Source: Chamaesiphon sp. 336R_metabinner_41 | GTDB taxonomy: Bacteria; Cyanobacteriota; Cyanobacteriia; Cyanobacteriales; Chamaesiphonaceae | NCBI GenBank assembly: GCA_025359915.1 | Contig: JANYDE010000112.1 | Span: forward strand, 1 to 38,168 | Direction of reading: 5' to 3' | DNA length: 38,168 nucleotides | In this document: positions 1 to 38,168 of the stretch, piece by piece | Numbering within the stretch: the first letter of the stretch is position 1 | Layout of the letters: each line of letters begins with the position of its first letter | The notes under the pieces: generated by a model | Told to the model about the DNA's origin: nothing | Database searches by the model: none | Seen by the model: the letters and a program-made list of their open reading frames with translations, nothing else | Program-made: the position numbers and the translations under genes

Positions 1-135
1 AGTAATAAGTAATAAGTAATAAGTAATAAGTAATAAGTAATAAGTAATAAGTAATAAGTAATAAGTAATAAGTAATAAGTAATAAGTAATAAGTAATAAG
101 TAATAAGTAATAAGTAATAAGTAATAAGTAATAAG
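1..135. repeat. Heptanucleotide tandem repeat (TAAGTAA), about 19 copies
   Basis: The first 135 bases are an almost perfect 7-bp tandem repeat with unit AGTAATA/TAAGTAA, about 19 copies, probably continuing left of the window. Heptanucleotide tandem repeats (STRR sequences) are known from filamentous cyanobacteria. A two-copy relic of the same word lies near 29247. Positions 136-378 after the array hold no convincing gene; they include a C/T-rich stretch near 155-175 and must contain the promoter of the next gene. Confidence 0.95.
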
Positions 136-378
136 TTAGACTACCATCAGCTCTGCCCAACTCCCATCTCCCAGGTATTTTCTCACTGTTTACCGCTCTG
201 CGTAACAAATATTAATGGCTGAAAGAGTTGCTTCTCATAATTGGGACTGAGAGATTACCGACCAATTTAGCTGCCAGAATCCCTACGCTACAAGGTTTAC
301 TGCCTTGCGTCGCAACCAACTACCCCATATAATGGCTTTATATAAATAAACATTAAGTCAACAATATCAATAATTATT

Positions 379-1068
379 TTGGTTAATCCTAGCTATAAAT
401 CCCGTGAGATTGACGGTACATGGGGATGGCAACTTCAAGGAACTTGGGGAATATTTGCCGCATCAGCATTTTTGGTATCTATCCCCGTCTTCATCGAAGC
501 CCCGCTCGTGCGGCATTATCCAGTCCTTAGCGTTGTCAGTAGCCTGCTTTGGGTTAGTTTGGGATCGATCCTGATTAAACGTCCTCAGAGTCAAATTTGG
601 GGCGATCTCATCCTCGGATTTAGCTGGAGTTGGTTGGCGGGAGCAATTTATTGGGGCTGGTTTAGGTGGGAACCTGCGATTCATTTACCGATCGAGTCGA
701 TCGGTGTACCATTTGCAGTGTGGGCATTATGGCGAGGTTTTGGTAAGATCGGCAGTTTATTCTACCTCGGCTCCCTGCTCGGAACCGCGATCACTGACTT
801 ATATTTCTATCAAGTTGGCTTAATCGACCATTGGAAACAATTGATGGAAGTCGATCCAACCTTAGCTATGCCTATCTTACAGCAAGCCATCTGCCAAGTC
901 CGCACCCCTTGGGGCACCGCATGGGCAATTGTCTTAGTAAATTTACTGTTGGGCGTGGGTATAATACCCTTAGGGACAAAACAGTGGCATTGGTACGCTT
1001 TCAGTGGTGCGGTTCTAACTACCATCGTCGTTGATAGCTTGTTTCTGTGGGTTGCTAGCCATGCCTAA
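379..1068 (+). CDS. DUF3120 family integral membrane protein
   Basis: This is a 229-residue hydrophobic protein with about six predicted membrane segments, beginning near residues 22-40. It matches from memory the DUF3120 family, which is largely cyanobacterial and has no assigned function. The start is TTG at 379. No in-frame ATG occurs before about residue 155, so a TTG start (or one further upstream) is needed. No clear Shine-Dalgarno is visible. It stands alone, with the FHA-cyclase gene beginning 84 bases downstream on the same strand. Confidence 0.8.
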   Translation: MVNPSYKSREIDGTWGWQLQGTWGIFAASAFLVSIPVFIEAPLVRHYPVLSVVSSLLWVSLGSILIKRPQSQIWGDLILGFSWSWLAGAIYWGWFRWEPAIHLPIESIGVPFAVWALWRGFGKIGSLFYLGSLLGTAITDLYFYQVGLIDHWKQLMEVDPTLAMPILQQAICQVRTPWGTAWAIVLVNLLLGVGIIPLGTKQWHWYAFSGAVLTTIVVDSLFLWVASHA

Positions 1069-1152
1069 ATTACTTAAATTATTAGTCTAGATTCGGTTAG
1101 TATTTCCTCAGCAATCTGTGACACTAGTTCACCGTCATATTTTTACCCAACC

Positions 1153-2187
1153 GTGAACCAGGGAATCTCGCCTTATCTACTCTTGAAAACCGACAATGGT
1201 CAACGCCAGCTATCATTAAGTGATGGCAACTGCTGGACTGTTGGTCGAGGTGATGACAACCAATTTGTCGTCAAAGACCGTTGTATTTCACGCAACCATG
1301 CGATGATCCAATATACGGATGCTGGTGATCGCTACCTGATCGATTTGGGTAGTAGCAACGGCACTTTTGTTAATGGACGGAGAGTGAGTATTCCTGTCAC
1401 GATTCATGATGGTGATACGATTACATTCGGCCAAACTGAGTTTGAATTTCATTGTCCTACTGTTAATGACGATGCGCTAGGATTGGATCCAGAAGGCACT
1501 CTTGACGGGACAATTACCTCGATGTTGCATCTGCGCAAGTTGATGTCAGTGATGGTGGTGGACATGCGAAATTTCACCATTCTGACTCGTCAAACTAATG
1601 AAAATCTGCTGTCAGAGGTGATGAGTACTTGGTTCCGCAATGCAGGTGCCATCATCCGTCATCGGGGTAGTTGGGTAGACAAATACATCGGCGATGCACT
1701 GATGGCTTTGTGGTTTCATAATGGGGAAAACGTCACCAAACAAGAGATGATGAATATTCTCTTGGCATTAGACGATCTCAATCACATGACTAAAGAATTA
1801 AATAAACAGTATCCATTACCATTCGAGCTAAAAATTGGAGCCGGAATTAATACAGGTCATGCGATGATTGGGAATGCAGGTAGTGGAGATCGACCTGACT
1901 ATACGGCATTGGGTGATACTGTTAATGCGGCATTTCGACTAGAAGCAATTACCAAAGAACTCAATGCTGAAATTGCGATTGGTTCATCTACTTATCGGTA
2001 TTTAGCACCGCTGCTCGGCAAACATCGGGTGTTTAAAGAATCTTCGGTAGCACTCAAGGGTTATGATGTACCTGCGATCGTTCATGCTACCAATTTTGGA
2101 CCACTCAATGCTTTTTTACAATTAGCAAATGCTGGCACTAGTCACGATCTGATTCAACCTCAAACCAATTTAATTCAGAAAACATAA
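1153..2187 (+). CDS. FHA domain-containing class III adenylate cyclase
   Basis: This 344-residue protein has an N-terminal FHA domain (about residues 25-100; GRGDDNQ, SRNHAMI and GSSNGTFVNGR are visible) and a C-terminal class III nucleotide cyclase domain (about 130-310). The two metal-binding aspartates lie in VVDMRNFT and KYIGDALMALW. The substrate-selecting pair is Lys in DKYIGD and Asp/Thr in PDYTALGD, as in adenylate rather than guanylate cyclases. The transition-state Asn and Arg lie in VNAAFRLE. The FHA domain implies control by a phosphothreonine partner and the product should be cAMP. No membrane segment is seen, so it should be cytosolic. The start is GTG; no early in-frame ATG is available. 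Confidence 0.88.
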   Translation: MNQGISPYLLLKTDNGQRQLSLSDGNCWTVGRGDDNQFVVKDRCISRNHAMIQYTDAGDRYLIDLGSSNGTFVNGRRVSIPVTIHDGDTITFGQTEFEFHCPTVNDDALGLDPEGTLDGTITSMLHLRKLMSVMVVDMRNFTILTRQTNENLLSEVMSTWFRNAGAIIRHRGSWVDKYIGDALMALWFHNGENVTKQEMMNILLALDDLNHMTKELNKQYPLPFELKIGAGINTGHAMIGNAGSGDRPDYTALGDTVNAAFRLEAITKELNAEIAIGSSTYRYLAPLLGKHRVFKESSVALKGYDVPAIVHATNFGPLNAFLQLANAGTSHDLIQPQTNLIQKT

Positions 2188-2242
2188 ACTTTAGGGTTCG
2201 ATTAATAATTCGGGTGTTGCTGATTTGCGGTGTGATTTGACA

Positions 2243-2294
2243 CCGAAATTTAGAGTAGGGGCAATTCATGAATTGCCCCTACTCTAAATTTCGG
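2243..2294. repeat. 52-bp perfect palindrome
   Basis: Two 26-bp arms meet without a spacer at 2268/2269, and every base pairs. The centre is AATTCATGAATT flanked by GGGGC/GCCCC. It lies between the convergent cyclase and P450 genes, so it could terminate both transcripts. The core GGGGCAATTCATGAATTGC resembles a dispersed cyanobacterial repeat, so it may be a small mobile palindrome rather than a dedicated terminator. Confidence 0.85.
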
Positions 2295-2301
2295 GGATTG
2301 C

Positions 2302-3663
2302 CTAACCGAGTGAATCATACTTTTTAGAAACCACCTTAGCAATAATCCCACCTTTTGGTCCCAATGTTACCCCGCGACGAGCTGGAAGTGCTGGCAATGT
2401 ACCAGTGAGTTCGAGTTGGCAGTGGGTGAGGATTTCAACCAAGACTAATTTCAGTTCTAATTGTGCCAAAGCCATCCCCAGACAGCGACGACTACCACCG
2501 CCGAATGGTAAATATTCATAGGGTGAAAATTGGCGTTCTAAAAAGCGTTCTGGTTTAAATAAATGTGGTTCGGGATAGAGATCTTCGCGCTGATGAGTCA
2601 GATAAATACAACCGGAAACAATTGTTCCTGCTGCGATTTCGTAGCCTTGAAGAGATACTGGTTCCTGAGCGATGCGTGGGAAGGTGAGCATCCCGACGGG
2701 GTAAATGCGTAAAGTTTCCGAACATACAGCATTTAGATATGGTAGTTTGCTAATGACGATCGGATCTCGTTCTGTGCCCAATGTGGCAATTTCCGTCAGT
2801 AATTTTTGTTTGACTTCGGGTAGATAATTTACCCAATAAACTGCCCAGGCAAGGGCGGTTGCCGTAGTTTCGTGTCCGGCAAATAGTAACGTCATCAATT
2901 CGTCATGCAATTCCAAATCGTTCATGCCATGACCATCTGCATCCACTGCACCAATTAACAGCGTTAAAATATCTGTCTTGTCAGATTGATAATTGCGGCG
3001 ACGATTGGTAATCTCTTCATATAATAATCGATCGAGTGCCGATCGATCTCGCAAAAATCTGCCCCACGGACTCCAAGCTCCTAAATCTTTTTGTAATGCA
3101 GGTATCAATAGAAAACTGGCATTAAGTGGAGATTCGATTAGTGAGGCAACTTTTACTAACCCTTCACGAATCAGATCGTAGCGTTCATTTCGATCTAGTC
3201 CAAATACAGTTTGGAGAATTATATCCAGGGAAATAGGCTGCATTTGCTCCCTGAGATTAATCGTCTCACCAACTTGCCATCGATCGATCGCCTTTCGGGA
3301 AATAGAGCAAATTAGATCCGTATAACCGCGAACTTTATCACCATGAAATTGCGGCATCACCAACTGTCTGCGCTGCCGATGTTCATGCCCATCTAATAAG
3401 ATTACACCACGATCTCCTAAAAAAGGTTGTAAGATTTGGTTAATCGAACCAGGTGCCGAAAATTGTTTGGTATCGTTAGTTAATACCTGTTGAATTGTTT
3501 GAGGATTGCTAATCATCACCGCACCATTGAGTGCGCCCAACATATTAAGTCTAAAAATATCGCCACACTGCCGCTCATATTTATGTAAATACTTAAGTGG
3601 TTCGGAAATCCACTGCCAAAGCTGAATCGCACTAGACGTATTAATACTAGGGGGCAAAGTCAT
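2302..3663 (-). CDS. Cytochrome P450, CYP110-like
   Basis: This is a 453-residue P450 counted from the ATG at 3663. Hallmarks are the I-helix oxygen-activation motif AGHETTA (about 262-268), the K-helix ETLR (316-319), the PERF region, and the haem-binding loop FGGGSRRCLG with the cysteine at about 394. Overall it resembles cyanobacterial CYP110 enzymes, which hydroxylate fatty acids or terpenes. The substrate cannot be read from sequence. The frame stays open to an ATG at 3741, but those 26 residues are encoded by a short inverted-repeat element (3681-3785). The MTLPP start fits the family N-terminus better. No strong Shine-Dalgarno precedes it. Confidence 0.88.
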   Translation of the reverse strand: MTLPPSINTSSAIQLWQWISEPLKYLHKYERQCGDIFRLNMLGALNGAVMISNPQTIQQVLTNDTKQFSAPGSINQILQPFLGDRGVILLDGHEHRQRRQLVMPQFHGDKVRGYTDLICSISRKAIDRWQVGETINLREQMQPISLDIILQTVFGLDRNERYDLIREGLVKVASLIESPLNASFLLIPALQKDLGAWSPWGRFLRDRSALDRLLYEEITNRRRNYQSDKTDILTLLIGAVDADGHGMNDLELHDELMTLLFAGHETTATALAWAVYWVNYLPEVKQKLLTEIATLGTERDPIVISKLPYLNAVCSETLRIYPVGMLTFPRIAQEPVSLQGYEIAAGTIVSGCIYLTHQREDLYPEPHLFKPERFLERQFSPYEYLPFGGGSRRCLGMALAQLELKLVLVEILTHCQLELTGTLPALPARRGVTLGPKGGIIAKVVSKKYDSLG

Positions 3664-3680
3664 AAAATTTTGAATAATGT

Positions 3681-3785
3681 CTAGTCCTGAGCGGCGTAAG
3701 TAAAGTAAAGTAACCATTACCTTTGTTCTCTTCTTTCCCATTTCTTCCCGAAATAGTACCTGGATTTACGCCGCTCAGTACTAGT
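3681..3785. mobile_element. MITE-like element, copy 1
   Basis: This 105-bp segment is bounded by 19-bp inverted repeats: CTAGTCCTGAGCGGCGTAA at the left, and its complement at the right with one mismatch. It has no coding capacity. A diverged relative lies at 6802-6907. Flanking TA dinucleotides would suit an IS630/mariner-type target, but this is inference. It sits directly upstream of the P450 start and therefore inside its likely promoter or leader. Confidence 0.75.
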
Positions 3786-4059
3786 ATATTCTTACATCTT
3801 GCACCAATATACAGTTACTATTTCTGACATTGACTTAAAGGCTATGTTGAGCGTGTTCCTTTACCCTTTACCCTTTCCCCTACTTCACTAGAAATTTTGC
3901 CTCTAGTACAAGTGAATGTCCCCACAGCCATTTCAACGAAAAAGTCCCGCCCGTTAGCATAAATTGTTAACATGGAAGGCAGTTCACTAGGATCGATTCA
4001 AGAACTGCTAATAGCTACGCTGAACTCCTAAATACCGTGAAATAACGAGATTAGACTAT
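3786..4059. other. Intergenic region between P450 and ABC exporter
   Basis: This is a non-coding gap between divergent genes. It contains a short CCTTTACCCTTTA-type direct repeat near 3860 and must include the promoter of the ABC exporter operon. I see no RNA gene or clear operator. Confidence 0.5.
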
Positions 4060-5079
4060 ATGGCAGCCGCAGTACTCATTCAAAATCTGTGCAAGAGCTA
4101 TGGTACCGTTCCGGCGGTTAAAGATGTATCTTTCCAGGTTAATCAGGGCGAAATTTTTGGTTTACTAGGGCCGAATGGAGCGGGTAAAACTACCACCATT
4201 CGCTGTCTCTGTACCCTAGCAAAGCCCGATAGTGGCACGATCGAACTTGGAGGCGTTTCTGTCGTCGATCAGCCCCGTGAAGCCAGGAAGAGGCTGGGGT
4301 ATGTCGCGCAGGAAGTCGCGCTCGACAAGATTTTGACAGGGAGAGAATTATTAGAACTCCAAGCCGCGCTCTACCACATTCCCAAGGTAGAAGCCAGACA
4401 ACGGATTGAGGTGCTCTTAGAGGTACTCGATTTACAAAGTTATGCGGATAAAAAAACAGGGACATATTCCGGTGGACTAAAACGGCGGATTGATTTGGCG
4501 GCGGGGTTGTTGCACCAGCCAGAAGTTTTGGTACTAGATGAGCCGACAGTGGGATTGGATATTGAGAGTCGGGTAGTAGTTTGGGACTTTTTGCGCCAAC
4601 TGCGATCGAGTGGGACTACTATAGTAATTACCAGTCATTATCTCGAAGAAATTGATGCTTTAGCCGATCGAGTAGGAATTATCGATCGAGGATTAGTTAT
4701 CGCTGAAGGTACGCCATCTGCACTGAAAAATCGCTTAGGTGGCGACAGAATTACGCTCCGCATTCGGGAATTTACACCTGTTGCCGAAGCGGAAAGAGCT
4801 AGGCATTTGTTGAGCCAATTATCCTGTGTGCAGGAAGCAAAAGTTAATGATAATCAGGCTAACGCGCTCAACTTGGTAGTCACGCCAGACCGCGATGTGC
4901 TAATGACAATTCAACAGTCATTACAGACGGCGGAATTACCCATCTTTGGCATCTCCCAATCGCGTCCTAGTTTGGATGATGTCTATCTAGCCGCTACTGG
5001 TAAAACATTGCTAGATGCCGAACTCAGCGCGGCGAGTAGTCGCGATCTCAAGGCTGAAAAAAAACAAAGTATGAGGTAG
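4060..5079 (+). CDS. ABC transporter ATP-binding protein, DrrA-type
   Basis: This is a 339-residue nucleotide-binding subunit of an ABC-2 exporter. Visible motifs are Walker A GPNGAGKTT (about residues 35-43), Q-loop around VAQEVAL, signature YSGGLKRR, Walker B VLVLDEPTVGLD, and the switch histidine in ITSHYLEE. About 100 residues follow the ATPase core, as in DrrA-like daunorubicin resistance ATPases. It is the first gene of an operon with a small membrane protein and the permease (5472). Likely cargo is a lipid, drug or polysaccharide, but it is not specified by sequence. Confidence 0.9.
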   Translation: MAAAVLIQNLCKSYGTVPAVKDVSFQVNQGEIFGLLGPNGAGKTTTIRCLCTLAKPDSGTIELGGVSVVDQPREARKRLGYVAQEVALDKILTGRELLELQAALYHIPKVEARQRIEVLLEVLDLQSYADKKTGTYSGGLKRRIDLAAGLLHQPEVLVLDEPTVGLDIESRVVVWDFLRQLRSSGTTIVITSHYLEEIDALADRVGIIDRGLVIAEGTPSALKNRLGGDRITLRIREFTPVAEAERARHLLSQLSCVQEAKVNDNQANALNLVVTPDRDVLMTIQQSLQTAELPIFGISQSRPSLDDVYLAATGKTLLDAELSAASSRDLKAEKKQSMR

Positions 5080-5108
5080 TAATTATTAATTATTAATTAT
5101 TAATTAAT
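5080..5108. repeat. Heptanucleotide tandem repeat (TAATTAT)
   Basis: About four units of a 7-bp repeat begin at the end of the ABC ATPase gene. The unit is unrelated to that at 1-135 but has the same period. Confidence 0.8.
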
Positions 5109-5173
5109 GATTGATGATTATTATTTCAAGGGGTTTAGATGCTGCTGGTTTGCTAAAGGGTAAAGGGTTTTGA

Positions 5174-5428
5174 ATGGAAGTAAAAGTTTATGCGAAAATA
5201 GGGCTAGTTTTAATTATTGCTTCTTGTCTATTGTGGGTAGCAATATTATTCGTCCCGCTGCTACCTTTACCGCTTGCCCAAAAAACATTAATTGTTACTA
5301 GTTTATTCATAATTAGTGAAGTGATTTTCTGGTTGGGTATACTATTAACAGGAAAAGAACTCGCCCATCGCTATCGGCGCAAGCTAAACCCCCTCAATTG
5401 GTGGCGAAAAATCACTAATAAACGCTAA
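5174..5428 (+). CDS. Small membrane protein, transporter suffix domain-like
   Basis: This 84-residue protein has two membrane segments (about residues 8-30 and 36-58) and a basic C-terminus (HRYRRKLNPLNWWRK). It resembles the short proteins annotated as transporter suffix domain proteins. It lies 94 bases after the ATPase and 43 bases before the permease, so it is probably co-transcribed and may be an accessory subunit. This role is inferred from position. Confidence 0.7.
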   Translation: MEVKVYAKIGLVLIIASCLLWVAILFVPLLPLPLAQKTLIVTSLFIISEVIFWLGILLTGKELAHRYRRKLNPLNWWRKITNKR

Positions 5429-5471
5429 TTTCTCCCAGTCTCCCAGTCTCCCATCTCCCCACAACCATATC

Positions 5472-6365
5472 ATGAGCGGCACTATCAACACATCTAACTC
5501 TGTAAATGTTCGATCGAGCGATATCTATAGATCTCGCGAACCATTGGAATCGAATCAGCTTGCAGATTTTATCCAGGAAACATTAGCCCTAACGAAACGG
5601 CTATTTATCCAACTCCAGCGTCGCCCTTCGACACTAATTGCAGGCATCGTACAACCGTTGATGTGGTTGGTATTATTCGGCGCATTATTTCAAAATGCAC
5701 CCCAGGGGATGATGGGAAATGACTTGAGTTATGGACAATTTTTAGGTGCGGGAGTCATTGTGTTTACCGCCTTTGCGGGAGCATTAAATGCTGGATTACC
5801 TGTAATGTTCGATCGAGAGTTTGGCTTTCTGAATCGGTTACTAGTCGCACCTTTAGCATCACGTTACTCGATCGTCGCCGCTTCCGCAATTTATATCGTA
5901 GCATTGAGTCTGATTCAGACCGCTGCAATTATTGGCGTAAGTGCGATCATGGGTGCTGGTTTACCGAGTCTTACCGGATTAGCAGCGATTACGTTGATTA
6001 TTCTGCTGCTCGTCTTGGGCGTAACAGCGATGAGTCTAGGATTTACATTCGCCCTACCTGGACACATCGAACTAATTGCGGTAATTTTCGTAATTAACCT
6101 CCCCCTATTATTTGCCAGCACTGCCTTAGCACCACTAACATTTATGCCCCAATGGTTGCAGATTGTCGCCTGTCTCAATCCGCTCACATATGCGATCGAG
6201 CCAATTAGATACTTGTATACTCATCCACAATGGAATCTAACTAGTGTCGTCCTTCAGGCTCCCTGGGGATCCATCTCCTTTGGCTCCTCACTGCTGATTC
6301 TAGTTAGTTTTATGCTACTTACCCTAACCGCAATTCAACCCCTATTAAAACGCCGTTTAGCTTAA
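5472..6365 (+). CDS. ABC-2 type transporter permease
   Basis: This is a 297-residue ABC-2 family permease with a cytoplasmic N-terminus of about 45 residues and about six membrane segments. The conserved central block (NAGLPVMFDREFGFLNRLL) and the C-terminal part (ACLNPLTYAIEPIRYL) are typical. It pairs with the DrrA-type ATPase at 4060. The start codon at 5472 is preceded by a pyrimidine-rich repeat of CTCCCAGT words (5430-5460) with no Shine-Dalgarno, so translation may be coupled to the upstream genes. Confidence 0.9.
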   Translation: MSGTINTSNSVNVRSSDIYRSREPLESNQLADFIQETLALTKRLFIQLQRRPSTLIAGIVQPLMWLVLFGALFQNAPQGMMGNDLSYGQFLGAGVIVFTAFAGALNAGLPVMFDREFGFLNRLLVAPLASRYSIVAASAIYIVALSLIQTAAIIGVSAIMGAGLPSLTGLAAITLIILLLVLGVTAMSLGFTFALPGHIELIAVIFVINLPLLFASTALAPLTFMPQWLQIVACLNPLTYAIEPIRYLYTHPQWNLTSVVLQAPWGSISFGSSLLILVSFMLLTLTAIQPLLKRRLA

Positions 6366-6466
6366 TCTGAGGAACTATCTGAGAATTTCAGACATCTTAA
6401 TTTATAACCTCCTCAAAGTGCGGTTTCGACAACATTGTCATCAGCCCTTTATTCACACTCAACGTC

Positions 6467-6778
6467 ATGAAACTATCGCTCACATCTGCCTGTGTATTGC
6501 TAGGATTATCAATCTCCCTAATTCCCACAATTGCTTCAGCGCAATATAACGATCCTTATAGCAATAATAACGGTAACGATCCTTTCAAACGAGCAGCCTC
6601 CGGCGATACATCTGGCTTGCTAAATCTCATTAACCAAGCTCAAATCAATAGCAAGATTAATCCAAATTACGGCAATCAGCAACAAGAACAAATTAAATCA
6701 GCAACCGATGATTTCCGCGCGCTTCAATTGCAAGTATTGCGCGAACAAAGCAAAAAAAATAATCCAGCAGAAAAATAG
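6467..6778 (+). CDS. Secreted or periplasmic hypothetical protein
   Basis: This 103-residue protein has a clear signal peptide: MKLS, a hydrophobic stretch, then ASA cleavage at about residue 25. The mature part of about 78 residues is rich in Asn and Gln, with no cysteines and a basic tail (SKKNNPAEK). I do not recognise a family beyond similar unannotated cyanobacterial proteins. It lies about 100 bases after the exporter operon and could be read through from it. Confidence 0.65.
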   Translation: MKLSLTSACVLLGLSISLIPTIASAQYNDPYSNNNGNDPFKRAASGDTSGLLNLINQAQINSKINPNYGNQQQEQIKSATDDFRALQLQVLREQSKKNNPAEK

Positions 6779-6801
6779 TTGATAGTTGATAGCTTTAACT
6801 C

Positions 6802-6907
6802 CTAGTACTAGGCGGCGTAAATAAAGCCACCATTTCCCATACGCTATTTCTTGCTCCCAGCTCCCCTCTTTCCTAAAATAGTACTTAGATTTATGCCGAT
6901 CATGATT
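6802..6907. mobile_element. MITE-like element, copy 2 (diverged)
   Basis: The left end CTAGTACTAGGCGGCGTAAA and the right part (AAATAGTACTTAGATTTATG then CCG) align with the element at 3681-3785, and so do the interior words ACCATT and TATTTCTT. The right inverted repeat has decayed. It lies between the secreted protein gene and the small membrane gene on the other strand, touching the stop codon of the latter. Confidence 0.65.
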
Positions 6908-7085
6908 AGCGTTTGGTAATTAAAATACTGTAGATGAAAAAAGTGGCAATTGCTAGGAAAATCAATCCTAGCAACACACCTCCTGGCAGAAAAGTAACGA
7001 TGCCAAAACCGCGCAACAAATAGACTAAAATACTCAAACCGAGACTACCGATAAAAAGATAGGAAAACTTCTGAGTTAAGGGCAT
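6906..7085 (-). CDS. Small two-helix membrane protein (59 aa)
   Basis: An ATG at 7085 opens a 59-residue frame ending at 6906. It begins MPLTQKFSYLF, has two hydrophobic segments (about residues 8-25 and 32-54) joined by LLRGFGIVTFLPGG, and ends ITKR. The LRG-G-TFLPGG linker is reminiscent of a conserved small cyanobacterial membrane protein of unknown role. The start lies 41 bases from the divergent CPBP protease gene, so the two promoters must overlap. Confidence 0.75.
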   Translation of the reverse strand: MPLTQKFSYLFIGSLGLSILVYLLRGFGIVTFLPGGVLLGLIFLAIATFFIYSILITKR

Positions 7086-7125
7086 ATAATAATGGTTTAG
7101 GTATAAAATTTACTTAGCATTTTTA

Positions 7126-8721
7126 ATGACACTCGATCGCCAGAATATCACATCCTTTAAATCGCTGCGCCGCATTGTACTAGGCGTACTAACAGTCTTC
7201 GTCGTACTCAAGCTGATCTTCTCATTAATCGGCACAATCGATCGACCTCAGATTCAAGGGAAATTTGAGTTGTACCAAACCAATCTCGTGTTGCTAGCAT
7301 CCGAATGGAAACCAACAGCAGAGTTGGAAGGTTTAGGTGCCTTACAGACAGCAATTGTCGGGACAGATTTTCTCACAGCAGCTACTAAACAGTATGAAAC
7401 TGCTAGAGAAAGTGATATTTTGGCGATCGATAAGCTTCAGCATAGTTTATCAGATCTATCAACAGTAGCTACTGATAAAAAGGATGAGCAAGCTCTCAAG
7501 ATTCAAGCCAATCTAATTAATACGACGATTGATTCGGCACAGCTCGAAGTCGATAAAATAGACTTACGGATTGGAATTTTACAAGTAGCAAAAAAACAAC
7601 CAGAGCAAGCAATTAAGACTTGGCAAAAAGTTGTTGATACTTCCAAACAATCCACCTCCAAAAATGCCGCCTCATCATTAATCGAGCTTTGGCAACAACC
7701 CTCAGGGATAGATCGAAATACAGCACCCCAAATCGAAGCTGAAATTAATACTAACTTTGATGGCTGGTTTCGCGATCGAGTCCAGCGTCAATTATATACA
7801 GATTTAGGTGACAAGACAGAATTAGCTATCCTCTTACAAACAGAGCAAGTAAAATCTCAAAATGCTTTAATCAAACTAGCATTAAATACGATCCCACGAG
7901 TATTAATCGGATTGAGTGGTGTCGGACTAATTATCTTTTTCACTGTTAGATTCACCATTCGCATAATTCAACGTCAAGAAAACCAATCTATTTCAGACAT
8001 CCTCCTCACAGATATCAACACCCCTTGGTCATCGCCTTGGGATTGGGAGATTATTTGGCAAGTATTCATGCTCGGATTCTTTTTCGTCGGACAGTTTTTG
8101 CTGCCAACTATCTTCGGTGCATTTATTGGTCCAGGTTCATTAACAATGAGAGGACAAGGAATTTATGTCTTTACTAGTTATGCCTTGATGTCTAGCTTGG
8201 CAATTGGCGTACTGTATTTATCGATTAAATCTTATTTCCCACTACCACCAGACTGGTTTAAATTTAACTGGAAATCCAATTGGATCCTGTGGGGTGTTGG
8301 TGGCTACTTAGTCGCTACGCCCATCGTAATTGTGGTTTCGATCATCAATGAGAAAATCTGGCAAGGGCAAGGTGGTAGCAATCCCCTCCTCCAAATCGTC
8401 CTCGAAGGCAAAGATTCCACAGCTCTATTGCTATTTTTCCTCACCGCAGCAATCGCGGCACCACTATTTGAGGAATTCCTATTTCGAGGATTTCTCCTGC
8501 CTTCCTTGACCCGCTATGTCCCTGTGTGGGCAGCGATTTGTCTGAGTGGATTACTGTTTGGAGTTGCCCATTTGAGTCTGTCAGAAATCGTGCCATTAAC
8601 AACCCTCGGTATCATTCTTGGTACCGTCTATGTCCGCACCAAAAACCTACTAGCACCCATGCTGTTACACAGTCTTTGGAATAGCATGACTTTGATCAGT
8701 ATTGGACTTTGGACATCTTGA
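7126..8721 (+). CDS. CPBP family intramembrane metalloprotease with long N-terminal region
   Basis: This is a 531-residue protein. The C-terminal 200 residues are a CPBP (CAAX protease and bacteriocin-processing, Abi) domain: the EExxxR motif is in PLFEEFLFRGF, FxxxH in LFGVAHLS, and a third histidine in MLLHSLWN, so the metal-site residues are intact. The N-terminus has one membrane anchor (residues 17-37), then about 200 mostly helical soluble residues, a second membrane segment near 260-280, and then the multi-spanning domain. Substrates of cyanobacterial CPBP proteins are unknown. The N-terminal domain is not one I recognise. A terminator follows at 8798-8835. Confidence 0.88.
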   Translation: MTLDRQNITSFKSLRRIVLGVLTVFVVLKLIFSLIGTIDRPQIQGKFELYQTNLVLLASEWKPTAELEGLGALQTAIVGTDFLTAATKQYETARESDILAIDKLQHSLSDLSTVATDKKDEQALKIQANLINTTIDSAQLEVDKIDLRIGILQVAKKQPEQAIKTWQKVVDTSKQSTSKNAASSLIELWQQPSGIDRNTAPQIEAEINTNFDGWFRDRVQRQLYTDLGDKTELAILLQTEQVKSQNALIKLALNTIPRVLIGLSGVGLIIFFTVRFTIRIIQRQENQSISDILLTDINTPWSSPWDWEIIWQVFMLGFFFVGQFLLPTIFGAFIGPGSLTMRGQGIYVFTSYALMSSLAIGVLYLSIKSYFPLPPDWFKFNWKSNWILWGVGGYLVATPIVIVVSIINEKIWQGQGGSNPLLQIVLEGKDSTALLLFFLTAAIAAPLFEEFLFRGFLLPSLTRYVPVWAAICLSGLLFGVAHLSLSEIVPLTTLGIILGTVYVRTKNLLAPMLLHSLWNSMTLISIGLWTS

Positions 8722-8797
8722 TATTGGTTGCAACTACAACCAAGTCCTTATGGCGGCGATTTAGTCGCCTTGGGAGCTGCGCTTGCTGGTATTATTT

Positions 8798-8835
8798 GCC
8801 AAAAAGCTCCGAGTTAAAATTCGGAGCTTTTTGGC
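8798..8835. terminator. Strong rho-independent terminator, bidirectional
   Basis: A perfect 15-bp stem (GCCAAAAAGCTCCGA and its complement) encloses an 8-nt loop. The A-run and T-run within the stem provide a T tract in both directions. It separates the CPBP gene from the convergent topA and probably serves both. Confidence 0.85.
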
Positions 8836-8956
8836 TGGTTTTTAAAAATGGATCGACCTCAAACCCGATTAATTCCGTTGTGGATAACATGATTTGATCG
8901 ATTCTCCTCACAGAGAGACTATTGCTCAGGCAAACGCTCCGCTACCGCCAACGAAA

Positions 8957-11632
8957 CTAGCTAGTTTTCGATTTGGTATTAGTTTTTTTGGCTGTAGTAG
9001 CTTTCTTCGCTGCGGTGGTTTTCGCTTTAGTTGTGGTAGTTTTTGCTTTAGTCGCGGTGGTTTTCTTGGTAGCTGTGGTCTTTTTAGTGGTAGTTTTTTT
9101 CGCTGCTCCACCTTTGGCTACGAGGAGGCTGAGTGCGGTTTCTAAGGTAATCTCTTCGACTGTCTCGCCTTCGGGGATGCCAGCGTTGATTTTGCCGTGT
9201 TTGATATATTTACCGTAAGGGCCAGCATAGATCGCTACAGGTTCATTATCGTCGGGATGGTTGCCGATCGTGCGGAGTGGTTCTTTTTTGCCGCCACGGG
9301 TAGCTTTGGGTTCGGCTAAAATTGCCACAGCGCGTTCGAGAGTGACGGTGAGAACATCATCGGGGGCTTTGAGCGATCGATATTCTTTGCCTTCTTTACC
9401 GCGATCGTACAGGATATAGGGGCCAAATCTACCGAGGTTGGTTTGGAGTTTGCCGCCTGTTTCGGGATGAACGCCTAAACTGCGGGGGAGTTTGAGCAGT
9501 TCTACGGCAATTTCGAGGGTGACATCTTCGAGTTTCATCCCTTTGGGTAAGGATGATTGTTTTGGTTTTTTCTTACTATCTTCTATTTTATCGCCGAGTT
9601 GGACATAAGGGCCGAAGGGGCCGAGTTTGGGATAGATTGGTTCGCCAGTTTCGGGGTGATTGCCGAGGGTGTCGGGGGTGCTACTCTTTTGTTTGAGCAA
9701 CATCTCGATCGTTTCGGGAGCTAGATCGGCGGGGGTAAGATCTTTGGGGATGGAGGCGTTACCGGATTCGGTTTCGATGAATGCGCCGAATTTACCGATG
9801 CGGACTTTTACGTCTAAATTGCCGAGATCGATCGTCCGTGCTAATGTGGCATCGATATCTTTAAAGCCTAGTTGGACTTGATTTTCTAAGCCTTCGTCGC
9901 CTAAGTAGAATGTTTCTAAATAGGGTAGCCATTGAGTGGTACCCGTGGAGATATCGTCGAGGGTTTGTTCCATTCTGGCGGTGAAACTGGGATCGACGAG
10001 ATCTTGGAAGTGTTTTTCTAATAAGGCGGTGACGGCGAATGCCGTAAAACTTGGTACCAGGGCGTTGCTTTGAATTTGCGCGTAATTGCGATCGATAATA
10101 GTCCCAATAATACTCGCATAGGTACTCGGACGACCGATGCCTTCACTTTCGAGCATTTTAACCAGGGATGCTTCAGTATAGCGGGCGGGGGGTTGGGTTT
10201 CGTGGTCGATCGCGTTGAGTTTTTTGCAGTTGGGTGTATCGCCCTTGACTAAAGCGGGAAGAATGATTTCTTGGTCTTCGATCGCCGCATGAGGATCGTC
10301 TGAGCCTTCGACATACGCCCTCAGGTAGCCTGGGAAATCGATCCGCTTACCCGAAGACCTAAAGCCAGCGTTCTCGACCTTTAAATCGACGCTGAGTTGG
10401 GTCTGACGTGCATCCGCCATTTGACTGGCGACTGTCCGTTTCCATACCAAATCGTAGAGTTGTAATTTTTTATCGTCTAATCCAGTCTCTCTGGGCGTGC
10501 GGAAGCTGCTCCCAGCGGGACGAATTGCTTCGTGAGCTTCTTGAGCACCTTTAGCTTTGGTAGTATATTGGCGGGGTTTGGGGCTGAGATATTCTTGTCC
10601 ATATTTTTCTAGTACGCACGATCGAGCAGCTTCGATCGCTTGTTCGGAGAGATGGACGGAATCTGTCCGCATATAGGTGATATAGCCTTCCTCGTACAAG
10701 CTTTGAGCAATCCGCATGGTTTCTTTGGCGGAGAGGCGCAGTTTACGGTTGGCTTCCTGTTGGAGGGTGGAAGTGGTAAATGGTGGCGCGGGTTTGCGAG
10801 TGACGGGTTTTTCTTCTAAGCCTGTCACTGTCCAGGTTTTACCCTTGAGATTCTCGACTAAAGCTTTGGCTTCGACTCCATCGAGAACTTTAACTTTTTT
10901 ACCTGCTAATAGATTTCCGGTGTTCGGATCGAAATCTGCACCTGTAGCAACTTTCGCCCCATCGACTGTCAGCAGTCTGGAGTCAAATTCCGCCTTATTA
11001 TGCGCCAATACCGCCTTCAAATCCCAGTATTGCGCCGATTTAAACGCCCGTCTTTGGCGTTCTTTCATGACCAACAATCTGACAGCCACCGACTGAACTC
11101 GCCCAGCCGACAAGCCGCCAGCAATTTTACGCCAGAGTAGAGGCGAAAGCGTGTATCCTACTAATCGATCGAGAATCCGCCGTGTTTCCTGAGCGTGAAC
11201 GATTTGCTCGTCGATCTCACGGCAATTTTTCAACGCCTTCTGAATTGCTTCCTTGGTAATCTCATGAAATACCATCCGTTTCGTCGGTACCTTGGGATTG
11301 AGCAATTGCAGTAAATGCCAACTAATACTTTCCCCCTCACGATCTTCATCCGTCGCCAGAATCAGCTCACTGCAACCTTTGAGCGCGGTTTTCAATTCCT
11401 GGACAATCTTCTTCTTATCCTTAGGGATAATATACAACGGCGCAAATCCAGCTTCGACATTAATTCCCAGATTTGCCCACTTCTCGCCCTTGTATTCAGC
11501 GGGGATTTCCTCCGCCGAGGGTGGTAAATCACGAACGTGTCCCATCGAAGCTTTGACAATATAACTAGATGGCAAAAACTTACTGATGGTGCGGGCTTTG
11601 GTGGGAGATTCGACGATGACGAGAGTTGACAT
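8957..11632 (-). CDS. topA: DNA topoisomerase I
   Basis: This is an 891-residue type IA topoisomerase that relaxes negative supercoils. The Toprim domain shows ESPTKA with Glu8 and the DEDREG metal site (95-100). The nicking tyrosine is Tyr320 in YITYMRTDS. After the core come several topoisomerase C-terminal repeats (GNHPETGEPIYPKLGPFGPY, GVHPETGGKL and GNHPDDNEP blocks) in place of cysteine zinc fingers. The last 49 residues (843-891) consist almost only of Lys, Thr and Ala, resembling a histone H1-type DNA-binding tail. It stands alone. The start ATG is at 11632. Confidence 0.96.
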   Translation of the reverse strand: MSTLVIVESPTKARTISKFLPSSYIVKASMGHVRDLPPSAEEIPAEYKGEKWANLGINVEAGFAPLYIIPKDKKKIVQELKTALKGCSELILATDEDREGESISWHLLQLLNPKVPTKRMVFHEITKEAIQKALKNCREIDEQIVHAQETRRILDRLVGYTLSPLLWRKIAGGLSAGRVQSVAVRLLVMKERQRRAFKSAQYWDLKAVLAHNKAEFDSRLLTVDGAKVATGADFDPNTGNLLAGKKVKVLDGVEAKALVENLKGKTWTVTGLEEKPVTRKPAPPFTTSTLQQEANRKLRLSAKETMRIAQSLYEEGYITYMRTDSVHLSEQAIEAARSCVLEKYGQEYLSPKPRQYTTKAKGAQEAHEAIRPAGSSFRTPRETGLDDKKLQLYDLVWKRTVASQMADARQTQLSVDLKVENAGFRSSGKRIDFPGYLRAYVEGSDDPHAAIEDQEIILPALVKGDTPNCKKLNAIDHETQPPARYTEASLVKMLESEGIGRPSTYASIIGTIIDRNYAQIQSNALVPSFTAFAVTALLEKHFQDLVDPSFTARMEQTLDDISTGTTQWLPYLETFYLGDEGLENQVQLGFKDIDATLARTIDLGNLDVKVRIGKFGAFIETESGNASIPKDLTPADLAPETIEMLLKQKSSTPDTLGNHPETGEPIYPKLGPFGPYVQLGDKIEDSKKKPKQSSLPKGMKLEDVTLEIAVELLKLPRSLGVHPETGGKLQTNLGRFGPYILYDRGKEGKEYRSLKAPDDVLTVTLERAVAILAEPKATRGGKKEPLRTIGNHPDDNEPVAIYAGPYGKYIKHGKINAGIPEGETVEEITLETALSLLVAKGGAAKKTTTKKTTATKKTTATKAKTTTTKAKTTAAKKATTAKKTNTKSKTS

Positions 11633-11992
11633 AGGGGCGTTTTAAGTTCGTCGGGAATGAGTAAAAAAATCAGGGTGGATTCAGTTAGATCCGATCGTTG
11701 CTACTAATGAGCCAACTTCAGGTATATTTGTGATTTTGTCAAGGGGGGTTGATTTCGAGCTTTCATCTATTTAGAGATCGATTTTATAGCTCGATCGATT
11801 ACCCTGCGTCTATTTACGCTGATTATATTTAGATTCGATCGTCAGAGGTAAAACGCTACACGATCGGGGGTGACTACTTACTCGACAGATGTATATTATT
11901 TCTGTCCTAATTCTAGGGTACCCATAAAAGGTGTTTTGAAACAATAGCAGTCATTTGGTGCGTTACGGCTACCGCCTAACATACCCTACTAT
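11633..11992. other. Intergenic region, topA to sucrose-phosphatase
   Basis: This 360-base gap has no convincing gene and must carry the topA promoter. At its left end (11958-11990) lies a copy, in reverse, of a dispersed word beginning GTAGGGTATGTTAG, related to GTAGGGTGCGTTA at 20722 and GTAGGGTGTGTTA at 29266. The middle is dense in CGATCG words. Confidence 0.6.
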
Positions 11993-12766
11993 CTATTCGA
12001 CAAACCGAAAATATTTGAGTCCTTCCAAAATACCTGCGGCATAGTCTGCAACCGCCAAATAGTGATAATTCACCGGATGCAGCTCATGCCATAACCGTAA
12101 CTCAGATTGGGCATTTCCAACCACGATACCGCGCTCGGTGCCATACTTAAATAAGGAAATATCATTCCCAGAATCCCCACACACAACCGTTTCAATCGAA
12201 TCGATCTGCCATCTGTCGCGTAAAAATTGCACCGCTGTACCTTTATCCCCACCGCGTGGGAGAATATCTAAATCTCTACTCCCACTATAAATAATTTCGA
12301 CATCCAACCCTTGCTGGGACAACAATTCCTGTAATTGTGGCACAACGGCTGCAACCACGCTCGGCGAGAGATAATAGCTCACCTTAAATGGACGTTGTTC
12401 GGATTGAGGCTGAGATTCTAAATCGGCAAATCGGCTGGCAATCGCGACAATTTCTGCTCGATCCCAATTTATGCCTAGTTTACTTACCCAGTCTGGATCT
12501 GGAGTCTCAGAGTCAGCTAAATAAATTTCCGTACCAACAGCCGCAATCAATGCGTCGGGAGCAAGTAGCCGTTGACTTGTAATTAGACCTTGATAAGACT
12601 CTCTCGATCGACCTGTGGCGTAAACTATTTTAGTACCCAATTCCTGACGATATCGATCGAGTATCAAATTCAGTCGATCGAGTGATTCAGCATTGCCAAC
12701 TAGTGTATGGTCGAGATCGGTAATTAATAATGATAGCTGCGTTAAAAGACCCATGCTAACTGACAA
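11993..12766 (-). CDS. Sucrose-phosphate phosphatase
   Basis: This is a 257-residue HAD-superfamily phosphatase. Motif I is LLITDLDHTLVGN with both catalytic aspartates. Motif III/IV is VVCGDSGNDISLF. The cap region contains SYYLSP, and GGDKGTAVQFL precedes motif III, as in sucrose-6-phosphate phosphatases of cyanobacteria and plants. It would release sucrose from sucrose-6-phosphate, the last step of this compatible-solute pathway. No sucrose-phosphate synthase lies in the window. Either Met1 or Met5 could be the start. It is divergent from the peroxiredoxin gene at 12957. Confidence 0.85.
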   Translation of the reverse strand: MSVSMGLLTQLSLLITDLDHTLVGNAESLDRLNLILDRYRQELGTKIVYATGRSRESYQGLITSQRLLAPDALIAAVGTEIYLADSETPDPDWVSKLGINWDRAEIVAIASRFADLESQPQSEQRPFKVSYYLSPSVVAAVVPQLQELLSQQGLDVEIIYSGSRDLDILPRGGDKGTAVQFLRDRWQIDSIETVVCGDSGNDISLFKYGTERGIVVGNAQSELRLWHELHPVNYHYLAVADYAAGILEGLKYFRFVE

Positions 12767-12956
12767 TTCTAAATTTTGAATGAAATCATGTGCCTAAGGC
12801 AATTTAGCACTGGCACTATTTTCTAGGCTAACATTTTTAGAATGGAGTCTACGCCCAACTCTAGATAACTTATCAAAGTCAGTCGCTATTTATTGCCAAT
12901 TGTAAATAATTTTCAACTTTTATTTTTAATCCCTAAAGTACACCAAATCTAACTGT

Positions 12957-13532
12957 ATGAATAACCAGTATGAATCCTCGCTACGAGTCGGTCAAATTGC
13001 GCCAGACTTTACCGCGACGGGGATTGTTGATCGACAGTTTCAAAAAATTCAATTATCTAGATGCCGCAAATATGTGGTGTTACTTTTCTATCCCCTAGAT
13101 TTTACTTTTGTCTGCCCGACTGAAATAATTGCTTTTAGCGATCGATATGCTGAATTTGCAGCTCTCAATACTGAGATTTTTGGGATATCCGTCGATAGTG
13201 AGTTCGCCCATTTAGCTTGGATTGAAACCGAGCGCAAAATGGGTGGTATCGGTGATATTAATTATCCTCTAATTTCCGATCTCAAAAAAGAGATTAGCAT
13301 GGCTTATAACGTTTTAGATACAGAGCTAGGCGCAGCCCTAAGAGGATTATTTATCATCGATCGATCGGGCATCATCCAATACGCTACCATTAATAATCTA
13401 TCGTTCGGTCGCAGTGTCGATGAAACCCTGCGAGTGCTTCAAGCTATCCAACACGTTCAAGCTCATCCTAACGAAGTTTGTCCTGTAGATTGGCAGCCAG
13501 GGGGGAGCACAATTAAGTCAGTTGATAGTTGA
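12957..13532 (+). CDS. Typical 2-Cys peroxiredoxin
   Basis: This is a 191-residue AhpC/TSA-family thiol peroxidase. The peroxidatic cysteine lies in DFTFVCPTE (about residue 53) and the resolving cysteine in [11 protein letters not shown] near the C-terminus, so it is a typical 2-Cys enzyme that reduces peroxides using thioredoxin. It ends in a run of GTTGATA heptamers and is followed after about 34 bases by a second redoxin gene, so the two probably form an operon. Confidence 0.9.
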
Positions 13533-13543
13533 TAGTTGATAGC
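13521..13543. repeat. Heptanucleotide tandem repeat (GTTGATA)
   Basis: About three copies of a 7-bp unit begin inside the last codons of the 2-Cys peroxiredoxin and run through its stop. Two more copies of the word occur at 6778-6792, also at a gene end. Confidence 0.75.
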
Positions 13544-13566
13544 GAATAGGTGGGAGAAGATAATTT

Positions 13567-14127
13567 ATGAGTTACGCTAGTCTGAATAAATTTAAAGGGT
13601 TGATAAATCAACGGTTCTTTCAGAACTTGTTGCCGATTCCGGCGGAGAATGAACTAGCATTAGGATCGATCGCGCCAGAGATTCAGATTTATGATATCCG
13701 TAACGATCGACAAGTGAAGTTATCTGACTATCGCGGTGTTAAACCAGTAATACTATACTTTACCCGCATTTTTACTGAACAGCAATATTGCCCATTCTGT
13801 TATCCTCATATTAAAGAAATCAACGAAAGATATGGGGAATTTGTCGATCGAGGAATAGAAGTTCTCATGATTAGCAGTACCGATGCACAGCAGAGTAAAA
13901 ATGTCGTGCGAGATTTGGGCTTAAAGATGCCATTCCTGAGCGATCCTAGTTGTGCACGATTTAGGCGATATCATGTCGGACAGGCTCTTGGAGCACCACT
14001 TCCGGCTCAATTCGCAATCGATAAAGATGGCAGGATTATCTTCAAACATTTGTTTTCGTTCCTCCACTACAATGCTGAAATTGAGACATTACTGGACTCT
14101 ACTTTATTGACATACTCCCGCTACTGA
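13567..14127 (+). CDS. AhpC/TSA-type redoxin (peroxiredoxin-like) with CPFC motif
   Basis: This 186-residue thioredoxin-fold protein has a CPFC pair (Cys75, Cys78) in the position of the redox-active site, after a YFTRIF strand. The later cis-proline region (GAPLPAQFAIDKDGRI) fits an AhpC/TSA or Bcp-like fold. Its substrate is not evident. It follows the 2-Cys peroxiredoxin in the same direction and may share its role in peroxide defence. The last residues (LLTYSRY) and the stop codon are encoded inside a hairpin resembling an IS200/IS605 right end, so the original C-terminus may have been replaced. Confidence 0.8.
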   Translation: MSYASLNKFKGLINQRFFQNLLPIPAENELALGSIAPEIQIYDIRNDRQVKLSDYRGVKPVILYFTRIFTEQQYCPFCYPHIKEINERYGEFVDRGIEVLMISSTDAQQSKNVVRDLGLKMPFLSDPSCARFRRYHVGQALGAPLPAQFAIDKDGRIIFKHLFSFLHYNAEIETLLDSTLLTYSRY

Positions 14128-14158
14128 GCGGAGTACCGCTACAGTGGGGGATTCTTGT
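14109..14158 (+). mobile_element. Putative IS200/IS605 right-end remnant
   Basis: GACATACTCCC, a compact hairpin (CTCCCGCT pairing with AGTGGGGG, inner stem GCGG-AGTA-CCGC), then GATTCTTG: this has the form of the right end of IS200/IS605-type elements, where it also forms the 3' part of the TnpB guide RNA. No tnpA or tnpB lies nearby, so it would be a solitary end. It could instead act simply as the terminator of the redoxin operon. Confidence 0.5.
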
Positions 14159-14213
14159 TCATGGTTCAGTAAAGCAAGTATTGCTAGAGAGGCTCCGCCA
14201 ACTATCAAATAAT

Positions 14214-15611
14214 TTAACAACCAATCCCAATGTGTTGGAAACCTGCATCAGTAAGCATTTCTGCCGACAAGAAGTTGCGGCAATCAATCATGAGAGGAGA
14301 ACGCATCAGTGTAGCTAGCTGCTGATAATCTAGCTGTTGGAACTCTAACCATTCTGTCATCAAAACGATCGCATCACTATCACTTGCCAATAATTCGGGG
14401 CTAGTAACCAAGTTTACATTAGGTAAATAAGCATGTGTTGATGCTTGAGGAGAGATAATCGGATCGTAGGCTTTAACCTTTGCGCCTAGCTCGATTAAGA
14501 TCGAGATGATATCAAGTGCTGGAGCATCCCGCAAATCATCTGTGTCGGCTTTGAAAGTTAATCCTAATAAACCGATAGTTTTGCCCTTGAGGATTTTGAG
14601 AGAACTTTGGAGCTTTTGAATGACGAGGGTGCGTTGGTGTTGATTGACGCTTACCGCCGCTTTGAGTAATTTAGCATCATAACCATAGTCAGCTCCGGTA
14701 TGAATCAGCGCGGCTAAATCCTTGGGAAAACAAGATCCACCCCACCCAATCCCTGCATTCAAGAATTTATTCCCAATCCGAGAGTCCAAACCAATCCCCT
14801 TTGACACCTGGGTGACATCTGCACCCACCCGTTCGCAGATATTGGCTATCTCATTAATAAAACTAATTTTCGTCGCTAGGAAGGCATTTGCGGCGTACTT
14901 AATCATTTCAGCCGAACCTAAGTCTGTCGCTAATACAGTTACTGGTGGTAACTTAGATTCTTCGGCATCAGCATATTTACGATCGATAATCGGTGCATAT
15001 AGTTTTAGCATCAGATCGATCGCTTGTTGACTCCCACTACCGAGTACAATTCGATCGGGATTGAGCGTATCAAATATCGCCGAACCCTCGCGCAAAAATT
15101 CGGGGTTACTAACGACATCAAACTGGGGTGCAATTCCATTCACTGGCGCACTTTCGCCCGCACCAACGACACTCAATTGTTTATTGAGTTCTTTAACACC
15201 ATCCATCACCAGCATTTTTACCCAATCACCAGAACCGATCGGCACTGTCGATTTATTCACAATTACTTTATACTCACCATTGAGATGTTGTCCGATTCCT
15301 CTGGCTACAGCTTCGACATATTGGGTATCACTAGAACCATTTGGTAATGGTGGGGTACCAACAGCAATAAACAAAATCTCTCCATGCTCTACTCCCTTTG
15401 CCAAATCAGTTGTAAACTGCAATCGACCTGTAGCCATCGCCGTTTGCATGATTTCGGACAATCCTGGTTCGTAGATTGGCGAATTTCCCGCTTTCATCAA
15501 TTCCACTTTCGCGGGATTATTATCTACACAGATCACATCATGTCCGATGTGTGCGAGACAGGCTCCTGTCACTAAGCCTACGTAACCAGTTCCGATCGTA
15601 CAAACGCGCAT
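14214..15611 (-). CDS. ugd: UDP-glucose 6-dehydrogenase
   Basis: This 465-residue enzyme oxidises UDP-glucose to UDP-glucuronate with two NAD. It has the N-terminal Rossmann motif GTGYVGLVTGACLA (7-20), the catalytic cysteine Cys294 in GWGGSCFPKD, and the C-terminal UDP-binding domain with GLTFKADTDDLRDAPA. Length and motifs are standard. It lies about 310 bases downstream of the UDP-glucuronate decarboxylase gene on the same strand; together they make UDP-xylose for surface polysaccharides. Confidence 0.95.
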   Translation of the reverse strand: MRVCTIGTGYVGLVTGACLAHIGHDVICVDNNPAKVELMKAGNSPIYEPGLSEIMQTAMATGRLQFTTDLAKGVEHGEILFIAVGTPPLPNGSSDTQYVEAVARGIGQHLNGEYKVIVNKSTVPIGSGDWVKMLVMDGVKELNKQLSVVGAGESAPVNGIAPQFDVVSNPEFLREGSAIFDTLNPDRIVLGSGSQQAIDLMLKLYAPIIDRKYADAEESKLPPVTVLATDLGSAEMIKYAANAFLATKISFINEIANICERVGADVTQVSKGIGLDSRIGNKFLNAGIGWGGSCFPKDLAALIHTGADYGYDAKLLKAAVSVNQHQRTLVIQKLQSSLKILKGKTIGLLGLTFKADTDDLRDAPALDIISILIELGAKVKAYDPIISPQASTHAYLPNVNLVTSPELLASDSDAIVLMTEWLEFQQLDYQQLATLMRSPLMIDCRNFLSAEMLTDAGFQHIGIGC

Positions 15612-15684
15612 TTTAAAATATTCCTAAATAATAATTAATAACTGACTATTTTGGTGGAGTTGCAGAGATAGTGTTACCCCCAAA

Positions 15685-15872
15685 CCCCCTTATAGAAACG
15701 ATTTGAGATCTTTTTAGCGATTTAGAAACTCTGGTAGGGGAGGGCGGGTTTTGTTTGATATCGAACGTTACAATCGCTATTTGCTTGCATAAACAAAGCC
15801 ATCTACAGATCCGTCCGGACAGATACATACATCTGTATCGTAAATATCTCAAATGGGTTCTATAAAGGGGGG
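15685..15872. mobile_element. Inverted-repeat element (about 188 bp), non-coding
   Basis: The ends are 25-27-bp imperfect inverted repeats (CCCCCTTATAGAA then ATTTGAGAT, complementary to the right end). Nested within is a second repeat (about 15742-15810: GGGCGGGTTTTG ... GCATAAAC ... CTACAGAT) related to 20776-20834. It lies between uxs and ugd. A short reading frame here (15646-15852) shows no sign of being a gene. A hairpin of CCCTCCCC/GGGGGAGGG follows at about 15883-15905. Confidence 0.65.
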
Positions 15873-15922
15873 CTTTTCTGGCTCCCTCCCCTTTATAGGG
15901 GGAGGGCTGGGGTGGGGTAAAA

Positions 15923-16879
15923 TTAAACGATATTAGACAAAGTAAGTTGAGTACCCTGTAATCGCTGTGTGAATTCAGTAATTGTTTCTGTCAATCCAGC
16001 TTCTAATGAAATAGTTGGCTGCCATTTGAGCAGAGTTGTGGCTTTAGTAATGTCTGGTTTCCGTTGTTTAGGATCATCTTGAGGTAGTGGTTTGAAGATG
16101 ATTTCTTGACCAGGATTAATTCTGTCGCGAATTTTTTCGGCGAGTTGAAGAATGGTATATTCTTCAGGGTTGCCAATGTTAATGGGACCAATATGATCGC
16201 CATTCATTAATTTCATTAAACCATCAACTTGATCGGTGACATAGCAAAAACTGCGAGTTTGACTACCGTCGCCATATACGGTTAATGGATGTCCTTTTAA
16301 TGATTGAGCGATAAAATTACTAACTACTCGACCATCATTTTCTAACATCCGAGGGCCGTAAGTATTGAAAATTCTCGCTACCCGAATTTCTAAATTATGT
16401 TCGCGGTGGTAGTCAAAACTAAGGGTTTCAGCAATCCGTTTGCCTTCGTCATAGCAAGATCTAATCCCGATCGGATTGACATTACCATGATATTCTTCTG
16501 GCTGAGGATGTACATCAGGATCGCCGTAAACTTCGGAAGTTGACGCGAGTAGAAATCTAGCTTTAACTCGTTTCGCCAGTCCGAGCATATTTGATGTTCC
16601 CATAAAACTTACCTTGGTAGTTTTAATCGGATTATATTGATAGTGAACTGGCGAGGCTGGACAAGCCAAATGGTAAATCTGGTCTACTTCTAAGCGAATT
16701 GGCTCGGTAATATCATGCCGAATTAATTCAAAGTTAGGATGACCATACCATTTACTGATATTACTTTTAGTCCCAGTGTAAAAATTATCTAAGCAAATTA
16801 CTTCTTGTTGCTCTTTCATCAATCGATCGATCAGATGAGAACCAATAAAACCAGCACCACCCGTAACTAGAATTCTCAT
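15923..16879 (-). CDS. UDP-glucuronate decarboxylase (UDP-xylose synthase)
   Basis: This 318-residue extended short-chain dehydrogenase converts UDP-glucuronate to UDP-xylose. It has NAD-binding GGAGFIGSH (7-15), [16 protein letters not shown] (69-84) typical of UXS enzymes, the catalytic Ser-Tyr-Lys set with Tyr143 and Lys147 in SCYDEGKR, and NTYGPRM. It is upstream of ugd in transcription order, so the two successive steps are adjacent, although an inverted-repeat element now separates them. Confidence 0.93.
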
Positions 16880-17077
16880 AATTTAGAATCTTAAAAATTA
16901 ATTTTGGTTGCAATGTCGATCCAATTACAGGAGAATCCTCTTCTTGCAACCGTTTTACCCAAGGTAAGCTCTCTTAATTATGATTATTCCCCAAGATCGT
17001 TAGATCGGCAACAGCGATCGCTATTTTTCAGCGATAACACTTAAGAGTTGGGAGTGTGGGAGTGTGGGGAGAAAAAT

Positions 17078-17163
17078 CGTAGGTTGGGTTGCGCTCAAGC
17101 AAAACCCAACAAACACACCAACGCCCTAGAAATGTTGGGTTTCATTCTTCAATCCAACCTACG
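17078..17163. mobile_element. Short inverted-repeat element with CGTAGGTTGGGTT ends
   Basis: This 86-bp segment is bounded by 13-bp inverted repeats (CGTAGGTTGGGTT, complement with one mismatch), with a second inner pair AAACCCAACA/TGTTGGGTTT. A related copy in opposite orientation is at 26656-26725. It is a common kind of cyanobacterial dispersed element with no coding capacity. It fills most of the 336-base gap 16880-17215, in which I see no gene. Confidence 0.7.
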
Positions 17164-17215
17164 GGAAAAAGATTTGTCCGTCTAAAGCCTAAAGCCTAAA
17201 CCTTTTACCCCTAAA

Positions 17216-18862
17216 TCACATCCGTTGCCAAAGTTGAATGGTACCATCGGCACCACCGATCGCGACCATTTTACCACTAGGGTCGATCGCGACAGACATG
17301 ACCGATCGACCTGGATCGCCTTTGAGGATACTTCTAGCTTTGTCGCGGAATTGGGAATCCTTGTCTTTGTACCATACTTTGGCTTTGCCATCGACACTAC
17401 CAGTAATTGCATACTGACTATCGGGGCTAAAGACGCAAGCATTAATCTGTCCAGCGTGGGCTTTAATCGTCTGTGAGAGACTTAATTGATGTGGTTGACC
17501 ACTTTCGCTGTTTTCTAGTTGCCACAGCACCATGTCGCCATTAACGGTGCCTGCGGCGATGGTTTGGGAGTCGGGACTGATGGCGAGGGAGCCGATACAA
17601 TGTTTATTACCACTTGACTCGGCGATTTTGGTACCTGTTGCCAAAGACCAAATTTTGACAATGCCATCATCACCAGTGCTGGCGAGAAATGTCCCATCAG
17701 CACTTAAGGCGATGGCCGAAATTGGTTCTCGATCAACTATAATTTTTCCCACAATACCATCAGGGAGACTCCACAGGACGATCGTTTGGTCGAAGCTACC
17801 ACTGATTAAAGTTTTACTATCGGGCGCAATTGCTAAGGATCGAACGGAGGCTTGATGCTGACTCAAGTTGTGGAGCAAAGTCCCCGTTTCCAAGTTCCAC
17901 AATTCGATCTTTTCATCCCAACTACCACTAGCCAGGAGTTTACCATCAGGACTGACGGCGAGGGCGAATACACCTTTGAGTCGATCTTCTAGGGTGTAAA
18001 TTGCTTTCCCCGTATCGAGTTGCCACAATTTAATTGTTTTATCAAAACTTCCACTGACAAGTTTCTCACTATCTGGGGTGAAATTCATACAGCGCACCCA
18101 ATCACTATGAGCATTAATTGTTTGCTGAAGATTCCAGGTTGGTTTAGACCACAAATCACCACTTAATTCGGCGGAAACTAAATTATCAGACATCAATTCA
18201 CTAGACATTAAGTCTTCCGAAATCATATCTAATAATGGCGTAATATCTACTTCTGGTTCATCTTCAAAACTAAAGATACTATCAACACCAGATCGATTGA
18301 GTTCGCTGGTAGAATCGATGCCTAATTGTTGAGAGATCTGGATTAAATGGCGTTCGAGATATTCGACTCGCTCGGCTAAAGCGTTACTACCTAACAGATT
18401 GACAACATCTTGCAGGCTGCTCTCAACACCAGCAACATGATCTTGCATCGATCGCATCAGTTGTTGCTGGGCATCGAATTTTTGGGTGAGCGCGAGTGTT
18501 TCTTGCGGCTGTGGTAGAGCTGAAACTCCATCAATTCCGGCAGTTAGTAAAGGTTTGGTTTGAGCCATGCTGGTTTGCTTAACTAGAGCTGTTGCAAAAC
18601 TCCGAGCTTGGACGATTTCTTGTTGCAGAACTTCGCCTTGTTGTTGCAGTTCTCGATCGAATTTACGTTCTAGAGATCGATCTTGACTGCGGATAGTTTT
18701 GGTAAATCGCCACCTATTAATTGCATTCAAAATCAGACTAATCAGGATTGGGACGATCGCATAAATCCATGTTGAAGATCCGGCGGCGGCGATCGAACCT
18801 ACTACTGCGACAGCGATTGCTAGATATTCACTCAGATCTAACCAATGGGGGGAAGTTGACAT
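17216..18862 (-). CDS. Membrane-anchored WD40-repeat protein
   Basis: This is 548 residues from the ATG at 18862; the frame is open to 18910, but MSTSPHWLDL looks the better start. Two hydrophobic segments (about residues 13-45) lie near the N-terminus, then a charged helical stretch likely to form a coiled coil (about 50-190), an acidic linker, and about seven WD40 repeats (GSFDKTIKLW, GSWDEKIELW, GSFDQTIVLW, GDDGIVKIW, GTVNGDMVLW, GSVDGKAKVW, GGADGTIQLW), enough for one propeller. It is probably a membrane-bound protein scaffold. Its partners are unknown. Confidence 0.85.
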   Translation of the reverse strand: MSTSPHWLDLSEYLAIAVAVVGSIAAAGSSTWIYAIVPILISLILNAINRWRFTKTIRSQDRSLERKFDRELQQQGEVLQQEIVQARSFATALVKQTSMAQTKPLLTAGIDGVSALPQPQETLALTQKFDAQQQLMRSMQDHVAGVESSLQDVVNLLGSNALAERVEYLERHLIQISQQLGIDSTSELNRSGVDSIFSFEDEPEVDITPLLDMISEDLMSSELMSDNLVSAELSGDLWSKPTWNLQQTINAHSDWVRCMNFTPDSEKLVSGSFDKTIKLWQLDTGKAIYTLEDRLKGVFALAVSPDGKLLASGSWDEKIELWNLETGTLLHNLSQHQASVRSLAIAPDSKTLISGSFDQTIVLWSLPDGIVGKIIVDREPISAIALSADGTFLASTGDDGIVKIWSLATGTKIAESSGNKHCIGSLAISPDSQTIAAGTVNGDMVLWQLENSESGQPHQLSLSQTIKAHAGQINACVFSPDSQYAITGSVDGKAKVWYKDKDSQFRDKARSILKGDPGRSVMSVAIDPSGKMVAIGGADGTIQLWQRM

Positions 18863-18974
18863 GACAGTTATCGGGGATGGATTGGTAGACTCAGATCTTG
18901 CACCCAGCAATCGATCTAAAATAATGAAATCAGGACTCGATCGTTAGAAGCTTATTGTCTAGTTTTGTGCTATC

Positions 18975-19002
18975 GTTAAGAAAATATTAAGCATTTCTTA
19001 AC
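18975..19002. promoter_or_regulatory. Inverted repeat GTTAAGAAA/TTTCTTAAC between divergent genes
   Basis: A perfect 9-bp inverted repeat with a 10-base A/T-rich spacer lies in the 373-base gap between the WD40 gene and purF. It could be an operator for either gene; no regulator can be named. The rest of the gap is A/T-rich with no gene. Confidence 0.4.
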
Positions 19003-19235
19003 AATAAGTAAAGTAATCACCTTACAATTCACAAAGATCTAAACTTATTACCATTAGTATTAGAGTTAATTATCTGTGTCTACAGTATTTCCTATGTATA
19101 TTTGGCTACAAGCATGAGCTATGCTATTGCTGGTAGTCGATCGACAAGCGATCGATATGAATAGAATTTACATCAAAACTATCTCAATCGATACCACTTC
19201 AATAACTTAGCCACCCTTCCCCACTGTAGCCATTC

Positions 19236-20711
19236 ATGATTCCCGATCGCGATTTGCACCTCGATTTCTGTGCTGATATCAATGATGACAATGCTGTTGA
19301 TAAACCTGAAGAAGCCTGTGGCGTATTTGGTATTTATGCGCCAGAGCAAGATGTCGCAAAGCTGACCTACTTTGGGTTGTACGCGCTTCAGCATCGGGGA
19401 CAAGAGTCGGCGGGAATAGCCACATTTGATGGCACCGATTTACACGAACATCGGGATATGGGGCTGGTTTCCCATGTGTTTAGTCCCGAAATTTTGGATA
19501 AATTACCAGGACGATTAGCGATCGGACATACCCGCTATTCTACTACTGGAGCGAGTCGTCGTTGCAATGCTCAACCAATTATCGTTGACACGCGGCTGGG
19601 TAAGTTAGCTCTAGCACATAATGGAAATCTTGTCAATACTGCCGAACTCCAAGCATACTTACTAGCCAAAGGCTGCGAACTAAATACGACGATCGATTCT
19701 GAGATGATTGCGTTGATCATTCGGGAAGAAGTCAATGATGGTAAAGGTTGGATTGATGCAACTATCAGCGCGTGTCAACGGTGTGTCGGCGCATTTAGCC
19801 TGACTATCGCTACTCCCGACGGAATTATGGGAATTCGCGATCCGCATGGGATTCGCCCGCTAGTATTGGGAAGGATGCCCGATCATATCGATAATTATGT
19901 CGTAGCTTCAGAAACTTGTGCCCTAGATATCATCGGTGCTGACTACGATCGCGATGTCAATCCAGGTGAGTTATTATGGATGGATGGAGATGGGCTGAAA
20001 TCGATCAATTGGGCACCCAAAATTCAGTCGAAGCTCTGTATCTTCGAGATGATTTATTTTGCTCGCCCTGATAGCTGGGTGCATGAAGAAAGCTTGTATA
20101 GCTATCGCAAACGTTTAGGTAAACAACTAGCCAAAGAATCATTCCACGAAGCAGATATCGTGATCGGCGTACCTGATTCGGGCATCCCTGCCGCAATTGG
20201 CTTCTCAGAGGCATCTGGAGTGCCCTATGCCGAGGGTTTAATCAAAAATCGCTATGTTGGGCGAACATTCATCCAACCCACCCAGGAAATGCGGGAAGCG
20301 GGGATTCGGATGAAGTTAAATCCGCTCAAGGATGTATTAAATGGTAAACGGGTAATCGTGATTGATGACTCGATCGTGCGGGGGACAACTAGCCGTAAAC
20401 TGGTTAAAGCTTTACGCGAGGCTGGAGCCAGTGAAATTCATATGAGGATTTCTTCGCCACCCGTTACCCATCCTTGTTTCTATGGGATTGATACGGATAC
20501 TCAGGATCAACTAATTGCAGCTACTAAATCGGTTGCTCAAATTGCCGAGCAAATTGGGGTGGATACGCTCGCTTATTTAACTTGGGAAGGGATGCTATCA
20601 GCAACGGAGAAGGATCCTGGAAGTTTCTGCTCGGCTTGTTTCACAGGTGACTATCCGGTGGAAATTCCCGACGGTGTTAAACGTTCTAAATTAATGCTAG
20701 AAAAAGTCTAA
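19236..20711 (+). CDS. purF: Amidophosphoribosyltransferase
   Basis: This 491-residue enzyme carries out the first committed step of purine synthesis, making phosphoribosylamine from PRPP and glutamine. An N-terminal propeptide is expected to be removed to expose Cys28 (EEACGVFGIY), the glutaminase nucleophile. The PRPP loop is VIVIDDSIVRGTTS. Cysteines in KLCIFEMI, HPCFYGI and SFCSACF correspond to the four ligands of the [4Fe-4S] cluster of the Bacillus-type enzyme. It stands alone. Confidence 0.96.
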   Translation: MIPDRDLHLDFCADINDDNAVDKPEEACGVFGIYAPEQDVAKLTYFGLYALQHRGQESAGIATFDGTDLHEHRDMGLVSHVFSPEILDKLPGRLAIGHTRYSTTGASRRCNAQPIIVDTRLGKLALAHNGNLVNTAELQAYLLAKGCELNTTIDSEMIALIIREEVNDGKGWIDATISACQRCVGAFSLTIATPDGIMGIRDPHGIRPLVLGRMPDHIDNYVVASETCALDIIGADYDRDVNPGELLWMDGDGLKSINWAPKIQSKLCIFEMIYFARPDSWVHEESLYSYRKRLGKQLAKESFHEADIVIGVPDSGIPAAIGFSEASGVPYAEGLIKNRYVGRTFIQPTQEMREAGIRMKLNPLKDVLNGKRVIVIDDSIVRGTTSRKLVKALREAGASEIHMRISSPPVTHPCFYGIDTDTQDQLIAATKSVAQIAEQIGVDTLAYLTWEGMLSATEKDPGSFCSACFTGDYPVEIPDGVKRSKLMLEKV

Positions 20712-20775
20712 TTAAACGTAGGGTGCGTTATCGCGGAGCGCGAGCATACCCTTAATTTGGTTACTAGAGGTGTGA

Positions 20776-20834
20776 GGGCGGGTTTTGTTGGAAGATTGCT
20801 AGCGAGAGCAAAAATCGCTAGCATAAACCCGCCC
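20776..20834. repeat. Nested hairpin repeat, GGGCGGGTTT/AAACCCGCCC
   Basis: Outer inverted repeats GGGCGGGTTT and AAACCCGCCC enclose an inner pair GCTAGCGA/TCGCTAGC. It is a sibling of the repeat nested at 15742-15810. It lies between the convergent purF and peroxiredoxin genes and may double as a terminator. A dispersed GTAGGGTGCGTTA word precedes it at 20722. Confidence 0.7.
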
Positions 20835-20869
20835 CTACAGATCTTGTCGTCGATCGAATCAGACTATAC

Positions 20870-21505
20870 TTATTTGTTAGGCTGAGGAGTCATGCGTAGA
20901 TAAGGCTTGAGTTCGGTGATTCCTTTAGGGAATTTCACTTTAGCGTCTTCAGTCGAGATCGTTGGTACGACTACACAGTCGCCGCCGTCAACCCAGTTAG
21001 CTGGAGTTGCAACGCTGTAGTTGTCGGTGAGTTGGAGCGAATCAATTACTCGTAAAATCTCATCAAAGTTACGTCCAGTACTAGGTGGATAAGTAATAGT
21101 TAGACGTAATTTTTTGCTAGGATCGATTACAAATACCGATCGAACAGTCACCAATGCATTAGCATTTGGGTGAATCATGTCGTACAGATCGGATACCTTT
21201 TTGTCAGGATCGGCAATGATTGGATAGTTTAGTGCAGAACCTTGAGTTTCGAGAATATCACCAACCCAACCATTGTGAGATTCTACATCATCGACGCTCA
21301 ACGCGATCGGTTTGACGTTACGTTTATCAAATTCTGGCTTCAGTTTAGCAACTTCGCCTAGTTCAGTGGTACAAACTGGTGTGAAATCCTTAGGGTGAGA
21401 AAATAGAACAACCCAACTAGTTCCAGCCCATTCAAAGAAATCGATCTCACCATCAGTGGTGGCTTGGGTAAAGTTGGGGACGATATCACCTAATCTTAAT
21501 TGCAT
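20870..21505 (-). CDS. 1-Cys peroxiredoxin (Prx6 family)
   Basis: This 211-residue peroxiredoxin has its peroxidatic Cys45 in DFTPVCTTELGE. The long Prx6-type C-terminal domain with DNYSVATPANW and KFPKGITELKPYLRMTPQP is present, and no resolving cysteine is in the usual position. It reduces peroxides with an external thiol. The start ATG is at 21505. It is the third thioredoxin-fold peroxidase-like gene in 9 kb but is not in an operon with the others. Confidence 0.92.
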   Translation of the reverse strand: MQLRLGDIVPNFTQATTDGEIDFFEWAGTSWVVLFSHPKDFTPVCTTELGEVAKLKPEFDKRNVKPIALSVDDVESHNGWVGDILETQGSALNYPIIADPDKKVSDLYDMIHPNANALVTVRSVFVIDPSKKLRLTITYPPSTGRNFDEILRVIDSLQLTDNYSVATPANWVDGGDCVVVPTISTEDAKVKFPKGITELKPYLRMTPQPNK

Positions 21506-21612
21506 AATCTATCTAAATAAAATAATAAGTACAGAAGGCGCAACGTTCGATTGTGCCACAAATTTGCGCCAACATCTTATTACTATACATATTTATTTAG
21601 GATTGGGTCGAG

Positions 21613-21685
21613 TTGGGAGTTGGGAGTTGGGGAGACTGGGAAAAATCCCCTCCTGGGAGGGGCGATAGAGCCGTAGGCTCTATCG
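21613..21685. repeat. GTTGGGA heptamers and CGATAGAGCC hairpin
   Basis: About three copies of a GTTGGGA heptamer (about 21613-21637) are followed by a perfect 10-bp hairpin with a 3-nt loop (CGATAGAGCC GTA GGCTCTATCG, 21663-21685). The hairpin is downstream of murA and upstream of the peroxiredoxin gene. It could weakly terminate murA, though no U-run follows. Confidence 0.6.
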
Positions 21686-21717
21686 GGGTGGGTAAGCCCC
21701 TTTCGCCTAAACCCTAA

Positions 21718-23052
21718 CTAAACCCGAACGACTTCCTCGTTGTAACGGTAGATCGTTTCGCCTTCAGCGTTGACTCGCACCCGCTCGATTTTGGCTCCGA
21801 GCTTGCGCATTTTCGCTTCGAGACAATCATAACCCCGATCGAGATGATGCAAGCCTTGAATCGTCGTTTTGCCATTTGCGGCTAAACCTGCGAGCACTAA
21901 GGCGGCTGAAGCTCGTAAATCGGTAGCGGTGACGGTCGCACCAGATAACTGAGCTACTCCTTCAACAATCGCATGATTGCCTTTCACCTTGATATTTGCA
22001 CCCATGCGACTGAGTTCGGCGACGTGTTGGAGCCGATTTTCAAACACGGTTTCGGTGATGATGCTACTACCGTTACTCACGGCTAACAATGCCATAAATT
22101 GGGCTTGCATATCTGTGGGAAAAGCTGGATAAGGAAGTGTTTCGATATCTACGCCTCTGAGTGTACCAGTCGGAATCACCCGCATCCGATCTGGTGCATC
22201 CATTACTACCTTCGCACCGATCTGTTCTAACTTAGCAACAGCAGCAGTTAAATGATCGGGAATTACTGGAAACATACTAATTTCGGAATTAGTAATCGCG
22301 CCAGCAACTAGGAAAGTAGCGATTTCCACTCGATCGGGAATAATACTATAATCAGCCCAGTGTAACTCCTTCACACCGACGATCGTAATTCGATCGGTTC
22401 CAGCACCGATAATTTTAGCACCGATCGAAATACAGAAGTTTGCGAGATCGACAACTTCCGGCTCCTTTGCCGCGTTCTCCAAAATTGTCTCACCATCGGC
22501 TAGCGTCGCCGCCATCATCAGTGTTTCCGTCGCGCCGACACTTGGGTAATCCAGATAGATTTTCGCGCCTTGGAGCCGCTTGCTGGCCCCAGTCACATAA
22601 GCATTGACAATGCCATGCTCGATTTCCACATGGGCACCCATTGCCTGTAAACCCCGGACATGTAATTCTACAGGTCTAGCACCGATCGAACAGCCACCTG
22701 GTAAAGGTACCTTAGCCACACCTAGTCTAGCGAGAATTGGACCGATCGAGAAAAACGCCGCCCGCAACTTAGAAACTAGTTCAAACGGTGGTGTATGGCA
22801 ATTAAACCCAGTCGTATCAAAATCGATCGTCTCACCATTTCGTTCGATCTTGACTCCCAAAGCTTCGATGATTTGGCACATCTTATCGACATCCACTAGC
22901 CCTGGAATATTTTGAAGCCGACAACCACTCGAACATAGTAAGGCACCAGCCATGACAACTAGTGCTGAATTCTTGGCACCACTGATTTTGACTTCCCCTG
23001 AGAGTGGATTTTGACCCCAGATGTGAATGACAGGCTGTTCTATTTCGGACAT
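21718..23052 (-). CDS. murA: UDP-N-acetylglucosamine 1-carboxyvinyltransferase
   Basis: This 444-residue EPSP-synthase-fold enzyme carries out the first committed step of peptidoglycan synthesis. Lys22 and Asn28 lie in [10 protein letters not shown]. The PEP-binding and fosfomycin-target residue Cys121 lies in [15 protein letters not shown]. The C-terminal [17 protein letters not shown] and [18 protein letters not shown] are typical. Length is slightly above usual because of a short C-terminal extension. Confidence 0.96.
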
Positions 23053-23481
23053 ATTTTGGGTGGTAGTTATGCTACTAATAGGTTTTTGCTCCAGATTCTT
23101 TAGAGATTGCGGTCGGGATTATTTATTTTTGCTTAGATTTTACAGGAATTATGTAGATGGATACGATCGATCTTCAGTAATTCATCAGCGATTTCCGCAC
23201 ACTGTGTAAAATTTGTTGCCACATAATATTAAACACTCCCTACTCACTGCAAAAATGTGCCATCCGTTACAGCTCCACAAATTTGCTCGACATTGGATTC
23301 GCTGGGCTTAATCATAGTATTCCCAGCTTATTCCCACATCTTGCACTAATGAGTTAATGGTGATGTTGGAATCGAGGTTAGCAGTTAATGGGAAAAGGGG
23401 TCAAGAGCTTAGATGACAGCAGTTGACACCTTGTTACAGATCGGACTTATCTAGTCCAAAATTTGTGAATATTCCCAAAAT
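23053..23481. other. Intergenic region, murA to crtR
   Basis: These 429 bases hold no frame that looks like a gene. The region must contain the murA promoter. I see no RNA gene, repeat or clear terminator in it. Confidence 0.5.
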
Positions 23482-24393
23482 TTACTTAGTTTTCCCTAGC
23501 CCTGATTCTACAGAATCGGATTTGTGGTGAAATCTAATTCCCAAGAAGATGTCATAGACGAAATGCAGAAAATCTTTGCCCTGTAATAATCCCAGCGACT
23601 GATGACAGCCCTTTGATGCCAACAGCGGCTTAGTTGCTTGATAAGCCGCTTGATATTTATACCAGGGAATCGATGGCCAAAGATGATGGATCAGATGATA
23701 ATTTTGTCCAAAAATTAGGATATTTAAAATCGGACTTGGATAAACACGAGCATTTTTCCAACGATTGCGATCCTTGAAGGGGCGATGTGGCAAGTAGTCA
23801 AAAAATAGTCCTAGTGCTAACCCAACCACTAATGCTGGGGAGAACCAATAATTTAAAATATATTCGGTAAAACCATACTGACAGGCAAAGTAAATCACTA
23901 GTGCAACAAATAGCCTACTCAGAAACCATTCGAGTAACTCGTAGTTGCGCCACAATTTGCGCTGAAAAAAATAGATTTCATGATAGAAAAATCTAGCAGC
24001 AATCAACCAGAGTGGACCACCTGTCGAGACGAAATGATCGGGATCGTTATCGGGATCGTTCACGTTGGCATGGTGCTGGATATGCACGCGAGTAAATACT
24101 GGAAAGGCAAATCCGAGCATTAACGCGCTCACATGACCCATAATTGCATTCACCACTCGATCTGGATGAGCTGCATTATGAGAAGCATCATGAATTACCG
24201 TACCTGCCATATGTAAAGCCAAGACATTGAAGCCGAAACAACACCAACCTGGTAACTGCCATTGCCAATAACCGATTGTAGAAATCGTTACCAAAACAAT
24301 CGCACCCAAGAACATGAAGACGTTGGGATTCAATTCTTCAGGAGGTCCCAAAAACTCCCTGGGGACTCTGAGGGATTGCTGCGCCTCCGACAT
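23482..24393 (-). CDS. crtR: Beta-carotene hydroxylase, CrtR type
   Basis: This 303-residue membrane di-iron hydroxylase belongs to the fatty-acid-desaturase superfamily. Histidine boxes are HDASH (68-72), HIQHH (104-108), and HLIHH near residue 240; DYLPHRPF is also conserved. It hydroxylates the beta-ionone rings of beta-carotene (zeaxanthin) or related carotenoids (myxol, deoxymyxol glycosides) in cyanobacteria. It is probably in the thylakoid or plasma membrane, with about four to six membrane segments. It stands alone. Confidence 0.92.
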   Translation of the reverse strand: MSEAQQSLRVPREFLGPPEELNPNVFMFLGAIVLVTISTIGYWQWQLPGWCCFGFNVLALHMAGTVIHDASHNAAHPDRVVNAIMGHVSALMLGFAFPVFTRVHIQHHANVNDPDNDPDHFVSTGGPLWLIAARFFYHEIYFFQRKLWRNYELLEWFLSRLFVALVIYFACQYGFTEYILNYWFSPALVVGLALGLFFDYLPHRPFKDRNRWKNARVYPSPILNILIFGQNYHLIHHLWPSIPWYKYQAAYQATKPLLASKGCHQSLGLLQGKDFLHFVYDIFLGIRFHHKSDSVESGLGKTK

Positions 24394-24886
24394 TAGATTT
24401 TTGCTCCTGTAAACATAGGATTAAGCCATTATTTCGTAGTATACGCTAATCCCAGCCGACCGTAAAGATTTGTGAAATTTTTTAATCTAATGTAAACGCC
24501 TCGATCGACCCAAATTTGCCGATTAAGTGGTCTTGAATTGCATCTAGAATACATACTACTCAAGGAGTCTGTCGATCGATTGATCGCCACCAAAACCGCT
24601 CCCCGCAGCAGAATCCCAATTACATCACCTCACCTGCAATAACCCCAACTAATCGATCGCGCTCAAATGCTAAGGATTTATTATCTGTCCAGAATTATTA
24701 GAAATCCCAACATTATTACATTCGTAGTGCAATGCAACTTTCAAGATCCAACGATTGAGTTACCACGACTACTCAACAATAGTGGCCTTGGTTCGCGGCT
24801 GGATTCGTAATTGTCTTGATAATTTGGTGGTTCAAAAAATAGACTGGGATTGGTGATTTTTGATTTTTGATTAACATCAACTAATG
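24394..24886. other. Intergenic region, crtR to prfC
   Basis: No gene with an acceptable start is visible in these 493 bases. A short plus-strand frame at 24783-24842 would encode a tryptophan-rich membrane-like segment, but it follows an in-frame TAG and lacks a start codon, so it is at most a remnant. A short direct repeat GATTTTT(T)GATT lies at about 24855-24872. Confidence 0.5.
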
Positions 24887-26527
24887 TTAACTAACAGATG
24901 AAGTGCCGATCGTAATCGGTGCGATCGCACTCAATTTCAAGCTCGGATGATCTTCTAATAACTGATTGACATTCCATTCATTCTTGAATAACAATACCGG
25001 ACGATTCCAGTTATCTTTGATGGTGATTGTGTTAAATAACCGTCCCACTTTATCCAAGGCATCCCAACCATTTAATACCCATCGAGCGACCGAATAACCG
25101 AGTGGTTCTAAGGTTGTTTCGACTCCATATTCATTCTTCATCCGAAACATCACCACCTCAAATTGCAACTGTCCTACTGCTGCTAAAATAGGGTCGCGTT
25201 TGGATTCATCGGCGGAGTACATAATTTGGACTGCGCCTTCTTCTTGTAGCTCCTTCACCCCTTTTTGAAACTGTTTAAATTTCGAGGGGTTGGGATTGCG
25301 GAGGAATGAAAATAATTCGGGGGAGAAGCAGGGAATGCCTTCATATTCGAGCTTTTTCATGCCTGTATAAATTGTATCGCCGATCGCAAAGACACCAGGA
25401 TTATTTAGACCAATTACATCGCCTGGATATGCTTCTTCGATCGATTCTCGATCTTGGGCAAATAGTTTCTGTGGGCGGGATAGTCTGACAGTCTTACCTG
25501 TACGCGCGTGGCTGACGGTCATATCCTTTTCAAACTTACCAGTACAGACCCGAATAAACGCGACTCGATCGCGATGTTTGGGATCCATATTAGCTTGTAA
25601 TTTGAATACAAAACCAGAGAACTCTGGATAACTTGGTTCGATCGATCCGATATTAGAATTACGATTTCCTGGTTTGAGCGCGTATTCTAAGAAATAGTGT
25701 AAAAATAACTCAACCCCAAAATTGGTCATCGCACTCCCGAAGAATACCGGAGTCATATAACCAGCATGAATCAACTCTAGATCTAAATCTGAAGCCACCC
25801 CATCTAAGAGTTCTAAATCGCTATGCAGTTGCTCGAATAATTCCTTGTCTAATATTTGCTTCAGACGCGGATCGTGTAGATCCATCACCGTATCGGTAGC
25901 TTCCTTCTTACCATGCGCCGTTCGCTCGAATAGATGAACTTTGCGCTGATGTCGATCGAACACGCCTTTAAAGCGATCTCCGGTACCGATCGGCCAATTT
26001 ACAGCATAGGTTTGTAAGCCTAATTCCTGCTCGATCTCATCTAACAATTCTAACGGCTCGCGGCCAGGTCGATCGAGTTTATTTACAAATGTGAAAATCG
26101 GCAATTCCCGCATTTTGCACACTTCAAATAACTTGCGCGTTTGTGGCTCCAAACCCTTGGCTGCGTCAATCAGCATCACCGCATTATCCGCCGCCGCCAA
26201 TGTCCGATAAGTATCCTCACTAAAATCTTGGTGTCCTGGTGTATCCAGCAGATTTACCTGAAAACCCTGATACTCAAACTGCAACACCGTCGAGGTAATC
26301 GAAATCCCCCGCTGTTTCTCCATCTCCATCCAGTCGGAAGTCGCCTTGCGCTGATCTCGTCTGGCTTTCACCGCACCCGCTTCATGAATTGCACCCCCGT
26401 ACAGCAAGAGTTTCTCCGTCAGGGTAGTTTTCCCCGCATCAGGGTGCGAAATAATCGCAAAATTGCGCCGATGTTCGACAGCAATTTCGAGTTCGGTTTG
26501 AAGCTGGGTGGAGAGTTCGGTGGACAT
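24887..26527 (-). CDS. prfC: Peptide chain release factor 3
   Basis: This is 546 residues from the ATG at 26527 ([10 protein letters not shown]). It is a translational GTPase with G1 in [10 protein letters not shown] (26-35), G3 in DTPGHQDF, and G4 in NKLD, followed by RF3-specific domains. It recycles RF1/RF2 after peptide release. The frame stays open to 26695, but those 56 extra residues have low-complexity composition and are partly encoded by a GTAGGTTGGGTT repeat. Other RF3 proteins begin close to the nucleotide-binding domain, so the shorter start is preferred. Confidence 0.93.
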
Positions 26528-26655
26528 GGGGACGGTTGCGTAAGCTGGCTCAGTCTTTCGATTATATCTGTAATCAGTTGACAGTTGATATTTGTTGGCG
26601 TAGCCTTTCCCTAGGAAAATAGTTGATAGCGAATTAGATAACGTGAGTAAAGATC

Positions 26656-26725
26656 TGTAGGTTGGGTTGAAGAATGAAACCCAACACCCTAGCAATCGAT
26701 TTGTGGGTTGTTAGGTTTCGCGCGG
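26656..26725. repeat. Second copy of the GTAGGTTGGGTT element
   Basis: This is related to the element at 17078-17163 in opposite orientation; it shares TGTAGGTTGGGTTGAAGAAT, the inner CCCAACA, and a decayed right side. It falls in the 308-base gap upstream of prfC. Confidence 0.65.
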
Positions 26726-26772
26726 CTCTAAACAACGTACAAATTTAATAATAGGTATTGTTTTGTCGATCG

Positions 26773-26805
26773 AATGTCCCCATTAGTTGCGCTGATGGGG
26801 ACATT
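26773..26805. terminator. Hairpin downstream of the MlaE-type permease
   Basis: AATGTCCCCAT and its complement form a perfect 11-bp stem with an 11-nt loop, 31 bases beyond the permease stop. There is no good U-run, so terminator function is a guess. Confidence 0.45.
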
Positions 26806-26835
26806 CCTATTCTAATTATATCGCTCTAAATTTGC

Positions 26836-27624
26836 TCAAACCCGCTTACCCATTGGTAAATCGCCTAATAGTAATGATATGGCTAGATCGATCGCAAAAA
26901 TGCCCACCCCAGATATCACCACTGCTGCTGTAGCTGACTCTCCAACTTGCTTTACCCCACCATAAGTCGTCATTCCCCAGCCACATCCAATTGTGCCAAT
27001 CGCACCGCCAAATAACATCCCTTTGAACCCCAAACTAATTAAATCTGTGGGTTTGAGAAAGCTTCTGACTGAATCTAAAAATACTTGCGGCGGTACTTGA
27101 TAAAATTGAGCTGCGGCAAAAATTCCGCCACAAATACCGAATACCAATCCTAGGACAATTAAAGTCGGCACCATCGCCGCACAAGCGATCACTCGTGGCA
27201 AAATGAGATAATCGATCGGATCGGTTCTGAGCGTATATAGTGCGTCGATTTGCTCCGTGACTTTCATCGCTCCAATTTCTGCCGCAAATGCCGAACCTAC
27301 TTGCCCTGCCACCACACTAGCTGTTAGAATTGGTGCCAACTCACGGCAAAATGCCAGTGCAAACGCCCCACCCACCGAATTAATCGCACCCAATGACTCC
27401 AACTGTCTGGCTGTCTGAATCGTAAAAATCATCCCCGCCATAATATTCACCAACAATACCGGAATCATTGATGCTGGCCCAGTTTTGAATAAATGTTCAG
27501 AAATTTTGCGCCAACAAGTCTTTCCCTGAATCAAATGCAGCCAAACCTGACCGATTAGCAGTATTGTAAAGCCAAATCGATCGTAGGCATAGGGATGAGA
27601 GTTTCCACCAGATTTTGGGGACAT
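26836..27624 (-). CDS. MlaE family lipid ABC transporter permease
   Basis: This 262-residue membrane protein has the MlaE/DUF140 fold. The family's central motif region (CRELAPILTASVVAGQVGSAFAAEIGAMKVTEQIDAL) is clear, as is the C-terminal GCGWGMTTYGGVKQVGESATAAVV. It is the permease subunit of phospholipid-transporting Mla or TGD-like systems between the outer and inner membranes. The ATPase and substrate-binding subunits are not beside it here, as is common in cyanobacteria. Confidence 0.92.
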   Translation of the reverse strand: MSPKSGGNSHPYAYDRFGFTILLIGQVWLHLIQGKTCWRKISEHLFKTGPASMIPVLLVNIMAGMIFTIQTARQLESLGAINSVGGAFALAFCRELAPILTASVVAGQVGSAFAAEIGAMKVTEQIDALYTLRTDPIDYLILPRVIACAAMVPTLIVLGLVFGICGGIFAAAQFYQVPPQVFLDSVRSFLKPTDLISLGFKGMLFGGAIGTIGCGWGMTTYGGVKQVGESATAAVVISGVGIFAIDLAISLLLGDLPMGKRV

Positions 27625-27826
27625 TTTAAAGCTATATACGGGGAGAAGCTACGATCAAGTCCCTATATTGTATAGAAGTTAACCCAGTCAAAATGTTTCG
27701 TAACGTTACTAATCCCCCAGTCTCCCCTTGCGGATTTCCACCCAGGAAAAACGCACTTCAACCCCCCTGTAAGCTATGCTAGAGTCAATACAAGCGCATT
27801 TTAATCTAAGCTTTTGAGGATTTAAC

Positions 27827-28192
27827 ATGGTTGACTCTGGCAGCGGCAAACGGAAACTATTTTCTTTATTGTGTCACGGCTCGATTTTTTTAGGTTCACT
27901 GCTCTTTACATCCCTAATTCCATTGGCGGTTTTGCTAATATTTGACGATCCTATTATTAAGGCAACTGCAAAAGAAACACTCAATTATCACTTTAATATT
28001 TGGTTGTATGCAGCAATCACTGGTGCATTAGCATTCTTATTCACTGCTTTAATTATCACAATTCCCCTAGCTTGGTTAATTGGGGGCGCATTCACCCTCT
28101 TTACCCTCGTACCACCAATTTTTGGAATTTTGGCAACTCTGAACAATCCTAACGAACCTTATCGTTATCCCTTTATTTGGAGATTGCTATAA
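27827..28192 (+). CDS. DUF4870 (Tic20-like) membrane protein
   Basis: This 121-residue protein has about three membrane segments (residues 13-40, 57-80 and 82-108). The hydrophilic stretch KATAKETLNYHFNIWLYAAI is typical of DUF4870 proteins, which are distantly related to Tic20. The function is unknown. A good Shine-Dalgarno (GAGGA) precedes the ATG by 8 bases. A terminator follows at 28209. Confidence 0.85.
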   Translation: MVDSGSGKRKLFSLLCHGSIFLGSLLFTSLIPLAVLLIFDDPIIKATAKETLNYHFNIWLYAAITGALAFLFTALIITIPLAWLIGGAFTLFTLVPPIFGILATLNNPNEPYRYPFIWRLL

Positions 28193-28208
28193 TCGAATTG
28201 AAATCAGG

Positions 28209-28238
28209 GGTGTAGAACAATCTACACCTTTTGTTTTT
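28209..28238 (+). terminator. Rho-independent terminator after the DUF4870 gene
   Basis: An 8-bp stem (GGTGTAGA/TCTACACC) with a 4-nt loop is followed by TTTTGTTTTT, a standard intrinsic terminator. Confidence 0.85.
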
Positions 28239-28306
28239 GGTCATCTGAGCGTAAATATTAATATCGCTACAGATTAATTACGCGAAGATAAATCGATAGA
28301 TAGCAG

Positions 28307-29248
28307 ATGAAATCTTATACCTTAATTGCTCCAGCCAAAATCAATCTTCATCTCGAAATTATCGGCATCAGACCAGATAATTATCACGAACTGGTGATGA
28401 TTATGCAGACAGTCGATTTAGCCGATCGAATCGAGCTAAGATCGCTAAGTACTGATGATATTATTCTCCATTGCGGACATCCAGATGTACCGCTGGACAA
28501 TACTAATTTAGCCTATCGTGCGGCTGAGTTAATGCAAGCTGAATTTCCCCAAGCTTTTGCTAAATATGGTGGTGTCGAGATTACCTTGCATAAGCATATC
28601 CCGATCGCCGCAGGATTGGCTGGCGGCTCTGGAAATGCTGCGGCTGTCTTGGTTGGAATCGATTTACTCTGGGAATTGGGACTTACCCAAGGCGACTTAC
28701 AAAAATTGGGGGCAAGGTTAGGCTCTGACGTGCCGTTTTGTATTTCCGGCGGAACAGCCATCGCGACGGGTAGAGGTGAGTTAATCTCTTCCCTACCTAG
28801 CTTAGAAGGGATATATGTGGTGCTGGGCAAATATCGCAGTCTGGAGGTTTCGACTCCCTGGGCATATACTACCTACAGACATCAATTTGAGCATGATTAT
28901 CCCACCGAGCCGACTAGTTTAGCAGATAGATCTCATCGGATCCATTCGGGGGCGTTGGTAAAGGCGATCGTCGCGCAGGATGCTGTTAAAATCGGAGAGC
29001 TACTTTACAACGATTTAGAAAAGGTAGTTTTACCTGACTATCCCCTCGTAAGTCAGTTACGGGCAGAATTCCAGCGTCATCCTAATTTAGGTACAATGAT
29101 GTCTGGCTCTGGACCGACTGTCTTTAGTTTAGCAAACTCTCGCGAACAAGCCGACGCAATCTACCATCAAGTTCGCGCCGCAATTACCGATCCAGATTTA
29201 GAATTATTTGTAACTCAATTTTGCGATCGAGGCGTGAGAGTAGTTTAA
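28307..29248 (+). CDS. ispE: 4-diphosphocytidyl-2-C-methyl-D-erythritol kinase
   Basis: This 313-residue GHMP kinase belongs to the non-mevalonate isoprenoid pathway, which supplies carotenoids, the chlorophyll tail and quinones. N-terminal APAKINLHLEI contains the catalytic lysine. The ATP loop is PIAAGLAGGSGNAAA. The LGSDVPFCISGGTAIATGRGE and MMSGSGPTVF motifs are typical. The start ATG is at 28307. Confidence 0.95.
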   Translation: MKSYTLIAPAKINLHLEIIGIRPDNYHELVMIMQTVDLADRIELRSLSTDDIILHCGHPDVPLDNTNLAYRAAELMQAEFPQAFAKYGGVEITLHKHIPIAAGLAGGSGNAAAVLVGIDLLWELGLTQGDLQKLGARLGSDVPFCISGGTAIATGRGELISSLPSLEGIYVVLGKYRSLEVSTPWAYTTYRHQFEHDYPTEPTSLADRSHRIHSGALVKAIVAQDAVKIGELLYNDLEKVVLPDYPLVSQLRAEFQRHPNLGTMMSGSGPTVFSLANSREQADAIYHQVRAAITDPDLELFVTQFCDRGVRVV

Positions 29249-29283
29249 GTAATAAGCAATAAGTTCGTAGGGTGTGTTATCGC

Positions 29284-29325
29284 ACCATCTCCCATCTCCC
29301 ATCGCCCATCTCCCATCTCCCCTCT
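29284..29325. repeat. Heptanucleotide tandem repeat (CCCATCT)
   Basis: About six 7-bp units run directly up to the start codon of the DUF3082 gene, occupying the place where a ribosome-binding site would be expected. Confidence 0.85.
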
Positions 29326-29616
29326 ATGACTCAACTCACACCACCTCAAAAGCCTTTACCCAGTCCATTAAGTTGTTTAACTGGTTCATTGATTGCTGGT
29401 ACAATGTCGCTCGGAATGTATACGATCACCAGCAATATTGCCACCACATTTGCAACTAGACCGATGGTTCAAAAAACCACGATGGCGGTTAATATTGCTA
29501 CAGCAGTGAGAACGTTAGTGTTAGGTTCGACAGCATTAGGCATGACTGTATTTGGGATTATCTCAGTCGGATTAGTCGGGCTGGCTATTCAAGTTGCATT
29601 TAGCAAAAAGCAATAG
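29326..29616 (+). CDS. DUF3082 domain protein
   Basis: This is 96 residues from the ATG at 29326, with two hydrophobic segments (about residues 17-38 and 62-90). It resembles the cyanobacterial DUF3082 family from memory; the function is unknown. The frame is open upstream to 29272, but that part translates the CCCATCT heptamer array and is unlikely to be native. No Shine-Dalgarno is seen, so initiation may depend on readthrough from ispE or on an unusual leader. Confidence 0.75.
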   Translation: MTQLTPPQKPLPSPLSCLTGSLIAGTMSLGMYTITSNIATTFATRPMVQKTTMAVNIATAVRTLVLGSTALGMTVFGIISVGLVGLAIQVAFSKKQ

Positions 29617-29667
29617 TATTTAATAGTTGAAAAATTGCTGTTCTCAAATTACCTTAAGCCTAAATTA

Positions 29668-29988
29668 ATGGATAAGAAGTCTAAAAATAAAGAATCTAGC
29701 TTATTATATCAACGATTAAAGACTGCATTGCATGATGGGATTAAGGTCTGGTTTGAAACCCGCGACAAAAGTTATTTTGGCATTCCAATTGGTCTCGATC
29801 AATCCTTCGTAGAAGTATTGATTTTAGTCCCAGGTAGTGAAGAAGAATCAGCAGAATATAGTTTTCAACGGGTGACTTGGGTAGTCCGATTATCTTCGAT
29901 TTCAGCGATTGCTTATCCTTCAGAATACTGGTCTACTGATAGATTGGATAGTCTGCTCAATAAATCTGCACTTAATACAGATGTTTAA
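29668..29988 (+). CDS. Conserved hypothetical protein
   Basis: This is 106 residues from the ATG at 29668; a TTG at 29635 would add 11. It is soluble and mixed alpha/beta with no cysteines or catalytic motif. It contains WFETRDKSYFGIPIGLDQ and FQRVTWVVRLSSISAIAYP. It resembles unannotated cyanobacterial proteins. It is the last gene before the repeat-rich toxin-antitoxin island. Confidence 0.6.
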   Translation: MDKKSKNKESSLLYQRLKTALHDGIKVWFETRDKSYFGIPIGLDQSFVEVLILVPGSEEESAEYSFQRVTWVVRLSSISAIAYPSEYWSTDRLDSLLNKSALNTDV

Positions 29989-30372
29989 TTATTAATCAGA
30001 TTGCTCGATCAGGAATTTTATTTTTTTAGCCTGTTTGACCATAAACATTACCGGAAGATCGATTCTCTTATCAGAGAGGCTTTACTAACAGATCGAGAAC
30101 AGATAGATAAAACTCAATGGCTCAATATAAACGCGACAGATTTTTCAAGTTCTACATCCAATCATTGTATAAAACTAAGGGTGATACCCAGCAAAATATT
30201 CAAGTTCGTAATGATGAGGATTTAGAAATCGATTTGATGTTCATTGGTGAGCCAGGAAAGGAAGGATGGCAGCAGGAAGATTTGGGTTTATTCGTTGGCG
30301 GTAGCCTCGATTGTTGTAACGATTGGGCAAAGCCCACGCTGTGCTTAAGAGGCAGGCTAACGCCAACGCGAA

Positions 30373-30531
30373 CGAATTAACGACAATCGACCAAACCCAA
30401 AAGAATCGATCGATAATCTCGACAGGGTATAAAGATGCTCCTCAATAGCGATTACCTCCGATAGGCTGCGCCAACGATTACCTCCGGTACGCTACGCGAA
30501 CGAGCCTCAAACACTAAGATTGTTGGGTTTC
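30373..30531 (+). repeat. R repeat, copy 1
   Basis: Landmarks in order are CGAATTAACGAC, GACCAAACCCA, ATCGATCGATAAT, CAGGGTATAAAGATGCTCCT, CCTCAAACACT and TGTTGGGTTTC. Two 22-nt small elements (30453-30474 and 30479-30500) sit back to back inside it at CGAT. It forms the left boundary of the BrnT-BrnA module. Confidence 0.8.
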
Positions 30532-30549
30532 TGATGAAATGTGATTTAT

Positions 30550-30570
30550 ATGTACAATTGTGCATATAAT
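30550..30570 (+). promoter_or_regulatory. brnT promoter with overlapping near-palindrome
   Basis: A consensus TATAAT at 30565-30570 lies 6 bases before the ATG at 30577, so the transcript would start at or next to the start codon (leaderless or nearly so). The near-palindrome ATGTACAATTGTGCAT (30550-30565) abuts the -10 box in the spacer, a good place for BrnA autorepression. Confidence 0.5.
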
Positions 30571-30576
30571 AGATAA

Positions 30577-30843
30577 ATGGCTTATCAATGGGACAAAAAC
30601 AAAGCAGCAACGAACCTCGGTAAGCACGGGATTGATTTTGCTGATGCAGTTTCTGTGTTCTCAGACGATCTCGCCATCACAACACCAGATCAACGATTTG
30701 ATGAAGAGCGATTTATTACCATCGGGATAGATGCTTTGGGTCGATTGCTGGTAGTGGTGTATACCTGGCGCGATCGAGAAATTAGGTTGATTTCAGCTAG
30801 ATTGGCGGCCCGTCAAGAACGAAGACAGTACGAAGAGGACTAA
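30577..30843 (+). CDS. brnT: BrnT family toxin
   Basis: This 88-residue protein matches the BrnT type II toxins (ribonucleases with a RelE-like fold). It begins with the family pattern W-KNKAATNLGKHGIDFADAV, then DQRFDEERFITIGIDALGRLLVVVYTWRDREIRLISARLA, including the conserved ISAR end. Toxin precedes antitoxin, the usual order for brnTA. It is separated from BrnA by 3 bases and is probably repressed by the complex. Confidence 0.88.
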   Translation: MAYQWDKNKAATNLGKHGIDFADAVSVFSDDLAITTPDQRFDEERFITIGIDALGRLLVVVYTWRDREIRLISARLAARQERRQYEED

Positions 30844-30846
30844 GTT

Positions 30847-31134
30847 ATGGAAGTGGAACACGATTCTGTCGAAGTAGAATATGATTTCAGCAAAGGAAAG
30901 CGAGGTGCGATCGATCCTATCGGTACGGGAAAAACGCGGATTACGATTCGGATTGATGATGATGTTTTAGACTGGTTTCGGGAGCAAGTTCATCAAGCAG
31001 GAGGGGGCAACTATCAAACCTTGCTGAATGAAGCATTGCGAACCCATATTCACAATCAGCATGAGCCGCTAGAATCAACCTTGAGACGAGTGTTACGCGA
31101 AGAATTGGGACGAACTCCTATGGCTTCAAATTAA
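30847..31134 (+). CDS. brnA: BrnA family antitoxin
   Basis: This 95-residue antitoxin has an acidic N-terminus and a ribbon-helix-helix-like DNA-binding region (TRITIRIDDDVLDWFREQVHQAGG-NYQTLLNEALRTHI), the standard BrnA C-terminal pattern. It neutralises BrnT and should bind the promoter palindrome at 30550. The module lies between two direct R repeats. Confidence 0.88.
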   Translation: MEVEHDSVEVEYDFSKGKRGAIDPIGTGKTRITIRIDDDVLDWFREQVHQAGGGNYQTLLNEALRTHIHNQHEPLESTLRRVLREELGRTPMASN

Positions 31135-31162
31135 CAGTTGTAGAGTGATATAAGCAAAATCG

Positions 31163-31338
31163 TTCGCGAAGCGTGCCGTAGGCAATCGATCCCAAAACCA
31201 TCGCACCAAAGATCGAATTAACGACGATCGACCAAACCCACGAGAATCGATCGATAATTTCAACAGGGTACAAAAATACTCCTCAATAGCGATTACCTCC
31301 GGTAGGCTATTGCAGGGCAAACGCTCCGCTACCGCCAA
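31163..31338 (+). repeat. R repeat, copy 2, with two small inserts
   Basis: The same landmarks as copy 1 run from CCATCGCACCAAAGATCGAA to ACTCCTCAATAGCGAT. A 22-nt element beginning TTCGCGAAGCGTGCC (31163-31184) sits at its left. A 45-nt element (31294-31338) sits at its right, after which the Rpn middle fragment starts immediately. Confidence 0.8.
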
Positions 31339-31418
31339 CGATTGCCAGATAGTCCTGAAACAATGTGGCTGAAGATGCTTGGGAACAGAGAGTCAGCACA
31401 GAGTGCATTTCAATCGAT

Positions 31419-31440
31419 TACCTACGGTAGGCTACGCCAA
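31419..31440 (+). mobile_element. 22-nt small dispersed repeat inside the Rpn gene
   Basis: This begins TACCTACGGTAGG and ends CGCCAA, inserted between CGAT and CGAG. It causes a +1 frame change; deletion of exactly these bases joins FQS-I to EQLSPDRR in frame. Confidence 0.8.
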
Positions 31441-31838
31441 CGAGCAGTTGTCCCCCGACCGCCGAGAGAAAAATGATATAATGAGAGCCTGCATCAAATA
31501 TTGTGTTTATCTCAAAGATATACCTACTGACAGTTTAACTCCAGAGGAGCAAAATTTTATGAAAACGATGGCACAAGTCGATGCTTGGTATGAGACTGAG
31601 ATGAACAAGGCTCAGTTAGAAGGTGAGCTTAGAGGGAAGCTCGAAGGTAAGCTCGAAGGTAAGAAGGAAATCGCGATTAATTTACTCCGTAAGAACATAG
31701 CTTTGGATGTGGTTGCTGAGGTAACTGGATTTACGATTTCCGAATTGGAAGGCTTCGCCAACGAACAACTTCAACAACTGCAATTATCAGAATGAGCGGC
31801 TTTACCAACGAATCTCTAACACGATCGATCTTTAAATT

Positions 31839-31995
31839 CGATCGATAACCATCAACATCGATCGATAACCATCACACCAAAGATCGATCGAATCAACCAC
31901 GGTCGATCCCAAGCTAATCGATCGATCATTCCAACAAGATATAAAGATACTCCTCAACAGAGATTTATCGAACCTCAAACACTGGAATTGTTGGG
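31839..31995 (+). repeat. R repeat, copy 3 (uninterrupted)
   Basis: This runs without inserts from CGATCGATAACCATC through CACCAAAGATCGATCGAATC, GATATAAAGATACTCCTCAA, CTCAAACACTGGAATTGTTG. It serves as an empty-site reference for copies 2 and 5. Confidence 0.8.
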
Positions 31996-32089
31996 GTGAA
32001 TGTTGAAACCCAACCGACAGAGCTACTAGGTCGAACTATTCACAAGATGAGTATGCAATAATAGTAGCAACTGAGGCTGAGGTTAAAAA

Positions 32090-32389
32090 ATGCAGTATCA
32101 AGTTTTTGTCAAAAGTCGTTCGGATCGAGGTTTTACTGCTTCCGTACTTGAAATACCGTCTATCGCTGTTAATGGGAATACAGAAGGTGAAGCGATCGCC
32201 AATGCCAAAACCGAATTAGAGTCGCAATTGTCAACAGGTAAGATCGTGACAATTTCGATCGAACCCAAGACTAATTCTACGTCCATGCAATATGCAGGTA
32301 TTTTAGAGAACGATCCAACCTTCGACGATCTGATGGAAAAACTTGTTAATATTCGTCAAGTCGCCAATGAGTGCGAAGATGAAAAATGA
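32090..32389 (+). CDS. HicB-like antitoxin-type small protein
   Basis: This 99-residue protein begins MQYQVFVKSRSDRGFTASV, resembling the short HicB-type fold, with a C-terminal acidic tail (ENDPTFDDLMEKL). A paralog at 33797 precedes a PIN toxin with the same 4-base overlap, which supports an antitoxin role. Here the overlapping partner is a HigA-like protein instead. A GAGG-type ribosome-binding site lies upstream near 32076. Confidence 0.7.
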   Translation: MQYQVFVKSRSDRGFTASVLEIPSIAVNGNTEGEAIANAKTELESQLSTGKIVTISIEPKTNSTSMQYAGILENDPTFDDLMEKLVNIRQVANECEDEK

Positions 32390-32784
32390 TACTTACTTTT
32401 AATTCCGAAAAATATAAAGAGGTTCTGTCTGAGTATCAGCCAAAGCTAATTAAGACAGAAGCAGAAAACGAACGCGCTTTAGCGATCGTAGAGCAATTAA
32501 TGAATTCTCCCGATCTCAGTCCCGAACAAGAGGAAATTTACGAGTTATTAGTTATTTTAATCGAGAGATTCGAGCAAGAATTTTACAAGCCAGATCGATC
32601 TAAAAATTCTGGATCGATGTTATCATTTTTGATGGATCAGCGCGATTTCAATCCGATCGATCTAGTGCCAATATTTGCTTCTGAAGCCGCTGTAGAAGAG
32701 GCAATCTCTGGGCGTACTAATATAGATAGTTATACTGCCGATCGACTGGCTGAATTATTTCATGTAGATGCCAGTTTATTTTAA
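32386..32784 (+). CDS. HigA-like protein (COG5499-type)
   Basis: This 132-residue protein has the N-terminal half of HigA-like antitoxins (YQPKLIKTEAENERALAIVEQLM, EIYELLVILIERFEQEFY) and a C-terminal helix-turn-helix-like part (DLVPIFASEAAVEEAISGRTNI ... LAELFHVDASLF). Its start overlaps the preceding gene by ATGA. No HigB toxin is adjacent, in contrast to the complete HigB-HigA at 36142-36800, so this is either a solitary antitoxin or a hybrid with the HicB-like gene. Confidence 0.75.
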   Translation: MILTFNSEKYKEVLSEYQPKLIKTEAENERALAIVEQLMNSPDLSPEQEEIYELLVILIERFEQEFYKPDRSKNSGSMLSFLMDQRDFNPIDLVPIFASEAAVEEAISGRTNIDSYTADRLAELFHVDASLF

Positions 32785-32811
32785 AGCTGTAGCTTTAATT
32801 CATGGTGTCCG

Positions 32812-32972
32812 TTGGCGGTAGCGGAGCGTTTGCCCTGCAATAGCCTGCCGTAGGTAATCGCAAACCGAACCTATTTTTGTAAGTAAAACTTACGGTTTCG
32901 TCGAGCTATACCTAAACAAAGTAATCGTTGGCGGTAGCGGAGCGTTTGCCCTGCAATAGCCTACCGGAGGTA
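32812..32972 (-). mobile_element. Two 45-nt small repeats in reverse orientation
   Basis: Near-identical 45-nt elements at 32812-32856 and 32928-32972 begin TTGGCGGTAGCGGAGCG and end with TAGGTA or GGAGGTA before ATCG. The second splits an R repeat at GTAATCG/ATCATCC. The 71 bases between them contain the near-palindrome GTAAGTAAAACTTAC. Confidence 0.75.
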
Positions 32973-33040
32973 ATCGATCATCCCAACAGAATATAAAGAT
33001 GCTCCTCAATATTAATCGAACCTCAAATACTGGAATTGTC
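32973..33040 (+). repeat. R repeat, copy 4 (short)
   Basis: This contains CATCCCAACAGAATATAAAG, ATGCTCCTCAAT and CTCAAATACTGGAATTGTC. It abuts the 3' end of the minus-strand yoeB gene. Confidence 0.75.
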
Positions 33041-33041
33041 T

Positions 33042-33383
33042 TTAATTTTTATAGTGATAGCGGGCTTGTAAAAATTGAATAGATTCATCTTTAATTCGAT
33101 AAATTAACCGATGCTCTAAATCTATTCTTCGCGACCATGTATCTGCTTCCATGAATTTTAGTGGTTCTGGTTTACCAATTCCTGAAAATGGATCGATGCA
33201 AACAGATTCTATTAAATCGAGAATTTTGTTGGCTTTTTGAACGTCTTGCCGATACCACCATTGCAAATCTTCTCTGAAGTCTTCATCAAAAATAATCTGC
33301 CTTTGAATGATGATTATTTCTGGCTGAGAATTTTCAGAGCGATTTTTATCTTTCTTTTTAGCGGACAATTCCCAACTCCTCAC
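33042..33383 (-). CDS. yoeB: Txe/YoeB family toxin
   Basis: This is up to 113 residues from a GTG at 33383, overlapping the antitoxin gene by 26 bases. The family core runs from IIFDEDFREDLQWWYRQD to the conserved end RIDLEHRLIYRIKDESIQFLQARYHY, with PFSGIGKPEPLKF between, as in YoeB mRNA endonucleases. The first 30 residues are extra and hydrophilic; no ATG is available, and a later TTG (ELSAK) is an alternative start. It is translated after YefM from one transcript. Confidence 0.88.
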   Translation of the reverse strand: MRSWELSAKKKDKNRSENSQPEIIIIQRQIIFDEDFREDLQWWYRQDVQKANKILDLIESVCIDPFSGIGKPEPLKFMEADTWSRRIDLEHRLIYRIKDESIQFLQARYHYKN

Positions 33384-33675
33384 ATAACGCAGCGATCGAT
33401 TGTGATGGGTTCTCTGGCTCTGTATTGCTGTATCCTTGGAGATCTCTTTGTTTGGCTCGATCGATCGCCCGATGCAATCTAGTTGCGTTGGCGGGAGATC
33501 TCAGTAGATAGACCGTTTCTAAGAGGCTGCTGAGGTCTGTTTCGGCGATGAGAGCGACGTTTTTATTGGTGCCGTCTCGTTTGACTATAATAATATCTTT
33601 GCTATCTGCTACACGATCGAGCAGAACGCTTAAATTACTCTGTGCTTCGGTATAGCTAATTTCGCTACTAGTCAT
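33358..33675 (-). CDS. yefM: Phd/YefM family antitoxin
   Basis: This 105-residue antitoxin begins MTSSEISYTEAQSNLSVLLDRVADSKDIIIVKR, the Phd/YefM DNA-binding N-terminal pattern, followed by VALIAETDLSSLLETVYLLRSP. It pairs with the overlapping YoeB-type toxin. It is transcribed divergently from the HicB-like/PIN pair at 33797. Confidence 0.9.
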   Translation of the reverse strand: MTSSEISYTEAQSNLSVLLDRVADSKDIIIVKRDGTNKNVALIAETDLSSLLETVYLLRSPANATRLHRAIDRAKQRDLQGYSNTEPENPSQSIAALCEELGIVR

Positions 33676-33796
33676 ACAGTGGTTTCCGAGTTTAGTATGT
33701 CGATTATAACTTACCGATCGTAGGGGTGCGATGTTCGATCGAGAGTGTTAAAATGGGTTGTGGACGCTTTTCCAATTCTCAAAGTAGGTATTGAAC

Positions 33797-34114
33797 ATGC
33801 AATATCAAGTATTTGTTAAAAATCCAGCCGAGAGCGAGTTTATGGCATCTGTGATTGGATTGCCAAATGTAACCGCTAATGGGATGACGGAAAAAGAGGC
33901 GATCGATAAGCTCAAGGTTATCCTAGATGCTCAATTTAGGAATGGAAAGTTAGTAACGATCGATATAGATATACCTAGCAAAGTAGCTGAAGAAAGAAAC
34001 GATCCTTGGATTAATAATATGGGTATATTTCAGGACGATCCAAATTTTGACGACTTTTTGGCAGAAATGAATAATTATCGTAATGAGGTAGATTCTGTCG
34101 AGGATTATCGATGA
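33797..34114 (+). CDS. HicB-like antitoxin-type protein, partner of PIN toxin
   Basis: This is 105 residues from the ATG at 33797; a TTG six bases earlier is also in frame. It is a paralog of the protein at 32090: MQYQVFVKNPAESEFMASV, then NGMTEKEAIDKLKVILDAQF, and a C-terminal FQDDPNFDDFLAEMNNY that matches the partner-binding acidic tail of the other copy. It overlaps the PIN toxin start by ATGA. Confidence 0.75.
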   Translation: MQYQVFVKNPAESEFMASVIGLPNVTANGMTEKEAIDKLKVILDAQFRNGKLVTIDIDIPSKVAEERNDPWINNMGIFQDDPNFDDFLAEMNNYRNEVDSVEDYR

Positions 34115-34539
34115 TTTTATATGTTGTTGATACTGATATCTTGAGTCTTTATCAACGGAATTATCCACAGGTTTGTACTCGGATTCGGCTTGCTAGACAA
34201 AATAATCTAACCATCAAAACGACGGTGATAACGGTTGAGGAGCAATATGGTGGACGTTTAGCACAGATTCGGAAAGCACAAAATCCCGAAGCTTTGATTT
34301 TAGCCTACGATCAATTGACTGCAACATTTTCTCTATTCTCTCAGTTGGAAATTCTCAAGTACAATCGATTTGCTGATGATTATTTTCGACAATTTCGACA
34401 GCAAGGAATTCGGATTGGAACGCAAGATCTACGAATTGCGTCGATCGTTCTCGCTCATGGTGGTATTATTGTTACTCGCAATCAGAAAGATTTTGGACAA
34501 GTGCCAGGATTAACAATCGAAGATTGGTCTTTGGAGTAA
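34111..34539 (+). CDS. PIN domain toxin, VapC-type
   Basis: This 142-residue PIN-domain nuclease has the first acidic residues in YVVDTDILSLYQ (residues 3-14), a conserved Glu in TVEEQYGGR, and later aspartates in GTQDLRIASIVLAH and NQKDFGQVPGLTIEDW. It is probably an RNase of the VapC group, held in check by the HicB-like neighbour rather than a VapB. A 22-nt small repeat begins 5 bases after its stop. Confidence 0.88.
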   Translation: MILYVVDTDILSLYQRNYPQVCTRIRLARQNNLTIKTTVITVEEQYGGRLAQIRKAQNPEALILAYDQLTATFSLFSQLEILKYNRFADDYFRQFRQQGIRIGTQDLRIASIVLAHGGIIVTRNQKDFGQVPGLTIEDWSLE

Positions 34540-34543
34540 ATCG

Positions 34544-34774
34544 TTCGCGTAGCGTGCCATAGGCAATCGATCCCAAAACCATCGCACCAAAGATCGATTC
34601 CGCAAAGCGGAGGCTACGCCAACGAATTAACGATGATTCCCTCCGGTAGGCTTCGCCAACGACCAAACCCAAGAGAATCGATCGATAATTCCAACAGGAT
34701 ACAAAGATGCTCCTCAATAGCGATTACCTAACGGTAGGCTCCGCCAATGATCGAGCCTCAAATACTGAAATTAT
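34544..34774 (+). repeat. R repeat, copy 5, with four small inserts
   Basis: The R landmarks (CCCAAAACCATCGCACCAAA, GACCAAACCCAAGAG, CAACAGGATACAAAGATGCT, CCTCAAATACTGAAATT) are split by inserts at 34544-34565, 34598-34622, 34637-34659 and 34725-34747. Comparison with uninterrupted copies shows the surrounding R sequence is otherwise continuous. Confidence 0.8.
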
Positions 34775-34817
34775 TAACATCGTTCGCGGAGTATTTTCCC
34801 CAGCAAAAAGGCTATTG

Positions 34818-35222
34818 CTAGGAAAAAATCTCACTATTGATTTGCAGCCAGTTTACCAATTTACTCATTCCTTCTTCCTGACTTTCCTGACTTGCTGCTA
34901 GCTCCAAGAAAAAATTTGCAGCATCAACTTCTGATGCCGTCAGTTCGATTCCATTAATCGATAAAAATGTGTAAACAGCAATCAGCGCAATTCTTTTGTT
35001 ACCATCGATAAAAGAATGATTCTTGACAAGTCCATAGCCATAAGCTGCTGCTAATGAGAATAAGGTTATATCATCACCATAACAATACAGATTTTTGGGT
35101 TTATTTAAGGTTGATTCTAAAGCACCTTCATTGAGGATGCCAGCATCACCACCAGATTGAACGATGATTTCATTGTGAATGGCACACACATCACGAGGAT
35201 CTAGCCAACAAGGTTCGCTCAT
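34818..35222 (-). CDS. doc: Doc family toxin (Fic fold)
   Basis: This is a 134-residue death-on-curing type toxin. The catalytic motif HSFIDGNKRIAL contains the histidine, Asp and GNKR of Doc kinases, which phosphorylate EF-Tu. The N-terminus LDPRDVCAIHNEIIVQSGG is typical. It overlaps the antitoxin gene by 4 bases. Confidence 0.9.
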   Translation of the reverse strand: MSEPCWLDPRDVCAIHNEIIVQSGGDAGILNEGALESTLNKPKNLYCYGDDITLFSLAAAYGYGLVKNHSFIDGNKRIALIAVYTFLSINGIELTASEVDAANFFLELAASQESQEEGMSKLVNWLQINSEIFS

Positions 35223-35440
35223 TTTGCTAACTCGATTAAGGCATTGCGATATTTTTTCATCCCTTCTCTAGCCGCTTCCATTTTAGCTGCGAAACTAGGC
35301 TCGTATGCGGAAATCTCATATCCCGATGGCGTTTTGGTGGCGAAGAGAGTATCGCCATCTTCAACACTCATGCTCGTTGCCATTTCTTTGGGAACAATGA
35401 TACTCAGTGAGTTACCGCGTTTTTTGATATTTAGCAGCAT
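35219..35440 (-). CDS. AbrB/MazE-type antitoxin
   Basis: This 73-residue SpoVT/AbrB swapped-hairpin protein (LNIKKRGNSLSIIVPKEMATSMSVEDGDTL) has a helical C-terminal tail (FAAKMEAAREGMKKYRNALIELAK) that should bind Doc. It precedes Doc on the minus strand with an ATGA overlap. Doc paired with an AbrB-type rather than Phd-type antitoxin is a known variant. Confidence 0.87.
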   Translation of the reverse strand: MLLNIKKRGNSLSIIVPKEMATSMSVEDGDTLFATKTPSGYEISAYEPSFAAKMEAAREGMKKYRNALIELAK

Positions 35441-35504
35441 AAGTACTTTTGGCTAGATAGAGGATCGATCTTTTCTCAATGTTACCACAAATGTTGTAAC
35501 GATC

Positions 35505-35700
35505 AAATTAACGACGATCGATCGAGATCGATCATTCCAACCGGATACAAAGATGCTCCTCAATATCGATCGAACCTCAAACACTGAAATTGTTGGCTTT
35601 CTCGAAGTAAGTAATCGATCGATCATTCCAACAGGATATAAAAATGCTCATCAACAGCGATCGAGTCTCAAACACTGAAATTGTTGGGTTTCGAGGGCTT
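35505..35700 (+). repeat. R repeats, copies 6 and 7 in tandem
   Basis: Two successive units share CGATCGATCATTCCAAC, GATACAAAGATGCTCCTCAA or its variant, and CTCAAACACTGAAATTGTTG, spaced about 91 bp apart. They occupy the 355-base gap between the AbrB antitoxin start and the DUF2281 gene. A TTGGGTTTCGAGGGCTTCAA hairpin with CCCA ends the second unit. Confidence 0.85.
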
Positions 35701-35795
35701 CAACCCAGCCCACAGCGAAAATTCCACTTATGAGTGCGATCCCACAGGTTTGAGCTAAAATAGGAATACATCTTTCAATTGCCCTTGATAATCGT

Positions 35796-36008
35796 ATGGA
35801 GCAAGCACTCCTCGAACAAATTCAGCGACTACCAGAATCGGTGCAGCAGGAAGCCCTGCAATATATTGAGGGTTTGGTTGCAAGGCATAATCAGTCGGTG
35901 CAAACACCCCCACTCAATCGAAAAGATGCTTTCGGCATCTGGAAGGGGGATGTGTGGATTTCTGATGATTTTAATGCGCCTTTAGATGATTTACAGGAAT
36001 ATATGTAA
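35796..36008 (+). CDS. DUF2281 antitoxin (VapB-like), copy 1
   Basis: This 70-residue protein, MEQALLEQIQRLPESVQQEAL, is the typical DUF2281 beginning of antitoxins linked to PIN toxins. The C-terminal DVWISDDFNAPLDDLQEYM is the likely toxin-binding tail. It is about 80% identical, by eye, to the protein at 37185. Its partner toxin is truncated, so it may be an orphan antitoxin. Confidence 0.85.
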   Translation: MEQALLEQIQRLPESVQQEALQYIEGLVARHNQSVQTPPLNRKDAFGIWKGDVWISDDFNAPLDDLQEYM

Positions 36009-36088
36009 TGGGTCGGTTTTTACTGGATACACACGTATTTCTGTGGCTGATTCAAGGCGATCCACAGTTGAGCGATTACTTCCGGTAG
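36008..36088 (+). pseudogene. Truncated PIN toxin (vapC) remnant
   Basis: MGRFLLDTHVFLWLIQGDPQ then LSD matches the start of the intact toxin at 37397, after which the frame enters a 45-nt small repeat (36077-36121) and stops at TAG 36086-36088. The insert lies after GAGCGAT, exactly where the intact gene reads GAGCGATCGAGCG. The remaining 100 or so residues are absent, and higB follows directly. Confidence 0.88.
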
Positions 36089-36141
36089 GCTATTGCAAAG
36101 CAAACGCTCCGCTACCGCCAATGAAATATGATAATTAAAAC

Positions 36142-36444
36142 GTGAGAATTTTATCAAAAAGAACATTACGAGAGTTTTGGGAAAGTTATCCTAAATATGC
36201 TGATGCCGAAGATCCTCTCAAGTCTTGGTATCGAGAGGCTAAACAGGCTAGTTGGCTGACTCCGGCAGATGTTAAAGAACAATATCGAAATGCGAGTATA
36301 CTGAGAAATAATCGAACCGTATTCAATATTGCAGGTAACAAATATCGATTAGTTGTTGAGATTAACTACGCATTGCAGATTATTTTTATCCGATTTGTTG
36401 GGACTCATCAAGATTACGATGCTGTTGATGTGGAGACAATATGA
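36142..36444 (+). CDS. higB: HigB family toxin
   Basis: This 100-residue toxin of the RelE superfamily begins MRILSKRTLREFWESYP from a GTG, followed by LKSWYREAKQASWLTPADVKEQY and NRTVFNIAGNKYRLVVEINYALQIIFIRFVGTH-DYD, the standard HigB pattern with the conserved basic and His residues. It overlaps higA by ATGA. Confidence 0.92.
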   Translation: MRILSKRTLREFWESYPKYADAEDPLKSWYREAKQASWLTPADVKEQYRNASILRNNRTVFNIAGNKYRLVVEINYALQIIFIRFVGTHQDYDAVDVETI

Positions 36445-36800
36445 ATACTGCTTTAATTAGACCGATTAAAACTGAAACTGATTATCGGGATGCATTGGAA
36501 CGAGCGGGAGCTTTGATGTCATCTCAGCCGAATACACCTGAATCTGATGAATTAGAAGTACTGGCAACTCTGATTGAGTTATATGAAGAGAAATATTTTC
36601 CGATCGGCTTACCAGATCCGATCGCCGCAATCGAGTTTCGACTAGAACAGTCAGATCGATCGACAGCCGATCTAATTCCAATTATTGGTAGCGAATATTT
36701 AGTAGCAGAAGTAATGTCTAAACGTCAAACTTTAACGCTAGAAATGATTCGCGCACTTCACCGTCAGTTGGATATTCCGGCAGATATCTTACTTCAATAA
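36441..36800 (+). CDS. higA: HigA antitoxin
   Basis: This 119-residue antitoxin has the N-terminal IRPIKTETDYRDALERAGALM and DELEVLATLIELYEEKYFPI of the COG5499 group, then PIAAIEFRLEQSDRSTADLIPIIGS with a helix-turn-helix. It matches the complete HigB to its left, unlike the HigA-like protein at 32386. Confidence 0.92.
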   Translation: MNTALIRPIKTETDYRDALERAGALMSSQPNTPESDELEVLATLIELYEEKYFPIGLPDPIAAIEFRLEQSDRSTADLIPIIGSEYLVAEVMSKRQTLTLEMIRALHRQLDIPADILLQ

Positions 36801-36804
36801 TCTC

Positions 36805-37135
36805 GTTCGATAATCATCAACATCGATCGATCCTAAAACCATCGCACCAAAGATCGATCGAATTAACGAAAATCGACCAAACCCAAGCTAATCGATCGAT
36901 CATTCCGACAGAATATAAAGATACTCCTCAATAGCGATCGATCGAACCTCAAACATTGAAATTGTCGGGTTTCTCGAACTAGGTAATCGTTGGCGGTAGC
37001 GGAGCGTTTGCTTTGCAATAGCCTACCGGAGGTAATCGATAATTTCAACAGGGTATAAAAATACTCCTCAACACTGATCGATCGAACCTCAAACACTGGA
37101 ATTGTTGGGTTTCGAGGCTCAACCCAATCTACAGA
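36805..37135 (+). repeat. R repeats, copies 8 and 9, with one 45-nt insert
   Basis: A full-length uninterrupted unit (36805-36989) carries all landmarks, from CATCGATCGATCC to TTGTCGGGTTTCTCGAACTA. A reverse-orientation 45-nt small repeat follows (36990-37034, between GGTAATCG and ATCGATAA), then a second unit from 37035. The units are spaced 140 bp, which is the 95-bp period plus the insert and small loss. Confidence 0.85.
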
Positions 37136-37184
37136 CTATTTGAGCTAAAATAAAAATATATCTTTAATTGCCCTTAATAATCGT

Positions 37185-37397
37185 ATGGAGCAAGCACTCC
37201 TCGAACAAATTCAGCGACTACCAGAGTCAGTCCAACAGGAAGCCTTGCATTATATTCAGGGTTTGGTTGCAAAGCATAATCAGTCAGTGCAAACACCCCC
37301 ACTCGATCGAAAGAATGCTTTCGGCATTTGGAAGGGACAGGTATGGATGGCTGATGATTTTAATGCTCCTTTAGATGATTTGCAGGAATATATGTAA
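37185..37397 (+). CDS. DUF2281 antitoxin (VapB-like), copy 2
   Basis: This is the 70-residue paralog of 35796, with the same N-terminal helix region and tail QVWMADDFNAPLDDLQEYM. Identity between the copies extends about 50 bases upstream into the promoter and into the toxin gene, so the pair arose by segmental duplication. The stop overlaps the toxin start (TAATG). Confidence 0.87.
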   Translation: MEQALLEQIQRLPESVQQEALHYIQGLVAKHNQSVQTPPLDRKNAFGIWKGQVWMADDFNAPLDDLQEYM

Positions 37398-37786
37398 TGG
37401 CAGAACGCTACTTGCTAGATACTCATGTATTTCTGTGGTTGATTCAAGACGATCCACAATTGAGCGATCGAGCGAGGGACATCATAGCTGATTATGAAAA
37501 TCAACTCAATTTTAGTGTAGTTAGTATTTGGGAAATTGTAATTAAGTTAAATATTGGCAAGTTAAAGATAGAGCATACGATCGAAGATATTTATACACTT
37601 TTAGCTCAACTCAATATTTTGATTTTACCGATCGAGCGTTCCGATCTGGATCGATATTTAGCGTTACCATTACATCATCGAGATCCTTTTGACAGGCTAA
37701 TCATCGCTCAAGCAATCGACCGAGAGTTAATACTCATAAGTGTCGATAGTTCTTTCGAGCCTTATTCAGTTCATAAATTATGGTAA
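37397..37786 (+). CDS. vapC: PIN domain toxin, VapC-type (intact copy)
   Basis: This 129-residue PIN nuclease begins RYLLDTHVFLWLIQDDPQLS with the first catalytic Asp8, has Glu in SVVSIWEIVIKLNIGKL, Asp in HHRDPFDRLIIAQA, and the last Asp in LISVDSSFEPY. All four acidic positions are present, so it should be active. It is the intact counterpart of the truncated gene at 36008. Confidence 0.92.
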   Translation: MAERYLLDTHVFLWLIQDDPQLSDRARDIIADYENQLNFSVVSIWEIVIKLNIGKLKIEHTIEDIYTLLAQLNILILPIERSDLDRYLALPLHHRDPFDRLIIAQAIDRELILISVDSSFEPYSVHKLW

Positions 37787-37793
37787 TTTCAGG

Positions 37794-38040
37794 TCGATCG
37801 ATAATTCCAACAGGATATAAAGCTGCTCCTCAACCGCGATCAATCGAACCTCAAACACTGAAATTATTAGGTTTCTCGAAATAGATAATCGATCGATCAT
37901 TCCAACAGGATATAAAGATACTCCTCAATACCGATCGATCGAACCTCAAACACTGAAATTGTTGGGTTTCTCGAATTAGGTAATCGATCGATCATTCCAA
38001 CAGGATATCAAGCTGCTCCTCAATACTGATCGATCGAGTC
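37794..38040 (+). repeat. R repeats, copies 10-12: 95-bp tandem array
   Basis: Three units repeat at exactly 95 bp (the ATTCC landmark falls at 37804, 37899 and 37994). The third is cut short before the relE/parE-like gene. Landmarks are CGATCGATCATTCCAACAGG, ATATAAAGATACTCCTCAA, CTCAAACACTGAAATTGTTG and GGGTTTCTCGAA. Confidence 0.92.
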
Positions 38041-38042
38041 TT

Positions 38043-38168
38043 TTACATCCGATTAAGCAATTCATCATACTCATCATGTGCGCCAATCCAATACCAGTAA
38101 ATATGGTCAGATTCCAATAAGCCGAGAACACGGTAGTTGAGGTTGACACGGGCAGAGTAAATCGGTTG
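38043..38168 (-). CDS. RelE/ParE family toxin, C-terminal part (cut by window end)
   Basis: The last 41 codons of a minus-strand gene read QPIYSARVNLNYRVLGLLES, then DHIYWYWIGAHDEYDELLNR and Met-stop. The YSARVNLNYRVLG strand and WIG-HDEYD end are typical of RelE/ParE toxins such as those near BrnT or HigB clusters. The antitoxin and N-terminus would lie to the right of the window. Confidence 0.8.
   Translation of the reverse strand, partial: QPIYSARVNLNYRVLGLLESDHIYWYWIGAHDEYDELLNRM

Follow-up and report, generated by a model that had tools for sequence, protein, structure and literature searches.

The window analysed here is a stretch of 38,168 nucleotides that forms the whole of contig C43 in the 4.23-Mb, 169-contig genome of Chamaesiphon sp. 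336R_metabinner_41. Between positions 30117 and 31795, it contains two pieces of an Rpn-like gene, a BrnT/BrnA toxin-antitoxin pair, two copies of a repeat named R, which is described by a profile of 95 positions, and copies of a mini-repeat named SDR. The elements follow each other in the order N-terminal piece of the Rpn-like gene (N piece), R1, brnT, brnA, half an R (R2), 45-nt mini-repeat, and C-terminal piece of the Rpn-like gene (C piece). The features of the locus are:

30117..30293, plus strand: Rpn-like N piece, residues 1–59 of the intact homologue, 75% identical in amino acids to the paralogue on contig C31 of the same genome
30295..30306, minus strand: probable inverted SDR remnant at a CGATCGA-like site, rpn codon 60, recognised from the alignment and inverted repeat arms
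30370..30533, plus strand: R1, near-whole R core (profile positions 2–87) with SDR material inside and the 5' extension cut
30577..30843, plus strand: BrnT toxin (PF04365, 101 bits, cut-off 34.5)
30847..31134, plus strand: BrnA antitoxin (PF14384, 44.4 bits, cut-off 26.1)
31157..31294, plus strand: R2, 5' extension and left half of R only; core 31245–31294, profile positions 2–51 of 95
31294..31338, plus strand: long SDR variant of 45 nt at the R2/rpn seam, with the same insertion point as a 22-nt SDR in the rpn of contig C101
31342..31795, plus strand: Rpn-like C piece, from residue 178 to the stop by DNA alignment with C31; sub-threshold match to TIGR01784
31419..31440, plus strand: SDR of 22 nt, inserted at CGAT^CGA in rpn with no target duplication; site exactly empty in the rpn of C31
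31544..31549, plus strand: internal Shine-Dalgarno sequence GAGGAG
31559..31795, plus strand: intact frame of 78 codons, proposed to encode a free-standing antitoxin like RpnS
31838..31997, plus strand: R3, after the rpn stop, with a 3' flank common to two C101 rpn tails

Both Rpn-like pieces lie on one strand, in gene order and without overlap, with the BrnT/BrnA pair between them. Three uninterrupted genes served as yardsticks: the C31 paralogue (318 aa) and genes of two relatives, G003:C127 (328 aa) and G009:C166 (304 aa). Alignment with the DNA of the uninterrupted C31 gene, a comparison of the kind that the original prediction had proposed for a homologue in a close relative, delimits the kept residues, 1–59 and 178 to the end, and the 22-nt insert. 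About 118 residues (60–177, C31 numbering) are gone, in fair agreement with the loss of about 100 that had been predicted. The missing block holds many of the columns that are invariant among four intact homologues, and the N-terminal nuclease region is thereby incomplete. The rpn similarity of the N piece possibly extends to ~30316 in the DNA alignment with C31. The C piece ends close behind an SDR-like stretch of 24 nt (31737–31760), which adds eight residues in frame and is present in C31 and absent from the C101 tail.

The assignment to the Rpn family is weakly supported by curated models. The C piece (31439–31792), the intact C31 gene and the G003:C127 gene reach 34.8, 30.1 and 16.6 bits, respectively, with TIGR01784, all below the cut-off of 52.1. 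The C31 gene has no Pfam family at E ≤ 0.1, and with 7th0_A, a chain of the solved RpnA-S structure, a profile of four whole homologues gives a match at E = 0.1. Comparison with homologues places the pieces near one rpn subfamily. The nearest homologue of the N piece (81% amino acid identity), and of a middle piece on C101, is G009:C166. In the C piece, the opening 26 residues come closest to G007:C392 (77%), the last part is 77% identical to G008:C201 and 64% to G009:C166, and residues 201–315 are 70% identical to the C31 paralogue. An origin of the two pieces from unrelated Rpn genes was rejected on the basis of this common subfamily.

Rpn-like genes are also broken elsewhere. Clean middle deletions, with neither insert nor R nor BrnTA, are present in an rpn on contig C11 of this genome (346 nt lost) and in G008:C14 (517 nt lost), both measured against the G003:C127 gene; the C11 copy, which has the same neighbour close by, seems to be its orthologue. 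The rpn piece on C101 (residues 88–177) carries an SDR at the nucleotide where the window has its seam, with normal rpn sequence upstream and no R there. Its break therefore probably predates the arrival of R2, and rpn was probably interrupted at codon 177 by an SDR first. Decay of the Rpn fragments before any R or BrnTA arrived had been named by the original prediction as evidence against itself, and the codon-177 break comes close to this case. The C101 rpn tail is nearly identical to that of the window, except for a 24-nt in-frame gap. Three separate rpn 3' ends are followed by R in this genome, at 31795 of the window and near 5497 and 1352 of C101, so that neighbouring rpn copies need no special plea. 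The view that a single Rpn gene surrounds the BrnTA pair is supported by the fragments, their order and their common subfamily, but the three R-trailed ends allow for two rpn copies.

BrnTA looks like an ordinary, intact type II pair: both models score above their cut-offs, and the genes are adjacent with the toxin gene first. What is unusual is the setting between R copies. Genes for BrnT are present in ten of eleven genomes of the family, this one included, which has a second brnT on C151 with no R nearby. The two nearest BrnTA loci, G007:C380 (79% DNA identity) and G003:C127 (69%), contain no R within the ≤3 kb checked, and the R core is absent from 29 other BrnT loci of ~3 kb or less each. 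Two of these 29 gave short hits, one to part of an SDR (L129) and one to 33 nt of the R2 flank (L126). Outside this set, a distant BrnT (40%) lies next to an R copy in G003:C88. A BrnTA unit with R ends, for which the original prediction had proposed to look at other loci, was not met in the loci checked. The G007 copy sits between what we take to be an lgt-like gene and another conserved gene, and this place is occupied in our genome, on C22, by two other small genes.

As had been predicted, R1 and R2 are direct repeats; they share 90% identity over 98 nt. R2, however, is incomplete and stops at profile position 51 of 95, and the module is therefore not cleanly bounded by R. A clean R-bounded insertion was rejected, since a complete R is not present at both ends. 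R1 is 74% identical to R3, 90% to R2 and 89–90% to the C101 copies. Its likeness to the rpn-type R3 does not exceed that to the others, and so R1 need not be the R of the rpn module itself.

The R copies have a single orientation within each locus, as determined from 24 stretches searched: 12 copies in the window (30404–38051), 10 on C101, 5 in G001 and 6 in G003:C88, with one further weak match in another G003 contig. They point one way although the modules lie in both directions, and in places they stand in tandem. Most modules have an R behind them, and the set of modules at the gltB locus varies from species to species. Integron cassette arrays likewise have a repeat behind most modules, in one orientation, and carry toxin-antitoxin cargo; the tandem R copies, and the lack of an integrase above the cut-off in this genome, set the present array apart from them. 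R could be conceived as the recombination site of an integron-like system whose recombinase moves the modules as cassettes, and the common orientation and the variable modules would fit. We consider this very unlikely, since R is missing from both of the nearest BrnTA loci, none of the 11 matches to the integron integrase model TIGR02249 in this genome exceeds the cut-off, and Rfam has no match at E ≤ 1 in 29600–38168. An integron proper was rejected on the latter two results. In a folding test, the outer helix of R pairs in 88.3% of cells, compared with an average of 86.8% after shuffling, a level that 35 of 500 shuffles attained; the covariation score was reached by 15 of 500 shuffles, with changes on both sides in only one of six pairs.

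R was found in at least four of the eleven family genomes among the best 40 candidates per genome, G008 counting by one weak match. Among the best 40 of 159 candidates in this genome, R occurs in two places, C101 and the window. The exact 28-nt R pattern was found in one stretch of the genome_contigs collection, a contig of a Chamaesiphon metagenome-assembled genome, and in none of viral_contigs; an R of G001 that fits this pattern was not listed, which makes such an absence weak evidence. Within these limited searches, R was seen in this genus only, and the repeats in their single orientation are the stranger feature of the locus.

In both rpn and R, CGAT^CGA sites are occupied by SDRs of 22–45 nt. 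The 18-base SDR core occurs 14 times in this genome, 12 times in G001 and in nine of the eleven family genomes, with zero hits throughout for the reversed-pattern control, and is absent from two sister-genus genomes. The core of the 45-nt variant occurs four times in this genome, all within the window, and twice in G003. Besides the C31 rpn, an exact empty site without target duplication is present in the gltB of G001, opposite an SDR-bearing gltB piece on C101. Read by eye, the left flank is GAT in 27 of 28 copies, some of which are not independent, such as the gltB insertion common to C101 and G003, and the right flank CGA is part of the search pattern. PMC4390886 describes SDR5, a small cyanobacterial repeat module inserted in HIP1 between nucleotides 3 and 4. 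The SDRs described here resemble it in being short, dispersed in the genus and precisely inserted at the HIP1-type position (on the other strand) without target duplication. They differ in that the site is CGATCGA and not a full HIP1, and the likeness to SDR5 as described there is one of position, size and dispersal.

The right seam fuses R2 to the C piece through the 45-nt SDR variant. The original prediction had R2 joining the Rpn fragment at a small insert; such an insert exists in the 22-nt SDR at 31419–31440, but the seam itself lies in the 45-nt variant. R2 ends at the position where R1 (30404) and the R copy at 34676 carry SDR material. A second seam of like make lies 5 kb further on (~36077–36121, within window positions 36008–36124), where a second vapC gene is cut after ~23 codons by a long SDR and its remnant is joined to the region upstream of higBA. 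The left seam (30294–30369) matches nothing but itself among the loci compared.

Based on these structures, a history of the locus can be proposed. We regard it as somewhat more probable than not that the locus is a decayed toxin-antitoxin array punctuated by R, in which recombination between SDRs caused a deletion, the toxin RpnL is dead and an antitoxin of the RpnS type is possibly kept. Such an array would have consisted of modules mostly followed by R and held several Rpn-like copies. An SDR in the R behind brnTA would have recombined with an SDR in a downstream rpn copy, deleting the right half of R2 together with the 5' half of that rpn. The N piece upstream of R1 would be what is left of a neighbouring rpn copy that lost its 3' part; its origin from the same gene is less likely. 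A single deletion between brnTA-R2 and the downstream rpn copy explains the right seam. In its favour are the SDR at one and the same rpn nucleotide in C101 and in the window, the end of R2 at the SDR position of other R copies, the exact empty sites in the C31 rpn and the G001 gltB, the second SDR seam in vapC, the two clean losses of rpn middles without R or BrnTA, and the three R-trailed rpn 3' ends. Deletion is for these reasons favoured over insertion. Against it, non-overlapping N and C pieces in gene order are a free outcome of one interrupted gene, the left seam is poorly resolved, and R1, to judge by its similarities, need not be the R of an rpn module.

The same non-overlapping order, with the single strand and subfamily, would suit an SDR form of the original idea, in which one SDR-bearing rpn took up a fragment consisting of R1, brnTA, the left part of R2 and an SDR in place of residues 60–177; the probable SDR remnant near the left rpn edge also fits. 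We consider this uptake possible but rather unlikely. If a circle of R and brnTA had entered by a single SDR crossover, only the right half of R would be expected upstream, whereas R1 is near-whole. Furthermore, neither of the two nearest BrnTA loci has an R, rpn middles are lost without any insert, and the codon-177 break is probably older than R2. The idea of an R-bounded module that replaced part of a gene consequently keeps its fragments, their order and the missing block, but R2 is a half copy, the seam is in an SDR, and the nearest BrnTA pairs have no R. The original prediction had thus picked out a real arrangement and told too simple a story of it: the clearest working end is an SDR, breakage of the gene had probably begun before, and no R-ended BrnTA unit turned up at the other loci checked.

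The arrangement could also have arisen in the computer, by wrong joining of different loci at repeats. The genome is in many contigs with 3.42% contamination, and the last 141 bases of the window (38028–38168) are identical to the end of C101, so that the two contigs end in a single collapsed repeat, which G003:C88 suggests to be a gene for a RelE-like toxin. The longest exact repeats at the seams, checked against the window, C101 and C31, are however 54 nt (right) and 15 nt (left), both well below this 141-nt overlap, and we regard an artefact as most improbable.

The 3' piece of rpn may have outlived the toxin. Zhong et al. 2023 (PMC10327210) report that rpn genes function as toxin-antitoxin systems in which a C-terminal protein, RpnS, made from an internal start, blocks the full protein; RpnS also occurs as a separate gene, and the type of four-residue repeat in its region is given. 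The homologues described here resemble the RpnL/RpnS systems of that study in keeping an internal Shine-Dalgarno sequence and ATG ahead of a C-terminal region of charged four-residue repeats. They differ in the match to TIGR01784, which is below the cut-off, and in the window copy, which is without residues 60–177. In the C piece of the window, the sequence GKLEGKLEGK forms four-residue repeats of charged residues and glycine. The motif GAGGAG-N9-ATG is present in 11 of 12 instances, the window included, among 30 loci scanned, and the twelfth has GAGGAA. Its Shine-Dalgarno bases are also the codons of E237 and E238. The codon GAG is used for E237 in 15 of 15 cases and for E238 in 10 of 13, compared with 58 of 157 over 15 other conserved glutamate columns, as counted in 16 homologues that were chosen from the 30 loci and are related to each other. 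Single columns among the other glutamates range from 0/9 to 7/9 (E202); E237 stands out from these, and E238 alone does not. The model of the 78-residue frame is helical (mean pLDDT 82.4, pTM 0.53), with no fold match in the PDB at E ≤ 0.001. Judged from these sequence features, the 3' piece of the window may be a free-standing RpnS antitoxin. After the proposed deletion, the nuclease toxin RpnL would be dead, and the piece with its own conserved Shine-Dalgarno sequence and start would still produce the antitoxin.

Other rpn pieces lean modestly towards kept 3' ends. Among 77 rpn match rows, 13 were classified by eye as C-terminal only (query start ≥190, open frame up to 152 aa), some of which may be chance matches, the C-terminal repeats being of low complexity; two further rows in frames of >300 aa were taken for divergent full genes and not counted. 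Rows with the N-terminal side only comprise three short ones, ending by residue 107, and four longer ones, ending at 192–227 in frames of 210–239 aa. A site resembling a ribosome-binding site is present at the conserved methionine in six of 13 re-read loci, one of the 13 (G006:C212) being an N-side piece. Retention of the antitoxin is not a general rule, since both C101 tails begin downstream of the internal start, the deletion in G008:C14 takes out the internal Shine-Dalgarno sequence, and some pieces, for example that in G006:C212, keep the toxin side and lack the 3' end. It is unlikely, in our estimate, that R is a lineage-specific cassette punctuation, in one orientation behind toxin-antitoxin modules, which brings modules into this genus without an integron integrase, with rpn repeatedly losing its toxin half and keeping the antitoxin gene as a free-standing one; the modest lean towards 3' ends makes this reading less probable.

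For the seams of toxin-antitoxin arrays, these results move attention from the R ends to the small dispersed repeats, where the arrays break and rejoin. For toxin-antitoxin systems encoded as a gene within a gene, they suggest a course of decay in which the antitoxin half can outlive the toxin. The parts worth following are the R array and the antitoxin half that was possibly kept.

The gene at 29662–29985 is present in all eight other genomes of the genus, and synteny stops at ~29991 (the G007 contig ends 300 bases further on); relatives thus carry other genes where the array of the window stands. The genes that follow this point in G003 were not found as one DNA block in our genome among the best 40 of 87 candidates. 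In G001 and G003, the R array lies upstream of gltB, whose orthologue is in pieces here, on C101, C31 and C22. A VapBC stretch of the window (37031–37727) is 92% identical to the copy in the G003 array. No such array was met in the literature on Chamaesiphon, cyanobacterial toxin-antitoxin systems or BrnT, as covered by titles and the beginnings of abstracts. The first 343 codons of gltB run into the rpn middle piece (L045 on C101, 1855–2901; L046 on C31), and an open frame for a distant glutamate synthase (46%) lies on C131. Two HigA-like proteins of the window match the PADLOC model PD-Lambda-2_B (36441–36797, E = 9e-39; 32386–32781, E = 1e-13). The contig starts with a tandem AGTAATA array (window 1–136), and a perfect 26-base inverted repeat without spacer is present at 2243–2294.
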